Part shown: piece after piece, positions 1 to 64,000 of the stretch | Layout of the letters: every line of letters starts with the position of its first letter | How positions within the stretch are numbered: the first letter of the stretch is position 1 | Source of the DNA: Melghiribacillus thermohalophilus | GTDB taxonomy: Bacteria; Bacillota; Bacilli; Bacillales; Alkalibacillaceae | Reading direction: 5' to 3' | Assembly (NCBI RefSeq): GCF_004342905.1 | Contig: NZ_SMAN01000015.1 | Span: 1 to 64,000 of the forward strand | DNA: 64,000 bases | Made by a program: the position numbers and the translations under genes | The notes under the pieces: model-generated | What the model saw: the letters and a program-made list of their open reading frames with translations, nothing else | What the model was told of the DNA's origin: nothing | Database searches by the model: none

Positions 1-278
1 CAGCAACCATTTTACTTGAATTTATTACTAATATAAATAAACCAATGCAAATGAAAGAAAAAATATATGACAAAAGATTAATTCTGTTTTTCATTCTTTC
101 CCCCTTTAAAACATTTGCTGATAATTTTACCAAAAACACTAAAATATTGAAATTTATTTACACCCTGCTAAAAATAGCAGGGACACCTTGTTCGAATCAT
201 TTAACGTTTAAGTCAACGGATATGATAACGAGAAAACCGCGTCAAGTCAACGACTCAACGCGGTTCTATAACGTTTAG
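1..278. other. Left-edge intergenic region
   Basis: AT-rich DNA with no supportable gene. It holds two inverted repeats that lie downstream of the minus-strand tRNA: one at 235-265 (AACCGCGT/ACGCGGTT, 8-bp stem, 15-nt loop) and one at 163-182 (CCCTGCTA, AAAA loop, TAGCAGGG). A 77-codon open frame at 45-278 has no ribosome binding site and no recognisable protein character. Confidence 0.6.
163..182 (-). terminator. Possible terminator of the tRNA transcript
   Basis: A perfect 8-bp stem with a 4-base loop (CCCTGCTA/TAGCAGGG). Read on the minus strand it is followed by a T-containing but not T-pure stretch, so it is a weak intrinsic terminator candidate for the tRNA unit. The hairpin at 235-265 is an alternative. 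Confidence 0.35.
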
Positions 279-351
279 TGATTCCGACTGGGCTCGAACC
301 AGCGACCTCCACCCTGTCAAGGTGGCGCTCTCCCAGCTGAGCTACGGAATC
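279..351 (-). tRNA. tRNA-Val (anticodon GAC)
   Basis: A complete cloverleaf reads on the minus strand: acceptor stem GATTCCG/CGGAATC with discriminator A, D-arm TAGCTCAGCTGGGAGAGC, anticodon stem CCACC/GGTGG enclosing loop TTGACAG (anticodon GAC, valine), variable AGGTC and a T-arm with TTCGAGC. The 3' CCA is not encoded; the genomic bases after the discriminator read CTA, so tRNA nucleotidyltransferase must add CCA. Two hairpins downstream may end the transcript. Confidence 0.96.
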
Positions 352-759
352 AAATATGAAAATTTGTTAGTTTCGACATATATAAATATAATGATTTTTG
401 TCGCCAATGTCAACAGTTATTTTTGAAAAAAAGGATACCTCATTATTCATTGTATCATTGATTGATGTAAATAAATAAACAAAAAGATAATTACCGGTGT
501 TTTCAGGTGCAAATGTTCAAAATGGTGAAACCGAGTTGTTATTTGTTCGTCCTAATAGTAAAAGAATGGAATGGGAATCATTTGATGAGGAACAAGAGAG
601 TGCAAGTGTTACGGTATGTGAGTGGGGTTCTCGTCTGATGTTATTTTACGAAAAAGTCTGCATTCATGCTGAATCCAAACCGCCATGGTATAAGGTCTTT
701 TGCTGACAGATGAATGTCACTTCGATATTCGTTAGAATAAAATCGGAGGTGCTGCCCAT
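352..759. other. Intergenic region before the ykkCD-type pair
   Basis: About 400 bases without a convincing gene. A GTG-initiated frame at 497-706 (69 codons) lacks a Shine-Dalgarno sequence and family resemblance. I looked for the conserved core of guanidine-I (ykkC) riboswitches and for guanidine-II/III hairpins and saw none. Confidence 0.5.
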
Positions 760-1101
760 ATGAATGCCAGTTGGATAAAAGTCATCATCGCTGCAGGATT
801 CGAAGTTTTATGGGTGATCGGTTTAAAATATGCATATGATGTCTGGACATGGACCGGGACGATCATTTCCATTTTAATCAGTTTTTATCTGTTGATCATG
901 TCTGGAAGAACACTTCCAGTCGGAACAGTCTATGCTGTTTTTGTCGGATTAGGCACGGCTGGTACTGTCATGTCCGGTATCGTATTTTTTGGGGAGCCGA
1001 TGAAGGTTTCCAAAATAATTTTGATAGCTATATTGCTGGCAGGTGTCATAGGCTTAAAATTTGTCACGAAAGACCATGAAGTCAAAGGAGAACATTCGTG
1101 A
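760..1101 (+). CDS. ykkC: SMR-family exporter subunit, YkkC-like
   Basis: A 113-residue four-helix membrane protein of the small multidrug resistance family. The conserved membrane glutamate is E15 in helix 1 (GFEVLW), followed by [10 protein letters not shown] and GLGTAGT motifs that match B. subtilis YkkC closely. YkkC/YkkD-type pairs work as heterodimers in the inner membrane and belong to the guanidinium-exporting (Gdx) branch, though they were first described as multidrug pumps. ATG start with CGGAGGT nine bases upstream. The stop overlaps the start of the next subunit, so the two are translationally coupled. No guanidine riboswitch was seen upstream, so the physiological substrate here remains open. 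Confidence 0.9.
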
Positions 1102-1415
1102 TGGCGTGGATTTCACTTGTTATTGCCGGGCTGTTTGAAATGGTGGGTGTAATGATGATCAATCAGTTCCACAAGGATCGCAATTTATGGTCATTTTTAT
1201 TCCTAATATTAGGATTTGGCGCAAGTTTTTTATTTCTCGCCTATGCACTGCGGGTTTTGCCTATGGGATTGGCTTATGCCATCTGGACAGGGATAGGTGC
1301 TGCTGGCGGAGCGATAGCAGGGATGGTGTGTTACGGCGAATCAAAAGACTGGAAACGGATCCTGTTTATCACCATTGTCCTGAGTTCCGTAATAGGATTA
1401 AAACTTGTATCTTAA
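1098..1415 (+). CDS. ykkD: SMR-family exporter subunit, YkkD-like
   Basis: A 105-residue partner of the preceding YkkC-like protein. It has four predicted helices, the conserved E14 in helix 1 (GLFEMVG), the [18 protein letters not shown] segment and a C-terminal GLKLVS tail as in B. subtilis YkkD. The GTG at 1098 overlaps the ykkC stop by four bases and has AAAGGAG seven bases upstream; ATG at 1101 is an alternative start one codon in. Expected to assemble with YkkC as an asymmetric proton-coupled exporter. Confidence 0.9.
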
Positions 1416-1706
1416 GAAATAGGTGTGATTTGACCAAGAAACGGTTTTCCTGTCTATTCATGACTCCAGATATTTGGTATAGTAACTTTAATTACATATA
1501 GAAAAGAGGCTCGCCTTATTGATCAATCTGTTCTCGAAAACTTCCAATCGCTATATGGAAAATACAACCAGGTGTATGTAAATGAAGGTCATTTGCTGAA
1601 GGCTCTCCTAACATTAAATGTGGTGACCGGTTTTTATCAGAGGATGGCAGGCAAATCATTTGAACCTCGAAACGACCCCGCGAGATTGATTACAGGAGGG
1701 ATGATG

Positions 1707-2258
1707 TTGAAAAAAACGGTCATATGGGGATCCAGAGAAGGATTTGGTTCTGAGTATCTGGAATTGACGATTTTCAACAATGAGATAAAAGTGAATAGTA
1801 CAGTGATCTTCTTAGATGATCATTCTCCTTATAAAGTTGATTTTCAAGTCTGGTTAAATCATAACTGGGAAATGAAACAACTGGATGTATCCATCAGTAA
1901 CGGAAAGTCCCTTCGTCTTTCATCTGATGGAAAGGGAAGATGGTTTGATATCAAAGGCCAGGAATTACATGATTTAAGTGGGGCGATTGATATCGATCTA
2001 TCATGTACTCCCTTCACCAATTCTTTGCCAATTAACAGAAAAAAATGGAGACTAGATCAACCACAAGAGTTTGAAATGGTATTTATTTCTGTTCCTGATC
2101 TAGCATTCAGAAAAGTCCATCAAAGCTATGAATGGATTCAGAAAACAGGAGAGAAGCGAAAGTTTTGTTATCGAAGCGATACATATGAAACGGTTTTAGA
2201 GGTTGATTCTTACGGACTAGTAGTGGATTACCCGGAGGTTTTTACACGGATGTATTAA
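1707..2258 (+). CDS. Putative glycolipid-binding domain protein (DUF1089-like)
   Basis: About 183 residues from a TTG start at 1707, chosen because ACAGGAGGG ends at 1700, giving seven bases of spacing; ATGs at 1701 and 1704 sit too close to it. The pattern (early VIWGSREGFGSEYLEL, then a CTPFTNSLPI motif near the middle, a W-rich N-terminal half and a LDQPQEF segment) matches the putative glycolipid-binding family (Pfam PF06475); the biological role of that family is not established. No signal peptide or membrane helix. The same frame stays open upstream to about 1464 without a usual start codon; an extended -10 (TGGTATAGT) lies at 1475-1483. Confidence 0.7.
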   Translation: MKKTVIWGSREGFGSEYLELTIFNNEIKVNSTVIFLDDHSPYKVDFQVWLNHNWEMKQLDVSISNGKSLRLSSDGKGRWFDIKGQELHDLSGAIDIDLSCTPFTNSLPINRKKWRLDQPQEFEMVFISVPDLAFRKVHQSYEWIQKTGEKRKFCYRSDTYETVLEVDSYGLVVDYPEVFTRMY

Positions 2259-2300
2259 CGCTTGACCTGGCCAATTTCAATAAAAAAGAGGTTGTCTGCT

Positions 2301-3119
2301 ATGAAAAAGTATCTGTCAGCAGCATCATTGATCGGACTGGTGTTGACAACATTTTTTTATATCAATCATTCTCTGACGCTCGTCGAATCTCTTCTGTATG
2401 TATCAATGACCGTATATCTGCCTCTCCATTTCATTCTATCAGGCGATAACCATAAAGTGTTTCGACTGATTTTGCTGGCATATCCTCCTGGGGTTTTGGC
2501 AGCCTATTTAGCGCTGGTCAGTTCCAGAATGGCAATCATCTGGCTGATTTTTTGTGTGTTCCTTGCTGCCTACGGAGTATTTCGGTTTTTTACGAGAGGT
2601 GGATATTATGTTGAAGAAACATTAATCGATGTAAGTTATATATATATGGGAATCGGAGGCCTATGGTACGTCGTGTATATGATGGATGGGGAGCTGTTTG
2701 GCTTTTCCGGCCTGGTTGCTCTGTTAACGGCTATTCATTTCCATTATTCCTCATTGTATGTACCGTTGTTTACGGGTCTTTTTGGCCGGATAATCAAAAA
2801 TGAAAGGACTCTTCCTGCCTGGTATCAATGGATGAGTGCAATGATTATGATTTCACCGATCTTGATTGCTGCAGGAATTACCTATTCCAGAATTGCAGAA
2901 GTAATCAGTGTCAGCCTGTTTGTTCTGGCATTACTCGTGTATGGGATCATGAGTTTGATCATTAAAAACTGGTTGATCAACCTTTCATCACTTCTGCTCA
3001 TCTTTTCGATGGTAATGGCGTTTTTGTATGCGATTCGGGTTGTGGATATTCCTTTTATGATCGATGCTCATGGACTGGTAAATGCCATTGGTTTTGTTGG
3101 GCTGGGGATGATAGGATAA
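2301..3119 (+). CDS. yndJ: YndJ family membrane protein, N-terminal part (ends at an in-frame TAA)
   Basis: A 272-residue, very hydrophobic protein with roughly eight membrane helices and a characteristic AIHFHYSSLYVPLFTGLFGR segment, as in the YndJ family (PF14158). The ATG at 2301 is preceded by AAAGAGG. In B. subtilis, as I recall it, YndJ is one protein of about 540 residues that also contains the soluble region encoded here at 3189-3899. The TAA at 3117-3119 is in the same frame as that second ORF, and the 23 codons between them are open and read like family sequence (LFLSPQSHVPISFIPFSKIK). This half is therefore probably the front end of a gene broken by a single stop. The function of YndJ is unknown. 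Confidence 0.8.
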   Translation: MKKYLSAASLIGLVLTTFFYINHSLTLVESLLYVSMTVYLPLHFILSGDNHKVFRLILLAYPPGVLAAYLALVSSRMAIIWLIFCVFLAAYGVFRFFTRGGYYVEETLIDVSYIYMGIGGLWYVVYMMDGELFGFSGLVALLTAIHFHYSSLYVPLFTGLFGRIIKNERTLPAWYQWMSAMIMISPILIAAGITYSRIAEVISVSLFVLALLVYGIMSLIIKNWLINLSSLLLIFSMVMAFLYAIRVVDIPFMIDAHGLVNAIGFVGLGMIG

Positions 3120-3188
3120 CTTTTTCTTTCCCCGCAGTCTCATGTCCCAATTTCGTTCATTCCTTTTTCAAAGATAAAGGGTGACCGG

Positions 3189-3899
3189 GTGATCGGCATC
3201 AATTTCTTTCAACGTCATAACTTTGTTGATCAGCAGACAGAATATCACCCGAAAGGAATGGTGGATACCATGGATGTGTTCAGACGAAACGGTTTTCTGC
3301 CTGAACAGGTTCACCCTTTGATTCGGGGATTCTATGAACGTACTGTAGAGTATGATATGATTGTTTACCCGAAGTGGCATCCGTTCTTTTTGCCAGCTGC
3401 CCGATGGTATAAAAAACTGTCAGCAAAAATTGAGCAAATGAATTTTCCGGTTTTAGAAGATGAGCAGGAAATCGAAGTGGAAAGCCGGATGTTGAAGTTG
3501 AATGATTCCATGGATGGGCGTGAAAACGTTCGGGCCTGGGTGCGAACGGATAAAAAGAAAAACAAAGCCATTTATGCGGCTGCCTATTCGACCCATGAAA
3601 ATAAACGAGGTGAGCGGTACTATAATGTCTTTTTTCCACTGCCATATGGCGGCATGACGAGTATCCTGAGCATAAAAAATCAATTTGGCAATGGGGTGAC
3701 ACTGTTTTCTTTTTCAACTGGAAGAAGGGATGAACACCAGGGAGTATACCTGACAATCAGGAAGCTAACGATCCGGCTCCCTATTAATGAAATCATCAAC
3801 GTATGGGAAGAGGGAGGGATGGTCAAGGCCAGACACGACAGCTGGCTGTTCGGAATTAAGGTCCTGTCCCTTAGGTATGATATTGCACCATCAAAATAA
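3189..3899 (+). CDS. yndJ: YndJ C-terminal soluble region (separated by a nonsense codon)
   Basis: A 236-residue soluble protein with no membrane helices (HPLIRGFYERT near the start, ARHDSWLF near the end). I recognise it as the cytosolic C-terminal part of YndJ. It is in frame with the membrane part at 2301-3119; the combined span would be 532 codons, near the family length. The only apparent start is GTG at 3189, with a weak AAAGGG about seven bases upstream, so independent translation is possible but not convincing. Either the gene is a pseudogene, the stop is read through, or the halves are made separately. Confidence 0.65.
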   Translation: MIGINFFQRHNFVDQQTEYHPKGMVDTMDVFRRNGFLPEQVHPLIRGFYERTVEYDMIVYPKWHPFFLPAARWYKKLSAKIEQMNFPVLEDEQEIEVESRMLKLNDSMDGRENVRAWVRTDKKKNKAIYAAAYSTHENKRGERYYNVFFPLPYGGMTSILSIKNQFGNGVTLFSFSTGRRDEHQGVYLTIRKLTIRLPINEIINVWEEGGMVKARHDSWLFGIKVLSLRYDIAPSK

Positions 3900-3985
3900 G
3901 GAAAGGATGGCAATCGTTCTTCTTGTTTTTGGCACATGGCTCTAACTAAAAGATAGCCGGGTATGGCTTACTATGGAGGTATTTG

Positions 3986-4468
3986 ATGAAAATCAGAAAG
4001 TCTGCACGTGCAATCCTCATGAACGAAAAAAATGAGATCTTGTTGTTCAAATTTATTTTTAAAGATGTCGTAGATGAAAAAATTCTCTGGGTTACCCCGG
4101 GTGGCGGGCTTAAGGATGGGGAGAGTTTTGAAGAAGCTTTAATGAGAGAGTTAGAGGAAGAAACGGGTTTAGCTGATCTAAAGATTGGAGACTGGATCTG
4201 GACGAGAAAAATCGAAATTAAGGGTAAAAGTGGGAAGTTTCTAAGCCATGAACAATATTATGTCGTTCAGATCGGTGAAGTGAGGGATTCGATTTCTCTG
4301 GAAAAAATGACGAATCATGAAAAAGATACGGTAATGGACGTTTCCTGGATGAATGTTGAACAATTAAGGGAAATACCTGAATCTGAACTCGCTCCTCCTG
4401 ATTTGGCGGAACTAATAGAGACACTGATCGCAAATGAAGAACAACATTACCCGATACAAATCCGTTAG
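3986..4468 (+). CDS. Nudix hydrolase
   Basis: A 160-residue single-domain Nudix protein. The full Nudix box is visible around residues 40-62 (G, five residues, E, seven residues, REL, EEETGL), which binds Mg2+ and cleaves nucleoside-diphosphate-linked compounds; the substrate cannot be read from sequence. ATG at 3986 was preferred over TTG at 3983 because GGAGG at 3975-3979 then has six bases of spacing. The gene is single, downstream of yndJ, and is followed by a strong terminator at 4513-4547. Confidence 0.9.
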   Translation: MKIRKSARAILMNEKNEILLFKFIFKDVVDEKILWVTPGGGLKDGESFEEALMRELEEETGLADLKIGDWIWTRKIEIKGKSGKFLSHEQYYVVQIGEVRDSISLEKMTNHEKDTVMDVSWMNVEQLREIPESELAPPDLAELIETLIANEEQHYPIQIR

Positions 4469-4512
4469 TTACTTTTATTGAGTGTTATACATGTATAGCA
4501 TTGTTTAGTCCG

Positions 4513-4547
4513 AATTCCCTCCGGGTTTGCCCGGGGGAATTTTTTTT
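4513..4547 (+). terminator. Intrinsic terminator after the Nudix gene
   Basis: A GC-rich stem (AATTCCCTCCGGG pairing with CCCGGGGGAATT around a TTTG loop, one bulge) followed by eight T residues. It ends the Nudix transcript 45 bases downstream of the stop codon. Confidence 0.9.
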
Positions 4548-4977
4548 GAAAGAAAATCGTATTAGAAGCGTGAGCGTTGTTCAGATGGTCTGGATTATTT
4601 CCATGTACGGGCGTATGTCCCTGGTTGATAGGTGTAGTCTGGAGCTCGGTGAACATCAGGCTTACCTTCAAAAACTTCAAAGGCCATACAGAGATATCCC
4701 AATATATTCCATAAATAAAGATTTTTCGACAGGTGCCAGGGACCGTCAATTTTAGGGCGGGGAGGGAACATTTACCTGACGCGCTAGCCTGATTATTAGG
4801 ATTTTGAAGGTGTGGAAATCCTTGATTTTACAACAGATCGGAGAAATCATTTCACTATGAATACGTAATCTGACAATCTATTAATTTCTAGCAGCACTGG
4901 AAAGCTTTACGTAATGAATCGGGTCAGGGATGATGGTACTTTTTAATAGAGTTTAAATCTATCGGGAGGTTTTTTAT
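4548..4977. other. Intergenic region, possible gene debris
   Basis: About 430 bases with no gene I can support. Overlapping frames in 4551-4755 on both strands are open but show no start signals or recognisable family. The stretch 4717-4742 carries a TTTTCGACAGGTG motif repeated at 5771-5783 and, in part, at 33267-33277. Confidence 0.45.
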
Positions 4978-5562
4978 ATGAAATTGAAAAAAGTCATCCT
5001 TTCCTCGGTTCTTGCACTGGGTACCTTTACTTTCTTCTTTGCCCCTAATGGAAATGCTGCTGGACCGTCCCATGTTGTTCAACGAGGAGATACGTTATGG
5101 AAGATTGGTATAAAATATGGGGTATCGGTTAATGAACTGAAACGTGTCAATCAAAAGACTTCAGACATTATCTATGTAGGAGAAACCCTCAACATTCCTC
5201 AAAACGTAACTGCTTATGAAAAAGATCTATTAGCCAGACTGGTAGAAGCAGAGGCAAAGGGAGAGCCTTATGCAGGAAAAGTGGCTGTGGCAGTTGTTGT
5301 CTTGAATCGGGTAGACAGCCATTTGTTTCCCAATTCCATACGTGATGTCATCTATCAAAAAAATCAATTTACTCCGGTAAAAAATGGAGCAATCAATCAG
5401 CCGGCGAGCTATGAATCGAAAAAAGCAGTGGATGAAGCACTGGCATTTCGTGGGCAGGGAAGCGGATCACTGTATTTTTATAATCCAGTGAAAACTTCCA
5501 ACACCTGGCTCCGTGCTAAAACGGTAACAGTAAAAATAGGGAATCATGTGTTTGCAAAATAA
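4978..5562 (+). CDS. LysM domain cell-wall hydrolase (SleB family)
   Basis: A 194-residue exported protein. Residues 1-28 form a signal peptide (charged KLKK, hydrophobic core, NAA cleavage region). Residues 32-75 are one LysM peptidoglycan-binding repeat (HVVQRGDTLWKIG ... VGETLNIP). Residues 80-194 are the SleB/CwlJ-type hydrolase domain (PF07486), with the conserved acidic LVEAEAKGE motif at 88-96 that supplies the catalytic Glu of SleB-type lytic enzymes. The architecture resembles B. subtilis YkvT and is likely to act on spore cortex or cell wall peptidoglycan. ATG start with GGGAGG about 11 bases upstream; monocistronic, with a terminator at 5596-5647. Confidence 0.9.
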   Translation: MKLKKVILSSVLALGTFTFFFAPNGNAAGPSHVVQRGDTLWKIGIKYGVSVNELKRVNQKTSDIIYVGETLNIPQNVTAYEKDLLARLVEAEAKGEPYAGKVAVAVVVLNRVDSHLFPNSIRDVIYQKNQFTPVKNGAINQPASYESKKAVDEALAFRGQGSGSLYFYNPVKTSNTWLRAKTVTVKIGNHVFAK

Positions 5563-5595
5563 CCGGGTACAGTGATGTTTGATGAAATGCTTGAA

Positions 5596-5647
5596 AGGCC
5601 GTCTCCGTCTCGTATGATGACTCATATGACCACGGGAGGCGGTTTTT
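5596..5647 (+). terminator. Intrinsic terminator after the LysM-SleB gene
   Basis: A long hairpin with arms CCGTCTCCGT and ACGGGAGGCGG (imperfect) and an inner pairing CGTATGATGA/TCATATG, followed by TTTTT. Confidence 0.75.
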
Positions 5648-5808
5648 AGTCATCAGAAAGACATCATGATCTATACCTATTTTTGAGCAAAACGATGAAA
5701 AAATAAAAAATCTTAAAAAACCAAAAACTATGATAAAAATAATATGTTAAAATAGAGCATTGATAAAGAATTTTCGACAGGTGACAGGAGAATGTGAGGA
5801 GGTTAGTT

Positions 5809-6141
5809 ATGGAACAAATAAATTCTGTTGAGCATTTTGATGAAATCATCAAAGGCAGGAAAGGATCGATAGTGAAGTTTTATGCCGACTGGTGTCCGGA
5901 TTGCGTAAGACTGGATCAGTTTATCGGCCCAATTATGGAAGAATTTCATGAACTGGACTGGTACGAGCTCAACCGGGATGATTTTCCTGAGATTGCAGAA
6001 ACATATGATGTGATGGGTATTCCGAGTTTGCTGGTTTTTCAGAATGGTGAAAAAATTGCCCATTTACATAGTGCAAATGCAAAAACACCTCAACAGGTAA
6101 AGGATTTTCTCAGTGGTTTACATTCCCATGTAATCAATTAG
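5809..6141 (+). CDS. Thioredoxin-like protein (CPDC active site)
   Basis: A 110-residue thioredoxin-fold protein with active-site C29-P-D-C32 in WCPDC and the cis-proline motif GIPSLLVF. The CPDC site differs from CGPC of canonical thioredoxin; such short paralogues (YtpP/YusE-like) are common in Bacillaceae and act as cytosolic thiol-disulfide oxidoreductases of uncertain partner. ATG at 5809 was chosen over the upstream GTG at 5794 because that GTG lies inside the Shine-Dalgarno region (AGGAGG, 5797-5802). Confidence 0.85.
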   Translation: MEQINSVEHFDEIIKGRKGSIVKFYADWCPDCVRLDQFIGPIMEEFHELDWYELNRDDFPEIAETYDVMGIPSLLVFQNGEKIAHLHSANAKTPQQVKDFLSGLHSHVIN

Positions 6142-6195
6142 GATTGACCTATTTCGATCAATTTAATTCTTTTTCACCAAAATATGACAAAATTG

Positions 6196-6224
6196 TTGAT
6201 TTTAGAATCAGTCTCAATTAATAT
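6196..6224 (+). promoter_or_regulatory. Candidate sigma-A promoter of the motAB leader
   Basis: TTGATT at 6196-6201, a 17-base spacer and TAATAT at 6219-6224. The predicted start near 6231 lies just upstream of the c-di-GMP-I aptamer. A sigma-D site was not recognised here. Confidence 0.6.
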
Positions 6225-6261
6225 ATAGAAAGAAGCGTGTTTATAAGATCAAAAGGTAAAT

Positions 6262-6358
6262 ATAGGATTGAAAAAGGCAAACCTATCGAAAGGTAGGGAC
6301 GCAAAGCTTCAGATCTAAAGTTCTTAATAGAACCATGATGGCTGGGCTGCCAATCTAC
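6262..6358 (+). promoter_or_regulatory. Cyclic di-GMP-I riboswitch (GEMM-I)
   Basis: The leader shows the conserved class-I c-di-GMP aptamer features: GGCAAACC, a GAAA tetraloop hairpin (CCTATCGAAAGGTAGG), GGGACGCAAAGC (tetraloop receptor), a second hairpin GTTC-TTAATA-GAAC at 6320-6333, and GGCTGGGCTGCC, closed by P1 GATTG/CAATC (6266-6270 with 6351-6355). It precedes motA by about 170 bases and feeds into a terminator at 6364-6390. The segment TTAATAGAA (6324-6332) is complementary to TTCTATTAA (6368-6376) in the terminator, giving an alternative pairing. It should couple stator synthesis to c-di-GMP level; the sign of control cannot be read directly. Confidence 0.95.
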
Positions 6359-6363
6359 GGTTG

Positions 6364-6390
6364 GCTATTCTATTAAGGATAGCTTTTTTT
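6364..6390 (+). terminator. Riboswitch expression-platform terminator
   Basis: Hairpin GCTATTC/GGATAGC (7 bp, one G-T pair) with a TATTAA loop, followed by seven T residues. It sits directly after the c-di-GMP-I aptamer and 135 bases before motA, so it is the likely ligand-controlled attenuator. Confidence 0.9.
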
Positions 6391-6525
6391 AGTTTTTTGA
6401 AAATTCGGACGCTTGATCGGCCCAAACCCTTCGTAACAGTAATGGTGGGCTTGTGATATTTGATAAGGTAGTGAGCATTTTCTTTAAAAAAATACAAAGT
6501 CACTTAAAAGATTGGAGAAATGGTT

Positions 6526-7320
6526 ATGGATAAAACATCACTGATCGGCTTGATATTAGGATTAATTGCCGTTTTTGTAGGTATGGTACTGAAGGGTGTT
6601 GCCATCACCAGTTTAATCAACCCGGCTGCCATTGTAATCATTATTGTAGGTACCATAGGAGCAGTAACCATTGCTTTTCCAACAAATGAAATTAAAAAAG
6701 TTCCTACCCTCTTCAGAGTTATTTTTAAAGAACAGCAGCTTAAAAGCAATGCAGAAATTATTTCGATGTTTTCCACATGGGCCGATCTCGCCCGTAAAGA
6801 AGGGTTGCTGGCCCTGGAGACTAAACTGGATGAAATTCAAGATCCTTTTTTAAAAAATGGAATGACTCTCGCGATCGACGGAAAAGATACGGATTATGTC
6901 CGTGAAGTCTTAACGGAAGAAATCGAGGCTATGGAAGAGCGGCATAGATTAGGTGCATCCATTTTTACTCAGGCAGGTACATATGCTCCTACACTCGGGG
7001 TTCTGGGAGCGGTAGTCGGGTTAATCGCTGCACTGGCAGATATGAGTGATATTGATAAGCTGGGGCATGCCATATCCTCGGCATTTGTGGCGACATTGCT
7101 CGGGATTTTTACCGGATATGTTCTCTGGCACCCTTTTGCAAACAAGCTGAAGCGAAAATCCCAGCAGGAAGTGAAGCAAAGGGAGTTAATGATTGAAGGC
7201 ATTCTTTCTATACTCGAAGGGGAAGCCCCAAGGGAAATTGAAACGAAGCTTTCATCCTATCTACCGGTTGTTGAAAGGCGAAAATTTTTAGAGGAGGGGG
7301 TAGCAGGTGAGGAAACATAA
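6526..7320 (+). CDS. motA: Flagellar motor stator protein MotA
   Basis: A 264-residue inner-membrane stator subunit with four helices and a large cytoplasmic loop. Sequence such as MDKTSLIGLILG, EIKKVPTLFRV and GTYAPTLGVLGAVVGLIAAL matches B. subtilis MotA closely, more than MotP. With MotB it forms the ion channel that drives flagellar rotation. ATG at 6526 gives GGAG eight bases of spacing; the ATG at 6520 is too close to it. It overlaps motB by 14 bases. The c-di-GMP-I riboswitch and terminator upstream imply second-messenger control of stator synthesis. Confidence 0.95.
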   Translation: MDKTSLIGLILGLIAVFVGMVLKGVAITSLINPAAIVIIIVGTIGAVTIAFPTNEIKKVPTLFRVIFKEQQLKSNAEIISMFSTWADLARKEGLLALETKLDEIQDPFLKNGMTLAIDGKDTDYVREVLTEEIEAMEERHRLGASIFTQAGTYAPTLGVLGAVVGLIAALADMSDIDKLGHAISSAFVATLLGIFTGYVLWHPFANKLKRKSQQEVKQRELMIEGILSILEGEAPREIETKLSSYLPVVERRKFLEEGVAGEET

Positions 7321-8053
7321 AAAAAAGGAAAACCCGGAACATATTGATGAGTCCTGGCTCATTCCCTATGCCGATTTACTGACGCTTCTTCTGGCTCTAT
7401 TTATTGTATTATTTTCCATGAGTACCATTAATGCCGATAAATTCTCGAGAATGGCGGAAGTATTTAAAGTGGAATTTGACAGCGGTACAGGTGTGTTTGA
7501 ATATCCAAGTCCCCTTCCGTCTAATCAGATGCTTTCCCCTGATGAAGTGGAGAAGGTCAATAAAGCCAACGAACATGATGATATGGAAGAGCTCCGACAA
7601 ATTCAGGCAAAAATCGAACAATACATTGAAGAAAAAGATATGTCGGACACATTTGAAACTTCTTTATCTGATGAAGGACTTATGCTCACCATTCGAGATA
7701 ATGTATTATTCGATTCAGGAAGCGCAGAACTTCGCGAAGAACATCGAAAAGTAGCCCGTGAAATATCTCATTTGTTGGTGATTAATCCTCCTCGGAATAT
7801 CATTATTAGCGGACATACCGATAACGTTCCGATCAGGACGGTCAATTATTCGTCCAACTGGGAGCTCAGTGTCATGCGTGCTGTGAATTTTATGAAAATC
7901 ATTCTGGAGAATGAGAAGCTGGATCCGAGGTGGTTCAGTGCCAAGGGTTATGGAGAATATCAGCCGATTGCTTCAAATCATACAGAAGAAGGAAGAGCCA
8001 AAAATCGGCGTGTGGAAATTTTGATTTTGCCCAGACAACAAAATGGCCAGTAA
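7307..8053 (+). CDS. motB: Flagellar motor stator protein MotB
   Basis: A 248-residue partner of MotA: basic N-terminus, one membrane helix (about 18-40) carrying the ion-binding aspartate D23 in PYADLLTLL, then a linker and a C-terminal OmpA-like peptidoglycan-binding domain (ISGHTDNVPI; NRRVEILILPR). GTG start inside the motA end, with GGAGGGG upstream. Whether this stator uses H+ or Na+ cannot be settled by eye; alkaliphilic bacilli with a single stator pair can use either. Confidence 0.95.
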   Translation: MRKHKKKENPEHIDESWLIPYADLLTLLLALFIVLFSMSTINADKFSRMAEVFKVEFDSGTGVFEYPSPLPSNQMLSPDEVEKVNKANEHDDMEELRQIQAKIEQYIEEKDMSDTFETSLSDEGLMLTIRDNVLFDSGSAELREEHRKVAREISHLLVINPPRNIIISGHTDNVPIRTVNYSSNWELSVMRAVNFMKIILENEKLDPRWFSAKGYGEYQPIASNHTEEGRAKNRRVEILILPRQQNGQ

Positions 8054-8100
8054 TGTTCTGGAGATAAAAAAATGGATGTTTGAATGGGGGAGAGATGTCT

Positions 8101-8688
8101 ATGACAAAAAAATGGACAAAGAGTGAAATTAATTATTTAAAAAATAATGTCGGTAAACTTTCCATTCCGACCATAGCTAAAAATCTAGAAAGAACAGAGA
8201 CATCCGTGGAAATGAAAATGAAAAAGCTTGGTCTGGATCATACCAGAATTCAGTCGGGACTGATTACAATGGGAGAACTGGCCAGATTATTAAAAGTTGA
8301 TCGAAATACCGTCAAAAGCTGGGTGGATAATCATGGATTGAAATGTATAAAGCGTATTACCCGCAAACATAAAAAATATTACCTTCTGGATCCTGTTGAA
8401 TTTTGGAATTGGGCTGATGGAAACAGAGACAAAATACAGTTCAGCCAGATCGAACCACATTCGATACCACCAGAACCTGATTTTGTTGAAGAAGAGCGGC
8501 GGAAGGAGATTCAAGGGGGAATCGAAAAATACCGGGTGTATCGGTTCTGGACAGTTAAAGAGGAAAAAAAGCTGCAAGAATTGAAAAAAAAGGGATATAA
8601 AAATAGTGAAATAGCAACGATCCTGAATCGATCATCTATCAGTGTTCAGCGAAAATTAAGCAGGATTCAGGAAGATGTAACTACATAA
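8101..8688 (+). CDS. Uncharacterised DNA-binding protein with several helix-turn-helix segments
   Basis: A 195-residue, basic protein with three DNA-binding-like parts: residues about 4-42, a SANT/GcrA-like segment (WTKSEINYLKNNVG ... SVEMKMKKLGL); about 55-105, an excisionase/MerR-type HTH (ITMGELARLLKVDRNTVKSWV); and about 150-192, a second SANT-like repeat (RFWTVKEEKKLQELKKKGYKN ... SVQRKLSRI). Similar proteins occur in phages and bacilli without known function. ATG at 8101 has GGGGGAGAG six bases upstream. It begins 47 bases after motB with no terminator between, so it is probably in the c-di-GMP-controlled transcript. A terminator follows at 8780-8806. Confidence 0.7.
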   Translation: MTKKWTKSEINYLKNNVGKLSIPTIAKNLERTETSVEMKMKKLGLDHTRIQSGLITMGELARLLKVDRNTVKSWVDNHGLKCIKRITRKHKKYYLLDPVEFWNWADGNRDKIQFSQIEPHSIPPEPDFVEEERRKEIQGGIEKYRVYRFWTVKEEKKLQELKKKGYKNSEIATILNRSSISVQRKLSRIQEDVTT

Positions 8689-8779
8689 TCAGATAAAAAC
8701 GGATCCAGACGTAGGGGAATTTGAATACATACGAATCGTTGTCACTATTTAATAAATATTTTCTATACTTCACATAAAG

Positions 8780-8806
8780 CGCTCAGAAGTAATCTGAGCG
8801 TTTATT
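8780..8806 (+). terminator. Intrinsic terminator of the motAB unit
   Basis: Perfect 8-bp stem CGCTCAGA/TCTGAGCG with a 5-base loop, followed by TTTATTGTT. Confidence 0.8.
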
Positions 8807-8922
8807 GTTGCCAAAATCCTGCAGGAATTTAATGCTGCTGCAATACTACAATAATAAAAAGAAGAATTCTAAGTCGAACGAATAAATGCTATACAGAAAA
8901 AAACAGGAATCGACAACTACTT

Positions 8923-9178
8923 TGAGCCATTGACTCTCCTGTTTGGGCCGTCACGCATTGACTATGGGCCATAGGTTCCCCTGTATGGGCCGTCACGCAC
9001 TGACTATGGGCCATAGGTTCCCCTGTATGGGCCGTCAGCGCCTCTGTTTGGGCCATCCGCATCCCAGTTTGGGTCGTCACGCACTGACTATGGGCCATTG
9101 ACTCTCCTGTTTGGGCCGTCACGCACTCACTATGGGCCATTGACTCTCCTGTTTGGGCCGTCACGCACTCACTTTGGG
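8923..9178. repeat. Tandem minisatellite, exact 21-bp period
   Basis: Twelve consecutive units, each starting TGGGCC or a one-base variant, begin at 8923, 8944, 8965, 8986, 9007, 9028, 9049, 9070, 9091, 9112, 9133 and 9154, with a partial thirteenth at 9175. Two unit types mostly alternate (TGGGCCGTCACGCACTGACT and TGGGCCATTGACTCTCCTGT), giving a 42-bp higher-order repeat. The right end enters the last codons of the minus-strand gene at 9169-9645. The minus-strand frame through it is open only because 21 is a multiple of three; I do not regard it as a protein. Confidence 0.95.
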
Positions 9179-9645
9179 TAATGATCCCCATTATGTCCTG
9201 GTTTGATTTTCTTTCCATCAAAAACGGTTTCAATGACAGCAAGTAGCAGTGCCAATATGATTTCCGCTTTCAGAGATATTGTAATGCTTTTCATCATCTC
9301 ATCCACGATAAAGAGAACCAGCCAGTTTGATGCGACTTCAACAAAGATTCGGGTGAACAAGAGCTTTACTGGTTCTGATTGATTACGGACAGAGACATAA
9401 AAAATAACTTTGAAAACCAATTCGATCATGAAACTAAGAATAAAAAAACCAACAACAAAAACAGCTAATGACCAGGGAGAAGTATAATAAACACCGAGAA
9501 TTTCAAAAGCCCCTGCAAAACCAAAGAAAAACAGGCCCAGGACAAATCCGATCGCCATAATAATAAGAAGAACTATTCCTGCAATAGTCGCTATTTTTGT
9601 TTTCAGATCCATATCCCGAAATGATCGATCGTGATGTTCTGACAT
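9169..9645 (-). CDS. YrvL-like integral membrane protein
   Basis: A 158-residue protein with about four membrane helices (LLIIMAIGFVLGLFFFGFAGAF, then FVVGFFILSFMIELVFKVIF, and two more) and short soluble ends. The opening helix and the following GVYYTSPWSLAVFVVGFF resemble the YrvL family (PF14184), annotated as regulatory membrane proteins with little direct evidence. ATG start with AGGGGGA upstream. Its last codons and stop lie in the first unit of the adjacent minisatellite (the CCA-AAG-TGA bases belong to the repeat), so the C-terminus may have been altered by repeat growth. Confidence 0.6.
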   Translation of the reverse strand: MSEHHDRSFRDMDLKTKIATIAGIVLLIIMAIGFVLGLFFFGFAGAFEILGVYYTSPWSLAVFVVGFFILSFMIELVFKVIFYVSVRNQSEPVKLLFTRIFVEVASNWLVLFIVDEMMKSITISLKAEIILALLLAVIETVFDGKKIKPGHNGDHYPK

Positions 9646-10101
9646 TAGGTATATCCCCCTTCTTTAGTTCGTTATTGTGCGTATCCACATACCCTGTGAC
9701 CAGTTTAACATAAATTTTCCATCTAATTGGCAACCATTATTGGTTTTATATCGAACTGTATTAGAGCTTTTTTCCAGCATAGAAGGATTTGCAATGAAAC
9801 AGGCCAAGAAAACATTGAATATTACGGTAAATTGATATAAAATGTAGAAATAATACGAAATGCGCATAACTTTTTTCCTATGTACACAAAAAAACATGTC
9901 ACTTAACATTTGAATGTGACATCATTATATCTTCCCTATATCCCTGTCCATTCGAAGCACTTATCTACCGCATTATCCTTCCACTCTAGCTTTATCCGTC
10001 ATTTATTTATACATGAATATCGGAGTGAGATATGAAGGTGTTTTTGCGTGCTCCATTTTATATTTACGTAGACGTTTTCCGAGGGTAAAGGAGAGTCGAT
10101 T
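9646..10101. other. Intergenic region with an orphan minus-strand terminator
   Basis: About 455 bases with no convincing gene; the 81-codon minus frame at 9664-9909 lacks a Shine-Dalgarno site. An inverted repeat ATGTCAC/GTGACAT at 9896-9922 is followed on the minus strand by seven Ts, the form of an intrinsic terminator, but I see no minus-strand gene to its right. Confidence 0.5.
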
Positions 10102-10281
10102 ATGTTGAAGTGCAGTTTGCTGATTCAAATGGAGATCCTGAGAGAAAAAATGATTCGCCTGGGTATAAATGATGGGATGAAGCTTGAAAAAACCATTGAA
10201 ACATCCGTTGAACTGGACCGGTTATTAAACATGTATCAGAAATGCTCTAAAACATGTAAAATTATGTACAAAAACGGGTAA
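10102..10281 (+). CDS. Spo0E-like sporulation regulatory protein
   Basis: A 59-residue protein of the Spo0E-like aspartyl-phosphate phosphatase family (PF09388). It has the two-helix pattern of the family (MEILREKMIRLGIN, then ETSVELDRLLNMYQK) with the signature S-x-E-L-D motif (SVELD). Family members dephosphorylate Spo0A~P and delay sporulation; the specific target here is inferred. ATG at 10102 has AAAGGAG eight bases upstream. It stands alone between the YrvL-like gene and the cold-shock gene. Confidence 0.85.
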   Translation: MLKCSLLIQMEILREKMIRLGINDGMKLEKTIETSVELDRLLNMYQKCSKTCKIMYKNG

Positions 10282-10384
10282 GCTTGCTGTCGATTTTAAG
10301 AACCTTTTGGTTCGGGTTCTTCGTTATGAAAGGAGCGGGGATACTGGCATCGGTACAATTTATCCAGAAAATGAATAAAATTGA

Positions 10385-10413
10385 TTGACACTGGAAACAA
10401 TACGTTATAAAAT
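10385..10413 (+). promoter_or_regulatory. Strong sigma-A promoter
   Basis: TTGACA at 10385-10390, a 17-base spacer and TAAAAT at 10408-10413. Predicted start about 10420. The transcript would meet a terminator at 10467-10526 before reaching the cold-shock gene. Confidence 0.7.
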
Positions 10414-10419
10414 AAATAA

Positions 10420-10526
10420 TATGCTATAAAGTTTATTTATTAAAGAATATATGGGTAATAAGTCAAAGCTGCCGGAAAACGTGTAATGATTTGATATGAT
10501 CCATATTTTCTGGGCACGCTTTTTTT
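10420..10526 (+). ncRNA. Candidate small RNA or attenuated leader of the cold-shock gene
   Basis: A roughly 107-base segment bounded by the TTGACA-N17-TAAAAT promoter and an intrinsic terminator. The terminator arms are 10467-10479 (AGCTGCCGGAAAA) and 10506-10520 (TTTTCTGGGCACGCT), pairing with two small bulges, with an inner ATATG/CATAT stem, followed by seven Ts. It either makes a short RNA or acts as an attenuator in a long 5' leader of csp. No known RNA family was recognised. Confidence 0.45.
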
Positions 10527-10644
10527 ATTGCTGTTATAGATCATGAATGGTTTTGAAGAAAAACTGAAATGAAAATGCAGTGTTCCCTTCGCCTTTGATG
10601 AATGAACTTATAGTGTAGAAAACATTTTTTAGGAGGAAGTTTAA

Positions 10645-10845
10645 GTGAATACTGGAAAAGTGAAATGGTTTAATTCAGAAAAAGGTTACGGATTTATCGA
10701 AGTTGAAGGTGGAGATGACGTATTTGTTCATTTCTCCGCGATTCAGAGTGACGGGTTTAAAACACTAGAAGAAGGCGAAGCTGTACAATTTGACATTGTT
10801 GAAGGTAATCGCGGGCCACAGGCCGCTAACGTTCAAAAAGGCTAA
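10645..10845 (+). CDS. Cold-shock protein (CspA/CspB family)
   Basis: A 66-residue single cold-shock domain with RNP-1 (KGYGFIEV) and RNP-2 (VFVHF) motifs and the usual GKVKWFN start and ANVQKG end. It binds single-stranded RNA/DNA and melts mRNA structure in the cytosol at low temperature. GTG start with AGGAGG upstream. A near-perfect terminator follows, then cshA, a helicase that works with Csp proteins in B. subtilis. Confidence 0.96.
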
Positions 10846-10858
10846 TTAAAAAAGTTGG

Positions 10859-10895
10859 AAGGTGATGCTTTTGACAATAGGCATCACCTTTTTTT
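10859..10895 (+). terminator. Intrinsic terminator after csp
   Basis: Perfect 10-bp stem AAGGTGATGC/GCATCACCTT with a 12-base loop and a T tract. Confidence 0.93.
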
Positions 10896-10960
10896 CTTTT
10901 CAATTTTTTTTTGATTTTGGGAATAATGATAGTAACCATAAATTTAGGAGGAAAGATCAA

Positions 10961-12373
10961 TTGAAATTTACAGATTTAAATCTTAGCCAGGATGTATTAC
11001 AGGCAATTTCTGCTATGGGATTCGAAGAACCGAGTCCCATCCAGGCTAAAGCCATACCCATCGCGATGGAACATAAAGATATGATAGGTCAGGCGCAGAC
11101 CGGAACCGGAAAGACAACGGCCTTTGGTGTGCCTTTAATCGAACAAATTGATGAAAACCGAGAAGGTATTCAGGGACTCGTGCTGGCACCGACACGGGAA
11201 CTGGCGATCCAGGTAGCGGAAGAACTGAACCGGATCGGACAGGTTAAGGGAGTCCGGACACTGCCCATTTACGGGGGCCAGGATATTACTCGACAGATAA
11301 AAGCTTTAAAGAAAAGGCCTCAGATTATAGCTGCAACCCCGGGGCGTTTAATGGATCATATGAAAAGAAAAACGATACGTCTCAATCAAATTCAGATGGT
11401 GGTTCTGGATGAAGCAGATGAAATGTTAAATATGGGCTTTATTGATGATATTGAAACGATTCTTGCAGGAATTACATCCAGTTACCAAATGATGCTGTTT
11501 TCAGCCACCATGCCGACACGCATTCAATCACTGGCTGAAAAATATATGAATGATCCGGAAATAGTGAAAGTCAAAGCTAAAACCATGACGGTGAAAAATA
11601 TTGAGCAACATTACATTGAAATCCAGGAAAAGCGGAAGTTTGAGATACTTTGTAACCTGCTGGACATTCATTCTCCTGAAAGGGCGATTGTGTTCGGGCG
11701 GACGAAGAAGCGGGTTGATGAACTGGTCGGGGCATTGATGAAACGAGGGTATTCGGCGGAAGGAATTCACGGAGATATTTCACAGGCCAAACGGAATCAG
11801 GTGATTCGGCGTTTTAAGGATCAGACCATTGAGATTATGGTCGCTACTGATGTCGCTGCCAGGGGACTGGATATTAAAGGTGTGTCCCACATCTATAATT
11901 TTGATATTCCTCAGGATCCTGAGAGTTACGTCCATCGAATTGGAAGGACAGGACGGGCAGGAGAAAAAGGGCAAGCAATTACATTTGTCACCCCAAGGGA
12001 AATCAGTCAGCTGAAAACCATTGAGCAAGTGACGAAAACGAAAATTGCAAGACAGCCGGTTCCAACCGTTAGTGATGTGATTGAAGAAAACAAACAGGCA
12101 GCTATAGAAGATATCAAAAAAGCAGCTGAAAAAGGGGATCATTATGAATACAAGCAGATTGCTGAAAATTTGCTGGAGGACATGGATTCCGTCACGGCAC
12201 TGGCTGCCGCGCTGAAGTTGCTTACCAAAAAGCCTGATGCAACCCCGGTCACTTTATCTGAAGTACCGCCAATCCGTGTGAAAAAGGATAAAGGTGGAAA
12301 AAAGCAGAAAAGAAGGGGATCTGGAGGCCATAATCGGAGAAGTAAAGGAAGAAGTCGCAGAAAGTACGGTTAG
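10961..12373 (+). CDS. cshA: DEAD-box ATP-dependent RNA helicase CshA
   Basis: A 470-residue helicase. Motifs in order: Q motif ([10 protein letters not shown] ... [10 protein letters not shown]), Walker [44 protein letters not shown] and [10 protein letters not shown], then a lysine/arginine/glycine-rich tail that aids RNA binding. Unwinds RNA in the cytosol, typically in the degradosome and in cold adaptation. The start is TTG at 10961 with AGGAGG at 10946-10951; the frame is open upstream across the csp terminator and should not be used. A terminator follows at 12429-12479. Confidence 0.93.
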
Positions 12374-12428
12374 TCATACCATCAAGAGAAGAAGCGATGA
12401 CCGTTGTCTTTAACAGATACAAAAAAAG

Positions 12429-12479
12429 AATAGGTTATGAGCCAAAAATGGTTCCCCTGTGACGTCAGCCTATTTTTTT
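12429..12479 (+). terminator. Terminator after cshA
   Basis: Arms AATAGG ... CCTATT enclose a loop with further partial pairing, followed by a run of Ts and preceded by a run of As. The stem is short at its base, so strength is uncertain. Confidence 0.6.
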
Positions 12480-12566
12480 AAAATCTCCATATCTGTCCTC
12501 TACACAATAGGTCGACTGACATAATGTAATTAATGTAACTATGAATATATTAAGGAGGTATCAGAT

Positions 12567-12692
12567 ATGGGCTTTGGATACGGCGGATTCGGCTATGGCG
12601 GATTCGGCTACGGTTATGGCGGCGGATTTACGCTCATAGTGGTTCTGTTTATTCTGTTAATTATTGTAGGTGCATCCTGGGGTTATTTTTAA
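12567..12692 (+). CDS. YjcZ family sporulation-associated peptide
   Basis: A 41-residue peptide: a Gly/Tyr/Phe-rich N-terminus with three GF/GYGYGG repeats, then one hydrophobic helix ([18 protein letters not shown]) and GYF end. This is the YjcZ/sporulation small-peptide family (PF09680), whose members are expressed in sporulating bacilli with unknown mechanism. ATG at 12567 has AAGGAGG at 12552-12558. A long terminator shared with the convergent protease gene follows. Confidence 0.88.
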
Positions 12693-12703
12693 ATAAAGAA
12701 AGG

Positions 12704-12743
12704 AGCTCCTTAAGGGCTAATCCCCTTAAGGAGCTTCTTTTTT
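12704..12743. terminator. Bidirectional terminator between yjcZ-type gene and protease
   Basis: A 13-bp perfect stem AGCTCCTTAAGGG/CCCTTAAGGAGCT with a short loop, followed by TTCTTTTTT on the plus strand and AAAGAAAGG-complement Ts on the minus strand. It lies between convergent genes. Confidence 0.93.
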
Positions 12744-14241
12744 AATGCATCAATGCCCGATAAGCGCTGGACAGGCCATGCCCGAAGTACTTGTCTTTCC
12801 CTTTTTTCCCTATATCCTCTGCTGATTGTTGCAGGAGGTTTTTCACTTTTTTCGGTGTGGCACCTTCATGTTCGGCAAACAGCAGGGCGGCTACAGCAGA
12901 TACTTTTGGTGCTGCCATGGACGTTCCAACATACCAGCTGTATCCAGGACCTGTATAGGTGTAGTCAACAATCTGACCATCTTCATTATAAGAATATTCA
13001 ACAGTTGGCACAGAACTTAAATTGAATTCCTGTTCAAATAAACGGTTATTCAGGTATTCATCAAAGTTACCATTTTCCATGTACTCATTGTAAAGTTTCA
13101 GATCTCCGCCAGGTGCAGCAACATCAATAAACCCTGGTCCATAATTTGAATAGACGGACAGTTCATCATTTGGGCCAGTTGCTGATACCGTTACTACATT
13201 TGGCAAAGAGGCAGGAGTATAGAAACCTGCACCGACAAATTCGTAACCGAGAGGTCCATACTGCTCGTTGGCAAATTCAAGAACTTCCTTTTTATTGGAT
13301 GCATTTAAGCCGTCATTTCCGGCGGAAGTGACAATGAGTGCTCCCTTCTTCTCAGCGTATTTGGCTGCACGCATATAGGCAACATATTCAGCGACATCAT
13401 TCCCCATCTTCATTCTTTCACCCGTAGCCGGATCTGTATACCAGATCTGCCCTTTAATATAAATGCCACCAAGGCTCATGTTAATGACATCCACACCATC
13501 ATTGGCAGCCTCAACGATGGCTTTCATAATCCATGCACTATATGCCCCGCCTTCTGCACCAAATACACGGTAAGCGCGGAAACCCGTATCAGGAGCTACT
13601 CCCAAAATGGCACCATTTCCAGCAATATTACCGGCAACATGGGTGCCGTGACCATTTCGGTCCTGCACGTCTGTTATATCACCCGTCTCTGACTGATCTA
13701 CCCCGTCGATTCCACCGGCAGGAACAAAGTTTTTAGAACCTGGAAGCAGATTTTGCTGAACATCCGGGTGATTCAGATCGATTCCTGTGTCAATGATGCC
13801 AACGACCACATCATGATTGCCTGTATTTAAGTCAAAACTGTTTCCGTCTTCTGTTACCCGTTTAATATCCCACTGATACGCTTCGTATAGAACGGCATCT
13901 TCCAGGTTCACGCCTTCAGTTTCCAACGGAATGCTGTCAACTTCCGGGATTTTTTCAACAAGGGACGGTGAAGCTACCTGAATGGATGAATGCTTCATAG
14001 CATGTTTTGCAAATGAAGCTGGTGCTTCAACCTGAACCACGCCAATTTCCGGGATCTCATAAACAAGTTCACCGCCATGGTCCTCAATAACCTTGTCCAT
14101 ATTTCCTGGAAGCGTACTATTTTTAAAGACAACCGTAAATGGAATCGTTTCCTCATTTGTCTGCCCGTCTGCCGCTTGGACAGGCAGTACAAATCCTAAA
14201 ATAAGCATGACACTTAAAAGAACAGTTAAAACTTTTTTCAC
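12742..14241 (-). CDS. Secreted subtilisin-like serine protease (S8 family)
   Basis: A 499-residue pre-pro-protease. Residues 1-23 are a signal peptide (VQA cleavage). About 35-100 is an I9-type propeptide that chaperones and inhibits the enzyme. The peptidase domain carries the catalytic triad D151 (IIDTGID), H198 (NGHGTHVAG) and S441 (GTSMAAP), with oxyanion N309 (SAGNDG). The mature protein is acidic, as in salt-adapted species. It would degrade extracellular protein. GTG start with AGGAGGGG upstream; single gene, ending at the shared terminator. Confidence 0.95.
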   Translation of the reverse strand: MKKVLTVLLSVMLILGFVLPVQAADGQTNEETIPFTVVFKNSTLPGNMDKVIEDHGGELVYEIPEIGVVQVEAPASFAKHAMKHSSIQVASPSLVEKIPEVDSIPLETEGVNLEDAVLYEAYQWDIKRVTEDGNSFDLNTGNHDVVVGIIDTGIDLNHPDVQQNLLPGSKNFVPAGGIDGVDQSETGDITDVQDRNGHGTHVAGNIAGNGAILGVAPDTGFRAYRVFGAEGGAYSAWIMKAIVEAANDGVDVINMSLGGIYIKGQIWYTDPATGERMKMGNDVAEYVAYMRAAKYAEKKGALIVTSAGNDGLNASNKKEVLEFANEQYGPLGYEFVGAGFYTPASLPNVVTVSATGPNDELSVYSNYGPGFIDVAAPGGDLKLYNEYMENGNFDEYLNNRLFEQEFNLSSVPTVEYSYNEDGQIVDYTYTGPGYSWYVGTSMAAPKVSAVAALLFAEHEGATPKKVKNLLQQSAEDIGKKGKDKYFGHGLSSAYRALMH

Positions 14242-14526
14242 CTAAACCCCTCCTTATTTTTTTTGCCATATCACTTTATATTTCCATTTACGGTAGTTAA
14301 ATCCTGTTTTTTAGCCATGGGTAAAACGTCATATTTTATCTTGCAGTTTCAACAATTTTCCTGGTTATACACATGGGCTTTATAAGAATAAAGTCATGTA
14401 TCAGAAGGTATTTTATTTGGAGATTGTCGAAAATGCTCAAAAATGTATATTCTTAAACCTGTTTTAGTTATTTACCCTGAATAAATCACTTTACATAGCA
14501 AAAACTAAAGAAAAGAGGTGATCATT

Positions 14527-14712
14527 ATGCGACTAGATAAAACAAATCAAATGAAGCAAAAGAAAGAAGATGAACCTGTCCTTGCCCCTGGCATCGATGA
14601 TGATGAAGAACTGGATCAAAAGGCCAGCAAGGAAGATATTAAAAAAGGAAATTATACAAGGGTCGTTCACCTTTCTTATGATGAAGTTGGCCCGAGCGGA
14701 GAAGGGGAGTAA
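14527..14712 (+). CDS. Small acidic hypothetical protein
   Basis: A 61-residue hydrophilic protein rich in D/E and K (PGIDDDEELDQKAS). I do not recognise the family. The ATG at 14527 has GAGGTGAT overlapping the GTG at 14518, so 14527 is the better start. The strong ribosome binding site and charged composition favour a real gene. Its 3' end borders a decayed dehydrogenase on the opposite strand. Confidence 0.55.
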   Translation: MRLDKTNQMKQKKEDEPVLAPGIDDDEELDQKASKEDIKKGNYTRVVHLSYDEVGPSGEGE

Positions 14713-14724
14713 AAACCCTTCTTT

Positions 14725-15185
14725 TGTTAAGAAAGAATGATGAAGCATATCATTCAACTGATCCGGCGTGCACATGTGATCCACATAATCAGATACCCTG
14801 CTGGATATTCATAGCCCTGGCACCATTATGCGAAAACTCAAGTGATTTTAGCTGTCACATTTCCGATACCACCTACACCAATAATCCCGATGGTTTTTTC
14901 GAGATTTTACGTTTCATGTGTTTCATAGACTGATTGCGGTACACAGGTTTGGATTTTACGTGTCCAGACCAGAATCAGGCCAAAAATGGTCTCGGAAATG
15001 GGAATCATGCATCTTTCTTGCACTGTCGACCAGGATATTTTTCTTTGATGAGATCAATGGGGAGAGCATTCATGCCAGAAGATCAGTTTAGAATCCATTT
15101 GAATGTTGCCGGTTGATTTCGGTTACATCTTTTTTGGGCCAGCCAGTTGTCCTGATCCCATCACAATCGTCTTTCCCGGGGCATA
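14725..15185 (-). pseudogene. Decayed D-2-hydroxyacid dehydrogenase
   Basis: Reading the minus strand from about 15180 downwards in shifting frames gives a recognisable D-isomer-specific 2-hydroxyacid dehydrogenase: TFKWILN, stop, SSGMNALPIDLIKEK, shift, NILVDSARKMH, shift, IPISETIFGLILVWTRKIQ, stop, NLEKTIGIIGVGGIGNVTAK, stop, VFA, and later TPDQLNDMLHHS. The GxGxxG NAD-binding motif (GVGGIG) is intact, but there are at least three in-frame stops and several frameshifts, and the C-terminal half is missing. No functional product is expected. Confidence 0.8.
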
Positions 15186-15233
15186 AGAATATACTATATG
15201 TAAGAAACATCATTGAAATAGGGTGGGGTAAAT

Positions 15234-15893
15234 ATGGGAAAAAAAAGACGCGTGGATCATGACCGGGAACCCTATTATGCTGACGAACAACAAACAATGG
15301 TATATCTTCGCTCTGAATTAGACCGATACAAAAACCAATTAAAACAGATTCAACAACGTATTCGATTCCGCCAGTTTGATTCCCTTCTCGAGGAAAATGA
15401 AAACCTCCTGTTAAAGATTGAAAAGTTACAAGAGCAACTGGAAAGAGCAAAACGTGAAGCTCATCATCACAAGGAAACGGACGGCTATAAAAAAGTAATG
15501 TTAAATGATTCGATCTATATTGCCCGGCTTAATAAAAAAGAAGAGGAAAAACAAAAGCTAAAAGCTAAAATTCAGCTGCTGGAAAAGGAAAGGGAGGAAT
15601 TGAATGAACGGATCGAACAGCTGGAAGGCCGGGTGAGGAGTTTTCATAACCTGGAAGCTAATCTCACAAAAAAAATTTTAGATTTAACAGAAGAAAAGGA
15701 GAATATGCTAAGACAGACAGAAGAGGAGAAGGGAGCGTGCGAGGAAGAGGTCAAAACTTACAGGAAGGCGAATGAAAGGCTATATGCCAAAATCTATGAG
15801 CTTGAGTCCGAGCTGAAACAGAACCGAAATGGTCAAGAGGTTCTGGATCATCATGAAGAATCATCATCTGAAAGCTCTTCAAGTAGTCAGTAA
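15234..15893 (+). CDS. Coiled-coil protein of unknown function
   Basis: A 219-residue, highly charged protein, almost entirely predicted coiled coil from about residue 20 to 195 (heptad-like ENENLLLKIEKLQEQLERAKRE and KEREELNERIEQLEGR), with a serine-rich tail (ESSSESSSSSQ). No signal peptide, membrane helix or catalytic motif. GGGTGGGG precedes the ATG. It is a single gene and I can assign no function. Confidence 0.65.
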   Translation: MGKKRRVDHDREPYYADEQQTMVYLRSELDRYKNQLKQIQQRIRFRQFDSLLEENENLLLKIEKLQEQLERAKREAHHHKETDGYKKVMLNDSIYIARLNKKEEEKQKLKAKIQLLEKEREELNERIEQLEGRVRSFHNLEANLTKKILDLTEEKENMLRQTEEEKGACEEEVKTYRKANERLYAKIYELESELKQNRNGQEVLDHHEESSSESSSSSQ

Positions 15894-16456
15894 AGAACAG
15901 GGCAGATTCGAGGAGCAGTCTCAAAAGAACATGGTACATTTGGGGCAGCTCCTCGTTTATCTGATAAGGGGTCTAAGGGAAGGAATACTTGATTGGCCTG
16001 GTTCAGCTTTTTCCAATCCACAATCACTGGGTCCTTTACAGGATAAATTAGTTAAAAACATACATCGTTAGTTGTAACTCCTTAATGTTATGAATACGAA
16101 GGACAAAAGGGCCATTAAATTTTTGTAGAAATGTCCCTCATCAATGTGATGAAGGACAACATAGAAGAAATGTCTTCTCTAAATGTCCGTCATCAGGTCT
16201 ATGAGGGACAAAATGGTCGAGTAACGTTCTCAAAATGTCCCTCATCAACCTAATGAAGGACAAAACTTCACGCATTTGGCTAAAAAATGACCTCCATGGT
16301 GAGTTTATTATGTTTCTTCGGTTCTTTTCAATGCAAAAAATGACTGCTGAAAAAGGTTAGTTAGCTCCTCCATTCCAATTACAAAATTTTCCCTGATTAA
16401 TCTTTTTGAGAAAGAAACAACATAAAAGTGACAGATTAAAAAGGAGGTATAAGTTA
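15894..16456. other. Intergenic region containing a hairpin repeat array
   Basis: About 560 bases without a gene. It contains the 52-bp-period array at 16098-16270. The region 15894-16080 shows an 80-codon frame without start signals, and 16270-16440 nothing recognisable. Confidence 0.6.
16098..16267. repeat. Tandem array of hairpin units, 52-bp period
   Basis: Three units start at 16132, 16184 and 16236, exactly 52 bases apart. Each begins TGTCCSTCATCA and ends with TGAAGGACA or TGAGGGACA, so each unit folds into an imperfect hairpin, with a variable spacer between units. A degenerate right arm (GAAGGACA at 16098-16105) marks a fourth, eroded unit. No spacer uniqueness or length regularity of CRISPR type. 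Confidence 0.9.
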
Positions 16457-16663
16457 ATGACAGTAGGTGATCAAGTTAAACAGGCTGTGGCCAGTCTAAA
16501 AAGTGCCCAGGCTAGTTTTGAATCATTTGCGCTTCAGACGAACAATCAGAACGCAAAACAAATGTATCAAAACGCAGCTCAGCAAACCCAGACCATTGTC
16601 CAGCAAATTGAGCAGCGGGTACAGGAAATGATTGATGAAGAACCGGAATATGGAAACCAGTAG
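16457..16663 (+). CDS. DUF1657 domain protein
   Basis: A 68-residue helical protein starting MTVGDQVKQAVASLKSAQASFE and containing FALQTNNQNAKQMY, the signature of DUF1657 (PF07870). DUF1657 genes accompany DUF421 (YetF-like) genes in spoVA-2mob-type clusters of sporeformers, but no spoVA genes are present here. ATG at 16457 has AGGAGGT upstream. The next gene encodes a DUF421 protein with the same domain fused at its C-terminus. Confidence 0.9.
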   Translation: MTVGDQVKQAVASLKSAQASFESFALQTNNQNAKQMYQNAAQQTQTIVQQIEQRVQEMIDEEPEYGNQ

Positions 16664-16795
16664 TTCCAGGCGAATATAGACAGATTCATCATCACAAACA
16701 TAAGACCAAAACCTTGCCTGGTTGATAAGGTTTTGGTCCCTCTCCATCATGTTTTGATCTACATACAGTGAAAAGAAGAACAGGAGGATACACAG

Positions 16796-17659
16796 ATGCC
16801 CACATATCTGGAAATGATTATTCGTGCTGTGGCCATATTTTTTATTTTATTTATTCTCGCCCGAATACTCGGCAAAAAACAAATTTCTCAGCTTACATTC
16901 TTTGACTATGTTACCGGAATCGCAATCGGAAGTATGGCCGCATCAGTTGCAATCAGGCAGGATCAGTCCTTTCTATATGGTTTTATCGGTCTTAGTGTGT
17001 TTACGGGATTGTCATTGTTGTTTTCCTTTCTGTCCTTAAAATCTTTAACGATGCGTGATCTTATTGAAGGCAATCCTACTGTGCTTGTTCAAAATGGAGA
17101 AGTACTCGAGGACAATCTGAAAAAGGTTCGGCTGACTCATGCCGATTTAATGATGGGGCTTCGGAGACAAAATGTTTTTAAATTAAGTGATGTGGAGACG
17201 GCTATACTTGAAACAAACGGAAGAATCAGTGTCATGAAAAAGTCACAGAACCAGCCTTTAACCCCAAAGGATATTGGATTAAGTGTACTAGAGGAAAGTT
17301 CTCCGTCACTGGTGATTGTAGATGGACATGTTCTGGAAAAACGATTGAGTTATCTTGGTTATACAAAAGAATGGTTAAAGGGAGAAGTTATGAAGCAAGG
17401 TGCCAGTGAATTTGAGGATGTGTTTTTGGCACAAATCGATTCTCAGGGAAATGTATATGTAGATCTGAGGAAGGATCAGAACCGAAGTGAAAAAGTTCCC
17501 CAAAAACCTTTGCTGGCTGCCCAGCTCAGAAAGGTTCAGGCGGATCTTGAAATGTTCGCCCTGCAGACCAATGATCAGAACGCTAAACAAATGTACTACA
17601 ATCAATCAAAGGAACTGGACAAGGTTATACAGATGGTTAACCCATATATGAAACAATAG
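16796..17659 (+). CDS. DUF421 (YetF-like) membrane protein fused to a DUF1657-like domain
   Basis: A 287-residue protein. Three membrane helices (about residues 8-85, including ARILGKKQISQLTFFDYVTGIAIGS) are followed by the YetF-type soluble domains (GNPTVLVQNGEV; DIGLSVLEE). The last 50 residues (LLAAQLRKVQADLEMFALQT, NDQNAKQMYYNQS) closely match the neighbouring DUF1657 protein, so this is a DUF421-DUF1657 fusion. YetF-family proteins are linked to spore membranes and germination. ATG with AGGAGGA upstream. The pair probably acts together; mechanism unknown. Confidence 0.88.
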   Translation: MPTYLEMIIRAVAIFFILFILARILGKKQISQLTFFDYVTGIAIGSMAASVAIRQDQSFLYGFIGLSVFTGLSLLFSFLSLKSLTMRDLIEGNPTVLVQNGEVLEDNLKKVRLTHADLMMGLRRQNVFKLSDVETAILETNGRISVMKKSQNQPLTPKDIGLSVLEESSPSLVIVDGHVLEKRLSYLGYTKEWLKGEVMKQGASEFEDVFLAQIDSQGNVYVDLRKDQNRSEKVPQKPLLAAQLRKVQADLEMFALQTNDQNAKQMYYNQSKELDKVIQMVNPYMKQ

Positions 17660-17736
17660 AAGCGTGTTGTGTGGAGTACAGGAAACCAGATCAGCCCCAG
17701 TTACGGCCTCCGCCACAGGCAGATCTGATTTCCATT

Positions 17737-18561
17737 TTATTTTGCACGAACGTGTGATACGGAAGTCGCTAACCCGATTTCATGAATGGTAATTTCCGGT
17801 CTGCTCCCCACCCGAATATTGACGCCTGTCTGTCCCAGGCCTTCACTGATATAAAATGGCTTACCTTGATACTGATGCAGTCCTTTAATCATATTCATTT
17901 TCGGCAGTTTCCCCATTTTGGCCAGATGGTAGGCTTTTGGATACAAGATTTGTCCGCCATGAAAATGTCCGGACAATAAATAATCGAAGTGATAGTTTTG
18001 CATTTGCAGAACTGCATTTGGATCATGAGTCAGTACTAAATTGTAACCTTCTTTCAATCCTTGATATGATTGATCAAAGTCACTCCGGTTTGTACTATAA
18101 TCATCAATTCCGATAATGTTGACTCTTTTTCCGTTACATAGGATGACATCATGCTCGTTTTGCATGGTTTTCACATTATAGGACTGGAGGGTTCTCTTTA
18201 ATTGGATAAAGTCATTGTTACGTAGCACATAGTCATGGTTTCCAAAGACCGCATAGATACCATAGCGGGGGGAGAGGGACTGAAAAACTTCCAGATAAGG
18301 GATCAGTTTGGGGATGCTTTTTCTACGGTCGAGAAAATCACCTGTTAGAGCAATTAAATCGAAGCGATCGCCTTTGGACAGATTATACAATGTATCCGGA
18401 GTAACGGACAGATTTTCCAGATGGATATCAGATATATGCAAAACCCTGAGGGCATGTTCATCTGCGTTTAGCCGGACCTGATTGACGACCAGTTCATGTG
18501 TATTTTTGTAAGCTCGATAAAATCCTATAAAAATAGGAATAAGTCCTGCTAGATAAATCAT
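17737..18561 (-). CDS. Membrane-anchored metallophosphoesterase (YkuE/YaeI-like)
   Basis: A 274-residue calcineurin-type phosphoesterase. An N-terminal hydrophobic helix (residues 2-15) anchors it; the metal-binding motifs follow in order: HISDIHLE, GDFLDRR, GNHDY, LTHDPN and SGHFHGGQI. Relatives include UDP-2,3-diacylglucosamine-type and YkuE phosphoesterases; the substrate is not evident. ATG at 18561 (GGAGGTG upstream) was chosen rather than the longer open frame. Single gene. Confidence 0.88.
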   Translation of the reverse strand: MIYLAGLIPIFIGFYRAYKNTHELVVNQVRLNADEHALRVLHISDIHLENLSVTPDTLYNLSKGDRFDLIALTGDFLDRRKSIPKLIPYLEVFQSLSPRYGIYAVFGNHDYVLRNNDFIQLKRTLQSYNVKTMQNEHDVILCNGKRVNIIGIDDYSTNRSDFDQSYQGLKEGYNLVLTHDPNAVLQMQNYHFDYLLSGHFHGGQILYPKAYHLAKMGKLPKMNMIKGLHQYQGKPFYISEGLGQTGVNIRVGSRPEITIHEIGLATSVSHVRAK

Positions 18562-18755
18562 AAAAACACCTCCATATACCATTATATTAAAAATGTAATA
18601 GGTTTTGTCTGACAATACATGGTGCTGCTGCCATTGAGTAAGGCAATGAAGATCAGTCAACAAGAGCAGGAATAACTGATTGGATGTCGAATAAAAGTAT
18701 TACTGGGAAGATGTAAAAAACATATACAAACGCAGAATCTGAAAAAAGGGTGGAT

Positions 18756-18944
18756 GTGTCGTTGCAAGAATATGCAGGAAAATGTTCAACGTGCGGAAAG
18801 ATGATTTATCAAGTCAATGTATATTTGGAGGGGCTACGGGAGGAGGGAACGCTCCTCTGTTATGACTGTACGGAAAGAGAATTCCGAAATCATACAGACC
18901 AATCCAACCATGCAGGGGGACAAATGAATGCAAAACGTTCCTAA
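18756..18944 (+). CDS. Small double-CxxC zinc-binding protein
   Basis: About 62 residues with two cysteine pairs, CSTCGK and CYDC, spaced to bind one zinc ion, and a hydrophilic tail. Not a family I can name. Starts GTG 18756 or TTG 18762 are both possible after AAAAAAGGG; the GTG has better spacing. Its 3' end overlaps the DUF1028 gene by 17 bases in another frame, so the two are translationally coupled and may share a function. Confidence 0.6.
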   Translation: MSLQEYAGKCSTCGKMIYQVNVYLEGLREEGTLLCYDCTEREFRNHTDQSNHAGGQMNAKRS

Positions 18945-19803
18945 TCAAATCGTTGCGACTTTTTCAATTGTAGGGTTTGATCCTGAAACCGGGGAATTAG
19001 GAGTTGCCGTACAATCCAAGTTTTTAGGAGTGGGAGCCGTTGTTCCCTGGGCAAAATCTGGAGTGGGAGCAATCGCAACCCAATCTTATGCAAATACAAC
19101 TTATGGACCAGAAGGACTAAAACACCTTGAAAAAGGGAAAAGCGCCCGGGAAACTCTTGAGTTGTTAATCAATGATGATCCGGATAAAGATATGCGCCAG
19201 GTTGGGATTGTGGATGCGAAAGGGAATGCAGCTACCTTTACAGGAAAACAATGTTATGAATGGGCAGGAGGGCGTTCGGGTAAGCATTATGCTGCACAGG
19301 GAAATATATTAGTAGGAAAAGAAACCGTTGACAGGATGGCAGAAACCTTTGAACAGACAGAAGGATCTCTGGCTGAACGTCTTTTGAAGGCACTGGAAGC
19401 AGGGCAAAAAGCCGGTGGAGACAAAAGAGGAAAACAATCAGCTGCGTTATATGTTGTAAAAGAAAAGGGCGGGTATGGAGGTTTTAATGATCGGTATATT
19501 GACCTTCGGGTAGATGACCATCCTGAACCGATTCATGAACTGATCCGGATTTACAAGCTTCAGCGTCTATATTTTGAAAAACCAGACCCAGCAAACATAC
19601 TGGAAATCAGAGGACAAATAAGGGAAGAGCTTGAACAGGAACTGTACCGTCTCGGCTATCTTCAAAGAGATGGTTCTGATGATCAGGAGCTTTTCAAAGC
19701 GCTCACTTCATTTATCCATGTTGAAAATTTTGAGGAGCGAGAGCTTGAACCAGGAAAAATGGATCGGGAAGTCCTTGAATATATGAAAGAGAAACAGCCA
19801 TAA
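18928..19803 (+). CDS. DUF1028 family protein (Ntn-hydrolase-like fold)
   Basis: A 291-residue protein. Residues about 8-215 form the DUF1028 domain (ATFSIVGFDPETGELGVAVQSKFLGVG; GAIATQSYANTTYG; GVAVQSK pattern), which has an Ntn-hydrolase-like fold; the remainder is a helical tail seen in Bacillus homologues. No signal peptide. Function is unestablished. ATG start overlapping the preceding small zinc-protein gene. Confidence 0.88.
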   Translation: MQNVPNQIVATFSIVGFDPETGELGVAVQSKFLGVGAVVPWAKSGVGAIATQSYANTTYGPEGLKHLEKGKSARETLELLINDDPDKDMRQVGIVDAKGNAATFTGKQCYEWAGGRSGKHYAAQGNILVGKETVDRMAETFEQTEGSLAERLLKALEAGQKAGGDKRGKQSAALYVVKEKGGYGGFNDRYIDLRVDDHPEPIHELIRIYKLQRLYFEKPDPANILEIRGQIREELEQELYRLGYLQRDGSDDQELFKALTSFIHVENFEERELEPGKMDREVLEYMKEKQP

Positions 19804-20012
19804 ACTGAAAACATACCGACATCTTTCAGCGGTATCCTCAACGATTGCTATAACGGGTTAAACCATAGTAAAACAGGAAAATGGCTTATTTTTCGGCAGC
19901 TTTCTACAAACATCTAAAAATGTTTGATGCTAGATTTTATTCTTCTGTTCGGGTTTTTTCGTAGTCCCGTTTTAAATAAGGATGATAGACATGAAGGAAA
20001 GGATGATTGCCC

Positions 20013-20489
20013 ATGTCCGTTTATGATTTTAAAGTCGTAACGATAGAAGGTGAAGAAAAACCCCTTTCCGATTACAGGGGGAAAGTGCTATTGATTGTCA
20101 ATACGGCCAGCAAGTGTGGCTTTACTCCACAATATAGAGGATTACAGAAATTATATGAAACATATCAGGATCAAGGGTTTGAAGTCCTCGGTTTTCCTTG
20201 TAACCAATTTGCAAACCAGGAACCAGGGACAGATGAAGAAATAAAACAATTTTGTTCGGTCAATTATCAGGTGACTTTTCCGATGTTTTCCAAAGTTGAA
20301 GTGAATGGAGAACAGGCACATCCGCTGTTTACATATCTCAGAAAACAGGCTCCAGGCGTTCTAGGTATATCTACAATAAAGTGGAATTTCACCAAATTTT
20401 TAGTTGACCGGGAAGGCAACGTTGTTAAACGCTTTGCCCCAAATACCGAACCAGAACAAATCGAAGACGACATAAAAAAATATCTGTAA
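20013..20489 (+). CDS. Glutathione peroxidase-family thiol peroxidase
   Basis: A 158-residue thioredoxin-fold peroxidase. The peroxidatic cysteine is C35 ([12 protein letters not shown], Cys in place of Sec), with the conserved [11 protein letters not shown] and [10 protein letters not shown] motifs supplying Gln, Trp and Asn of the catalytic tetrad. In bacteria these enzymes usually reduce peroxides with thioredoxin. ATG at 20013 (GAAAGGA upstream) preferred to TTG at 20007. Terminator at 20496-20520. Confidence 0.94.
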
Positions 20490-20495
20490 TTGTAA

Positions 20496-20520
20496 TTGGC
20501 CTTGTAAAAAGGCCTTTTTA
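20496..20520 (+). terminator. Intrinsic terminator after the peroxidase
   Basis: GGCCTT and AAGGCC arms around a short A-rich loop, followed by TTTTTATT. Confidence 0.85.
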
Positions 20521-20857
20521 TTATTCCGGAATAGCTAAAAATCAGCTGGTGCGGATCCTTTGTGTTGGTTCACTTGCAGTGTCCAACCCCATGAACCACC
20601 TTAACTCCCAGTACACATAAGCATCCTCCTCGAAAGCCTTCAGCAGTCTGCAGAAATTATACCGGTTGTGTGAAGTAATTTTTGTATTCGGATTCTGTTG
20701 TGATACGGGATGAAAGGAGGTACTCTCCACTCGACTGTATAAAAATTTTAAGAATTTCGAAAAACAGTGGAGACATTAATTATTCTGGCGTTAAGACAGA
20801 ATTGCTCATCCTTTGTTATGATAAACACAAAACAACATAAACAGGGGATGATATCCA
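20521..20857. other. Intergenic region
   Basis: About 335 bases. A minus-strand frame at 20542-20730 ends in a peptide with protein-like composition but lacks a start signal or family match. I see no RNA motif. Confidence 0.4.
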
Positions 20858-21532
20858 TTGTGTTTCAAACGAAGAGCTCTTGTCTCTTTCAGCGGAGGAA
20901 AAGATTCAATGCTTGCCCTTCACAAGGTCATGAATAGCGGCATTTACGAGATTGAATCGCTGTTCACGACTGTGAATAAAGACAATCGGCGAACGGCCAT
21001 ACACGGGGTAAGAGAGGAAATTCTCGATGATCAGGCCAGTTCACTGGGACTTCCGTTAAGAAAAGTGCCCATTCCCGACAATTGCACCAATGAGGAATAT
21101 GAACAGATCATGGAACGGGAAATGAGAAGGGTAAAACAGGCCGGTGTAGAGTATGTAGTATTTGGCGATATTTTTTTGGAAGATGTACGTAAATACAGAG
21201 AAAAAAATTTATCATCAACAGGCATCGTTCCCCTGTTTCCGTTATGGGGTGAATCAACCAGGGATATGATGAATCAATTTCTATCTTTGGGCTATCAAAC
21301 AATTATCACAGCTGTTGATCATCATAAACTTTCAGAGAAGTTTCTGGGAAAAGTCATTGATCAGGACATATTGAAAACTTTCCCGAAGAATGTTGACATC
21401 TGCGGAGAGAATGGGGAATACCACACCCTGGTCGTTGATGGGCCGTTGTTTAAGGAACCTGTGCGGGTTAAGACAGTAAACCGTATGGTAGAAGGCGAGT
21501 ATTATATCTATCAGGATGTCAAGTTACTATAA
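20858..21532 (+). CDS. Dph6-like ATP-binding (PP-loop) amide ligase
   Basis: A 224-residue protein of the diphthine-ammonia ligase/MJ0570 family. The PP-loop SGGKDS at about residues 11-16 binds ATP and pyrophosphate; EYVVFGDI and CGENGEYHTLVVDGP are the family's other conserved motifs. Bacteria lack diphthamide, so the substrate here is unknown. TTG start with GGGGAT upstream. Only 33 bases separate it from the metalloprotease lipoprotein, so the two may be co-transcribed. Confidence 0.85.
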   Translation: MCFKRRALVSFSGGKDSMLALHKVMNSGIYEIESLFTTVNKDNRRTAIHGVREEILDDQASSLGLPLRKVPIPDNCTNEEYEQIMEREMRRVKQAGVEYVVFGDIFLEDVRKYREKNLSSTGIVPLFPLWGESTRDMMNQFLSLGYQTIITAVDHHKLSEKFLGKVIDQDILKTFPKNVDICGENGEYHTLVVDGPLFKEPVRVKTVNRMVEGEYYIYQDVKLL

Positions 21533-21565
21533 AGTCATTTGATCAAAGTTTTGGGAGAGAGCGCG

Positions 21566-22762
21566 ATGATAAAAAGGTTAATGTTTTTGGTGAGTTTCTT
21601 CACATTATCAGCATGTGTTCCCGGACAGCAGGCTGTTGATTCAAAGGAACTTGAAGATCTGGAAAACCATCTGGAAGAATTACAGGAAGAAAATGAAACG
21701 TTGCTGGAAGAGGTTGATACGCTTAAAAAACAAATAAGAAGATTGCGTGAAAAAGAGATAGAATACACTTCCAGGATCACCTGGCAAAACCACCGGATCA
21801 ACGAACTGGAACAGGCATATAAGGATGCAAAGGATTCATTACAGAGCGGTAACGAATATGATCCTGTTTTTGCTACATTTATTGGAGTCCCCGATGAGGC
21901 AGGTGTAGAAGGTACTGACTGGTACAGGGCAGAAACGAAATATACGAGACTTTATTTTCATGGCGAAGCGGTAAAGATGGAGTACGTGGTAGAGGATATA
22001 GATAACATGTACAGGTACATCCTCTCTTTTCTAGGAGAAAGCTGGGATGGGGATAAAATATCGATTTTTTTTACTGATCACGAACAATTATTTGGAAAAG
22101 AACTGTTTTCAGGTTATTATCAGCCTTTAACCGGAAGGATCTGGATTTCCCCTGAATTTACCGAGGTTTATGATGATGAATACGGTGAATTTTTGTTCGA
22201 TCCCCGTGAGACACTCTTGCATGAATTGTTTCATGCTGTCAGCAAATTTAATCAACGACTTCCATATGAGGATTACTGGTTTGAAGAAGGAATGGCCAGT
22301 TATCTGGCACTGACCTATGAATATGATGTGATTGATGAACAGAAATTTCCGGAAGCAAGCGAAGAGAGGGTCCTGTATAATGTTTACTGGCTTGAATATG
22401 CAGATTATTCTTTTCCTGAGGCTATCCACGATGAACAGGAATTGAACGAATACTGGGCACCATTGTCAGATGAAGAAAAGGCTGAATTTTTCACTTTGAA
22501 TGGAATTGGAAGGCTCCATTATGGGGACTCTTATGGGATTACCATATCATTTTTCGAAGCCAGTATTGTTGATGCCCTGATTACTTTTTATGGAGAAGAA
22601 AAGACACTGGATTATTATCTGGCGATGAAACATGTTCAAGATACAGAAGAAATGGAGAGACAATTTGAATCAGTTTTTCAAGAAACGATAGATGAGTTTG
22701 AAATGCGGTGGAAAGAAAGAATTTTATCAGCAGACAGTCTAAACGAGGGAGATGAACAATAG
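21566..22762 (+). CDS. Lipoprotein with coiled coil and gluzincin-type metallopeptidase domain
   Basis: A 398-residue exported lipoprotein. Lipobox LSAC places the lipidated cysteine at C17. Residues about 23-95 are coiled coil (ENHLEELQEENETLLEEVDT). A zinc site HELFH sits at 219-223, and EEGMASY at 240-246 supplies the downstream Glu ligand typical of peptidase MA-like gluzincins. It should act at the outer face of the membrane; substrate unknown. ATG at 21566 with GGGAGAG upstream. Confidence 0.85.
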   Translation: MIKRLMFLVSFFTLSACVPGQQAVDSKELEDLENHLEELQEENETLLEEVDTLKKQIRRLREKEIEYTSRITWQNHRINELEQAYKDAKDSLQSGNEYDPVFATFIGVPDEAGVEGTDWYRAETKYTRLYFHGEAVKMEYVVEDIDNMYRYILSFLGESWDGDKISIFFTDHEQLFGKELFSGYYQPLTGRIWISPEFTEVYDDEYGEFLFDPRETLLHELFHAVSKFNQRLPYEDYWFEEGMASYLALTYEYDVIDEQKFPEASEERVLYNVYWLEYADYSFPEAIHDEQELNEYWAPLSDEEKAEFFTLNGIGRLHYGDSYGITISFFEASIVDALITFYGEEKTLDYYLAMKHVQDTEEMERQFESVFQETIDEFEMRWKERILSADSLNEGDEQ

Positions 22763-22819
22763 CCCCTCATGATTTTTAAATGAATGAAAATACTAAGTCT
22801 TACAGGAAGGGGTGAACGA

Positions 22820-23353
22820 ATGAATCAGGCCGTTTTCCTTGATCGGGACGGAGTAATCAATGAAGTGTTAAGCGAGCGGGTTCGTTTTGTCAATCGTCCG
22901 GAAGACTTTTATTTGCTGGATGGAGCAGGTGAAGGAATTAAGCTATTAAACGATGCTGGGTTTAAAGTGTTCGTTGTGACCAATCAGGGCGGTATTGGTC
23001 TTGGATATATGAAGGAATCTGATCTGCATCGGGTGCATGACAAAATGAAAAAAGAGCTCAAAACCTTTCAGGCATCGGTTGACGATATTGCTTATTGCCC
23101 CCATAAACCCCATGCGAATTGTCCGTGCAGAAAACCAAAGCCAAAAATGATTCTTGATCTTGCAGAAAAATATCAGGTTGATCTTTCCCGGAGTTTTATG
23201 ATCGGTGATCGGGAACCTGACATCGAAGCTGGAAAAAGGGCCGGCACCAGAACGGTATTCATCGGCGACCGTGAAGAGAAAACAGACGCAGATATATCCT
23301 TCCCTGATTTGCTCAGTGCTGCCACGTGGCTAACGGAATGTGAAATGGATTAA
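22820..23353 (+). CDS. HAD-family phosphatase (GmhB/HisB-like)
   Basis: A 177-residue HAD phosphatase. Catalytic aspartates D8 and D10 lie in FLDRDGVIN; VTNQGGIGLG is motif II and GDREPDIEAGKRAG motif IV. The zinc-binding CPHKPHANCPC cluster marks the GmhB/histidinol-phosphatase subgroup. Members hydrolyse heptose-1,7-bisphosphate or similar sugar phosphates; without heptose genes nearby the substrate is undefined. ATG at 22820 with GAAGGGGTG upstream. Confidence 0.88.
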   Translation: MNQAVFLDRDGVINEVLSERVRFVNRPEDFYLLDGAGEGIKLLNDAGFKVFVVTNQGGIGLGYMKESDLHRVHDKMKKELKTFQASVDDIAYCPHKPHANCPCRKPKPKMILDLAEKYQVDLSRSFMIGDREPDIEAGKRAGTRTVFIGDREEKTDADISFPDLLSAATWLTECEMD

Positions 23354-23599
23354 TGGGGCATCCGTTGATTAACTGACGGAGCTCCTTTTCGTTTCCATTT
23401 GACAATCCCTTTCCAATATAACGCGGTATATTTTTAATTTTAAGGGACGAAACCTGAACGTTCAGTAAATCGAGTTTTCACGGGTGCATCATCATATATC
23501 AATTACATAACGAAAGTTTGAATGGCAGGATGTATATCGATATCCAGATAGGAATCCCAGTCTAACAAAATATTCACTTGATGAAAGGGGATGGGTGAA

Positions 23600-24322
23600 T
23601 TGGTTTCAAAACATGATATCAGACAGAAGATATGGAAACGTATGACAGAGAAAAACGTAGGACGCTTTCCCTTTCCTCTCCAGAATCGGATTCCGAATTT
23701 TAAAGGGGCAGAACAAGCAGCACAGCTTTTCACCACTCTGGATGTTTATCAACGCGCAGAAGTAGTCAAGGTAAACCCGGATGCCCCTCAGCTGCCTTTA
23801 AGGCAACGCATCCTGAAGGATCATAAGATTCTTTTGATTCCTACTCCCCGGCTCCGGGCGGGTTTCATCATGATCAGACCTGAATGGGTTCCTGAGGGAG
23901 AAGAGCGAAAAGCTGCCAGCATCAAGCATATGAAATCGTACGGAACGGAAATCCCACTGACTCAAATCCCGCCAATTGATCTATTTGTTGCTGGGTCGGT
24001 TGCAGTACATGAAGATGGGCGCCGAATCGGTAAAGGGGAAGGTTACTCTGACCGGGAATATGCTATTCTCCGGGAACTGGGCCAACCTGTCATTCCGGCA
24101 GCTACTACTGTTCATTCCATTCAGGTCACTCGTGACGATTTACCCCGGGATTCGTATGACCTGCCTCTTGACTGGATTGTAACTGAAAAGGAAATCATTC
24201 AAACGGATACACCATATCGGAAACCTGAAGGAATTGTATGGGATGAAGTTACAGAAGAAGAGAAAAATGAAATGCCTGTTCTTCTAGAGGTCTGGAATTT
24301 GAAACATCATTCAAACGAATAA
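23600..24322 (+). CDS. 5-formyltetrahydrofolate cyclo-ligase family protein
   Basis: About 240 residues. The segment GKGEGYSDREYAILRELG and the N-terminal RQKIWKRM belong to the MTHFS/5-FCL family (closer to the MTHFSD-like subgroup than to YqgN). The authentic enzyme converts 5-formyl- to 5,10-methenyl-THF with ATP; this subgroup is not characterised. TTG at 23600 fits the AAAGGGG site better than ATG at 23591. Single gene. Confidence 0.75.
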   Translation: MVSKHDIRQKIWKRMTEKNVGRFPFPLQNRIPNFKGAEQAAQLFTTLDVYQRAEVVKVNPDAPQLPLRQRILKDHKILLIPTPRLRAGFIMIRPEWVPEGEERKAASIKHMKSYGTEIPLTQIPPIDLFVAGSVAVHEDGRRIGKGEGYSDREYAILRELGQPVIPAATTVHSIQVTRDDLPRDSYDLPLDWIVTEKEIIQTDTPYRKPEGIVWDEVTEEEKNEMPVLLEVWNLKHHSNE

Positions 24323-24454
24323 ATGCACATCTGGCTTTCCCTCTTCTGCCTTGCCAATAAGAATGGGATATGATCTGGTAGATAGACTGTGTTAAAATTA
24401 GGAAAAATCAATCCTTTCAACCACTGTAAAGAGATTGAAGGAGTTGGCGGGGTT

Positions 24455-25045
24455 ATGATCAATGAACGGATCAAACAAGTATTTTTACGTTTTCCTGTAA
24501 TCGAAACGGAGCGTTTGCAGTTAAGACAACCGGATTTTCATGATATCCATGATATTTTTGATATTTACAGTGATGAGGAAGTGATGAGGTACAATGGCAT
24601 GGATACCCATCAATCGCTTCATGAAACCAGGGAACTGATTCAGTGGATACACAAAATGTACGACGAACGAAAAAATATCCGCTGGGGAATCATTCTGAAG
24701 GAAAATAAAGAGTATGTGGGATCGTGCGGTTTTCACCATTTTGATGAACATTTCACAAGGGCTAAGATCGGATATGAAATAAAACGGAGACACTGGAGAA
24801 AAGGAATAGCATCCGAAGCTATTCAAAAAGTCATCGAGTTCGGATTTCATGAGATGAACCTTAATCGAATTGAAGCTGTTGTTGATGGCGATAACGAAGC
24901 CTCGAAAAAACTTCTGTTAAAGCTGGGGTTTACTTATGAAGGATGCTTGAGAAATCGATTTTATTTTAAAGACCGGTTCTGGCATGAATATTATTTCGGG
25001 CTATTAAAATCCGATGATGAGAAGAATAAATCGTTTAAACGATAA
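24455..25045 (+). CDS. GNAT acetyltransferase (RimJ/RimL type)
   Basis: A 196-residue N-acetyltransferase. ETERLQLRQ near the start, the acetyl-CoA-binding RRHWRKGIASEAIQ segment and NEASKKLLLKLGFTYEG near the C-terminus define the RimJ/RimL-like subgroup that acetylates protein N-termini or small amines. ATG at 24455 with GAAGGAG 11 bases upstream; other upstream starts are poorer. Confidence 0.88.
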   Translation: MINERIKQVFLRFPVIETERLQLRQPDFHDIHDIFDIYSDEEVMRYNGMDTHQSLHETRELIQWIHKMYDERKNIRWGIILKENKEYVGSCGFHHFDEHFTRAKIGYEIKRRHWRKGIASEAIQKVIEFGFHEMNLNRIEAVVDGDNEASKKLLLKLGFTYEGCLRNRFYFKDRFWHEYYFGLLKSDDEKNKSFKR

Positions 25046-25090
25046 CTATTTTATTATAAGATGATTGTAAAATGGTGAGGAGGGATACAT

Positions 25091-25294
25091 ATGAATGAAA
25101 AAGTAAAAATCAAAATTAACGATCATGGTTCCATTCTAGTGAAGGGCGATGTTGAACTGGTAGATGCAGAAGGGAATATTTTTGAAACCAAAAAAGCGTT
25201 CTCGCTGTGCCGCTGTGGTGCATCAAGTAACAAACCTTTCTGTGACGGAACTCATAAAACCATTGATTTTAACAGTAAGCCAAGAGCAAATTAA
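25091..25294 (+). CDS. CDGSH iron-sulfur domain protein
   Basis: A 67-residue protein with one CDGSH domain. C40, C42, C51 and H55 in CRCGASSNKPFCDGTH form the 3-Cys/1-His ligand set for a redox-active [2Fe-2S] cluster. Role in the cytosol unknown in bacilli. ATG start with GGAGG upstream; terminator at 25301-25336. Confidence 0.93.
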   Translation: MNEKVKIKINDHGSILVKGDVELVDAEGNIFETKKAFSLCRCGASSNKPFCDGTHKTIDFNSKPRAN

Positions 25295-25300
25295 CATCAG

Positions 25301-25336
25301 AAAAAAGGGGAGCATGATGAAGTTCTCCCCTTTTTT
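25301..25336 (+). terminator. Intrinsic terminator after the CDGSH gene
   Basis: Stem of AAAAAAGGGGAG with CTCCCCTTTTTT; the T-rich arm also serves as the release tract. It could act on both strands. Confidence 0.9.
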
Positions 25337-25371
25337 ATTTTCATGACTGGATTTTATCCCAGCCTCTTAAT

Positions 25372-25647
25372 TTATAGCATAATTCCCACCGCTATTACGT
25401 AAATTAAATTCACAAATAAGAAGCCAGAACTACAAATTAGTAAAATTATCCTCCTACTGCTTTTTTCCAGTAACAGTCCGAACAACAATCCTATAATGGC
25501 ATAAATGAGAGGTAGAAACATGGCAAATAATCCACTGGAACCAAACGTTACTATAGAAAAGAAATTATAATCAGACGCAATAAAAAGGTATGGAAGGCCA
25601 CTAAGTATAGAAAATATACAAGAAATGATTAAATAAATCATTTGCAA
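25372..25647 (-). CDS. Small three-helix membrane protein
   Basis: A 91-residue hydrophobic protein with about three membrane segments. No family recognised. TTG start at 25647 with AAAGGGGG nine bases upstream supports translation. Single gene on the minus strand. Confidence 0.55.
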   Translation of the reverse strand: MQMIYLIISCIFSILSGLPYLFIASDYNFFSIVTFGSSGLFAMFLPLIYAIIGLLFGLLLEKSSRRIILLICSSGFLFVNLIYVIAVGIML

Positions 25648-26480
25648 TATTCATTCCCCCTTTAAAGAGAATCTTTGTCAATTATAGCACACATATTGTT
25701 AGCTACAACAAGAATAGTTACATTCTGGTAATACGGAAAAAACATGTGAGGATTATTGAATCCCCACGTATGTTTTAGGGACTTGACAAGAAAAGTGTGG
25801 AAGTTATTCCAAATAGTTCAGGACAAGTTCCATAAGGTGATCATGAATGAATAGTTGGTTTATCACCAAAGATTTATTGCCTGGTATAACCACCATCCCA
25901 TTTGTTTTCAAGTTCTTTCTAATAAAAAACTGTGTAAGTAAGAAACCGTACGCATTTCTTACTTACACAGTTTGTTTATATTACACTCCTTCGTATAATA
26001 TGTTTAGAGCTCAACTTTAGAGGAATTTTCAGTCGGATCCGGATCCTTTGTTAAGCCCTCTTAAGTCTCCTATATGCGCATATAGAAGTTCTGATGTGAG
26101 AGAGCTCAGGATTACTCATTATATTTTTTCATCGGCTTCACCCGTGAATGGGGAAGACTGAGTGAGTAAAAATTAAATAACTCATTATGTCTGAGAATGG
26201 ATGAGGATCCATTGATACCTCAGGCATTTTTTTCAAACATACCTATCGGATAATGGAATGGATAGGTTTTTTTGGGAAAAGAGCTGACTCTCCTTGCAGC
26301 CGGTCAACGGACTGTTTAAAAAGCCTGCTACCCTTCATTAATCATGAAGGTCTAACCACTAGTTTGGACCGTGTGAGAAGAATGAATGTGCAATGAATGG
26401 CCTTCTTCTGTATAGGTACTAATGACGAGGAATATCGATGATTCCGATGGGCACCCAGGTCTGAAAAAGTCTTGATTTCC
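25648..26480. other. Intergenic region with hairpins and mobile-element debris
   Basis: About 830 bases with no intact gene. It holds an imperfect hairpin (about 25735-25775), a perfect 19-bp inverted repeat at 25927-25973, and short hairpin-T tracts around 26215-26275. It adjoins the IS110 transposase remnant. Confidence 0.5.
25927..25973. repeat. Perfect 19-bp inverted repeat
   Basis: AAACTGTGTAAGTAAGAAA at 25927-25945 and its exact complement at 25955-25973 enclose a 9-base loop. Neither side has a good T tract, and no flanking gene needs a terminator here, so it may be a mobile-element end or joined terminal repeats. Confidence 0.7.
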
Positions 26481-26501
26481 AGAATGAAGGAGGTGATTGG
26501 G

Positions 26502-26810
26502 ATGTCCCAATTGCTTGTAGGTTTGGATGTAAGTTTACAGTCAATGATATCCATTTCATGAGAGATGTCGGAACATCCATCAAGGATTTTCGTGTTACCA
26601 ATGAAGGTAATGCAGGGTCCCGTCAACATCTCGTTAAGTGTGACGCTCAGTACAATTCACCACATGGACTTACAGGTGAAACGCCGATAAAGAGATACAA
26701 AAACTGACGAAAAGGATCCCGGAAACGCTATCTTCGATTAAGGGAATTAGTCATGTGTTTTCGGAGGGGTTAATTGCAGAGATTGGTGTGAAACGCCTCC
26801 AAACATCATT
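26502..26810 (+). pseudogene. IS110-family transposase remnant
   Basis: AAGGAGGTGAT precedes ATG 26502, which opens an IS110-like N-terminus (MSQLLVGLDVSLQS), then a single-base frameshift leads to HFMRDVGTSIKDFRVTNEG in another frame. Further on, in a different frame, ADKEIQKLTKRIPETLSSIKG and VFSEGLIAEIG match the C-terminal transposase_20 region. Most of the middle is missing. A short piece between them (QYNSPHGLTGETPIKRYK) looks more like the end of an IS3/IS481-type integrase, so the remnant may be mosaic. Confidence 0.75.
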
Positions 26811-26850
26811 GAAATTGAGCCAAAACCCTGGTTACACAACCAGTCTAACT

Positions 26851-26897
26851 AAAAATGCCCACAAACGCTTTTATATCAAGGGTTCGTGGGCATTTCG
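26851..26897 (-). terminator. Terminator of the Gly-rich gene
   Basis: Ten-base stem AAATGCCCAC/GTGGGCATTT; on the minus strand it is followed by a run of Ts. It ends the coat-like gene at 26937. Confidence 0.88.
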
Positions 26898-26936
26898 TTT
26901 ACCTAGCAGCTGTCGCACTCTGATTCAACAGGATCA

Positions 26937-27395
26937 TTACATCTCATCATCAAAGTCATACAATTGTCCATTATAGGACCCAAATCCCGGTCCAAATCCG
27001 CCGTATCCAGGGTTATAACCTCCAAATCCTGGACCAATTCCACCGTATCCGGGACCAAAGCCCATACCGGGACCGAATCCACCTGATCCGTATCCCATTC
27101 CTGGTCCAAAACCGCCATATCCTGCTCCAAATTGACTCGCCCACGGGGCATAGCCGCCATACCCAGGTCCAACTGTTCCAGTACCTGCACCAAATCCTGC
27201 ACCCGGGCCGTAACCACCATATCCAGGAACAGTTCCTGGGCCATATCCGGGTGTGAATCCTCCGATATGGTTAAAGTCCGCTCCTGGACCGTATCCCATT
27301 CCTGGTCCAAATCCACCTCCCCATTGCCAGTGGGGACGATTAGAATCTGGTTGATTTCTGTGAGGGGCTTGAGGTAATCCATTTTCGTTTATCAT
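26937..27395 (-). CDS. Gly/Tyr/Pro-rich repetitive protein, spore coat-like
   Basis: A 152-residue low-complexity protein: a short hydrophilic lead (MINENGLPQAPHRNQPDSN) and then about 115 residues of GYGGFGPGMGYGPG-type repeats, ending YDFDDEM. Composition is that of coat or exosporium proteins of bacilli; no enzyme motif. ATG at 27395 with AAGGAGGA upstream. It is divergent from another Gly/Tyr-rich gene at 27597, which suggests a shared sporulation-time promoter region. Confidence 0.7.
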   Translation of the reverse strand: MINENGLPQAPHRNQPDSNRPHWQWGGGFGPGMGYGPGADFNHIGGFTPGYGPGTVPGYGGYGPGAGFGAGTGTVGPGYGGYAPWASQFGAGYGGFGPGMGYGSGGFGPGMGFGPGYGGIGPGFGGYNPGYGGFGPGFGSYNGQLYDFDDEM

Positions 27396-27596
27396 TAGGC
27401 ATCCTCCTTATTTCTTTAAATACACTATACTTTATGATATATATCCCGGATATGGTTACTGCCCAGAATCGAATTCCGCGAATGTCACGGAAAGTTTATG
27501 CCGGAATTATTAGAAGAGGAGGTCATAAAAGAATGTAACAAAAACCCAGATAGTGAATATGATGTGATTGAATGAAAAAAGAAAGGATGAGCGTAA

Positions 27597-28022
27597 ATGA
27601 ATGGATACAACCCATATATGCACATGCCAGCACATGGCCAGATGATGTCACCATCTTATGGAATGATGGATCAGCCTGATTATCAAAAACAGGTACATGA
27701 TCAGTGCAAGAACAGTATGCTTCAATTTGTTATGATTGAAATGAATGATGGAAATACCTATGATGGAATTATTGAAGATGTGGATGATGATCATGTAGTT
27801 CTCTTGATCCCTGAAGGAGATAAAGATTGGAGTTATCGTAAGGATTCCGATCAAAACGATGAAGATCGACAGTTTGGATTTGGCGGATTTTCGGGATATG
27901 GATATGGTGGATACGGTTATCCGGGGTATGGTTACGGAGTACCGCGGAGGTTTAGAAGATTCAGACGCTACCGATTCCCATTCTTTGGTATCAGAAGATT
28001 ACTTTATCCTTTTTTCTTTTAA
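27597..28022 (+). CDS. Coat-like protein with LSM-type core and GYGYGG tail
   Basis: A 141-residue protein. After a Met/Pro/His-rich lead, residues about 42-75 (FVMIEMNDGNTYDGIIEDVDDDHVVLLIPEG) look like a small beta-barrel (LSM-type) core; then a Gly/Tyr stretch (FGGFSGYGYGGYGYPGYGYG) and a basic-aromatic end (RRFRRFRRYRFPFFG). Such proteins are common in sporeformers and often mislabelled; a coat role is inferred. GAAAGGATG precedes the ATG. Confidence 0.65.
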   Translation: MNGYNPYMHMPAHGQMMSPSYGMMDQPDYQKQVHDQCKNSMLQFVMIEMNDGNTYDGIIEDVDDDHVVLLIPEGDKDWSYRKDSDQNDEDRQFGFGGFSGYGYGGYGYPGYGYGVPRRFRRFRRYRFPFFGIRRLLYPFFF

Positions 28023-28075
28023 ATAGATGACTTTAACATATTCTGATACGGTCAGATTCCAGGAAGTGGACATTC

Positions 28076-28120
28076 AAACCAGTCATGACATCGTATGTCG
28101 TGACTGGTTTGTTGATTTTT
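28076..28120. terminator. Terminator between coat-like gene and osmC
   Basis: Arms AAACCAGTCA and TGACTGGTTT with inner GACAT/ATGTC pairing, and a nearby T tract on the plus strand. It separates convergent genes. Confidence 0.85.
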
Positions 28121-28133
28121 TAATACTTATGGT

Positions 28134-28625
28134 TTAAGTAATGATAAGTTTCACATTTTCCTTTAGACTGGCGATTACAGGTGAATTGGCCAGTGCAGCA
28201 CCAGCAATTTGTTTGAGCTGCTCATTTGAAGCATTTGTTTTTGCTTGAAGGGTGATTTTTGGATGGAGAATCCCCCCGTTTCCTTTTTCCAGCCCCAGAA
28301 AGACAGCTGCATTTAAATCAGCCTCTATTTGAACATGGACATCATGCAGGGTTATCCCTTCCTGACTGGCCATAACTTGAAAAGTAATCGCAAAACAGCT
28401 TGCCGCAGCTCCTATTAAATATTCAACAGGATTGGGGGCATCATCTGTCCCCCCGAGGGTTTCCGGTTCGTCAACCAAATAGGAATCAAAATCCCGAACT
28501 GATACAAGATTTTTTACTCCATCCTTCCATGTTACATTCGCCTTCCATTTTCTCATTTTATTTTCCGGGTGTTGTTTTAATTGTTCTACGGTCTGACTGA
28601 TAGCATCAAAATGAATATGATTCAA
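28134..28625 (-). CDS. OsmC family protein
   Basis: A 163-residue OsmC/Ohr-fold protein. GAAASCFAITF carries the conserved C77, and the charged N-terminal part supplies the partner residue. OsmC proteins reduce organic hydroperoxides, though some members have other or no known activity. A second catalytic cysteine typical of true Ohr is not evident, so peroxidase activity is not assured. TTG start with AAAGGAAG upstream. It is divergent-free and follows the truncated crp/fnr gene by about 90 bases on the same strand. Confidence 0.88.
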   Translation of the reverse strand: MNHIHFDAISQTVEQLKQHPENKMRKWKANVTWKDGVKNLVSVRDFDSYLVDEPETLGGTDDAPNPVEYLIGAAASCFAITFQVMASQEGITLHDVHVQIEADLNAAVFLGLEKGNGGILHPKITLQAKTNASNEQLKQIAGAALANSPVIASLKENVKLIIT

Positions 28626-28714
28626 TATGATCTTCCTTTCTTTTAAGATGTGGCTTTAATCATATCAAATCTAACGGGTAATGGATGTAAGGTTCCTTAC
28701 ATCCGCAAAATTTC

Positions 28715-29194
28715 TTAGTCGAGTTTCACCCAGATTCGCTGATCCTCCTGTTTGATCTGTCCTGTCTGGGAAAGTTTATTCAGTAAGAAGGTCACGGTCT
28801 CACGGGTTGAAGCGATCATTCCTGCTAAATCCTTATGAGTTAAGTAATGGGGGATGGGGTGCCATTGTCCTCTGGAATCTGTCGTGCTTGAAAGATTCCG
28901 CAGTAAAAAAATCAGTCGTTCTTCCACTTTACTGTAGGCCACTTGTTCCAGAATCTCCACAGTTTCTAACAGACGGTTGGAAAAAAATTTAAGTAAAGTC
29001 ATGGCCAACTCAGGATTTTGTTCCACGGTTTGACTTACTTCTTTCAAAGGAATGGATACCACTTCCACATCAGTCAGGGCACGGGCAAACAATTGGCTGT
29101 CACGTTCAGTAAAAATGTTAAAAATATCAAGAAAATCACCCTTTGACAGCACACCGAGCACACATTCTTTTCCTTCTATATGGAGATGAAACAC
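28715..29194 (-). pseudogene. 5'-truncated Crp/Fnr family regulator
   Basis: The frame encodes the back half of a cyclic-nucleotide-type sensor domain, the long dimer helix and a Crp-type HTH (LTHKDLAGMIASTRETVTFLLNKL). The N-terminal codons continue upstream of GTG 29194 in frame (FKKGEFIVTPGQIRDSVFFILSGHIRV, to about 29275), with a stop near 29316 and no start codon. Family members have about 220-235 residues; about 45 N-terminal residues are gone, replaced by an interspersed-repeat-like GC-rich segment. The frame could start internally at GTG 29194, but the sensor domain would be incomplete. Confidence 0.7.
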
Positions 29195-29269
29195 CCGTAT
29201 GTGCCCGGATAATATAAAAAAAACGGAATCCCTAATCTGGCCGGGGGTGACAATAAACTCTCCCTTTTT

Positions 29270-29390
29270 AAAGCGTCGACACGAGCACGTCCTGTGCGTC
29301 GCGGGAACATATCCCTAAAGACAGAATAGATGAGCTGTCGAGGAAGCCTTAGGCTGTTCCCGCGGAAAGCGAAGCATGTTGACGAAGTAA
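29270..29390. repeat. GC-rich interspersed-repeat-like segment
   Basis: Bases around GCGTCGCGGGAAC and GTTCCCGCGGAAAGCGAAGC form a GC-rich stretch in AT-rich surroundings, with inverted GGGAAC/GTTCCC parts about 60 bases apart. From memory, the GCGGAAAGCGAAGC phrase recurs in interspersed repeats of many Bacillaceae; I cannot confirm the family here. It borders the truncated regulator exactly where its N-terminus is lost. Confidence 0.5.
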
Positions 29391-29565
29391 AAGAAAATCC
29401 GAACTCATTTTATGTGATGATCGAATATCGTTCGGATATTTCATTTCCTTAGGAAGTTTTGTCTCAGCCTCTACTTTTTACTATGTGTTGTGATTTTGAG
29501 TTTTTGCACTATTGGGATGTGTCTGTTCTATTCGAAAGGCGTGAAAATAAGAAAACCCAAACGCT

Positions 29566-30360
29566 TTACTCTCTTTTACTTTGTTCCTGATTTCTCTTAT
29601 TCCTCTTTTTCAACTCTTCTTCCGTATAGGGATCTTTTTCGTAAGGTTTCAAATCCCCAAAGGTTGTCATGATCCCTTCATCATCCAGAGCTTCTTCATA
29701 TTTCTCGTGCTGATCATTCGGGTAAACGGTTATGTTCTTTCCATCTATATCGTTTCCGGTGAAATTTTCATAATCTTCAACATAACCTGTCCGATCTTCA
29801 GATTCAGGATAAACATCATTGTAGTCACCTGTGGGAATCTCCATGTCCTGGGGAGTTTCTGAAGTCCCCCATCTGGCGACTTCCTGCCAGGCGTCCTCTG
29901 CATCGTATACTTCAGCATCTTGGTCGTCAAAGTCGAATTTTCCATACGGTGGCATGAGTACGCCTTCTTCCAGCGGGCGCTGTCGTGAAACGTTCTGGTC
30001 AGGGGAGTGCTCTTTACAGTGTGTAGCAGTCGGCAATGCCTTGAGACGTTCAAACGGAATTTCGCGGCCGCAGGTTTCGCAGATTCCATAGGTTCCTTCA
30101 TCCATAGCCCTCAGCGCATCACGAATATCGTTCAGTTCCTTTTCGGTATGTTCATTTAGTGCAATATCTTTTTCCCGTTCATAAAGGGCGCTTCCTTCAT
30201 CTGCTGGATGATTATCGTAACTGGACAGCTCTCCCATGGATTCATGGTAATGTCCTCGTTTCAAATCGAAATGATCATTGTTCGTAAGCTGTTGTTCAAT
30301 TGTTTCTTTTCTCTTGATTAAATACGTCCGGAGGGAAGTGAGTTGATGGTCCGTTAACAT
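29566..30360 (-). CDS. yteA: YteA family TraR/DksA-type zinc-finger protein
   Basis: A 264-residue protein. Residues about 1-90 are a helical hairpin; the DksA/TraR-like finger follows with C94, C97, C115 and H118 (CETCGREIPFERLKALPTATHC). The long acidic C-terminal part matches B. subtilis YteA. Sporulation-related; function not defined. ATG at 30360 (GAAGGAGAG upstream) is preferred over the longer frame. Single gene divergent from the metYX leader. Confidence 0.88.
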   Translation of the reverse strand: MLTDHQLTSLRTYLIKRKETIEQQLTNNDHFDLKRGHYHESMGELSSYDNHPADEGSALYEREKDIALNEHTEKELNDIRDALRAMDEGTYGICETCGREIPFERLKALPTATHCKEHSPDQNVSRQRPLEEGVLMPPYGKFDFDDQDAEVYDAEDAWQEVARWGTSETPQDMEIPTGDYNDVYPESEDRTGYVEDYENFTGNDIDGKNITVYPNDQHEKYEEALDDEGIMTTFGDLKPYEKDPYTEEELKKRNKRNQEQSKRE

Positions 30361-30540
30361 AAAAATCTCTCCTTCATCATACAATCTGTTATTAGTATGA
30401 GCAACATCTGATTTGACATTAGAAAAAAAGCTGGAAGGATTTTTTAATTTTTTTCAAAATTGTTTGACATATCAAAAATTTAACTTTATAATACGATTTA
30501 ACTTCACATGATTAAACAATCGAATATGTAAATGGATAAC

Positions 30541-30656
30541 TCTTATCAAGAGTGGCGGAGGGACTAGGCCCAATGAAGCCCGGCAACCTTCAGGCTTTTT
30601 TTCAGCTTGAAAAGGTGCCAATTCCTACAGGTCATCATGATCTGAAAGATAAGAGG
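30541..30656 (+). promoter_or_regulatory. SAM-I (S-box) riboswitch
   Basis: The leader carries the S-box core: AGAGTGGCGGAGGGACTAGG, CCCAATGAAGCCCGGCAACC, AAAAGGTGCCAATTCC, and P1 CTTATC (30542-30547) with GATAAG (30648-30653). GATAAGAG (30648-30655) is exactly complementary to CTCTTATC (30684-30691) in the terminator, which forms the antiterminator when SAM is absent. With SAM bound, P1 forms and the terminator ends transcription, so metYX is off in methionine plenty (known logic of the family). Confidence 0.97.
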
Positions 30657-30676
30657 AGGCTGGATTGTCAACTTAA

Positions 30677-30706
30677 CCCTCTTCTCTTATCGGAAGAGGG
30701 TTTTTT
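30677..30706 (+). terminator. SAM-I riboswitch terminator
   Basis: Stem CCCTCTTC/GAAGAGGG with an 8-base loop and six Ts, 130 bases upstream of metY. Confidence 0.95.
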
Positions 30707-30837
30707 AATTCCTGCTTTAAAATATCTCCTCTTTCGGCTCCCAATCAGCAGATCAGCATGTTTTTCCAGACTATTCGGTGACCTGTTCAGGAAAGGGATT
30801 TTAGAAAATTGCCAATCAATGCAAAGGAGTGGATCGT

Positions 30838-32148
30838 ATGACTAATTTTGAGGGAAAGTACGAAAAGGAAACTTTGTTATTGCATGGAGGACAGGAGCCT
30901 GATCCGACAACAGGTGCAAGAGCGGTTCCGATTTATCAAACGACTTCTTATGTGTTTCGGGACAGTGACCATGCGCAAAAATTATTTGCTTTGCAAGAAC
31001 AGGGAAATATTTATACCCGGATCATGAACCCGACGGTGGATGTATTTGAAAAACGTGTAGCCCTTTTAGAAGGTGGAACAAACGCTGTCGCTTTTTCATC
31101 TGGAATGGCGGCAATAACCATGGCTATTTTAAACGTTGCCAGAGCAGGCGATGAAATCGTGGCTGCCAGTGATTTATATGGCGGGACATATAATTTGTTT
31201 GCCGTCACATTACCGAAATATGGGATTAACGTCAAGTTTGTTGACCCCCGTGATCCGGAAAATTTTCGTAAAGCCATCACACCGAAAACGAAGGCAGTTT
31301 TTGCGGAAACGATCGGAAATCCGAGTCTGCATATTCTCGACATTGAACAGGTAGCAACCGTTGCCCATGCAAACCATATTCCGCTAATCATTGATAATAC
31401 CTTTGCCTCGCCATACGGGTGTCAGCCGATCAAGTGGGGGGCAGATGTGGTCGTCCATTCAGCCACAAAGTGGATTGGCGGCCATGGCACGGTCATTGGA
31501 GGAATAGTGGTCGATGGCGGAAAGTTTGACTGGAACCATGAAAAACATACGGACTTTGTGGAACCCGACGCCAGCTACCACGGAATTCGCTACGCCATTG
31601 ATGTTCCTGATCAGGCTTTTGGGACAAAACTTCGGGTACAGCTGCTCAGGGATATCGGCGCATGTCTGAGTCCGGAAAATGCCTTTTTGCTGATCCAGGG
31701 GCTTGAAACGCTGCATCTCAGAATTCAAAAACATAACGATAATGCAAAGGAAATTGCTGAATACTTAACCAGGCATGCTTCAGTTGACTGGGTAACTTAC
31801 CCGGGATTGAAAGATCATTCTTCCTATCACCTCGCTCAAAAATATTTAGAGCACGGAGCGGGTTCGGTTGTGGTGTTTGGCATCAAGGGGGGACGAGAAG
31901 CTGGGCAGAAAGTCATTGATTATGTTACCCTCTGGTCTCATGTAGCCAATGTAGGGGATGCGAAATCGCTAATTATTCATCCGGCATCTACTACCCATCA
32001 ACAGTTAAGTGATGAGGATTTGAAAAAGACTGGTGTAACAGAAGAACTTATACGTCTCTCTGTAGGTTTGGAGTCAACAAAGGATTTAATTCGGGATCTG
32101 GATCAGGCCATTCAGAAGGCAACCCTGCAGCTGGCAAAGGGGAGCTGA
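30838..32148 (+). CDS. metY: O-acetylhomoserine sulfhydrylase (aminocarboxypropyltransferase)
   Basis: A 436-residue PLP enzyme of the Cys/Met metabolism family that makes homocysteine from O-acetylhomoserine and sulfide in the cytosol. The PLP lysine is K211 ([11 protein letters not shown]), with FSSGMAAI and [10 protein letters not shown] around the cofactor. The long form (about 430 residues) and adjacent metX point to MetY rather than cystathionine synthase. ATG at 30838 with AAAGGAG eight bases upstream. Controlled by the SAM-I riboswitch. Confidence 0.95.
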
Positions 32149-32151
32149 CCT

Positions 32152-33225
32152 GTGGCTAAAGTGAAAACCAGGGACTCTGATACCAGACAAACAGGTACGA
32201 TTTCCATAGGTTCCTTTTGCCTGGAATCAGGTGTTGAATTACCGGAAGTTCATCTCGCCTATGAAAAAGTTGGTCCTGATGCGGCACCTGCCGTGCTTGT
32301 CTGCCATGCTCTGACGGGAAATCAGTTTGCAGTCGGGTCCCGTGAGGAACCTGGCTGGTGGGCAGGACTTATTGGTTCCGGAAAGAGTGTAGATACGGAA
32401 AAATTTCAGGTCATTACGTTTAATGTACTCGGGGGCTGCAGCGGATCTACAGGGCCGTTAACCCCGGATCCGAAAACCGGAAAGCCTTATCGGAATAAGT
32501 TTCCTCATGTGACGATCCGCGATATGGTCAGGGCACAGGAGAAAGCACTTGCCCGAATGGGAGTTCAACAGTTAAAAGCTGTTATCGGCGGATCTCTTGG
32601 AGGCATGCAGGTTCTGGAGTGGGGGCTTTGTTTTCCAGAAAAGATGGAAACCTTGTTTGTTCTCGCTGCCACTCCCTTTTTAAGTGATTATGGAATCGCC
32701 TTTAACCGCGTCGGTATCGAAGTCATTGAAAATGATCCGGGATTCCATGGAGGCGAGTACAGTAACCCGGGAGAAGTGAAAGGATTTGAAATTGCCCGAA
32801 TGACAGGGATGATCACCTACAGAAGTCCGGATCTGTTTGCAGACCGTTTTTCAAGAAGCCGCTCTGGTCAAGAAAAAAATGGTAAACCCATATATGAAGT
32901 GGAAAGTTATTTAAAATACCAGGGTGAAAAAATTACGGAGCGCTTTGATGTAAACAGTTATTTAACCCTTCTCTATGCGATGAACGATCATGATATAGGC
33001 AGGGGACGGGGAGACTGGAAAGATGCACTGAATCTATACCAGGCCAAAGTAATAGGAATTGGATATAAGGGGGATTTAATTTATCCCCCATCGTTGATGA
33101 AGCAGTTTGTCTGCGAGGTGCGTGATGGAACGTTTTATGAAGTGGACACGAAATACGGTCACGACGGATTTTTAGTGGAGTTTGATAAGTGGGGTCCGAT
33201 GATCCAGCATCACTTACAAAAGTGA
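32152..33225 (+). CDS. metX: Homoserine O-acetyltransferase
   Basis: A 357-residue alpha/beta-hydrolase-fold acyltransferase. The nucleophile is S148 (GGSLGGMQ); the Asp and His of the triad lie in GYKGDLIYPP and KYGHDGFLVE. It activates homoserine with acetyl-CoA (the family also includes succinyl-using members). GTG start three bases after the metY stop, so it is in the same riboswitch-controlled operon; its 3' end contributes one arm of the terminator. Confidence 0.94.
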   Translation: MAKVKTRDSDTRQTGTISIGSFCLESGVELPEVHLAYEKVGPDAAPAVLVCHALTGNQFAVGSREEPGWWAGLIGSGKSVDTEKFQVITFNVLGGCSGSTGPLTPDPKTGKPYRNKFPHVTIRDMVRAQEKALARMGVQQLKAVIGGSLGGMQVLEWGLCFPEKMETLFVLAATPFLSDYGIAFNRVGIEVIENDPGFHGGEYSNPGEVKGFEIARMTGMITYRSPDLFADRFSRSRSGQEKNGKPIYEVESYLKYQGEKITERFDVNSYLTLLYAMNDHDIGRGRGDWKDALNLYQAKVIGIGYKGDLIYPPSLMKQFVCEVRDGTFYEVDTKYGHDGFLVEFDKWGPMIQHHLQK

Positions 33226-33237
33226 TGCTGGTTTTTT
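33204..33237 (+). terminator. Intrinsic terminator of metYX
   Basis: Perfect 12-bp stem CCAGCATCACTT/AAGTGATGCTGG with a 4-base loop and six Ts. The left arm is inside the last metX codons. Confidence 0.95.
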
Positions 33238-33541
33238 ATTTGTAAATCGAGGGATAAAGGCTATGGTTCGACAGGTGAATAGGATTTAAAGTTGCTGTTG
33301 TATATAGCGGTATCAAAGACTGGACAGTTTGACAATTGATCCATCGGAGTTGTTTTAGCTGTCTATGATTATGTAAAAAGCCTTTATGAAAAAGATTTGA
33401 ATAAGGAAAAAGAAACATTGAAGTCTGTTTAGCGTTTTAGAAACAAAACAATCCTTCCTTATGTCACTGTTCTGGGCTTTTGGGCATAGGGTATATCACA
33501 TCCCTTCACGTGGATTGAAAGGACATAAGGATGGTGTGTAT
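33238..33541. other. Intergenic region with a short coding relic
   Basis: About 300 bases. A plus-strand frame ending at 33432 (AVYDYVKSLYEKDLNKEKET near its end) looks like the tail of a lost protein, without a start. TTCGACAGGTG at 33267-33277 matches the repeated motif seen at 4725 and 5773. Confidence 0.4.
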
Positions 33542-34969
33542 ATGCTTGATTTAACGATCAGTCACTGGCTGTACGGTTTTTTTACCCTGGTAGTGATTGT
33601 GACAATGGTTTTCCGCAAGGGTGTTGTTCTCCCGACACTACTTGGGACTTTTATCATTGCATCGGTATTTAAAGGGAGCATCGCGGGTGGTTTTACAGCT
33701 GTCTTTCACGCAAATCTCGTAGCAGCACAGGAACTGTTCAATATCTTTTTGATTATCACCTTTATGGTTGCCTTGCTTCACGCTTTAAAACAATTAGGTG
33801 CTGACCGGAGAATGATTCAACCTATTCAAAAAGTAATGAAAGGCGGTACGTTAGCCTACGTGGTTCTAGTTGCGGTTACTTACGTGATTTCGCTATTTTT
33901 CTGGCCTACACCGGCAGCCCCATTAATTTGTGCTCTGTTAGTTCCGGCTGCTATACGTGCGGGGCTCCCGGTTATGATGGCAGCCATTGGGGTTGCATTG
34001 GCAGGTCAGGGAATGGCACTTTCATCCGATTATGTTATGCAGATTGCGCCTGATCTCACAGCAACTGCAGCAGGAATTGAAACGAGTGTGGTCGCCGATA
34101 AAGCCCTGATTTTATCCATTGTAACAGGGGTGGTAGCCATTTTTCTTGGATACTGGATCAATCGGAAGTCGTTGAGGAAACCCGGTGATCCCCGCAATGA
34201 GATGGAAATCGAGCGGATGCAGGGACTAGAAGAAGAACAATCATATGCAGATGGGGCTGAAAAAACCGCCTGGAGCAAAGCGTTTGCTGTCATTGTTCCC
34301 CTCGCCATGCTGGCGGTTATGGGTTACATGATCTCAAGCAAAATATCAGCCGGCCGTGTGGGAGGTTTTGAAGGCGGTGATGGAGCTGCATTTATTGGTG
34401 GCGTTGCCGTTATACTGCTCATCATGGTGTCGGTTGTCAATGGACGATCCCGGGCACTGGAACAGATCAGCGATTATCTTACCGGTGGTTTCATATTTGC
34501 CTTTAAAGCAATGGGACCAGTTATACCTGTAGCAGGATTTTTCTTTCTTGGGAGTTCTGAGTTTGCAGCACGTATTTTATCTCTGGGAGATGCTGCTTCT
34601 CCAGCCTTTTTATTTGATCTGGTTCAGGCTTCTCAAGAATTTGTTCCCCAGAGCACTACCCTGGCCGCTTTTAGTATTCTGTTGATCGGTATGATCACGG
34701 GTCTGGATGGTTCAGGATTTTCCGGTTTGCCATTGACTGGTGCTTTATCCGGTGCGCTTGCCTCAAATGGCATGGATCCAGGAACGCTGGCTGCCATCGG
34801 ACAAATGGGTTCGATCTGGACCGGAGGAGGAACGATTGTTGCCTGGTCTTCTGTCATTGCTATAGCAGGTTTCTGCGGAATATCAGTCATGGATCTCGTG
34901 CGGAAAAATTTTATCCCGGTGACACTTGGACTGATTGTATCCACCATACTTGCACTGATCATCTGGTAA
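33542..34969 (+). CDS. Ion-transporter-superfamily permease, substrate unknown
   Basis: A 475-residue integral membrane protein with roughly 11-12 helices and repeated Gly/Ser-rich breaks (DGSGFSGLPLTGALSGALAS; WTGGGTIVAWSSVIAIAG) typical of the ion transporter superfamily that includes GntP, CitM and Na+/H+ antiporter-like permeases. The cytoplasmic loop after mid-protein is charged. Substrate not identifiable. ATG at 33542 with AAGGA upstream; earlier starts lie in non-hydrophobic sequence. Single gene. Confidence 0.65.
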   Translation: MLDLTISHWLYGFFTLVVIVTMVFRKGVVLPTLLGTFIIASVFKGSIAGGFTAVFHANLVAAQELFNIFLIITFMVALLHALKQLGADRRMIQPIQKVMKGGTLAYVVLVAVTYVISLFFWPTPAAPLICALLVPAAIRAGLPVMMAAIGVALAGQGMALSSDYVMQIAPDLTATAAGIETSVVADKALILSIVTGVVAIFLGYWINRKSLRKPGDPRNEMEIERMQGLEEEQSYADGAEKTAWSKAFAVIVPLAMLAVMGYMISSKISAGRVGGFEGGDGAAFIGGVAVILLIMVSVVNGRSRALEQISDYLTGGFIFAFKAMGPVIPVAGFFFLGSSEFAARILSLGDAASPAFLFDLVQASQEFVPQSTTLAAFSILLIGMITGLDGSGFSGLPLTGALSGALASNGMDPGTLAAIGQMGSIWTGGGTIVAWSSVIAIAGFCGISVMDLVRKNFIPVTLGLIVSTILALIIW

Positions 34970-34974
34970 ATAAC

Positions 34975-35015
34975 AAGGCCTTAAAGCATTAAGACACCTT
35001 GTTTTAAGGCCTTAT
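34975..35015. terminator. Possible shared terminator between convergent genes
   Basis: AAGGCCTTAAA and TTTAAGGCCTT arms around a 16-base loop between the permease and the minus-strand membrane protein. No long T tract. Confidence 0.5.
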
Positions 35016-35017
35016 AT

Positions 35018-35407
35018 CTATTGTTTTGGTACACGGGAATTTGTCTGAAAACCATTAAAAAACAGGCAGGAAATAATCAGCGCAAGTGTACTCAGGCCCA
35101 ATAATTCACCGGATGTTGTTTGAAGACGTTCAACCAGGGCAGGTTCTGCTTTCATGAAATATAACATGTGATCGCCAAACAGATCCATTATGGCAAACAT
35201 CCAGAAAAATATAAATGCAGCAAGGGCACCTTTCATGGAAATGCCTTGTTTTTCCTTTCGCACCAGCCATCCCCGCAAAACATTAGAGTAAAACACAGAC
35301 ATTACGTAGATCACTGTATATTCCCAGAAGGTGATGTACATGGATTTCGTAAGGAACAAAAGGAGAATAAAAATTAGTGACCATAATCCCATAGTGGATC
35401 GCCGCAT
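35018..35407 (-). CDS. Small integral membrane protein, unknown
   Basis: A 129-residue protein with about four membrane helices (LIFILLLFLTKSMYITFWEY; LAAFIFFWMFAIMDLFGD; STLALIISCLFF). The ATG at 35407 has GGAGGT seven bases upstream, so the 21 extra codons of the longer frame are not used. No family recognised. Confidence 0.6.
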   Translation of the reverse strand: MRRSTMGLWSLIFILLLFLTKSMYITFWEYTVIYVMSVFYSNVLRGWLVRKEKQGISMKGALAAFIFFWMFAIMDLFGDHMLYFMKAEPALVERLQTTSGELLGLSTLALIISCLFFNGFQTNSRVPKQ

Positions 35408-35826
35408 ATGTATACCTCCAGGAACAGGATAGAGAATTCCTGTTTTTTCATCGATTGATCTCATGGACAATAGCCTTCATGCAAAGAATCAACCTGACGA
35501 ATTCCATTGTACCTCCCGTGATGAAAAAAATCATGTTTCTGATCTCGGCTTCAGGAAAAGGGTTTGACAGATGATTGGTTTCAGGACGGTCAATGAAGCG
35601 TAACCGTTTGTTGTGAACTTTGCTCCGATGATGACATGAACCGTGTTTGATAATGACAACACGAATGATAGAAGTTTAAGCATGTGTTGTATCTTCCGTA
35701 CGGGATGATAAAATAAGGATAATTATTCCGAATAATGGTCATATTTTTCGTTCCATATCTAATATCTGTTTAAAAGAAATACGCCAGTAAAGAATACTGT
35801 CATCCTAACCTATGAGGGGGAGACTG
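35408..35826. other. Intergenic region
   Basis: About 420 bases with no gene or RNA motif that I can support. It presumably holds the promoters of the flanking divergent genes. Confidence 0.5.
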
Positions 35827-36870
35827 ATGAGGAAAAGAGTTCGTGAACTGGGTTTGAATATCGGTAACATGAAAACAGGTCCTGCGAATCAGATCACCGA
35901 TGTTACAGGTGTGAAAGTGGGACATGTCACGTTGAAACATGAAATGGACCTAGATACGGTTGTTCGAACAGGGGTTACAGCCGTCCTTCCCCATGAAGGG
36001 AATCCTTTTTTCGAAAAGGTTCCAGCAGCAAGCTTTGTATTAAATGGGTATGGGAAAACAACCGGACTTGTACAGGTTGAGGAGCTTGGAGTGCTGGAAT
36101 CACCTATTATGTTGACAAGCACGTTTCATGTAGGAGATATTTGGCAGGGGACACTGGACTATATGATGGAACAGGCCCCGGAAATCGGTGACACGACAAG
36201 TTCTTTAAATATTGTTGTTGGGGAATGCAATGATAGTTACTTACATACTGTCCGTGCAAATGCCATCCAAAAGCATCATGCAGGGGAAGCCATTAATATG
36301 GCTTCCAAAAAAGTTGAAGAAGGTGCTGTCGGAGCGGGGTGCGGAATGATGTGCTATGGCTACAAAGGAGGAATCGGAACATCTTCCCGGGTAACTGAAA
36401 TGGAGAACTTTACGATTGGGGTGCTTGTTCTGAGTAATTTTGGGAAGAGAAATGAACTTCAACTGGTTCGCTATCAGGCTCCGGGTTTTGATGAATCAGA
36501 AGTACCTGACGGTTCCATTATGATCATTGTTGCCACAGATGCGCCCATGACCTCCAGACAACTAAAACGCCTGGCCAGACGGGCAACCTTTGGGCTGGCC
36601 CGAACGGGCAGTCATATTCATAATGGAAGCGGGGATATTGTCATTGCTTTTTCCAATGGATTTACAGTTTCTCATCAATTCTCAGGAGCCTATGTAGAGC
36701 CCCGGAATATGATCCGGGATGATCATCCTTTGATGAACCAGCTATTTCAGGGAGCCATTGAAGCAACGGAAGAGGCGATTTTAAATTCCCTGACCATGGC
36801 TGAAACGACATCCGGAAGAAAAGGAAGAAAAGGAGAGGAGCTGCCATATCATTTGTTTCAGCTTCAGTAA
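35827..36870 (+). CDS. P1 family (DmpA/BapA) aminopeptidase-like protein
   Basis: A 347-residue member of the S58/P1 self-processing family. It begins with the typical GPANQITDVTGVKVGHVTL and has VGECNDS, GAVGAGCGMMCYGYKGGIGTSSR and GSGDIVIAFS motifs; in the family, autocleavage before a Ser/Thr in the G-(I/T)-G-T-S region creates an alpha-beta enzyme that hydrolyses N-terminal residues or beta-peptides. Cytosolic; physiological substrate unknown. ATG at 35827 with GAGGGGGA upstream. Confidence 0.9.
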   Translation: MRKRVRELGLNIGNMKTGPANQITDVTGVKVGHVTLKHEMDLDTVVRTGVTAVLPHEGNPFFEKVPAASFVLNGYGKTTGLVQVEELGVLESPIMLTSTFHVGDIWQGTLDYMMEQAPEIGDTTSSLNIVVGECNDSYLHTVRANAIQKHHAGEAINMASKKVEEGAVGAGCGMMCYGYKGGIGTSSRVTEMENFTIGVLVLSNFGKRNELQLVRYQAPGFDESEVPDGSIMIIVATDAPMTSRQLKRLARRATFGLARTGSHIHNGSGDIVIAFSNGFTVSHQFSGAYVEPRNMIRDDHPLMNQLFQGAIEATEEAILNSLTMAETTSGRKGRKGEELPYHLFQLQ

Positions 36871-37036
36871 GAAAAAAACAGACTCCCGGAGCATTCTCGC
36901 CATATCCAACGTCTGTTAACTTTACTGTTTGTCTGCCGGCCGAAAAAGAGCTTAACATTGATGCGTTATGGGTGACTGCTGGAGAAAAAAATTCATAGTA
37001 TATCTAAAACACTTATTCATGAAGAAGGTGATGTTC

Positions 37037-37264
37037 TTGTGGATTAGACAGCAAGGAAGTCCTTATGTATACTGGCCGTTTAGTCATTTTCCTTATTACA
37101 TTCCATACCCGGGTTATCCAATGTATACAACATCCGATTTTATGAACAGCCCCAACCCTTTTTTTAATCCGTATGAGTCCTATTCTTTATATGGCTCATC
37201 GGTAACAGGTACTGTAACGAAACAGAATGACGGGGCTATTTTATTTCCTATCCCCTTCATTTAA
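37037..37264 (+). CDS. Small Tyr/Pro-rich protein, possibly coat-associated
   Basis: About 75 residues, rich in Y, P, F and S (PYVYWPFSHFPYYIPYPGYP), with no helix or signal peptide. Start TTG 37037 is placed by the AAGGTGAT ribosome site; ATG 37031 overlaps that site. Not a family I can name; composition resembles small spore-coat proteins. Followed by a hairpin at 37270-37303. Confidence 0.5.
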   Translation: MWIRQQGSPYVYWPFSHFPYYIPYPGYPMYTTSDFMNSPNPFFNPYESYSLYGSSVTGTVTKQNDGAILFPIPFI

Positions 37265-37269
37265 AAGAT

Positions 37270-37306
37270 CTCCCCCATTTTTCAGTTAAGGAACATGGGG
37301 GAGAGT
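37270..37306. terminator. Terminator between convergent small genes
   Basis: Stem CTCCCCCAT/ATGGGGGAG with a 16-base loop, then GAGTTTGT on the plus strand and ATCTTTTAA on the minus strand. Confidence 0.7.
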
Positions 37307-37332
37307 TTGTAGACACTGGTTGATTCAGATAA

Positions 37333-37974
37333 TTAAAACTCTTTCAAAATCCCTCTGCTTTTGATCCATCCAGATGCAAAGTCAACAGAAATGTTTCCAT
37401 GTTTCACCCCAAGTTTGTTTTTCATGAAATCGATTAATTCGTTGACCTTTTGTTCGTCTTTATTTTCCCTTTTACGATTAAGTGAAATTTGTACAACGGG
37501 ATATCCTTCTTGTCCGCTGTAATGGGGGATGTCATCCAGTGCGATATCAAGCTGATAACCAATATCTTTTGGATAGTAAATCCACAGTGAAAGTACCTCG
37601 CCGAACTGTTCCTCGAGATACGGTTTTAAATCCTTTTCCAGCTGGTCTTCCCAGACCTCTGCTACATAGCTGTCCTGATATGAATCCGATTCTTTGTGAT
37701 AAAAAACGAGAAATTGAAATTGGGGATCATCGGCAGGCTCGACTTTTGCCGCATACTGGAATTCATCGTATAAATCCGCATTATCATATAAAGAACCTAC
37801 GACTTCCATTGGCTCGTCAAAATGCTCCTTGACGTATTCTTCAGCAGCCAATATGACTGCTTCCTCCTGAACGGGGTCTCCTTTTAACTGATGATATGTC
37901 AGCCAGACTATGCCGGCAATGATCAAGAGCAACCCAACTAAGACCACAAGAAATGCTTTTTTGTTTGCATTCAT
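37333..37974 (-). CDS. Membrane-anchored protein of unknown function (YfjL-like)
   Basis: A 213-residue protein with one N-terminal membrane helix (AFLVVLVGLLLIIAGIVWL, residues 7-25) and an acidic extracytoplasmic domain. The pattern of an anchor plus a 180-residue domain with YVKEHFDEP and YPKDIGYQL resembles the YfjL/YfjM group; that match is from memory and weak. Single gene. Confidence 0.55.
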   Translation of the reverse strand: MNANKKAFLVVLVGLLLIIAGIVWLTYHQLKGDPVQEEAVILAAEEYVKEHFDEPMEVVGSLYDNADLYDEFQYAAKVEPADDPQFQFLVFYHKESDSYQDSYVAEVWEDQLEKDLKPYLEEQFGEVLSLWIYYPKDIGYQLDIALDDIPHYSGQEGYPVVQISLNRKRENKDEQKVNELIDFMKNKLGVKHGNISVDFASGWIKSRGILKEF

Positions 37975-38258
37975 GCTTACACCTCTTTATTATATCGTAA
38001 AGCAATATGTTAGAAATGGGAAGATGATAGCCAGTGTGAGCCCCATCAATGATCTATCCATCATCATTTGTGTTTCCAGACAATTATTTTCACCCCCCAA
38101 ACATATATCTATAATAAACGGAAACGTGCCATGTCCATCAACCGAATCCTATATTATTTTACAGCTTTACGATAGAGGATGTAAGAAGAAAGGTCAACTT
38201 GACAAAGATTTGTTAATATAAAATAAAATTAAAAAAATTCAGAAAAGGACGGTGGGTT

Positions 38259-40634
38259 ATGGAACTCATAACAAAAAGAGGAAAGGGACTCAAACCCTGG
38301 CAAAAAGGATTGTTATTTGTACTCGGAACTCTTCTTGTCATCGTGCTGGGACTCGTTATTTTTGTGAACGCTTACATATCACGTGCACTCCCTTCCATTG
38401 AAGGAACAATTCAGCTGGACGGTTTATATGCTCCGGTAGAAGTTATTCGGGACGGGTCAGGTGTCCCTCATATTAAAGCCGAAAACGAGCACGATTTATT
38501 TTTGGCGCAGGGTTATGTGACAGCACAAGAACGAATGTTTCAAATGGAATTATCAAAAAGACTGGCTTCAGGACGGTTAAGCGAAGTTGTGGGGAAAGAC
38601 GCTTTGTATTCAGACCGTTATTTTCGGACACTGGGATTGCGAAGGGCTGCGGAAAAATCTTATGCTATCTATTCAGAAGATGCGAAACAGATTTTACAGT
38701 GGTACGCAGATGGGGTAAATGCTTATTTAAAAGATGCCCGTTCAAATCATGAGATGCCAGTTGAGTTTTTCTTAATGGGGATCGAACCAGAACCGTGGAC
38801 GCCAATCGATTCACTGACCATAGGAAAATATATGGCCTTTGACTTAGGTGGTCACTGGGAGCGTCAGGCATTCCATTATTACTTGCTGCACCATTTTCCG
38901 GAAGAAAAGGCGTATGAACTATTTCCCGAATACCCGGACGAAGTCCCTACAATTATCAGAGAAGAAGCGTATGTTGATGTTCAGGAGTCGTTTTCTGAAG
39001 CCATTCTCCCGAATCCTTTCAACGGGAGCAATAACTGGGTGGTTGATGGAAGCAAAACCAGGTCGGGAAAACCGATCCTGGCCAATGACCCCCATCTTGG
39101 TCTGGGCACACCTTCAATCTGGTTTCAGACGCATCTTGAGGCCCCGGATTATAATGTCAGCGGGGTTATCTTTGCCGGAGTTCCGGGGATCATTGTAGGC
39201 CATAATGAACATATTGCCTGGGGTGTAACCAATGTAGGACCAGATGTTCAGCAATTATATATCGAAAAACGACATCCGGAGGATCCTCATCAGTTTTTGT
39301 TTGAGGATCAATGGGAACAGGCAAATGTGATAGAAGAAACCATTGAGGTAAAAGACGGTGAGCCTGTGACACTGGAAGTCGTTGAAACCAGGCATGGACC
39401 AGTCATCTCGGAGTTTGCGAAAGAAAGCGGCGACGATACGGTTCTGTCATTGAGATGGACGGCCCTTGATCCGACTACCGAACTGGAAGCTATTCTGGAA
39501 ATAAACCGGGCGAAAAGCTGGGAAACGTTTGAAAAGGGGCTTGAAAAATTTCTAGTTCCGGCACAAAATTTTGTATTTGCGTCAAAGGACGGGACAATTG
39601 CTTATAAGGCAAATGGCCGAATTCCCGTTTATCCCCGTGGCAAAAATGCACTGCTGCCTCTGGAGGGCTGGATACAGGAAAATGAGTGGCAGGGATTTAT
39701 CCCTTTCGATGAATTGCCCCGGGTGGTAAACCCTGAGAAAGGGTATATTGCAACGGCAAACAACAAAATTGCTCCTGAAAATTATCCTTATCACATCAGC
39801 CATGTCTGGGCTCAGCCCTACCGTTACATGCGGATTGAAGAGGTATTATCTGAAAAATCGGATTTGACAGTTGAGGATATGCAGACATTACAGATGGACC
39901 AGATGAACTTACAGGCGAAGGAATTTGTTCCGCTGTATTTAGATGCATTGAAGGGAATCCATTTATCCTTATCTGAACAGGAGGTCTTGAAGGTACTGTC
40001 ATCATGGAATTTTAGAGATGACCAAAATTTGGCGGCTCCATTAATTTTCCATAAGTGGAAGAAGGAAATCGAATCGGTGATCTATGAAGATATCCCGGAA
40101 GAAATGATGGAGTTTTTTAAGGCAAAGGGTCAGACAACAGATGAGTTAATGAGAAAAGCATTTAGAGGGGAGACGGTTGCATGGATCGAAGAGAAGGGAG
40201 GGATTCAATCTGTATTGAGAACTTCTTTGTCTAAGGCCGTTAAACAGCTCAGGAAAGAGCATGGTACAGAGGTGCTAAACTGGAAATGGGGCGATGCTCA
40301 CCGGGTCAGTTTTGTACATCCGTTATCAAGTGTAAAGGTTTTGAGTTATTTTTTTAATCCAGAAGATCCTCTCCCGGTCGGGGGAAGTGGGGTAACTGTA
40401 ATGGCGGCAAAAAAAGGAACAGATGGGATGGTGGATCACGGGGCGCCGTGGCGTTTTGTGGCTGATTTAAGCGATTTGAGCCAGGCGTGGCATATGGTTG
40501 CTCCAGGACAGTCAGGACATTTTAAAAGTCAGTGGTACGATGATCAGATGGATGATTGGGTGAACGGAGACTACCATGTGACTAAATTAAAAGAAATGGA
40601 AGGAAAAACATTATATCTCATACCAGAGGGATAA
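38259..40634 (+). CDS. Penicillin acylase family (S45) Ntn-hydrolase
   Basis: A 791-residue precursor. Residues 18-38 form a membrane anchor or signal segment; the alpha region is about 45-256; autocleavage before S257 (FNGS-NNWVV) would give the N-terminal nucleophile of the beta subunit. Asn and Arg of the active site lie in SNNWVVDGSKTRSGKPILANDPHLG and later. Family members deacylate beta-lactams, quorum-sensing acyl-homoserine lactones or other amides; the natural substrate here is unknown. ATG with AAAGGACGG upstream. Single gene. Confidence 0.92.
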   Translation: MELITKRGKGLKPWQKGLLFVLGTLLVIVLGLVIFVNAYISRALPSIEGTIQLDGLYAPVEVIRDGSGVPHIKAENEHDLFLAQGYVTAQERMFQMELSKRLASGRLSEVVGKDALYSDRYFRTLGLRRAAEKSYAIYSEDAKQILQWYADGVNAYLKDARSNHEMPVEFFLMGIEPEPWTPIDSLTIGKYMAFDLGGHWERQAFHYYLLHHFPEEKAYELFPEYPDEVPTIIREEAYVDVQESFSEAILPNPFNGSNNWVVDGSKTRSGKPILANDPHLGLGTPSIWFQTHLEAPDYNVSGVIFAGVPGIIVGHNEHIAWGVTNVGPDVQQLYIEKRHPEDPHQFLFEDQWEQANVIEETIEVKDGEPVTLEVVETRHGPVISEFAKESGDDTVLSLRWTALDPTTELEAILEINRAKSWETFEKGLEKFLVPAQNFVFASKDGTIAYKANGRIPVYPRGKNALLPLEGWIQENEWQGFIPFDELPRVVNPEKGYIATANNKIAPENYPYHISHVWAQPYRYMRIEEVLSEKSDLTVEDMQTLQMDQMNLQAKEFVPLYLDALKGIHLSLSEQEVLKVLSSWNFRDDQNLAAPLIFHKWKKEIESVIYEDIPEEMMEFFKAKGQTTDELMRKAFRGETVAWIEEKGGIQSVLRTSLSKAVKQLRKEHGTEVLNWKWGDAHRVSFVHPLSSVKVLSYFFNPEDPLPVGGSGVTVMAAKKGTDGMVDHGAPWRFVADLSDLSQAWHMVAPGQSGHFKSQWYDDQMDDWVNGDYHVTKLKEMEGKTLYLIPEG

Positions 40635-40682
40635 TTGAAAAAGTCATGCAGCAGACAATGCTGCATGACTTTTAAAAATGGA

Positions 40683-41057
40683 CTACGGCTCCTGTGACGA
40701 TTCGTCTTTAAGGTGCTCCCGTTCTTCCTCAGTGAAAACTCGCGATCTTGTTAAAAACCGTTTTCCCTCGGGACCTTCTAGTGAGAACATGCCGCCTCTG
40801 CCTTCCACTACATCAATGATGAGTTGCGTGTGTTTCCAGTATTCATATTGATCCTTTGATATATAGAAGGGGGAATCACCAATATAGCCCAGCAGAACAT
40901 CTGAATCCCCCACCCGGAATTCGTCATGGGGATAGCACATAGGCGAGCTGCCGTCGCAGCATCCCCCTGATTGATGAAACATCAGAGGGCCATGAATGGT
41001 TTTTAGCTTTTCAATGAGTTGCAGGGCTTCTTCCGTAGCGGTTACACGCTGAATCAT
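40683..41057 (-). CDS. DUF779 protein, aldehyde-dehydrogenase partner
   Basis: A 124-residue protein with the DUF779 signature (FHQSGGCCDGSSPMCY near 28-43; DVVEGRGGMFSLEGPEGKRFL). DUF779 genes sit next to NAD-dependent acetaldehyde or aldehyde dehydrogenases across bacteria, and this one lies 32 bases downstream of such a gene on the same strand. The cysteine cluster suggests metal or thiol chemistry; activity not established. Confidence 0.88.
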   Translation of the reverse strand: MIQRVTATEEALQLIEKLKTIHGPLMFHQSGGCCDGSSPMCYPHDEFRVGDSDVLLGYIGDSPFYISKDQYEYWKHTQLIIDVVEGRGGMFSLEGPEGKRFLTRSRVFTEEEREHLKDESSQEP

Positions 41058-41089
41058 GAATCATCTCTCCTAAGCGAATCTTCGTTTCC

Positions 41090-42610
41090 TTAAAAGAATC
41101 CTGCAGGTTCTTCACTATAGCTTACGAGCAAGTTTTTTGTTTGTTGATAATGATCAAGCATCATTTTATGATTTTCTCGGCCAATTCCGGATTTTTTGTA
41201 CCCGCCAAATGCAGCATGGGCAGGATACTGATGATAGCAATTGGTCCATACCCGACCGGCTTCAATTCCCCGGCCGAAGCGGTAGGCCTTGTTGATTTGG
41301 CGGGTCCAGACACCGGCGCCAAGTCCGTAAAGGGTATCATTGGCAATTTCAAGCGCTTCCGCATCATCTTTAAAGGTTGTTACGGATAGGACCGGGCCGA
41401 AAATTTCTTCCTGGAAAATACGCATGCTATTTTTACCTTTAAAAATGGTTGGTTCGATATAGTAGCCGCCTTTGAGTTCTCCTTCGAGTTTGTTTACCTG
41501 GCCTCCTGTCAGCAGTTCAGCCCCCTCCTGTTTTCCGATATCAATATAGGTTTTGATTTTTTCCATTTGTTCGAGGGATGCTTGAGCACCCATCATCGTT
41601 TCTGTGTCTAGAGGATGCCCGATTTTAATTTGATTGACCCGTTCAAGAGCCCGTTCCATAAATGTATCGTAAATCGCCTCATGAATCAGTGCTCGGGACG
41701 GACAGGTACATACTTCTCCTTGATTTAATGCGAACATCGTAAACCCTTCCAGAGCTTTGTCGAGAAAAGAATCATCCCGATCCATGATATCCGGAAAGAA
41801 AATGTTTGGTGATTTCCCTCCGAGTTCAAGGGTAACAGGAACTATATTTTCAGAGGCATACTGCATAATCAGCCTTCCGGTAGTCGTTTCACCGGTGAAA
41901 GCTACTTTCGCAACCCTTGAACTGGTCGCAAGGGGTTTTCCGGCTTCGAGGCCATAGCCATTAACGACATTGACAACCCCTGGCGGCAGCAAATCCTGAA
42001 TGAGATCAAGAAAGATATAGATGGATGCCGGTGTCTGTTCAGCAGGTTTTAGAACGACGCTGTTTCCAGCAGCCAGAGCTGGGGCCAACTTCCAGGTTGC
42101 CATAAGCAGAGGGAAGTTCCACGGGATAATTTGTCCGACCACGCCCAGAGGCTCATGAAAATGATAGGCTACCGTATCATCATCGATCTGACTGATAGAT
42201 CCTTCCTGGGCGCGCACGACACCGGCAAAATATCGAAAGTGATCAATGGCCAGCGGGATATCAGCATGAAGCGTTTCGCGAATGGGCTTTCCGTTATCCC
42301 ATGTTTCTGCGACTGCCAGTGTTTCCAGATTTTCTTCCATGCGGTCGGCGATTTTACTCAAAATGTTTGCCCGCTCTGCGGGTGATGTTTTTCCCCAGAC
42401 ATGCTTAGCTTCATGGGCTGCATCCAGTGCAAGCTCAATATCTTCTTTTGTGGATCTTGGCACTTCACAAAATACTTCTCCGGTCACGGGGCTTGGATTT
42501 TTGAAATATTGTCCGTTGACCGGAGGACGGTACTCTCCTCCAATAAAATTGTCATACCGCTCTTTGAATGATACCCTGGCCCTTTCTGTATTCGGATTCG
42601 CATACTTCAT
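41090..42610 (-). CDS. NAD-dependent aldehyde dehydrogenase (ExaC/AcoD type)
   Basis: A 506-residue enzyme. The catalytic Cys lies in [13 protein letters not shown] and the general-base Glu in [17 protein letters not shown] is the cofactor loop. Length and the TCPSR motif match the ExaC/AcoD acetaldehyde dehydrogenase group. Oxidises aldehydes to acids in the cytosol. ATG at 42610 with GGGAGG upstream. It forms an operon with the DUF779 gene. Confidence 0.93.
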
Positions 42611-42971
42611 AGAAATTCCTCCCTTACAGAATGAATGAAATGGGATTGTCCCCATAGACAAAATATTCTGAAGGGAAGTGGTTTAGAACACATAGTTACG
42701 AAATATACACTAGAGACATACAAAATCGATTCTTATATAAAAAAGCCGTCCCAATGGGACAGCATGATTACGAGCTTTGTACAGGATGACGTAAAAATTG
42801 TCTCTGAAGGAAGTGTTATCCGAACCTGGCCGTTACGATTTCCACTATCAAAATCAAACAAAATCTTTTTTGATACTCTATTATTGATTGAAACGGTTTA
42901 GTCACTGTGACTTACTTTTATTATCCTGTATGAGAAGGGGATGATGGTTTGTTACGCACCAGACATTCCGT
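42611..42971. other. Intergenic region
   Basis: About 360 bases. A plus-strand frame at 42635-42901 lacks a ribosome site and family match. I see no RNA motif. Confidence 0.4.
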
Positions 42972-43223
42972 TTACTGGGAATATTCTTTTTTAGCAAACC
43001 ATTTTTTCGCAGAGGGTCTTGCAAAAATAAGTAGAATAATAGAAATAGATAAAAAAATGAAGAGCAAATGCATCGGTGACTGCCAGAAAAATGATATGAA
43101 GCCCGTGAAAAAAGCACCGATTGCAAACCATAAAAGATAAAATTTAAACGTAAAAACTTCTATGATGAACAGTGCAATGGCAAGCATAATCCAGATCGAA
43201 GGATTGACCAGCCATTCCCTCAT
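42972..43223 (-). CDS. NfeD-like membrane protein lacking its C-terminal domain
   Basis: An 83-residue protein with two or three helices (IWIMLAIALFIIEVFTFKFYLLWFAIGAF) that matches the N-terminal membrane part of NfeD-family proteins, ending in KKWFAKKEYSQ. The soluble OB-fold domain of the family, usually the last 60-70 residues, is absent. Another frame just downstream contains CVTNHHPLLIQ, faintly like the start of that domain, so the gene may be frameshifted or truncated. Confidence 0.55.
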   Translation of the reverse strand: MREWLVNPSIWIMLAIALFIIEVFTFKFYLLWFAIGAFFTGFISFFWQSPMHLLFIFLSISIILLIFARPSAKKWFAKKEYSQ

Positions 43224-43374
43224 CAGGAATCACCCTTTGTGACTGGTTTTTTATTTTGCTGAAAACGAAGTCAGGCTCAATATAACAAAAAAGTGGCGGC
43301 AAGTGAACATGATAAATGAAAATAATTGAAATTGCCAGAAAAATAAGTGTCGTCAGGCATTTAAAGAAAGGGTA

Positions 43375-43971
43375 ATGATGTTGAGGTATAAATGGAATGT
43401 ATTTTGGATTCTTTTCATTTTATGTGTAAGCTGGATTGGATATTCTGGCGTTCAGGTCATTGTGTTCAGCTTTGAAGATGAGACAAGGAAAGCAGATGCA
43501 GCCATTATACTTGGAGCGGCTGTCTGGGGAGAAGAACCGTCTCCGGTGTTTAAAGAAAGAATTCATCATGGAATCCAGTTGTATCAGGACGGTTATGTAA
43601 AAAAAATTATTTTTACAGGAGGAAAGAGTGACGAAGGGGAGAGGGCTGAATCAGAGGTGGCCAGACAGTATGCTCTCAACCGAGGCGTATCTGGAAAAGA
43701 TATTTTGATTGAAACGGAATCAACGATAACGGAAGAAAATCTATCTTACGCATTCGAAGTGGCCAGAAAAAACCAGCTGGAATCCTTTCTGATCGTCAGT
43801 GATCCGCTTCATATGAAAAGAGTGATGAGCATGGCGGATGATTATGGCATGCAAGCCTATTCTTCACCGACTAAAACGTCTGCCTACAAAAGTTTTAGCA
43901 CCAAAGTTTCTTTTTTTATGCGGGAATGGTTTTATTACATGGGGTATCAGCTGACAGTACCGTTTCAATAA
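43375..43971 (+). CDS. YdcF/SanA-like DUF218 protein
   Basis: A 198-residue protein with an N-terminal membrane helix (residues 8-30) and a DUF218 domain (AAIILGAAVWGEEPSPVFKERI; IIFTGGKSDEGERAES; ESTITEENLSYAF). Homologues act in envelope or cell-wall maintenance; the reaction is unknown. ATG at 43375 or 43378 after AAAGGG. A short stretch overlaps no other gene; the cdaR-like gene follows 29 bases later. Confidence 0.85.
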   Translation: MMLRYKWNVFWILFILCVSWIGYSGVQVIVFSFEDETRKADAAIILGAAVWGEEPSPVFKERIHHGIQLYQDGYVKKIIFTGGKSDEGERAESEVARQYALNRGVSGKDILIETESTITEENLSYAFEVARKNQLESFLIVSDPLHMKRVMSMADDYGMQAYSSPTKTSAYKSFSTKVSFFMREWFYYMGYQLTVPFQ

Positions 43972-44000
43972 TCATCAATTCTATATTGGAGGCTAGAGAA

Positions 44001-45122
44001 ATGCAACTTACATATGACATTGGCGAAGAAGTGATAAAAAGGCTGAAAAGCTATTTAAACGTCCCGATCAACATTATGGATCAAAATGGAGTGATCATAG
44101 CCAGTACAGATGAAAAGCGGATTGGACAATATCATAGCGGTGCAAAACAAGTCATTGAGGAAAACAAGGAAATGATTTTATCTCCTGAAGAGATTCATCG
44201 TTATCCAGGCACCCGTCCGGGAGTAAATCTCCCTCTATTCCACTTTGATCATCTTGTAGGAGTTGTTGGGATCACAGGAAACCCGGATGATGTCATTTCG
44301 GCAGCAGGTATTATAAAGGCAGCGGTGGAAATAGCCATCGAACAAATCTATATGCAAAAGCAGCAGGTTTATAAAGAACGGGCTTTGCAGAGCTTTTTGC
44401 AAAAATTATTTCACCCGATCGGCATTGATGAAGAGGAACTGAAAAAAGAGGCAGCATATATACTTGAATGTTCTTTGAATCAAAACATGTTCGTCATGGT
44501 TTTTCATCTTTCGAATGCTCATGAGAAAGTTGAATCTATGGCAAATACCATGTATCAATCCCTTCACTCACCGCTGTTTTTAACATACATCACCAATAGG
44601 GAAATCGTAGCAGCATTTCATGAATCCGTAAATCATGAGTATATTTTTCGATTAGCAGTCAGTCTGAAGAAACAGTATGATGATTTATATGCAGGAGTCG
44701 GAGACCCTTATGCAACGATAAAGGGATTAAGAAAATCTTATTTTCAGGCAATTCAAGCGCTGAAATTCCTTAAACAGCAACGATCTGATCATTTCTTAAC
44801 ATTTGCAGAGGACTGGACGATTGAACAACTGATTGAAGGCATACCCGAAGAATTGTTTCAGGATGTACTGGAAAGGTATGTGGAACTGTTTCAAAACCTG
44901 GATGGGGAATTTTTAAAAACTTTAACGACCTATTTTGATCATAATTTGCACGTTAACAGATCGGCTCAATCTCTGCATATTCACAGAAATACAATGTTAT
45001 ACCGGCTCGAACAGATCAACAGAAAAATGGGTTTAAATCCAAAAGAATTTGATGATGCAGTGCTATTGTACATCCTCTGTAAGCGTTTGGGCCTCTTTGG
45101 GCAAATGCACAATAATCATTAA
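44001..45122 (+). CDS. CdaR-type sugar-diacid regulator (PucR-type HTH)
   Basis: A 373-residue activator. Residues about 5-135 are the sugar-diacid recognition domain (MQLTYDIGEEVIKRLKSYL), followed by a GGDEF-like linker and a C-terminal PucR/CdaR helix-turn-helix (VNRSAQSLHIHRNTMLYRLEQINRKMG, residues 317-343). CdaR proteins activate glucarate/galactarate or glycerate genes in response to the substrate. ATG at 44001 with GGAGG eight bases upstream; the longer frame overlapping ydcF is not used. It precedes glycerate kinase and a GntP permease on the same strand, its likely targets. Confidence 0.88.
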   Translation: MQLTYDIGEEVIKRLKSYLNVPINIMDQNGVIIASTDEKRIGQYHSGAKQVIEENKEMILSPEEIHRYPGTRPGVNLPLFHFDHLVGVVGITGNPDDVISAAGIIKAAVEIAIEQIYMQKQQVYKERALQSFLQKLFHPIGIDEEELKKEAAYILECSLNQNMFVMVFHLSNAHEKVESMANTMYQSLHSPLFLTYITNREIVAAFHESVNHEYIFRLAVSLKKQYDDLYAGVGDPYATIKGLRKSYFQAIQALKFLKQQRSDHFLTFAEDWTIEQLIEGIPEELFQDVLERYVELFQNLDGEFLKTLTTYFDHNLHVNRSAQSLHIHRNTMLYRLEQINRKMGLNPKEFDDAVLLYILCKRLGLFGQMHNNH

Positions 45123-45211
45123 CGGAATATGAAAAATATTGTAACATGGCCTAATTGTTTTTACTGATTTTTCAGATAAAATTGATATCACAAATGATAA
45201 AGGTGATGAGC

Positions 45212-46354
45212 ATGAATGTTGTGATAGCCCCCGATTCATTTAAGGGCAGTCTGTCAGCAAAAGAAATCAGTTTGATTATGAAAAAATCCTGTTTAGACGT
45301 ATTTCCGGATGCGGAAGTCATTCTAAAACCGATGGCTGATGGCGGTGAAGGAACCCTTGACAGCCTTTTGTTTACAACAAAGGGTAAGCGTTTGCATATC
45401 CCGTGTACCGGCCCGCTGGGAGAAAAAATAAAGGCTCCGGTCGGCATTCTTGGTGACGGTAAGACAGCGGTAATTGAAGTAGCATCTGTATCAGGGATCA
45501 CTCAAGTCCCGGAACATAAAAGAAATCCTTATCGGACAACTACATACGGAATCGGACAGTGTATCCAATTTGTTCTTGATCAGGGACTGCGGAACATTGT
45601 CATTGGGCTCGGAGGCAGTGCGACGAATGATGGGGGCATGGGGATGTTAAGCGCCCTCGGTGCACAATTTTTTTCAGAAGACAACGAAAAACCTGGCATG
45701 TTTGGGTACGACCTATTAAAAATTGCCCGTGTGGATCTGTCCAGGCTGGATGAACGACTACGGCATACAAGGATTCTTATTGCGTCTGACGTGAGAAATC
45801 CTCTTTGCGGGCAACAGGGAGCCAGTCATGTATATGGTCCTCAAAAGGGTGCTACGAGAGATCAGGTTTTGCAACTGGACAGAGCACTGGACCGTTACAG
45901 CAACTTACTTGAAAAACAGACGGGTATCCAGGCAAAACATACACCAGGTGCAGGAGCTGCAGGAGGTCTTGGATTTGCTCTCCTGTCATTAGGAGCAAAA
46001 ATAGAATCAGGGGCAGAATTGATTGCCAGTTATAGTCATCTGGAGGAGACAGTAGCGGGAGCGGACCTGGTTTTAACGGGGGAAGGGCAGAGCGACAGAC
46101 AGACGTTTTATGGAAAAGCACCAGGATATGTAGCCCAACTTTGCAAAAAATATGGGGTTCCTTCTATTTTGCTTTCGGGGGGGATAGAGGGAGAAATGAA
46201 GGATTTTCATCAGTGGTTTACAGCCTGTTTTTCTCTGGTTAACAGGCCCATGAGCCTGACTGAATCAATGGAACATGCTGAGTCATTGCTGTATGATCAG
46301 TCACTTAACATTTTTCACTTGATAAAATCAATGAATAGAGGGGAGAAACGATAA
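45212..46354 (+). CDS. glxK: Glycerate kinase (GlxK/GarK type)
   Basis: A 380-residue kinase of the glycerate kinase type-2 family: IAPDSFKGSLSA, PMADGGEGT, IGLGGSATNDGG and VLTGEGQSDRQT motifs. It phosphorylates D-glycerate to 2-phosphoglycerate in the cytosol. ATG at 45212 is preceded by AAAGGTGAT. Its stop and the permease start overlap by one base, so they are coupled. Confidence 0.93.
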   Translation: MNVVIAPDSFKGSLSAKEISLIMKKSCLDVFPDAEVILKPMADGGEGTLDSLLFTTKGKRLHIPCTGPLGEKIKAPVGILGDGKTAVIEVASVSGITQVPEHKRNPYRTTTYGIGQCIQFVLDQGLRNIVIGLGGSATNDGGMGMLSALGAQFFSEDNEKPGMFGYDLLKIARVDLSRLDERLRHTRILIASDVRNPLCGQQGASHVYGPQKGATRDQVLQLDRALDRYSNLLEKQTGIQAKHTPGAGAAGGLGFALLSLGAKIESGAELIASYSHLEETVAGADLVLTGEGQSDRQTFYGKAPGYVAQLCKKYGVPSILLSGGIEGEMKDFHQWFTACFSLVNRPMSLTESMEHAESLLYDQSLNIFHLIKSMNRGEKR

Positions 46355-47709
46355 TGGAAGGATTTTGGCTTCTATTCACTATTTTGCTGGGAGTTCTTTT
46401 TGTAGTTTTCGCAACTGCAAAGTTCAATCTCCATCCATTCCTGTCACTGCTCATTGCTGTATTTGGAATCGGAATATTATCCGGATTGCCGTTAAATGCA
46501 GTGGTGGATGCCGTTCAATCAGGATTTGGCGGTCTGATGGGCAGTATCGGGCTCGTCATCGTGTTTGGAACGATCATTGGTGTATTTTTAGAAAAGACGG
46601 GAGCTGCGCTTCGAATGGCTGAAACCGTGTTAAGAGTCGTTGGCGAAAAAAGACCGCAGCTTGCCATGAGTTTGATCGGAGGAATAGTCAGCATACCCGT
46701 TTTTTGTGATTCGGGCTATGTCATTTTGTCCTCCTTAAAAAAAGCGCTGGCAAGAAAGGCAAAAGTTGCAGTTGCATCGATGGCTGTAGCTCTGTCAACC
46801 GGTTTATTTGCAACGCATACGCTGGTACCGCCTACTCCCGGACCGATTGCAGCAGCCGGGAACATCGGTGCCGAAAACTACCTCGGTACCATTATTTTAA
46901 TCGGCCTGATTATTGCTGTACCAACCATTATAGCCGGATATATCTGGGCAATAAAAGTAGGTACAAAAATCAAAGTAGAAGGAGAAGACGAGCTTACATT
47001 TGATTATGATGAAATTGTGAACCGTTTTGGTGAGTTGCCATCTGTATTTAAATCCTTTGCACCGATTGCCGTTCCGATTATTTTAATCGGTCTTGGTTCC
47101 ATTATTTCGTTTTCAGGTTGGTCAGGAGGGATTTTTTCCATTCTATTATTTCTTGGTTCGCCTGTAGTGGCTTTACTGATTGGGGTATGGTTTGCTTTTA
47201 TGCTTGTCCCGAAGTTCAATCAAGAAACATTAACAGAATGGGTTGGCCAGGGTTTAAAGGATGCTGCACCGATCCTATTAATCACTGGAGCAGGAGGGGC
47301 ATTCGGTTCTGTAATTAAAGCGACCCCTGTTGCTGATTTCATTGAAGGATTTGCAGGAAATGACCTGGCAACGGGTTCATTCTTTATCTTAATTCCATTC
47401 CTGATTGCTGCTGCATTAAAAACAGCGCAGGGATCATCGACGGCAGCCCTTGTTGTTACATCTTCATTAGTCGCACCGCTTTTAATTGAACTCGGAATAA
47501 CCGGTGCATTGCCCCTGGCACTTGTCGTGATGGCAGTCGGAGCAGGAGCTATGGTCGTGTCTCATGTGAATGACAGTTATTTCTGGGTTGTGAAAGAATT
47601 TAGCGGTATGTCCGTAACAGATGCTTATAAAGCACAGACTGGCGGAACTCTTGTTCAGGGAATCACTGCAATTGTGATAACATTCGTTTTATGGCTTATC
47701 TTTGTGTAA
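46354..47709 (+). CDS. GntP-family permease, probably for glycerate or a sugar acid
   Basis: A 451-residue integral membrane protein with about 12-14 helices of the gluconate:H+ symporter family (SIPVFCDSGYVIL; FATHTLVPPTPGP; AAALKTAQGSSTAALV; SHVNDSYFW). Position after glycerate kinase and downstream of a CdaR-like regulator suggests import of glycerate or a related acid; the sequence alone does not fix the substrate. Terminator at 47723-47748. Confidence 0.88.
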   Translation: MEGFWLLFTILLGVLFVVFATAKFNLHPFLSLLIAVFGIGILSGLPLNAVVDAVQSGFGGLMGSIGLVIVFGTIIGVFLEKTGAALRMAETVLRVVGEKRPQLAMSLIGGIVSIPVFCDSGYVILSSLKKALARKAKVAVASMAVALSTGLFATHTLVPPTPGPIAAAGNIGAENYLGTIILIGLIIAVPTIIAGYIWAIKVGTKIKVEGEDELTFDYDEIVNRFGELPSVFKSFAPIAVPIILIGLGSIISFSGWSGGIFSILLFLGSPVVALLIGVWFAFMLVPKFNQETLTEWVGQGLKDAAPILLITGAGGAFGSVIKATPVADFIEGFAGNDLATGSFFILIPFLIAAALKTAQGSSTAALVVTSSLVAPLLIELGITGALPLALVVMAVGAGAMVVSHVNDSYFWVVKEFSGMSVTDAYKAQTGGTLVQGITAIVITFVLWLIFV

Positions 47710-47722
47710 GGGCTTTTTCTAT

Positions 47723-47748
47723 CTGGAGCACCTGTTATGTGCTCCAGA
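47723..47748 (+). terminator. Terminator of the glycerate unit
   Basis: Stem CTGGAGCAC/GTGCTCCAG with a 7-base loop, followed by ATTTATCATTTTT. Confidence 0.8.
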
Positions 47749-48028
47749 TTTATCATTTTTAGGAAATGTTCATATCGTAATGTGGTTTTGTCCAACTCAG
47801 CGCACTGCCCCTTGAGCTGCTTCGGTCATTCCGCGGTGGCGACAACCTCCCTGGCACCCCTCCTGTTAAGCAATGATTCCGCTCTTCTTTCTATGAGATG
47901 CATGCCTGTATGTTTTAAGTATGGAAAGTCTGAACATGATTGTAATAAAATGTTCAATCAGTTAATCGGAAAACTTGGTTTTTCTGTAATATAATAAAAC
48001 TGAACCCCATCAGAGAGAGGGAAAGGGT
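47749..48028. other. Intergenic region before the LytTR gene
   Basis: About 280 bases, containing a GC-rich patch around 47800-47880 unlike its neighbours, with an 85-codon frame that has no start signal. No gene supported. Confidence 0.4.
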
Positions 48029-48709
48029 ATGGAACAGGAAAAGCTGGACTCATTGCCCAGTCTTGTCAAATCCATAAGGGAATTGCTGCCGCAGGAAGCA
48101 GGAATTGCAGTTGCTGATTCGAGCCATTTTATCTATTATGAACCTGGAAAGAGCGTGAATTTGCCCATTAAACCAGGTGAATCATTGCGAAGAGGTTCTG
48201 TATCCTGGAAAGCATTAAAGACGAAAAGAAAAGTTTCGATGCTAGTCAGCCGAGATGTATTTGGTGTACCTTACTTTGCAACCGGGTACCCGATTCTGAA
48301 TAATGGTCAAATTGAGGGGATTGTTACGGTTGTATTTCCGCCCAAATCTAATCAAGAATCCCTGCCGGCCCAATCACCGACTTTTCTGGTGGGAAAAAGG
48401 GAAGATCGCTGGTTTACGGTCGATTATGATCAAATTGTCTATATAAAATCGGAAAAAGGCAAAACATTAATCATTACAGAATATGGTACCTTCATGAATA
48501 AACATACCCTAAATGATCTTGAGTACATTCTGCCGGAACATCAGTTTTTCCGCACCCATCGCTCATTTATTGTAAACCTGAACTGGATTAAAGAAATCCA
48601 TCCGCATTTTCATTCTACTTTTTCCTTGATATTAAAAGATGAGCATCAGAGCAGGGTGCCAGTCAGTCAAAAATATTCAAGCCTGTTCAGGCACTTTCTT
48701 GGTTTTTAA
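48029..48709 (+). CDS. LytTR-domain regulator with PAS-like sensor
   Basis: A 226-residue regulator. Residues about 10-110 look like a PAS-type sensor (IAVADSSHFIYYEPGKS; GVPYFATGYPI), and about 120-222 are a LytTR DNA-binding domain (EDRWFTVDYDQIVYIKSEKGKTLI; FFRTHRSFIVNLNWIKEI). Expected to control the acetyl-CoA hydrolase/transferase gene 200 bases downstream. GAGAGAGGG precedes the ATG. Short hairpin terminator at 48711-48735. Confidence 0.88.
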   Translation: MEQEKLDSLPSLVKSIRELLPQEAGIAVADSSHFIYYEPGKSVNLPIKPGESLRRGSVSWKALKTKRKVSMLVSRDVFGVPYFATGYPILNNGQIEGIVTVVFPPKSNQESLPAQSPTFLVGKREDRWFTVDYDQIVYIKSEKGKTLIITEYGTFMNKHTLNDLEYILPEHQFFRTHRSFIVNLNWIKEIHPHFHSTFSLILKDEHQSRVPVSQKYSSLFRHFLGF

Positions 48710-48710
48710 T

Positions 48711-48737
48711 GGCCGTCCATGTCCGGACGGTTTTATA
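48711..48737 (+). terminator. Terminator after the LytTR gene
   Basis: GGCCGTCC and GGACGG arms with ATGTCC loop and TTTTATA. Confidence 0.65.
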
Positions 48738-48747
48738 TACCAGATAT

Positions 48748-48765
48748 TTGTGAAATACTTCACAA
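48748..48765 (+). promoter_or_regulatory. Fnr/Crp-type operator
   Basis: TTGTGAAATACTTCACAA contains TGTGA-N6-TCACA, an exact match to the classical Crp site and near the B. subtilis Fnr site (TGTGA-N6-TCACT). It lies 145 bases upstream of the acetyl-CoA hydrolase/transferase gene. Confidence 0.6.
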
Positions 48766-48772
48766 TATACTC

Positions 48773-48786
48773 AGAAAGCGATTACA
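48773..48786 (+). promoter_or_regulatory. cre-like CcpA site
   Basis: AGAAAGCGATTACA agrees with the cre consensus TGAAARCGYTWNCW at 12 of 14 positions. It is seven bases after the Fnr-type palindrome and lies in a larger imperfect palindrome at 48777-48796. Confidence 0.5.
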
Positions 48787-48909
48787 TGTATTCGCTGAAA
48801 AAATTTCTTTTTCAAAGCATGATTTTCTGTTTTATAGAAATTTTAATGAGGGAGAGAGCAATCATTGATACCTTTTTTATAAAGATTTTGTCAAAATAAT
48901 GAAAAGAGG

Positions 48910-50442
48910 ATGATGAACATGAATAAACGTTTACGATACAAGCCCCTGGAAAAACGGCTGATGACCGCTGAGGATGCAGCCGCCCGGATTCAAAACGGGA
49001 TGGTAGTCGGTGTCAGCGGATTTGCCCGTTCCGGTGATACAAAAGCCGTGTTACATGCACTTCTGGAACTGACAAAAGAACGGAAAGATTTTCAATTTGA
49101 TCTGTATACAGGAGCTTCCTTAGGGGAAATTGACGGAAAGCTGGCAGAAGCCGGGCTGCTCAGAAGAAGACTGCCTTTCCAGCTGAATCATGTGATGCGG
49201 AATGCCATAAACAAAAGAGAGATTAAATTTACAGACCTTCATTTGTCTGACATGCCTGAACACATCCGTTCAGGCGCTTTGCCGGATGTTGATCTGGCAA
49301 TTGTCGAAGCGGTTGCGATTACTGACGATGGATATATCGTTCCTTCCACCTCTGTGGGTAATAACGCGCTTTTTGTGGAAAGGGCGAAAGAAGTGATCGT
49401 GGAATTAAATCTCGCTCAGCCCCTTGAACTAGAGGGGATACATGACATATATGCACCAGAAGAACAGATGCGAAACCCAATTGGTATTTTGAAGCCGGAT
49501 GACAGAATTGGTATTCCTGCCATCCCGGTTGATCCCGATAAAATTATAGGAGTGGTTTTGACAGACATGGGAGATACACCATCTACCATTGTAAAGCCAG
49601 ATAAAGAAACGGAACAGATGGCACAACAGATGATGAGCTTTTTCCAGAATGAGGTGGATGAAGGACGTTTAACCAAAAGCCTGATGCCTCTTCAATCGGG
49701 AATTGGCTCTGTGGCCAATGCGGTGTTATACGGATTTTTGGAGTCTGATTTTCATGACCTGACACTCTACTCAGAAGTCATTCAGGATGCTGTTTTTGAC
49801 TTAATTGACGCTGGAAAGATCAACTTTGCTTCAACGAGTGCGATAGTCTTGTCTCGTGATTACATGGATAAAGTGCTGAATCATATTCAGGATTATAAAG
49901 ATAAAATCCTGATTCGTCCGCAGGAGATTTCCAATCATCCGGAAGTCATTCGCCGTCTTGGTGTCATCGCCATGAACACAGCAGTGGAGGTGGACATCTA
50001 TGGAAATGTAAACTCCACACACCTCGAAGGTACGAAAATGATGAATGGTATCGGAGGTTCCGGTGATTTTGCCCGCAATGCCCGATTGGCGATCTTTGTT
50101 ACCAAATCAGTGAAAAAAAACGGGGATATATCCAGTATCGTTCCGTTTGTTTCCCATGTTGACCACAATGAACACGATGTAGATATCATTGTAACCGAAC
50201 AAGGTGTAGCAGACTTAAGGGGAAAATCACCCATCGAGCGGGCTTATGAAATCATAGAAAACTGCGCCCACCCCGATTACAAATCTTTGCTATGGAAATA
50301 CCTTGATGAGGCAGTGGAGCGTGGGGGACATACACCTCATGTTCTTGAGAAGGCTTTCTCATTTCATGAACGCCTTGCCGCAACCGGAACCATGCGTGAA
50401 AAAGCATTGGTTGGGGGAGGAGTAAGAACTCGATTAAAGTAA
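48910..50442 (+). CDS. Acetyl-CoA hydrolase/transferase family protein
   Basis: A 510-residue class-I CoA-transferase-type protein of the Ach1/succinyl-CoA:acetate CoA-transferase family. LKSIGGSGDFARNA-like sequence (MNGIGGSGDFARNA), FVSHVDHNEHDVDIIVTEQGVADLRG and GNVNSTHLEG are family motifs; the active-site Glu is in the VTEQGVADLRG region (known for the family). It moves CoA between acetate and a carboxylate such as succinate or 4-hydroxybutyrate. ATG with AAAGAGGATG upstream. Upstream Fnr/cre-like sites imply oxygen and carbon control. Confidence 0.88.
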   Translation: MMNMNKRLRYKPLEKRLMTAEDAAARIQNGMVVGVSGFARSGDTKAVLHALLELTKERKDFQFDLYTGASLGEIDGKLAEAGLLRRRLPFQLNHVMRNAINKREIKFTDLHLSDMPEHIRSGALPDVDLAIVEAVAITDDGYIVPSTSVGNNALFVERAKEVIVELNLAQPLELEGIHDIYAPEEQMRNPIGILKPDDRIGIPAIPVDPDKIIGVVLTDMGDTPSTIVKPDKETEQMAQQMMSFFQNEVDEGRLTKSLMPLQSGIGSVANAVLYGFLESDFHDLTLYSEVIQDAVFDLIDAGKINFASTSAIVLSRDYMDKVLNHIQDYKDKILIRPQEISNHPEVIRRLGVIAMNTAVEVDIYGNVNSTHLEGTKMMNGIGGSGDFARNARLAIFVTKSVKKNGDISSIVPFVSHVDHNEHDVDIIVTEQGVADLRGKSPIERAYEIIENCAHPDYKSLLWKYLDEAVERGGHTPHVLEKAFSFHERLAATGTMREKALVGGGVRTRLK

Positions 50443-50512
50443 CTTCAATAAAAATGAGAAATTTCTTTGTACAGGTTAATATTGAATACAATGTTTTCGT
50501 TTTCTAATAAAA

Positions 50513-50543
50513 AACCGCCGGTCGAAAAAATGCCGGCGGTTTA
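50513..50543 (-). terminator. Terminator of the sirtuin gene, also serving the + strand
   Basis: AACCGCCGG and CCGGCGGTT arms around an 11-base loop; on the minus strand the right flank supplies a T tract (TTTTTTATTAG). Confidence 0.9.
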
Positions 50544-51287
50544 GTTGTTGTGAAACAAATCGTTTTGCAGCTTAGAAATTGCCTTTTTTAATTCACTGTG
50601 TACCACAAAATCAAAAAGATTGTCTTTCGCTGTTGGCTCCCGATTAATAATGGCAGCGGGTATGTTACATTCATAGACTGCGAATTCAGGCAATAAATTG
50701 AAGGGCTTAACCCAGAGAGATGTACCAAGTACAAGCATAAATTCGGCCTGCTCAATCATCTGTTCTGCTTTTTCATGTTCCGTAATGGGATCCCCAAATA
50801 AAACCACATCAGGTTTAAGGGGAACACTACAATGACCACATAATGGAATGTCAGTATTCATAACATATGTCAAAGGGTACGTATCCCCGCATGCCGGACA
50901 GCTGGCCGTTGCCAGTGTCCCATGATATTCAAGAACGTGACGGCTTCCAGCTTTTGTATGCAGCCCATCTACATTCTGGGTGATAATGGAAATATGTTTT
51001 CCTTCTACTTCCAGTCGTTTAAGAAAGTCGTGGATTTCGTTAGGCTCATATTCCCCGGCCAATTTTAGCTGAAAAATTTGCTTATACTTTTTCCAGAAAT
51101 CGTCCGGGTTGTTTCGGTAATAGTGATTGGACATATAATATTCTCTGGTTTGATCCGTATCCCAAATTCCACCGGCAGAACGAAAATCAGGTATACCGCT
51201 GTCTGTACTTACCCCGGCACCAGTTAAGATTACAATATGGTTTGCCTGTTTAAGATGATTTCCGATTTCATGTATGATTTGGTTCAT
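50541..51287 (-). CDS. NAD-dependent protein deacylase (sirtuin)
   Basis: A 248-residue class sirtuin. NAD-binding TGAGVSTDSGIPDFRS (22-37), TQNVDGLH with the catalytic His, and the zinc Cys4 (CPACG ... CGHC) are intact; the C-terminal VVLFGDP and LGTSLWV motifs follow. Removes acetyl or other acyl groups from lysines in the cytosol (CobB/SrtN-like). Single gene on the minus strand. Confidence 0.94.
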   Translation of the reverse strand: MNQIIHEIGNHLKQANHIVILTGAGVSTDSGIPDFRSAGGIWDTDQTREYYMSNHYYRNNPDDFWKKYKQIFQLKLAGEYEPNEIHDFLKRLEVEGKHISIITQNVDGLHTKAGSRHVLEYHGTLATASCPACGDTYPLTYVMNTDIPLCGHCSVPLKPDVVLFGDPITEHEKAEQMIEQAEFMLVLGTSLWVKPFNLLPEFAVYECNIPAAIINREPTAKDNLFDFVVHSELKKAISKLQNDLFHNN

Positions 51288-51334
51288 CCGTTCACCCCAA
51301 TGCCAGTAAATATATTCTTTTTGTATGCAAATGA

Positions 51335-52084
51335 CTATATTTTATTCATCCCTTTACTCTGAACATATTCTGTTACTTCTGAACGGACTGGTCGGATTAA
51401 CTTTCTCTGGATCTGATCGCTCCAGGTATCGTGCCTGCGGTTTGTGGCGCGTTCCGCATAATACTTCTTCAGGGTTTCATCAAAGTTTTCAAGCGCGCGT
51501 GTGTAGACTGCTTCATCATGACAGTATATATTTTCAAAATAAACAGCCTCGAGAGGTAAACGGGGTTTCACACCCGGATCGTGATCTGGATATCCCACAG
51601 CGAGTCCAAACAATGGAATAACGAATTCAGGCAGCTTTAACAACTCATCAACCCGTTTCATGTCATTGCGGATTCCACCAATATAACAAATCCCTAGACC
51701 CATTGATTCAGCAGCAAGACTGGCATTCTGGGCTGCAAGTGCTGCATCTATGACAGCAACCAGGAAATGTTCTGTATTTTCCAGGTTCTCCTTCAACTTT
51801 GCCCTTGTAACGGATTCAGCACGCTCGATTAAACGAAGAAGGTCAGCGCAAAAAACAAAAAAATGACCACTTCTTTCCACATGTTCATGTCCGGATAAAT
51901 CGGCGATTTCCTTTTTTATGATAGGGTCTGTCACCCCGATAATGGAATATGCCTGATAGTAGTTAGATGTCGAAGCACGCTGAGCAGCCTCTACAATGGT
52001 TCTGATTTGCCTGTCCGAAAGTTGCTGTTCTTTAAATTTTCGGATAGATCTGTGACGAAACATTTGTTCAATGACGGGGTTCAT
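51335..52084 (-). CDS. Oxygen-insensitive NADPH nitroreductase/FMN reductase (NfrA type)
   Basis: A 249-residue FMN-dependent nitroreductase-family enzyme. HRSIRKFKEQQLS, AAQRASTSNYYQAYSIIGV and GLGICYIGGIRND are the FMN-binding family motifs (NfrA/YwcG subgroup). Reduces nitro compounds or flavins with NADPH. ATG at 52084 with AAGGAGG upstream. It is 19 bases downstream of the lipoprotein gene on the same strand, so the two probably form an operon. Confidence 0.9.
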   Translation of the reverse strand: MNPVIEQMFRHRSIRKFKEQQLSDRQIRTIVEAAQRASTSNYYQAYSIIGVTDPIIKKEIADLSGHEHVERSGHFFVFCADLLRLIERAESVTRAKLKENLENTEHFLVAVIDAALAAQNASLAAESMGLGICYIGGIRNDMKRVDELLKLPEFVIPLFGLAVGYPDHDPGVKPRLPLEAVYFENIYCHDEAVYTRALENFDETLKKYYAERATNRRHDTWSDQIQRKLIRPVRSEVTEYVQSKGMNKI

Positions 52085-52103
52085 GTGTATCCTCCTTACA
52101 AGA

Positions 52104-52775
52104 TTACAGTTCAAATTCAATCCATTGTGCACCTTTATCATCGGGCGGAAATTCATCATAAGGAATTTTTATTTTTAATTGTGTATCATGAACCCATTCT
52201 TTTTCAAGTATGGATGTTTGATAATGAAGAACATCACGTTTAAGCGCTTCGTTTTGTAACGACAGCTGTTCAAAGCTATTTAAATCAATAACGACCAGAT
52301 GGCTTACTTCTTTTCCGTTTACAGGTCGGACAAACTGGAGCAATACTTTTTGTCCTGACGGAGAAAAGACAGCCTCATGAAAAGTAGAAAAATCTGCAAC
52401 AGGTAATGACATGGTGCCGTCACTTTCCTTATGGATGAGAATATGGGAACAGAGGGTTTCCGAATCATCACAGGCATACGATACCAAATACAGGTTTTCT
52501 GAAACAGGAATGGCTTTTATATGGTTCAGTTCCTGTTGATAAGATTCACTTGTATGTAAATACATATCAAGAAGCGGAATAGAAGGCAGATGGACCTCCA
52601 GAATCTCTCCTTCAAGGGGGATGGAAATCATATCTGGAAGATCATCCGATTGTTCCGGGTTATGTTGGTCTGCATCTTGTTCTGGCTCCTTGACAGAAAC
52701 AGGAGAACTTTCCTTGGAAGAGCAACCCGTTATCAATAACGTACATAATACACATGTTGTGATCAACTTGTTCAT
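52104..52775 (-). CDS. Lipoprotein of unknown function
   Basis: A 223-residue lipoprotein. Lipobox LITGC follows a short signal peptide, then a Ser/Glu/Gln-rich linker and a beta-rich domain. No enzyme motif and no named family. ATG at 52775 is better placed than 52781 after GAGGACTG. In an apparent operon with the nitroreductase gene. Confidence 0.7.
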   Translation of the reverse strand: MNKLITTCVLCTLLITGCSSKESSPVSVKEPEQDADQHNPEQSDDLPDMISIPLEGEILEVHLPSIPLLDMYLHTSESYQQELNHIKAIPVSENLYLVSYACDDSETLCSHILIHKESDGTMSLPVADFSTFHEAVFSPSGQKVLLQFVRPVNGKEVSHLVVIDLNSFEQLSLQNEALKRDVLHYQTSILEKEWVHDTQLKIKIPYDEFPPDDKGAQWIEFEL

Positions 52776-53024
52776 TAGCATCAGTCCTCAAATCATTTTT
52801 CATAACAATTATAAATGATAAGGAGCCGATAAGTAAGAAAAATATTCATTATACAAACAACCGGTAATCCAGAGTTTACTAGAATGTTACGAACATCTGC
52901 AATATTTTTTCATGTCCATATCCAAAAGCCCTTTCAGCATTATGAACATTTCTGAACAGATAATGCTTACCTTCACGGCTTATCTTTTCAGGCATACAAT
53001 AGGTAAAAAAATACGGGTGATCTC

Positions 53025-53216
53025 ATGAACAGAATGCTATTGTTTGACCTGTTGCTGCTTGTGATTCTATTGTGTATGACTGCTCTTCATTATTTTCATT
53101 ATCTGAGTGATTGGATGGTCGTGTTTTTTGCTGTTCCAGTTATGGGTTATTTTGTCATCTTTCGTGAATGGATTGTGAACTATTACAAAAATAAGTGGAT
53201 GGACAACGGTGATTAG
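53025..53216 (+). CDS. Small two-helix membrane protein
   Basis: A 63-residue protein with two hydrophobic segments (LLFDLLLLVILLCMTALHYF; MVVFFAVPVMGYFVIF) and a charged tail. GGTGATC precedes the ATG. No family recognised. Confidence 0.55.
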   Translation: MNRMLLFDLLLLVILLCMTALHYFHYLSDWMVVFFAVPVMGYFVIFREWIVNYYKNKWMDNGD

Positions 53217-53307
53217 AACATGTTTTTGAAGTTCACAATACCACAATGGGTATAGGAGTAATACCACCAAATAAAGAATTTCTCCCTATTGAATGTTTAT
53301 TTTTTTC

Positions 53308-53352
53308 TTGACAAATGTTCCGGGGTCTTATAATATACCACATAGGGTATAT
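53308..53352 (+). promoter_or_regulatory. Sigma-A promoter overlapped by a CsoR/CstR-type operator
   Basis: TTGACA at 53308-53313, 17-base spacer, TAATAT at 53331-53336. The operator TATACCACATAGGGTATA (53334-53351) overlaps the -10 element, so binding would block transcription of the dsrE-grx unit. The same palindrome class occurs at 54337-54351 and 56093-56109. Confidence 0.75.
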
Positions 53353-53405
53353 GGAAAGAACCCGAAAAAAATTCATGAAAAAAAGATTAAGGGGGAAATT
53401 TAAAC

Positions 53406-53795
53406 ATGAAAGTAGCGATTATTGCAGCAAATGGAGGCGCATTTGACGCGTATAAAGTTTTCAATATTGCAACAGCTGCTGCTGCAGCGGATGGCGAAGT
53501 TGAAATCTTTTTCACATTTGAAGGTCTGAATCTTATTCACAAAGAAGCACACAAACAACTCCCAATGCCTGAAGGAACCGAACACTTTAAAGAAGGATTT
53601 GAAAAGGCAAATGTACCTTCCATTCCTGAACTGATCGAAATGGCTCAGGACCTTGGCGTGAAATTTGTTGCCTGCCAGATGACAATGGATGTAATGGGTC
53701 TTTCGAAAGAAGATTTCGTTGATGGTATTGAAGTTGGAGGAGCAGCTACTTTCCTGAACTATGCGAAAGATGCTGATATTTCTCTAACCTTCTAA
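53406..53795 (+). CDS. DsrE/DsrF-like sulfur-relay protein
   Basis: A 129-residue DsrE-family protein. The conserved active cysteine is C90 (KFVACQMTMDVMG). DsrE/TusD-like proteins accept persulfide sulfur from rhodaneses or TusA in the cytosol. Strong promoter with a CstR-type operator upstream; the glutaredoxin gene follows 56 bases later in the same unit. Confidence 0.9.
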   Translation: MKVAIIAANGGAFDAYKVFNIATAAAAADGEVEIFFTFEGLNLIHKEAHKQLPMPEGTEHFKEGFEKANVPSIPELIEMAQDLGVKFVACQMTMDVMGLSKEDFVDGIEVGGAATFLNYAKDADISLTF

Positions 53796-53850
53796 GAAAT
53801 ATAGAATGGATTTGGAAGCAAGGGTCTTTTTCCGGGAAGGAGGCGATAAG

Positions 53851-54084
53851 ATGGTTACCGTTTACACAACAAGCACCTGCCCATACTGTAATATGGTTAA
53901 AACCTTTTTAGAACAAAAGGGTGTGGAATATAAAGAAGTAAATGTTGAACGGGATCCGATTGCAGCCCAGCGCCTGGTGCAGACAACAGGTGAAATGGGA
54001 GTACCTCAAACAGAAATTAATGGAAAATGGGTACTCGGTTTTGACCCTCAGGCCATTACTGAACTGCTTGAAGAAAATAACTAA
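53851..54084 (+). CDS. Glutaredoxin family protein
   Basis: A 77-residue glutaredoxin with C10-P-Y-C13 (TSTCPYCNMV) and the conserved TGEMGVPQTEI cis-proline segment. Reduces mixed disulfides or persulfides; its partner thiol in bacilli could be bacillithiol. ATG at 53851 with GGAAGGAGG upstream; the longer frame is not used. Terminator at 54098-54138. Confidence 0.92.
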   Translation: MVTVYTTSTCPYCNMVKTFLEQKGVEYKEVNVERDPIAAQRLVQTTGEMGVPQTEINGKWVLGFDPQAITELLEENN

Positions 54085-54097
54085 GGTATATGGAACA

Positions 54098-54138
54098 TGA
54101 TGGATACCTCCTCTGCGGGGGTGTCCATATCTTTGATT
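54098..54138 (+). terminator. Terminator after the glutaredoxin gene
   Basis: Arms ATGGATACC and GGTGTCCAT with C/G-rich inner part, then ATCTTTGATTTTT. Confidence 0.8.
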
Positions 54139-54307
54139 TTTCAACTATTTCGGAGGGTAAAGGATAAAGAATCAAGTCTTGCGCCCGGAAATAGCAATAC
54201 ACATTAGGCTAAAAACGGCAACAGCTAGGATCACTGTTATGAAATAAGGATATATTCCTGAAAACATGTATGATAGGATTGTTGATCCATTATTTGTGTT
54301 TCAGGAG

Positions 54308-54353
54308 TTGACGGGATATTTTTTTTCGTTTACCCTATACCCATAGGGGTAAT
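54308..54353 (+). promoter_or_regulatory. CsoR/CstR-type operator before the rhodanese unit
   Basis: TATACCCATAGGGGTA at 54336-54351, flanked by a second CCCTA half. TTGACG at 54308-54313 is a plausible -35. Same palindrome class as at 53334 and 56093. Confidence 0.75.
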
Positions 54354-54383
54354 AGGAGAAACGAAAAAGAAAGAGGGAGTTAT

Positions 54384-54749
54384 ATGGATAATCTTTTAAC
54401 CTTTCTTCTGATCGGACTTGCTGCTCTGTTCATTTTGAGGCGAATGATCCCACCAAAAGGTGTGAAGCAGATGTCTGCATCAGAATTAAATAAAGAGTTA
54501 AAGCTAAACAAAAAAAACAAACAATTTATTGATGTAAGAACACCCATTGAATTTCAGGGAAATCATGTTAAAGGTTTTAAAAACATACCTTTGCAATCGC
54601 TGAAATCCAGGCTGAGCGAATTAGATCCGGAAAAAGAAGTTGTCGTGATTTGTCAGAGTGGGAATCGAAGCATGGTAGCTGCCCGAATATTAATCAAGCA
54701 TGGGTTTGAAGTCACCAATGTTCAGGGTGGCGTAAATGCCTATCGGTAA
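54384..54749 (+). CDS. Membrane-anchored rhodanese
   Basis: A 121-residue protein with an N-terminal helix (LLTFLLIGLAALFILRRM) and one rhodanese domain whose active Cys is C90 in VICQSGNRS. Sulfurtransferase; the anchor places the domain at the inner membrane face. AGAGGGAG upstream. First gene of a four-gene sulfur-transfer unit running to 55958. Confidence 0.9.
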   Translation: MDNLLTFLLIGLAALFILRRMIPPKGVKQMSASELNKELKLNKKNKQFIDVRTPIEFQGNHVKGFKNIPLQSLKSRLSELDPEKEVVVICQSGNRSMVAARILIKHGFEVTNVQGGVNAYR

Positions 54750-54791
54750 CGTATGATATACAATTAGAGAATGAAAAGGAGGTTGATATAG

Positions 54792-55088
54792 ATGGATACG
54801 ATTACAGCAAAAGAAGTTGAAGAAATGATCAACAGTGGAAAAGAAGTTCATATTATTGATGTCCGTGAAGCTGCAGAAGTTCAACAGGGAGCTATTCCCG
54901 GAGCGGTTAATATTCCGCTTAGCCTGCTGGAATTCCGCGCACACGAATTAGATAAAAATAAAGAGTATGTCATGGTATGCCGTTCCGGTAACAGAAGTGG
55001 GTTAGCTACTCAATATTTGAATGCCCAGGGATATCATGCGGTAAATATGGTCGGCGGCATGATTGACTGGGAAGGACCAGTAGAATAA
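54792..55088 (+). CDS. Single-domain rhodanese
   Basis: A 98-residue cytosolic rhodanese with C63 in MVCRSGNRS and the usual DVRE start. Moves sulfane sulfur to thiol acceptors. AGGAGG upstream; 42 bases after the preceding gene. Confidence 0.94.
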   Translation: MDTITAKEVEEMINSGKEVHIIDVREAAEVQQGAIPGAVNIPLSLLEFRAHELDKNKEYVMVCRSGNRSGLATQYLNAQGYHAVNMVGGMIDWEGPVE

Positions 55089-55111
55089 ATAAAAAACTAG
55101 GGGGATTTGAA

Positions 55112-55672
55112 ATGAAGGCAGATTTTACAGTTGATGCAAGTGGTCTGACTTGCCCGATGCCAATTGTCAAAACAAAAAAAGCCATGAACAATCTGGAGGG
55201 AGGTCAGGTTCTGGAAGTTCTGGCAACTGATAAAGGATCGATTGCTGACATTCAAGCATGGGCTGAAAGTACAGGACATCAATATCTTGGAACGAAAGAA
55301 GACGGCGAGGTATTAAAACACTATATCCGCAAAGCTTCTGAAGGAGAAGAAAAGGAAGAAAAAAAATACGATAAAACGATTGATAACAACGGATTAAAAA
55401 GCAAACTAAACGAAGATATAACCATTATAGATGTCCGTGAACCGGCAGAATATGCCTTTGGCCATATTCCAGGGGCCTTGTCCATTCCAATGGGAGAGTT
55501 AGAAGAGCGTTTGAATGAAATAGAAAAGGACAAAGACGTGTATGTTGTCTGCCGTACGGGCAACCGCAGCGATATGGCTGCGCAAAAATTATCTGAAAAG
55601 GGATACCATGTCATTAATGTGGTACCAGGCATGTCCGAATGGGATGGGCCGATTGAAAAATCTGATTCATAA
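55112..55672 (+). CDS. TusA-rhodanese fusion protein
   Basis: A 186-residue two-domain protein: a TusA-like domain (residues 5-72) with the CPMP persulfide site (C14), a charged linker (SEGEEKEEKKYD), and a rhodanese domain (about 92-182) with C147 in VVCRTGNRS. The fusion should let one protein take sulfur from a persulfide and pass it on. AGGGGG precedes the ATG. No stop or truncation. Confidence 0.95.
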   Translation: MKADFTVDASGLTCPMPIVKTKKAMNNLEGGQVLEVLATDKGSIADIQAWAESTGHQYLGTKEDGEVLKHYIRKASEGEEKEEKKYDKTIDNNGLKSKLNEDITIIDVREPAEYAFGHIPGALSIPMGELEERLNEIEKDKDVYVVCRTGNRSDMAAQKLSEKGYHVINVVPGMSEWDGPIEKSDS

Positions 55673-55730
55673 TACTGACAGATGGTTTCATTCAACTTAA
55701 TCAAAAATTTCTATAAGGAGTGTGTATAAA

Positions 55731-55958
55731 ATGGAAGCAAAAAAAGTACTGGATGTAAAAGGGCTTTCCTGTCCAATGCCAATTGTTAAAACAAAAAAAG
55801 CAATCGATGAACTGGATTCCGGAGATATTCTAGAAGTACATGCAACAGATCCAGGTTCAAAAAACGATTTGACAGCATGGACAGAATCAAGTGGACATGA
55901 ACTGCTTGAGAGTAAAGAAGAAGACGGCGTTTTCAAATACTGGGTTAAAAAAGGTTAA
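55731..55958 (+). CDS. TusA-like sulfur carrier protein
   Basis: A 75-residue TusA/YedF/SirA-fold protein with C14 in GLSCPMPIVKTKK, nearly the same as the TusA domain of the preceding fusion. ATG at 55731 with AAGGAG upstream. Probable last gene of the rhodanese unit. Confidence 0.93.
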   Translation: MEAKKVLDVKGLSCPMPIVKTKKAIDELDSGDILEVHATDPGSKNDLTAWTESSGHELLESKEEDGVFKYWVKKG

Positions 55959-56083
55959 TATTTCAGGGGTGCGATGGTGATCATCGTACCCTTTCCTTCG
56001 TGAATTTGTGATGAAAAGATTTTAGCGGATGTCTCAATTCCACCACTCCCCAAATATGTACCCCTGAATGATAATATTTTTAT

Positions 56084-56112
56084 TGCGTTTTATATACCCT
56101 ATAGGGTAAAAT
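56084..56112 (+). promoter_or_regulatory. Promoter of the sulP unit with CsoR/CstR-type operator
   Basis: TTGCGT at 56084-56089, 17-base spacer and TAAAAT at 56107-56112. The spacer holds a TATACCC/AGGGTA palindrome centred near 56101, of the same class as at 53334 and 54336. Confidence 0.7.
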
Positions 56113-56209
56113 GGAAAATAGTCTGTGTTTAGCCAATATCCTTTTATATATAAAGTTTGGCTGAAAAGGACATGATACAATTGAAGCCAGTGAAGGAGGA
56201 CTTACTTAC

Positions 56210-57868
56210 ATGTTGAAAAAAATCATTCCGGCAATAGACTGGTTAAGCCATTATCATAAAAATGATTTGCGTGGGGATTTATCAGCAGGACTCATCGTTG
56301 CTGTCATGCTGATCCCTCAGGGAATGGCATATGCAATGCTGGCAGGATTACCTCCTGAAATCGGCCTTTATGCCTCCACGATCCCTTTAATTATTTATGC
56401 GTTGTTCGGTTCATCCCGTCAACTGGCTGTCGGACCGGTTGCAATGGTATCCCTTCTTGTTTTTACCGGGGTATCACAGCTGGCAGAACCCCAAACTGAA
56501 GAATTCGTGTCTTATGCACTGCTTTTGGCTCTAATGGTTGGGGTCATACAGTTTGCCCTCGGTATTTTTCGGTTAGGATTTTTAGTAAATTTCTTATCCC
56601 ATGCCGTCATCAGTGGATTTACATCTGCTGCTGCTTTAATTATCGGACTTAGTCAGTTAAAGCATATATTAGGTTTTGATCTGCCTAAAGACAGCATTTT
56701 TGTCATTTTATATGAGGCGATCAGGGGGATAGGAGAAACGAATCTGACGGCTCTTATCATTGGAGTTGGCAGCATCGCAGTCTTGCTCTTTTTTAAAAAA
56801 AAGTTGCCGAGATTTCCTGCACCACTGGTTGTGGTTGTTCTTGGTACTGTGTTTACGTATCTATTTAAATTAAATGAAACAGCGGGAGTAAACATTGTAG
56901 GTGACATTCCACAAGGGATTCCAAGTCTTTCATTGCCTGCATTTGACTTTGCATCCATCGGGGCGCTGCTCCCCATTGCTCTGACGATTTCCTTTGTGGG
57001 ATTTATGGAGTCCATCGCTGTTGCCAAGGCCATTGCAGCGAAGGAGAAATATAAAATAAACTCTAATCAGGAGTTAAACGGATTAGGTCTGGCGAACATA
57101 GTAGGTTCCTTTTTCTCTGCTTATCCGGTTACAGGAGGATTTTCTCGTTCAGCGGTGAACTATCAGGCTGGTGCCAGAACAGGTCTTGCTTCCATTATTA
57201 CGGCAGTGATTATTCTCGTTGCGTTGCTGTTTTTGACCCCATTGCTTTACTATCTGCCACAGGCTGTGCTTGCTGCTATCATTATGGTTGCGGTTTTTGG
57301 TTTGATTGACATTAAGGAAGCTGTTCATATTTTCAAAATCAGACAGGCTGATGGCTGGACATTAATCATTACAGCTATTGCAACGCTGACTCTTGGTATT
57401 GAACAGGGAATTTTAATCGGGATCGCTGTTTCACTGATCCTGTTCATCTGGAGAAGTGCCTATCCGCATGTAGCAGAACTCGGTTATGTGGAACAGGAGG
57501 ATGTATTTAAAAATATAAAACGATTCCCGGATGCCAAAACCTATGACCATACCCTGATTTATCGTATCGATGCTTCATTATATTTTGCTAACATGGCTTT
57601 TCTTGAAGAAAAACTTCGGGAAGCTATTGCTGAAAAAAATGCAAGCAATGTCATCCTTGATTTTTCCGCAGTCAATGCCATTGATGCAGTGGCCATTGAT
57701 GAATTAGAGGAAATTATTGAAAGTTATAGAGATTCCGGTGTAAAATTTTATATAGCAGGTATGAAAGGGCCAGTCAAGGATCTGGTTAAACGGGCCGGAT
57801 GGGATGAAAAATATGGTGATAAAATAAACTTCCTAACGGTCAAACAGGCTCTTAATACAGTACAGTAA
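56210..57868 (+). CDS. SulP-family anion transporter
   Basis: A 552-residue SulP (SLC26) permease with about 12-14 membrane segments (MLIPQGMAYAMLAGLPPEIGLYAS is the SulP signature near residues 37-60; NQELNGLGLANIVGSFFSAYPVTGGFSRSAVN later) and a C-terminal STAS domain (about 440-545). SulP proteins move sulfate, bicarbonate or other anions. The next gene is a beta-carbonic anhydrase 13 bases away, which favours bicarbonate, but the sulfur-relay neighbours and shared operator favour a sulfur oxyanion; the substrate is therefore open. GGAGG upstream. Confidence 0.92.
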   Translation: MLKKIIPAIDWLSHYHKNDLRGDLSAGLIVAVMLIPQGMAYAMLAGLPPEIGLYASTIPLIIYALFGSSRQLAVGPVAMVSLLVFTGVSQLAEPQTEEFVSYALLLALMVGVIQFALGIFRLGFLVNFLSHAVISGFTSAAALIIGLSQLKHILGFDLPKDSIFVILYEAIRGIGETNLTALIIGVGSIAVLLFFKKKLPRFPAPLVVVVLGTVFTYLFKLNETAGVNIVGDIPQGIPSLSLPAFDFASIGALLPIALTISFVGFMESIAVAKAIAAKEKYKINSNQELNGLGLANIVGSFFSAYPVTGGFSRSAVNYQAGARTGLASIITAVIILVALLFLTPLLYYLPQAVLAAIIMVAVFGLIDIKEAVHIFKIRQADGWTLIITAIATLTLGIEQGILIGIAVSLILFIWRSAYPHVAELGYVEQEDVFKNIKRFPDAKTYDHTLIYRIDASLYFANMAFLEEKLREAIAEKNASNVILDFSAVNAIDAVAIDELEEIIESYRDSGVKFYIAGMKGPVKDLVKRAGWDEKYGDKINFLTVKQALNTVQ

Positions 57869-57881
57869 GTGGTGGTGAATC

Positions 57882-58448
57882 ATGAAAGAAGAAACAATTT
57901 TCCAGAAAAATGAGGAATTTATCCAGGAGTTTTTATCTGAGAATCCGGATTATTTCAACAAATTGAAGGAGGGGCAGAACCCGGACTTTTTTGTCATTGC
58001 ATGTTCAGATTCCCGGGTAAGTCCTTCTGTTGTTGCCAAAATGCCGCCGGGTCATTTTTTTACACACCGCAACATAGCCAATCAGGTTTCTGAAGATGAT
58101 GAAAGCTTTAATGCAGGATTATATTATGCATTAAAACATTTAAAAGTAAAAACTGTCATGGTTAAGGGACATACCGCATGCGGTGGTGTCGCAGCTGCCT
58201 GGAATGAAAATGACGAATCTGAATTGCAACCCTGGCTCTCAAAGGTAAAGGAAAGTTTACCTGAAAAGGGAGGAAACCAAGACTGGAGTCCAGAAGAACT
58301 TTCCAGACGTAATGTCTTAAAGCAGGTAAACAATTTAAAAAACCATCCTATTTATCAAAAATATGGTCAGGATGTCAAAATCCTTGGAGTGCTCTTCCAT
58401 TTGGAGTCAGGAAAATTGGAAAAAGTTACGGAATATAAACCACGATAA
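57882..58448 (+). CDS. Beta-class carbonic anhydrase
   Basis: A 188-residue enzyme. Zinc ligands C41, H97 and C100 and the D43/R45 pair of CSDSR are intact, along with GHTACGG. Interconverts CO2 and bicarbonate in the cytosol. Closely coupled to sulP. ATG with GTGGTG upstream. Terminator at 58455-58496. Confidence 0.95.
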   Translation: MKEETIFQKNEEFIQEFLSENPDYFNKLKEGQNPDFFVIACSDSRVSPSVVAKMPPGHFFTHRNIANQVSEDDESFNAGLYYALKHLKVKTVMVKGHTACGGVAAAWNENDESELQPWLSKVKESLPEKGGNQDWSPEELSRRNVLKQVNNLKNHPIYQKYGQDVKILGVLFHLESGKLEKVTEYKPR

Positions 58449-58454
58449 CAAGGC

Positions 58455-58496
58455 CCCTTGTTTTGAGGATCGAATTCCTCAAACAAGGGGTTTTTG
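58455..58496 (+). terminator. Terminator after the carbonic anhydrase gene
   Basis: CCCCTTGTTTTGAGGA and TCCTCAAACAAGGGG pair almost perfectly around a short loop, then five Ts. Confidence 0.95.
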
Positions 58497-58612
58497 ATTG
58501 TCTAGAAACAAGTGTGAGGACGTTGTATTGGTGTTGCCTGTATCGGGCATGCTGTGGTGATTGGTGTCTTTCCGGAGTCCCTGGTACTGGCAAGCCGCAT
58601 ACGCTTTTCTCG

Positions 58613-59266
58613 TTAATCATCAGCAGTCAATGGTTTGATTCGGGTAATCAGCTCGCGTGCTATCATTTCAGGGTCCCTGGAATGACTGATGGTTGAAATA
58701 ACGGCTACTCCATCTGCTCCGGCCTGAATAACCTGATCAAGATTACTGGATTTAATTCCGCCAATTCCCGTTATAGGAATGGTAATTCCATCACTCCTTA
58801 TTTCCCGAATGACTTCAGGTCCCCTTACTTCTCGGCAATCTTTTTTTGTTCGGGTGGGAAACATGGGACCAACCCCTAAATAGTCGGCCCCGTTTTTGAC
58901 AGCCTCACGGGCTTCTTCAGTGTTGTGGGCGGAAATACCGAGAATTTTCCTGCCCAGCATTCGGCGGACTTCTAATGGTGAGTCGTCTTCCTGACCGATG
59001 TGAATTCCATCAGCGTCGATTTCAAGAACTAAATTCACATCATCATTCACAATAAAAGGAATGTTGTATTCACGGCAGATGGTTTTTAGCTGAAGGGCCA
59101 GCTCAAATTTTGCTCTGCCTCTTCTTGAACCTTTTCCTTTTTCCCGAAACTGAAAACAGGTAATGCCGCCTCTGATGGCTTTCATTAAAGTCTGTTCTGG
59201 ATTTTCCCTGCAGTTTGAACTTCCCATGACAAAATACAACTGTAATTGTTTACGGCTTATCATCAT
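58613..59266 (-). CDS. thiE: Thiamine-phosphate synthase
   Basis: A 217-residue TIM-barrel enzyme that joins HMP-PP and the thiazole phosphate to make thiamine monophosphate. FQFREKG, FIVNDDVNL, DGIHIGQED and TGIGGI motifs are complete. The start overlaps the thiD stop by four bases. Last gene of the minus-strand thiamine operon. Confidence 0.94.
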   Translation of the reverse strand: MMISRKQLQLYFVMGSSNCRENPEQTLMKAIRGGITCFQFREKGKGSRRGRAKFELALQLKTICREYNIPFIVNDDVNLVLEIDADGIHIGQEDDSPLEVRRMLGRKILGISAHNTEEAREAVKNGADYLGVGPMFPTRTKKDCREVRGPEVIREIRSDGITIPITGIGGIKSSNLDQVIQAGADGVAVISTISHSRDPEMIARELITRIKPLTADD

Positions 59267-60072
59267 GGTCTTCCCATCCTGTATGTTTGAAAGGCCCAGT
59301 GGTTGGTAGGTCCGTGTCCACTACCTATGTTCAATTCATGTTCAATGGCAGCCTGTATAAAAGATTTTGCTGTGCGAATGGCATTCAAAACGTTTTCACC
59401 TTTAGCCAGTTCAGCAGTTATGGCAGCTGAAAACGTGCATCCGGTTCCATGGGTATTTCTCGTTTGAATCCGTTGTCCTCGAAGCCATACGAAATCGTTC
59501 CCATCGAAAAATAAGTCTATTGCTTCTAAATTATCCTCATGATGGCCTCCTTTGATGACAACACTTCTGCATCCAAGGACTAGCAGCATTTCGGCTGCCT
59601 GTTTGCGGTCAGCATTGGATTTAATTTTCATACCCGTTAGCACTTCCGCTTCAGGGATATTTGGTGTAATGACCGTGGAAAGGGGAATTAGGTTTGTTTT
59701 TAGTGTTTCAATGGCTTCTTTCTGTAAAAGAGAAGCCCCTCCTTTTGCGATCATGACAGGATCTACGACCACATTGGACCAGCCGTATGTTTTGATTTTT
59801 TCGGCAACCGTTTGTATGATGGATGAACGATATAACATGCCTGTTTTAATAGCCTGCGGTTTCAAATCTTCTGCAATGGAATCTAATTGTTGACGGACGC
59901 ATTCATTGGAAGCAGGAAAAACGCCCTGAACACCCCGTGTATTCTGGGCAGTCAGTGCGGTAATCGCTGACATGCCAAATACGTTCAGTTCCTGAAAGGT
60001 TTTTAGATCAGCCTGTATACCGGCTCCGCCTCCGCTGTCTGAACCGGCAATGGTTAATGCTTTTGGAATCAT
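59263..60072 (-). CDS. thiD: Bifunctional HMP/HMP-phosphate kinase
   Basis: A 269-residue ribokinase-fold kinase: ALTIAGSDSGGGAGIQADLKT at the start and GTGCTFSAAI near the C-terminus. Makes HMP-PP for thiamine. ATG at 60072 (GAAAGGA upstream) is preferred over the longer frame; 19 bases after thiF. Confidence 0.95.
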   Translation of the reverse strand: MIPKALTIAGSDSGGGAGIQADLKTFQELNVFGMSAITALTAQNTRGVQGVFPASNECVRQQLDSIAEDLKPQAIKTGMLYRSSIIQTVAEKIKTYGWSNVVVDPVMIAKGGASLLQKEAIETLKTNLIPLSTVITPNIPEAEVLTGMKIKSNADRKQAAEMLLVLGCRSVVIKGGHHEDNLEAIDLFFDGNDFVWLRGQRIQTRNTHGTGCTFSAAITAELAKGENVLNAIRTAKSFIQAAIEHELNIGSGHGPTNHWAFQTYRMGRP

Positions 60073-60091
60073 GGACAAGCTCCTTTCTGAT

Positions 60092-61135
60092 TTAGGCTCC
60101 AAAGTAACGGTAATATACGTTTTTGGCTGTCTCGATACGATTTGTTCCATGAACCAATACACGGCCATCCTGAAAACAGACAATCCGGTAAGGTTCTTCT
60201 AACTGTACAGATAATAAATAGGGATTTCGTTTGGTTGTAAAGCCAAGACCCTGAAAGTGAGATTCCCATTGTTCCAGATTCATAGTTTGATGAACTCCAG
60301 ATCTGATTTGGACCGTATCTCTTCCACATAAAACAGCTGCTTTCGTCTGAAGTTGAAAATCGAGATGAGGATAAGCGCGTTTTCTCCCGCAGCTTAAACA
60401 GGAATCCTGTTTTAATGGTTCAATGGCGATCTCACTATGTTCATTGTTCCAGAGATCAAAACAAATAAGAGTATTTCGTATTGCAGCCCGGTTTTCTGTC
60501 AGAATTTTTAATGCTTCGGCCGTTTGTACGGCAGTCACCATTTGAACAACGGGGGCGATGATTCCTTCTGAATCACAGGTCGCCCCGGTTAAGGGGATTT
60601 GATCAAGCAAACATGCTAAACACGGGGTCTTACCAGGGATGATATTACAGGAAATTCCATAAGCTCCCAGGCACGCTCCATAAATCCATGGAATGTTCTG
60701 TTTTTGGCAGAAATCATTGATTAGGAAACGAATATCAAAATTATCGGTAGCATCTATGATGAGATCCACATCGGAAAAACGTTCCAGCACTTCCGGGGTT
60801 ACATCGGCCACTACACCTGAAATCTCGGTGGAACTGTTGATTTGCTTCAGTCGTTTTTCAGCAGCAACAGCTTTCGGTAATGATTGTGCAGCATCACTTT
60901 CGGTATATAGCTGCTGGCGCTGTAGGTTACTCTCTTCTACATAATCCCGGTCTGCAATGGTGACCTTTCCTGCACCAGATCGGACAAGCATTTCGGCATT
61001 TCCAGATCCCAGGGCTCCAGCACCGATGATCAAAACATGTTTATTCCGCAATCTTTTTTGTCCTTTCACCCCGATGGGGGAAAACAAGATCTGCCGGGAG
61101 AAGCGTTTCAAACTTCCCCAATTGGTTTGCTCCAT
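60092..61135 (-). CDS. thiF: ThiF/MoeB-family adenylyltransferase
   Basis: A 347-residue E1-like enzyme that adenylates the C-terminus of ThiS. GAGALGSGNAEMLVRSG binds ATP; CLACLLDQIP and SCLSCGRK carry the zinc cysteines. It is longer than E. coli ThiF, with a C-terminal extension of about 80 residues typical of bacilli. Start ATG at 61135; the Shine-Dalgarno GGAGGTG is formed by the codons for the ThiS glycine tail. Confidence 0.9.
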   Translation of the reverse strand: MEQTNWGSLKRFSRQILFSPIGVKGQKRLRNKHVLIIGAGALGSGNAEMLVRSGAGKVTIADRDYVEESNLQRQQLYTESDAAQSLPKAVAAEKRLKQINSSTEISGVVADVTPEVLERFSDVDLIIDATDNFDIRFLINDFCQKQNIPWIYGACLGAYGISCNIIPGKTPCLACLLDQIPLTGATCDSEGIIAPVVQMVTAVQTAEALKILTENRAAIRNTLICFDLWNNEHSEIAIEPLKQDSCLSCGRKRAYPHLDFQLQTKAAVLCGRDTVQIRSGVHQTMNLEQWESHFQGLGFTTKRNPYLLSVQLEEPYRIVCFQDGRVLVHGTNRIETAKNVYYRYFGA

Positions 61136-61136
61136 C

Positions 61137-61340
61137 TCACCCACCTCCGACAAATTTTACGAGCTCCAGCCTGTCGCCATTTTGAACAGGTGTAGATGTA
61201 AATGTATTTTTATCAAGTATTTCGCCGTTTTTTTCTACAATGATGAATCCGGGATCGAGGTTCAGTTCCTGAAGGAGATCCAAAATAGTTTGCAAGTGAT
61301 GCGGAACAGACTTTTCCTGGCCATTAATCATCAGCTTCAT
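61137..61340 (-). CDS. thiS: Sulfur carrier protein ThiS
   Basis: A 67-residue ubiquitin-fold carrier ending in FVGGG, whose terminal Gly is adenylated by ThiF and then thiocarboxylated for thiazole synthesis. ATG codons at 61346, 61343 and 61340 lie in a row after AAAGGAGAG; 61340 gives the usual MKLMINGQ start. Overlaps tenI by 17 bases and lies two bases from thiF. Confidence 0.93.
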   Translation of the reverse strand: MKLMINGQEKSVPHHLQTILDLLQELNLDPGFIIVEKNGEILDKNTFTSTPVQNGDRLELVKFVGGG

Positions 61341-61965
61341 CATCATCTCTCCTTTCAAAAAATGTCTGATAGGCTTCAAAATAATCACGGGATGCTTTTA
61401 AAGGATGACTGGCATCAAAAATCCCGGACATTACCGCCAGGCCAGCTGCCCCTGTTCGGGAAATTTGCTCAATATGGTCAGGTTTGATCCCGCCCACAGG
61501 AATGACGGGAATGGAAACAGCTTGCACAATTTCTTTCAGGGCGTCTATTCCTTTTGCTTTTAAACCGGATTTGCTCATGGTCGGAAACACATGGCCGTAA
61601 ACGATATAATCAGCTTGGGAGTGAACACCTTTTCTCGCCCCGTTGAGGTCATGGACAGAACGCCCGATCATAAATTCTGGAAACGATTGTTTAACTGCTT
61701 CAACCGGAAGAGAACGTTCTCCTAAATGGACTCCCTTTGTCCCGGATACTAAGGCCAGATCTGCTCTGTCATTGATGATGATTTTGTCTGCGGGAACCCC
61801 TTCTTCAATGATCCGCTCAATCATACGAAATACCGTCAGGGGAGATTTTTGTTTTTCCCGTATATGGATAAAGTGGATATATGGATGAATGTCCCGGAAT
61901 AGAGTGACGAGTTCATTTGAGTTCCATTGATCGTTAGATATAAGGTGAATGCCCCTGCACATCAC
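61324..61965 (-). CDS. tenI: Thiazole tautomerase TenI
   Basis: A 213-residue ThiE paralogue: HLISND, FIHIREKQ, KIIINDRADLA and IPVGGIKP match TenI, which aromatises the thiazole carboxylate in B. subtilis rather than making thiamine phosphate. A true thiE is present at the operon end, so this is the tautomerase. Overlaps thiH by four bases. Confidence 0.88.
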   Translation of the reverse strand: MMCRGIHLISNDQWNSNELVTLFRDIHPYIHFIHIREKQKSPLTVFRMIERIIEEGVPADKIIINDRADLALVSGTKGVHLGERSLPVEAVKQSFPEFMIGRSVHDLNGARKGVHSQADYIVYGHVFPTMSKSGLKAKGIDALKEIVQAVSIPVIPVGGIKPDHIEQISRTGAAGLAVMSGIFDASHPLKASRDYFEAYQTFFERRDDDEADD

Positions 61966-63086
61966 CAGATCTCCTCACTGAGCATTTCCCAGTCTTTTAT
62001 GACCGGCCAATATCCCTTTTCTTTGAGCAATTGTTTTATTTCTTCCACCGATCGGCCGTCAGACAGTTCAAACTGACTGTTTTTCCCGCTGCTTGCTTTA
62101 GCATATCCCCCGACCGTTGTTGAAGATTCAGCAGACATTTTCGTTACACCGAGAGGAATGAGGTGGTTCCTGAGCTGTGGCGATTCCCTGGTGGATAGGG
62201 TAATCCCTGACCGCGGCATAAACAGGCGATAAGCAAGGATCGATTGTACAAGGTTTCGATCTGTTACATGTACATTTGGCTGGAAACTGCCCAGGTGGGG
62301 CTTCAAACGCGGAAAAGATACACTGATTTCTGTATCCAGATACTTTTTTTGTAAATATTGGGCATGCACCCCTGTAAAAAATACTTCTTTTCGCCAATCA
62401 TCAAGTCCGAGAAGAGCACCAATATTGACACTTCTCATTCCTGCCATACATCCCCGTTCAGGTGTGTCCAGCCTGAATCGGTAATTCCGCTTTGGCCCTT
62501 TCACGTGTATGTCCTTGTAAATATTTTCATTGTAAACTTCCTGATACACCGTCAATCCATCACACCCTGATCGAATCAGCGTTTTGTATTCTTCAGTTTG
62601 TAACGGCTGCACCTCAAGTGAAATAGAAGAAAAATAATTAGCCAGAAGTTGCGTTGCTTCATTTAAATATTCAACAGGTGCGTGAATTCGGGATTCGCCA
62701 GTGAGCAGGATGATATGTTCAATGCCCTTGTCTTTGATTGCTTTCGCTTCTTTCTCGATATCATCAAGAGTCAACTTTGTTCGGGGAAATACATGGTCGA
62801 AACTAAAACTGCAATACTTGCATTTGTTCACACAATAGTCTGATATATAAAGGGGAAGAAACAGCTGCATGGTTCGTCCAAAGTGCTGTACGGTCAGCTG
62901 ATGGGCTTTCTGAGCCATTTCTTCCAGATACCCTTCGGCAGCAGGGGAGAGGAGAACGAGAAAATCCTCATGATGTAATGGCCTTGTCCTGGCCAGCACC
63001 TGTTCCACGTCCGCAGGTTGAATTTGCATAAACATTTCTTCAAAGGGAAGATGTTTTAAATCCGTATATACGTCAAAGAAACTCAA
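61962..63086 (-). CDS. thiH: 2-Iminoacetate synthase ThiH (radical SAM)
   Basis: A 374-residue radical SAM enzyme that cleaves tyrosine to dehydroglycine for the thiazole ring. The [4Fe-4S] cysteines are C85, C89 and C92 (YCVNKCKYCSF). Many aerobic bacilli use the oxidase ThiO instead, so ThiH here implies an oxygen-sensitive route. AGGAGG precedes the ATG. Confidence 0.94.
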   Translation of the reverse strand: MSFFDVYTDLKHLPFEEMFMQIQPADVEQVLARTRPLHHEDFLVLLSPAAEGYLEEMAQKAHQLTVQHFGRTMQLFLPLYISDYCVNKCKYCSFSFDHVFPRTKLTLDDIEKEAKAIKDKGIEHIILLTGESRIHAPVEYLNEATQLLANYFSSISLEVQPLQTEEYKTLIRSGCDGLTVYQEVYNENIYKDIHVKGPKRNYRFRLDTPERGCMAGMRSVNIGALLGLDDWRKEVFFTGVHAQYLQKKYLDTEISVSFPRLKPHLGSFQPNVHVTDRNLVQSILAYRLFMPRSGITLSTRESPQLRNHLIPLGVTKMSAESSTTVGGYAKASSGKNSQFELSDGRSVEEIKQLLKEKGYWPVIKDWEMLSEEIW

Positions 63087-63127
63087 AAAAATACCTCCTT
63101 AACCGGACAGAGTTGCGCCCGGGCCAT

Positions 63128-63904
63128 TTAATTCGATGAATGTAAAAATCCGGTGAGTGGTGATGATGCATTAGCCATTTGTGAGGTTGGACCGATACCC
63201 GCAACATAGCCCCGACGTCCTGCAACAACGGCTTCATGAAAAGCCTGAGCCATTTGTACTGGATTTTTTGCAGTGGCAATCGCCGTGTTAACCAGTACAG
63301 CATCTGCCCCCATTTCCATTGCTTCAGCTGCATCAGAAGGCCTCCCGATTCCTGCATCAACAATGATGGGCACTTCCAGTTCATCAATCATGATTTGAAT
63401 CATCTCTTTCAGACGAATGCCTCGATTGGAACCAATCGGAGCGCCGAGGGGCATAACGGCAGCGGCACCCGCATCCTGTAATGCTTTTCCTGCCAGCAGA
63501 TCAGGATTCATATATGGAAACACCTCAAATCCTTCTTGAACCAGTGCTTTTGTAGCTTTAATCGTCTCATAGTTATCTGGAAGCAAATATTTCTGATCGG
63601 GGATGACTTCGATTTTTATCCAATTTCCTAAACCACTGGCTTTTGCCAGACGGGCAATCCGTATGGCTTCTTCTGCATTTCTGGCTCCTGAAGTATTTGG
63701 CATAAGCTGCACATGACCGGGGATGTCATTTAAGATATAGGGATCTTCTTCATTCAGATTTACACGTCGAAGGGCAACCGTGACCACTTCTGCATTCGAG
63801 GAAAGAATCGCCTTTTTCATCACCTGGTGATCCGAAAATTTACCCGTCCCTACAAAAAGTCGACTAGTTAAGGTTTTATCTCCAACCGTCCACTGTTCAT
63901 TCAT
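63128..63904 (-). CDS. thiG: Thiazole synthase
   Basis: A 258-residue TIM-barrel enzyme that builds the thiazole phosphate from DXP, ThiS-thiocarboxylate and iminoacetate. VGTGKFSD, the Schiff-base lysine region [10 protein letters not shown] and [25 protein letters not shown] are complete. The ATG overlaps the tenA stop (ATGA). Confidence 0.95.
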
Positions 63905-64000
63905 GATGGATCAACCTCGTTTCCAGAACTGACCGGCTCTGGCATTATAGAAGAATTCCAATTTTCCAGTCTGTACGCCATTTCCCAGAATTGAAGTTCA
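63901..64000 (-). CDS. tenA: TenA, C-terminal end (partial, runs off the window)
   Basis: The last 32 codons of a minus-strand gene: [14 protein letters not shown], then [17 protein letters not shown] and a TGA that overlaps the thiG start. [11 protein letters not shown] matches the C-terminus of TenA/thiaminase II (aminopyrimidine salvage). The start lies outside the window, as would any TPP riboswitch for this operon. Confidence 0.75.

Follow-up and report, generated by a model that had tools for sequence, protein, structure and literature searches.

A predicted c-di-GMP-I OFF riboswitch ahead of the stator genes motAB in a bacterium with a second stator pair

Cyclic di-GMP is known to stop motors via proteins whose targets are already completed stators. 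A riboswitch controlling stator genes would govern the supply of stators itself. The closest described systems are given here from available excerpts of the cited papers. MotI (YpfA/DgrA) is a c-di-GMP clutch on the MotA stator (PMC7288161), and for FlgZ/MotCD of Pseudomonas aeruginosa c-di-GMP affects just one of two stators (PMC9039648). For many of the genes under GEMM control, a role in motility, virulence or biofilm formation can be assigned (PMC3766115), and the c-di-GMP riboswitch of mcpA (Bc1) in B. cereus/thuringiensis is classed as 'off' (PMC7793685, PMC5816809). In B. thuringiensis lacking three phosphodiesterases, motA and motB transcripts were little changed (PMC5816809). A literature search largely restricted to papers outside subscription named no riboswitch ahead of motA or motAB.

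The window, the 64,000-nucleotide stretch of Melghiribacillus thermohalophilus DNA that was analyzed, likely carries, ahead of motAB, a c-di-GMP-I OFF riboswitch that acts by terminating transcription; we infer its ligand, its direction of switching in vivo and its consequence for the motor. The RF01051 model (c-di-GMP-I, GEMM-I) matches positions 6266-6354 of the plus strand with 86.5 bits against a curated cut-off of 35 (E 1e-15), and the alignment covers model positions 1-87 of 87 with zero broken pairs; a purpose-built model, R1, whose source alignment includes this very sequence, gives 90 bits. The conserved core is complete in the alignments (GGCAAA, a GAAA loop, GACGCAAAG, CUAA and a 3' GCC), and it includes single residues which we take to be ligand contacts. 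An earlier sequence-only reading of this DNA had called the GEMM-I core intact and proposed a search against RF01051 as the check, and the full-length match bears it out. The 5' strand of P1, GATTG, lies at 6266-6270 with its partner strand at 6351-6355, and the apical hairpin GTTCTTAATAGAAC within P1b occupies 6320-6333, of which 6320-6332 doubles as an antiterminator strand. Since the score exceeds the cut-off and the RNA sits in a same-strand leader with an expression platform and a plausible c-di-GMP target, it is to be regarded as a regular c-di-GMP-I riboswitch, unremarkable within its established class and predicted to bind c-di-GMP. Elsewhere in the window, Rfam matches only a SAM riboswitch at 30540-30655 (99.5 bits) and a tRNA at 279-351.

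The genome to which the window belongs (G000; 3.0 Mb in 46 contigs) has nine GGDEF matches and an EAL gene, which makes c-di-GMP plausible as the signal. Given that ligand identity is predicted from sequence, the RNA might be a GEMM-I variant that senses a different cyclic dinucleotide, 3',3'-cGAMP for instance, but this is highly improbable with RF01051 as the best family at 86.5 bits, a core of GGC and GCAAAG as in most other leaders of alignment A1, and GGDEF and EAL genes in the genome. For the leader of the congener examined (G001), the best name in Rfam, RF03167 (c-di-GMP-I-GGC), was set aside because, where the model reads GCGAAG, the congener reads GCAAAG.

Downstream on the same strand lie motA (6526-7320; NCBIfam MotA NF005997, 424 bits against a cut-off of 340) and, overlapping it, motB with a GTG start (7307-8053; NCBIfam MotB NF005831, 374 against 301), confirming motAB as the target named earlier. 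The motA start is placed at 6526 from the NF005997 profile, which begins at residue 3 of an open reading frame opening at 6520. A putative, weak sigma-A-like promoter read from the sequence, TTGATT-17-TAATAT at 6196-6224 on the plus strand, agrees with the consensus at 8 of 12 positions, below the scan threshold; its equivalent in the congener is TTGATT-17-TACTAT. The spacing between terminator and motA is 135-141 nt, and a promoter within that stretch, if present, would bypass the switch. It is quite unlikely, though, that the aptamer is functional while motAB is driven mainly from a different promoter or the effect of the switch is limited to trimming basal expression. The long leader beyond the terminator and the weak upstream promoter would fit such an arrangement, but no sigma-70-type match of at least 9/12 was found on the plus strand at 6145-8200, sigma-D-like sites occur at chance level, and the pairing of riboswitch with motA recurs in six genomes. 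A sigma-D promoter was likewise rejected as a candidate because matches in G000 are at chance level only. Behind motB, a short gene at 8107-8688 has two helix-turn-helix-like parts; it was not found behind motB of the congener, where a HAD-like ORF (by eye) is present. An ORF at 8889-9242 on the minus strand is made of 'AHSQCVTAQTGESM'-like repeated units, a short tandem repeat.

The aptamer, the terminator, the alternative pairings, the gene order and the second stator were each obtained by computation. A terminator-like hairpin follows the aptamer, as the sequence-only reading had stated: the intrinsic terminator at 6363-6390 (plus strand) consists of a stem pairing 6363-6371 with 6376-6384, GGCTATTCT-ATTA-AGGATAGCT, and then TTTTTT. 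The aptamer strand proposed to pair with it does so over a longer stretch than had been claimed. In addition to TTAATAGAA (6324-6332) being the reverse complement of TTCTATTAA (6368-6376), there are, with wobbles allowed, 13 contiguous pairs between 6320-6332 and 6368-6380. Among 5000 shuffled hairpin terminators, 13 reach this length (8 among 5000 for the congener, which is not independent of G000). A second alternative pairing, absent from the earlier reading, is the 7-bp anti-P1 hairpin GCCAATC-TAC-GGTTGGC at 6349-6365 on the plus strand, which sequesters the P1 3' strand and the last GCC of the aptamer; the final three bases of the anti-P1 strand are the first three of the terminator. The congener has the same alternative pairings, with TGC as the anti-P1 loop and GGCTATTC-TATTAA-GAATAGCC as the terminator counterpart, in which two pairs are altered by wobble changes (G-C and U-A in place of the G-U and U-G of the window). 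Since the two genomes are close, this conservation is weak evidence.

Folding, based on secondary-structure energies only, points to the direction of the switch. Terminator and aptamer share no positions, and in the computed folds the aptamer is compatible with the terminator and the unbound state blocks it. The three basal pairs of the terminator have a probability of ~0.03 in G000 and ~0.45 in the congener in unconstrained folds, and of 0.86-1.0 and 1.0, respectively, with the aptamer helices forced. Because P1 and P1b held by c-di-GMP would leave the terminator free, the predicted logic is OFF, with c-di-GMP stopping transcription of motAB. Riboswitch, terminator and switch pairing are thus supported as parts of the visible switch reported earlier, and its direction, which had been left out, is OFF by its anatomy. 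A weaker stand-in for the ligand, in which only the P1 3' strand was kept unpaired, did not raise the terminator (0.11 in G000, 0.00 in the congener), suggesting that P1b must be held as well. The forced aptamer lies ~11-12 kcal/mol above the free states, and the switch must therefore act during transcription, by tight binding. In growing transcripts of the G000 leader folded with no ligand, P1 has a mean probability of 0.38-0.44 at 98 and 101 nt, with 0.44 at 98 nt, the stage before 6359-6365 is complete. At 107 nt the anti-P1 hairpin has reached 0.97, at 122 nt the antiterminator is at 0.96, and at the last lengths the antiterminator stands at 0.5-0.67 and the basal terminator pairs at 0.16-0.29. 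In the corresponding series for the congener, the antiterminator leads at 117-120 nt (0.88) and the terminator prevails at the last length (0.8).

The forced-aptamer test was applied as a control to 38 leaders, comprising 36 c-di-GMP-I loci from G000 and relatives plus the motA leaders of the congener and of G009. A terminator-like hairpin lies within 90 nt in 28 of the 38, and in 10 of these 28, including the window, the congener and G009, the basal pairs went from at most 0.10 to at least 0.7 when the aptamer was held. The test therefore does not label every leader a switch, and it is blind to ON switches. An ON switch, in which c-di-GMP binding blocks termination and raises motAB, appears unlikely at this locus. 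C-di-GMP riboswitches of that kind exist, for example ahead of cbpA in the B. cereus group according to the accessible part of the source (PMC7793685), and the logic of one further motA leader (G341) is unclear in folds, but the terminator here is separate from the aptamer and compatible with it, and both of its competitors are built from aptamer strands.

Under OFF logic, the switch would operate as follows. At low c-di-GMP, newly made GGTTGGC (6359-6365) would pair with GCCAATC (6349-6355), disrupting P1 and occupying the base of the terminator, after which 6320-6332 could pair as antiterminator with 6368-6380 and motAB would be transcribed. At high c-di-GMP, P1 and P1b would be locked earlier, allowing the full 9-bp terminator to form and transcription to stop. 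High c-di-GMP would then lower MotAB, and MotPS, which has no such switch, could stay.

The link between a c-di-GMP-I riboswitch and motA is rare. Within the family, a MotA/MotP-type match is present in 21 of 22 genomes, and a match of at least 59% to the MotA of the window only in G000, G001, G009 and G018, three of which have the riboswitch. As the same-genus comparison consisted of one further genome and G052 is alone in its own family, searches at those levels gave no further leaders. A survey of the order took motA-type genes with at least 51% identity to the MotA of the window or at least 59% to that of G009. Its first set had the riboswitch at 4 of 85 motA loci in 84 genomes (G000, G001, G009 and G052), its second set of 30 loci, 22 of them new, added G379 and G341, and its third set had it at none of 60 further loci. 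In all, six of the 167 loci, from 166 genomes, have the riboswitch; the source lists were limited by E-value and the upstream regions mostly spanned 600 bases, so that a more distant switch would be missed. In G052 the aptamer ends ~370 nt before motA. Among named species, the 80 closest motA loci all lack the riboswitch ahead of motA; these species may overlap the surveyed genomes. An ordinary association with all motA genes was rejected on these counts (6/167 and 0/80).

A tree of 44 MotA proteins from a selection of the fetched loci (45 were submitted and L249 dropped out) places G000 and G001 with MotA of Lysinibacillus, Kurthia, Sporosarcina and Psychrobacillus (support 89/97), and G009, G052, G379 and G341 within a separate group of nine (100/100). 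In the leaders of G009, G052 and G379, the P1 3' strand pairs over 9-10 bp with the loop and 3' arm of the terminator, which was matched by 16-19 of 1000 shuffles each; as modeled, this is the same OFF logic in a different layout. The best such pairing in G341 is at chance (149 of 1000 shuffles), and in G000 and G001 it is not above chance, the anti-P1 hairpin and the P1b strand acting instead. Equilibrium folds with the P1 3' strand held unpaired changed little (0.78 to 0.92 in G379, 0.96 to 0.97 in G341). Well-supported branches of the tree force at least two changes of riboswitch label, which together with the differing platforms suggests separate origins of the riboswitch-motA link; the tree allows two or more gains, or an older presence with losses.

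A second stator pair is encoded on contig 16 of G000 (MotP, 432 bits against a cut-off of 394; MotS, 330 against 264), adjoining ccpA (521 against 442), and no c-di-GMP-I match was found at this locus. A switch on both stators was rejected as a general arrangement, with c-di-GMP-I matches at none of 22 MotP-like rows, one gene being split over two of them, among 26 family loci. In B. subtilis, MotAB is H+-driven and MotPS Na+-driven according to the available text (PMC9039648). All six riboswitch genomes match the stator query a second time, compared with 63 of 166 genomes overall, with P 0.003 if the genomes were independent, which they are not. The second stator-type gene is MotP in G000 and is 32-35% identical to MotA in G001, G009 and G052; for G379 and G341 it is a match count only, and in some other genomes the second match is a further MotA gene (G146).

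G000 has two flagellin-type matches and one PilZ protein, for which YpfA (5vx6, E 1.2e-25) is the only relative by sequence with a solved structure, and a YpfA/MotI-type brake protein is thus encoded alongside the riboswitch. The sequence-only reading had placed stator synthesis, rather than brake proteins, under direct c-di-GMP control. The motAB leader does have the switch, but 'stator synthesis' is too wide given that MotPS lacks a c-di-GMP-I riboswitch, and the contrast with brake proteins does not hold in a genome that also encodes this relative. Nor are stators the sole motility target, as G000 has further riboswitches ahead of an EAL gene, of a GGDEF gene and of a CheW/chemoreceptor pair.

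The class is common here, with seven matches in G000 and at least one in 136 of 149 relatives. In G000, L001:1501-1588, L003:1501-1588 and L004:1501-1585 lie ahead of the EAL, MASE3-PAS-GGDEF and CheW plus chemoreceptor genes, respectively, and fold as OFF in the forced-aptamer test. The aptamer at L005:1501-1603 (minus strand) has a strong terminator and no sizeable same-strand gene close behind it, only tiny ORFs, one of which encodes 26 hydrophobic residues with a good ribosome site. Switches also precede an RHS-repeat protein (L006:1-1287, minus) and an acidic coiled-coil-like protein without a Pfam match (L007:366-1475, minus), the L007 aptamer deviating from the core (GGTAC, TCACAAAG). 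Two Robertmurraya species, Bacillaceae UBA7792 and Bacillus sp. cl95 carry a c-di-GMP-I riboswitch (L063:4983-5071, L040:5056-5142, L051:4944-5032 and L038:5143-5234) that lies ~1.7-1.9 kb downstream of motA and precedes a short SinI-like ORF convergent with a SinR-like gene (names by eye); a SinI-like target would bring a biofilm anti-repressor under c-di-GMP.

What is new at the motAB locus is the target of a known device, and the two-stator setting gives it a testable role in stator choice. It is possible, at somewhat short of an even chance, that in two-stator Bacillales rising c-di-GMP shuts off MotAB synthesis and leaves MotPS, in parallel to the MotI clutch, and that this arrangement evolved more than once. 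If so, a riboswitch would pick the power unit of the motor, remodeling it at the level of stator supply. Since only one of the two stators has the switch, stator exchange driven by c-di-GMP could be tested with one leader mutation. The locus resembles the c-di-GMP-I class (RF01051) in its aptamer score and its leader with an intrinsic terminator, and differs in its motAB target, in an antiterminator strand located in the apical hairpin of P1b and in a separate anti-P1 hairpin adjacent to it. As far as the available parts of the sources describe them, mcpA Bc1 is likewise a c-di-GMP riboswitch ahead of a motility-related gene in Bacillus, but its target is a chemoreceptor rather than a stator. 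FlgZ/MotCD shares the action of c-di-GMP on one of two stators, though by protein binding and on another stator pair, whereas a riboswitch is found here. Finally, the MotI clutch shares the action of c-di-GMP on the MotA stator but works at the protein level, whereas control of synthesis at the RNA level is predicted here, in a genome that also encodes a YpfA relative.

Follow-up and report, generated by a model that had tools for sequence, protein, structure and literature searches.

Does a palindrome that recurs ahead of sulfur genes in this 64-kb stretch of DNA (the window, taken at its full length) mark promoters under the control of a persulfide sensor of the CstR type, and, if so, where is the repressor encoded and what might be the role of the SulP-family transporter behind one of the sites? 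The pattern TATACC-N5-GGGTA has exactly three matches in the window, starting at 53334, 54336 and 56093, just 5′ of dsrE, the first rhodanese gene and sulP, as the first-pass annotation had it for the dsrE-grx, rhodanese-TusA and sulP-CA units. (A spacing of four, TATACC-N4-GGGTA, gave chance hits only and was rejected as the wrong pattern.) All three of the palindromes then listed are real, but the number was an undercount, there being about ten genome-wide and a fourth within the window: the shorter core, TACC-N5-GGGTA, yields six strand-hits at four places (53239, 53336, 54338 and 56095). The fourth site, O0, is 97 bp 5′ of the first, and the only reading frame across it is a spurious one of 67 aa in reverse. 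All four lie within 2.9 kb, each 5′ of sulfur genes (Table 1). Shuffled versions of the window have a mean of 0.20 hits to the core, and none of 100 reaches the observed 6.

The overlap with promoter elements that had also been proposed holds at O1, which is on the -10 of a promoter detected by scanning and having both its -35 and its -10 conserved in the sister species, G012. At the other two sites it holds by eye but not by scan: O2 overlaps a promoter-like element, TTGACG at 54308, and O3 sits in the spacer between TTGCGT (56083) and TAAAAT (56107), neither of these two promoters passing the scan. By family match, the targets of the sites in the window and beyond include sulfane-sulfur families: rhodanese, TusA, DsrE and MBL-type dioxygenase. 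Further downstream, minus-strand genes that look like two of thiE, thiD, thiF, thiS, thiH and thiG (named from sequence appearance) occupy 58613-63904. Just past the window, adjoining thiamine genes, is a second dsrE and TusA-rhodanese pair (C15:64953-65931; L023:954-1932), whose DsrE is 76% identical to the first and which has no CstR-type operator.

Table 1. Predicted operators, promoter and genes of the window (top) and candidate targets elsewhere in the genome (bottom). PWM, matrix score; G012, sister species.
Feature	Position	Strand	Basis and remarks
O0, CstR operator-like site, upstream tandem site of dsrE unit	53239-53252	.	TACCACAATGGGTA; PWM 18.2; block partly conserved in G012
O1, predicted CstR operator, overlaps -10	53334-53351	.	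TATACCACATAGGGTATA; PWM 23.1; present in G012
O2, predicted CstR operator 5′ of rhd1	54336-54351	.	TATACCCATAGGGGTA; PWM 20.5; identical in G012
O3, predicted CstR operator 5′ of sulP	56093-56108	.	TATACCCTATAGGGTA; PWM 20.9; inside promoter-like spacer
Predicted sigma-A promoter of dsrE-grx	53308-53336	+	promoter scan: TTGACA 53308, 17 nt, TAATAT 53331-53336
DsrE-family sulfur carrier	53406-53795	+	protein family match
Glutaredoxin-like (YruB family), same unit as dsrE	53851-54084	+	protein family match
Terminator-like hairpin closing dsrE-grx unit	54100-54128	+	
Rhd1, membrane-anchored rhodanese	54384-54749	+	family match; N-terminal hydrophobic stretch read from sequence
Rhd2, single-domain rhodanese	54792-55088	+	protein family match
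TusA-rhodanese fusion (YrkF-like)	55112-55672	+	protein family match
TusA (YrkI-like)	55731-55958	+	protein family match
SulP-family anion transporter, in place of relatives' CstR-operon TauE	56210-57868	+	family match, cluster comparison
Beta-class carbonic anhydrase (Pro_CA), after sulP	57882-58448	+	protein family match
Two rhodanese-MBL (RhdMBL) genes	C18, C19		site conserved in G012
DUF302 divergent from znuA-znuC-znuB-zur	C35; L020:109-3697		site conserved in G012
FhuF-like gene after menE	C30; L022:4677-5493		site recurs in G012
Membrane protein, then TlpA/ResA-like thioredoxin	C1:3633; L294:240-1520		PWM 18.6; genes read from sequence
CapA-like gene, weaker site	C27:24946		PWM 14.3; conserved in G012
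Peroxiredoxin, weak site	C18:66744		PWM 10.4; conserved in G012

The probable repressor and its operator

The genome (3.0 Mb in 46 contigs, 99.9% complete) encodes exactly two CsoR-family (PF02583) proteins, L001 on contig C19 and L002 on C6. The window has none, in agreement with the first-pass annotation, and of the two locations this had left for the repressor, elsewhere or in the contig's missing flank, the former stands (C6) and the latter does not, these two genes being the only ones. A copA-like gene comes after L001, which carries the Cys, His and Cys of copper sensors. L002 keeps both sensor cysteines, C34 and C63 in the numbering of the alignment's first row, which are invariant there, and has Asn in place of copper CsoR's His; the sequence at this point is KNLETC where CsoR has ERHTRHC. 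Its nearest solved relative by sequence is 7mq1/7mq2/7mq3, deposited as csoR, which we take to be the CstR of Streptococcus pneumoniae. By these features L002 is CstR-like and L001 is a predicted copper CsoR, so the search for CsoR/CstR genes that had been advised, with absence of a CstR-like protein to count against persulfide control, has found such a protein.

Association of the motif with cstR does not depend on a motif chosen in advance. When all gapped palindromes with 5-base halves were counted, with no prior motif, in the 300 bp 5′ of cstR in 20 genomes of other genera, the top ones, TATAC-N8, ATACC-N6 and TACCC-N4, proved to be one and the same site and were present in 16-17 of the 20 promoters, shuffles giving at most 8. 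With a matrix (PWM) built from 49 sites around cstR-locus genes of other genera, the window's four sites take the first four places (23.1, 20.9, 20.5 and 18.2, the next being 10.8), with the reservation that the training sites were chosen with the same consensus and are to that extent circular, only the palindrome search being free of this. Random Markov-3 sequence totalling 19.2 Mb has three sites scoring at least 18 and no pair within 3 kb; with simpler random windows, one of 20 reached 21.4, so a lone high score proves little.

The genome's copper-type csoR, with its copA, raises the prospect that the palindromes are CsoR operators and that the genes answer copper, especially as operators of the two regulators resemble each other. 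Aligned copper CsoR operators from Streptomyces, Staphylococcus, Listeria and Bacillus have, like the window sites, G/C tracts within a TAC/GTA inverted repeat, but the spacing reported for several is TAC-X9-GTA (PMC3902906). The window sites all have TAC-N8-GTA (4/4), as do 20 of 23 cstR promoters, whereas TAC-N9-GTA is found in seven of eight copper-CsoR promoters (the genome's own and those of seven relatives; L001 and L174-L180). On the matrix the seven relatives' promoters come out below 0, none of them containing the window motif, and nothing at the genome's own csoR locus exceeds 5; the motif accompanies cstR and sulfur genes across genomes. No copper efflux gene (copA/copZ) was found behind the sites, either in the window or among the genome-wide targets. 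Copper control is accordingly very unlikely, and CstR is preferred on account of the N8 spacing and of a motif that is tied to cstR promoters across 20 other genomes. N8 versus N9 amounts to a sequence rule by which, in this family, operators of CstR and of copper CsoR can be told apart.

Binding by an unrelated sulfane-sulfur repressor of the ArsR type, such as SqrR/BigR, is highly improbable. Repressors of this kind are reported to govern comparable genes in proteobacteria (PMC5823870, PMC9995734), but in 20 genomes the motif is a mark of cstR's own promoters, and its TAC/GTA inverted repeat is the one seen in operators of the CsoR family (PMC3902906). With a CstR-like gene present, the N8 spacing, and the motif at cstR promoters of other genomes, the CstR-operator reading gains support, and the four window sites are very probably, by prediction from sequence, docking sites of CstR. 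The site upstream of cstR itself, TACTTATGGGGGTA, occurs in both species and is weak (PWM 11.2 here, 8.5 in G012), leaving autoregulation unsure.

A predicted regulon spread over contigs

The rest of the genome was scanned with ATACC-N6-GGTAW and the hits rescored with the matrix. Those scoring at least 14 are all intergenic or 5′ of real genes, while those below 11 are, with one exception, inside genes. The plain 9-base pattern is no commoner than its control (20 hits genome-wide, 43 for the reversed control), so single hits mean little, and position, matrix score and conservation decide. That count is what can be said for the window sites being chance palindromes. Against it are the placement of four sites in 2.9 kb, all 5′ of sulfur genes, the positions of high- and low-scoring hits in the genome scan, and conservation, the sites 5′ of dsrE, rhd1, sulP, both RhdMBL genes, DUF302 and the FhuF-like gene being in the same places in G012. 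Together with the shuffles, the matrix ranking and the Markov-3 control, these lead us to count a chance origin as refuted, its probability being practically nil. Some exact matches to the pattern fall within coding genes, among them rplS and a splB-like gene; these are unconserved in G012 and mostly low-scoring (splB-like 15.0), and were rejected.

Of the genes at the candidate targets, znuC, znuB, zur and menE are named from sequence appearance. The site of the FhuF-like gene is a perfect palindrome, TACCCATATGGGTA, conserved in G012 with a changed centre, and the protein has a C-terminal CC-x10-C-x2-C. The operators 5′ of DUF302 and of the FhuF-like gene were not found outside the genus; DUF302 is itself located inside the CstR cluster in several relatives. 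The site between DUF302 and znuACB-zur raises the possibility of a direct tie from persulfide to zinc uptake. A link between sulfide and zinc is reported in Staphylococcus aureus (PMC5480029), and an operator so placed would give it a direct route. In G012, a CstR-type site is also seen 5′ of a membrane protein that resembles a TDT-type transporter and has no Pfam match (L147:728-1514).

In nearly all other genomes of the family cstR adjoins tusA, dsrE, rhodanese and RhdMBL genes in a single cluster. Here it is on C6 and its predicted targets are spread over contigs, from which it follows that cstR has become detached and the regulon scattered. It appears that in this genus cstR left the cluster, which was split into separately controlled units, making this a case in which a CstR operon has become a dispersed regulon.

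SulP in the slot of TauE

A SulP orthologue is present in seven of 22 family genomes (68-100% identity) and absent from 15. The CstR-type cluster contains TauE in all 15 SulP-less genomes and in none of the seven with SulP, a mutual replacement in 22/22, though each of the seven keeps TauE paralogues elsewhere. Outside this genus SulP and TauE mostly share one slot, directly after RhdMBL, with four TauE genomes having tusA in between. Five of the SulP genomes are from outside the genus; in these, SulP comes after the RhdMBL gene and there is no adjacent carbonic anhydrase gene, so the latter is not essential to the slot. A single genus, g2, contains both states, and on the RhdMBL protein tree the exchange needs four changes, at least three of them forced by well-supported branches. 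Across Bacillota an operator is within the flanks (up to 5 kb each side) of 17 of 22 SulP loci versus one of 58 other loci. The exclusion is not universal, as two Planococcus loci (L070 and L078) carry both transporters.

TauE has been described as possibly transporting sulfite and as a frequent associate of sqr/pdo clusters (PMC9918477). That SulP exchanges places with it in the CstR cluster suggests, taken by itself, that SulP does TauE's job and exports an oxidised sulfur product. The protein scores 536 bits against TIGR00815 (cut-off 380) and reaches the Pfam Sulfate_transp and STAS cut-offs. Its closest solved relative by sequence is a plant protein, Sulfate transporter 4.1, a likeness that would fit a sulfate-like substrate and leaves direction unfixed.

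For the most part, known SulP proteins import or exchange their substrates, and SulP-CA pairs are read as bicarbonate systems. An alternative that must be taken seriously, while falling short of probable, is thus that the sites are CstR operators as proposed but that SulP-CA serves uptake of bicarbonate or sulfate. The carbonic anhydrase gene directly 3′ of sulP is in keeping with this, and so is a match to NCBIfam's BicA model, albeit far under its cut-off (187.8 versus 880 bits). It is less easily reconciled with SulP being in seven family genomes where the 15 others have a cluster TauE, with the same post-RhdMBL slot in five SulP genomes outside the genus and at least three exchanges on the tree, or with those five operons being without an adjacent carbonic anhydrase gene. 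Export thus remains the preferred function for SulP.

A broader proposition joins two parts: that in halophilic Bacillales SulP (in some lineages with carbonic anhydrase) has repeatedly changed places with TauE in the role of exporter, under CstR control, of the sulfur oxyanion that persulfide oxidation yields, and that this genus' broken-up regulon, with its free-standing cstR, reaches znuACB-zur and an FhuF-like iron-sulfur protein. For both to be correct we would put the chances at about even. No description of a SulP/TauE exporter exchange was found in the literature searched. SulP in TauE's place offers a genetic test of which transporter removes sulfite after persulfide oxidation.

Mechanism and known systems

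It is highly likely overall that the organism's own CstR binds the four sites and is released by persulfide so that the sulfur units are co-induced, with SulP most likely exporting. We infer binding, inducer and release, enzymatic steps and transport direction as follows. Reduced CstR would sit on the 14-bp TACC-N6-GGTA core across the -10 or spacer and block RNA polymerase. Once persulfides or polysulfides accumulate, the two cysteines of CstR would be cross-linked, the protein would come off the DNA, and the units would be expressed together. DsrE, TusA and the rhodaneses would then carry sulfane sulfur, glutaredoxin and the TlpA-like thioredoxin would reduce persulfides, and the rhodanese-MBL proteins would oxidise the sulfur, with SulP, together with carbonic anhydrase, most likely taking over from TauE the export of the oxidised product. 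As to the source of persulfide, a 265-residue part of G012's sulfide:quinone oxidoreductase (SQR) has no match in this genome. In G012 (L141) the order is sqr, a small gene, operator, pdo; the pdo here (L182, C5:7072-8475) is 86% identical to G012's but without operator. Histidine kinase-like and response regulator-like genes follow it on C5.

Among the closest known systems is that of Bacillus licheniformis, whose CstR-like repressor, YrkD, responds to sulfane sulfur and regulates dsrE, tusA and rhodanese homologues; as here, its regulon has dsrE, TusA, a rhodanese fusion, MBL/PDO genes and an exporter (PMC9918477). It differs in being one 11-gene cluster led by yrkD, where here cstR is alone on another contig and the operators are scattered, and in having TauE (YrkJ), where here there is SulP-CA and no SQR was found. 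Targets of the S. aureus cst operon, shared with the present system, are TauE, rhodanese/TusA and PDO-type proteins. S. aureus CstR is likewise a CsoR-family persulfide sensor with two cysteines, but direct control by it is reported for probably just one operon (PMC5480029), in contrast to the approximately ten predicted promoters here, those of DUF302/znuACB-zur and the FhuF-like gene included. TTHA1953 of Thermus thermophilus is also a CsoR-family regulator connected with sulfur oxidation; its consensus, TACNNTACNNNNGTANNGTA, is different and it controls sox genes (PMC10318464). This is a known kind of system, a predicted CstR regulon, in scattered form and with an exchange of its putative exporter.
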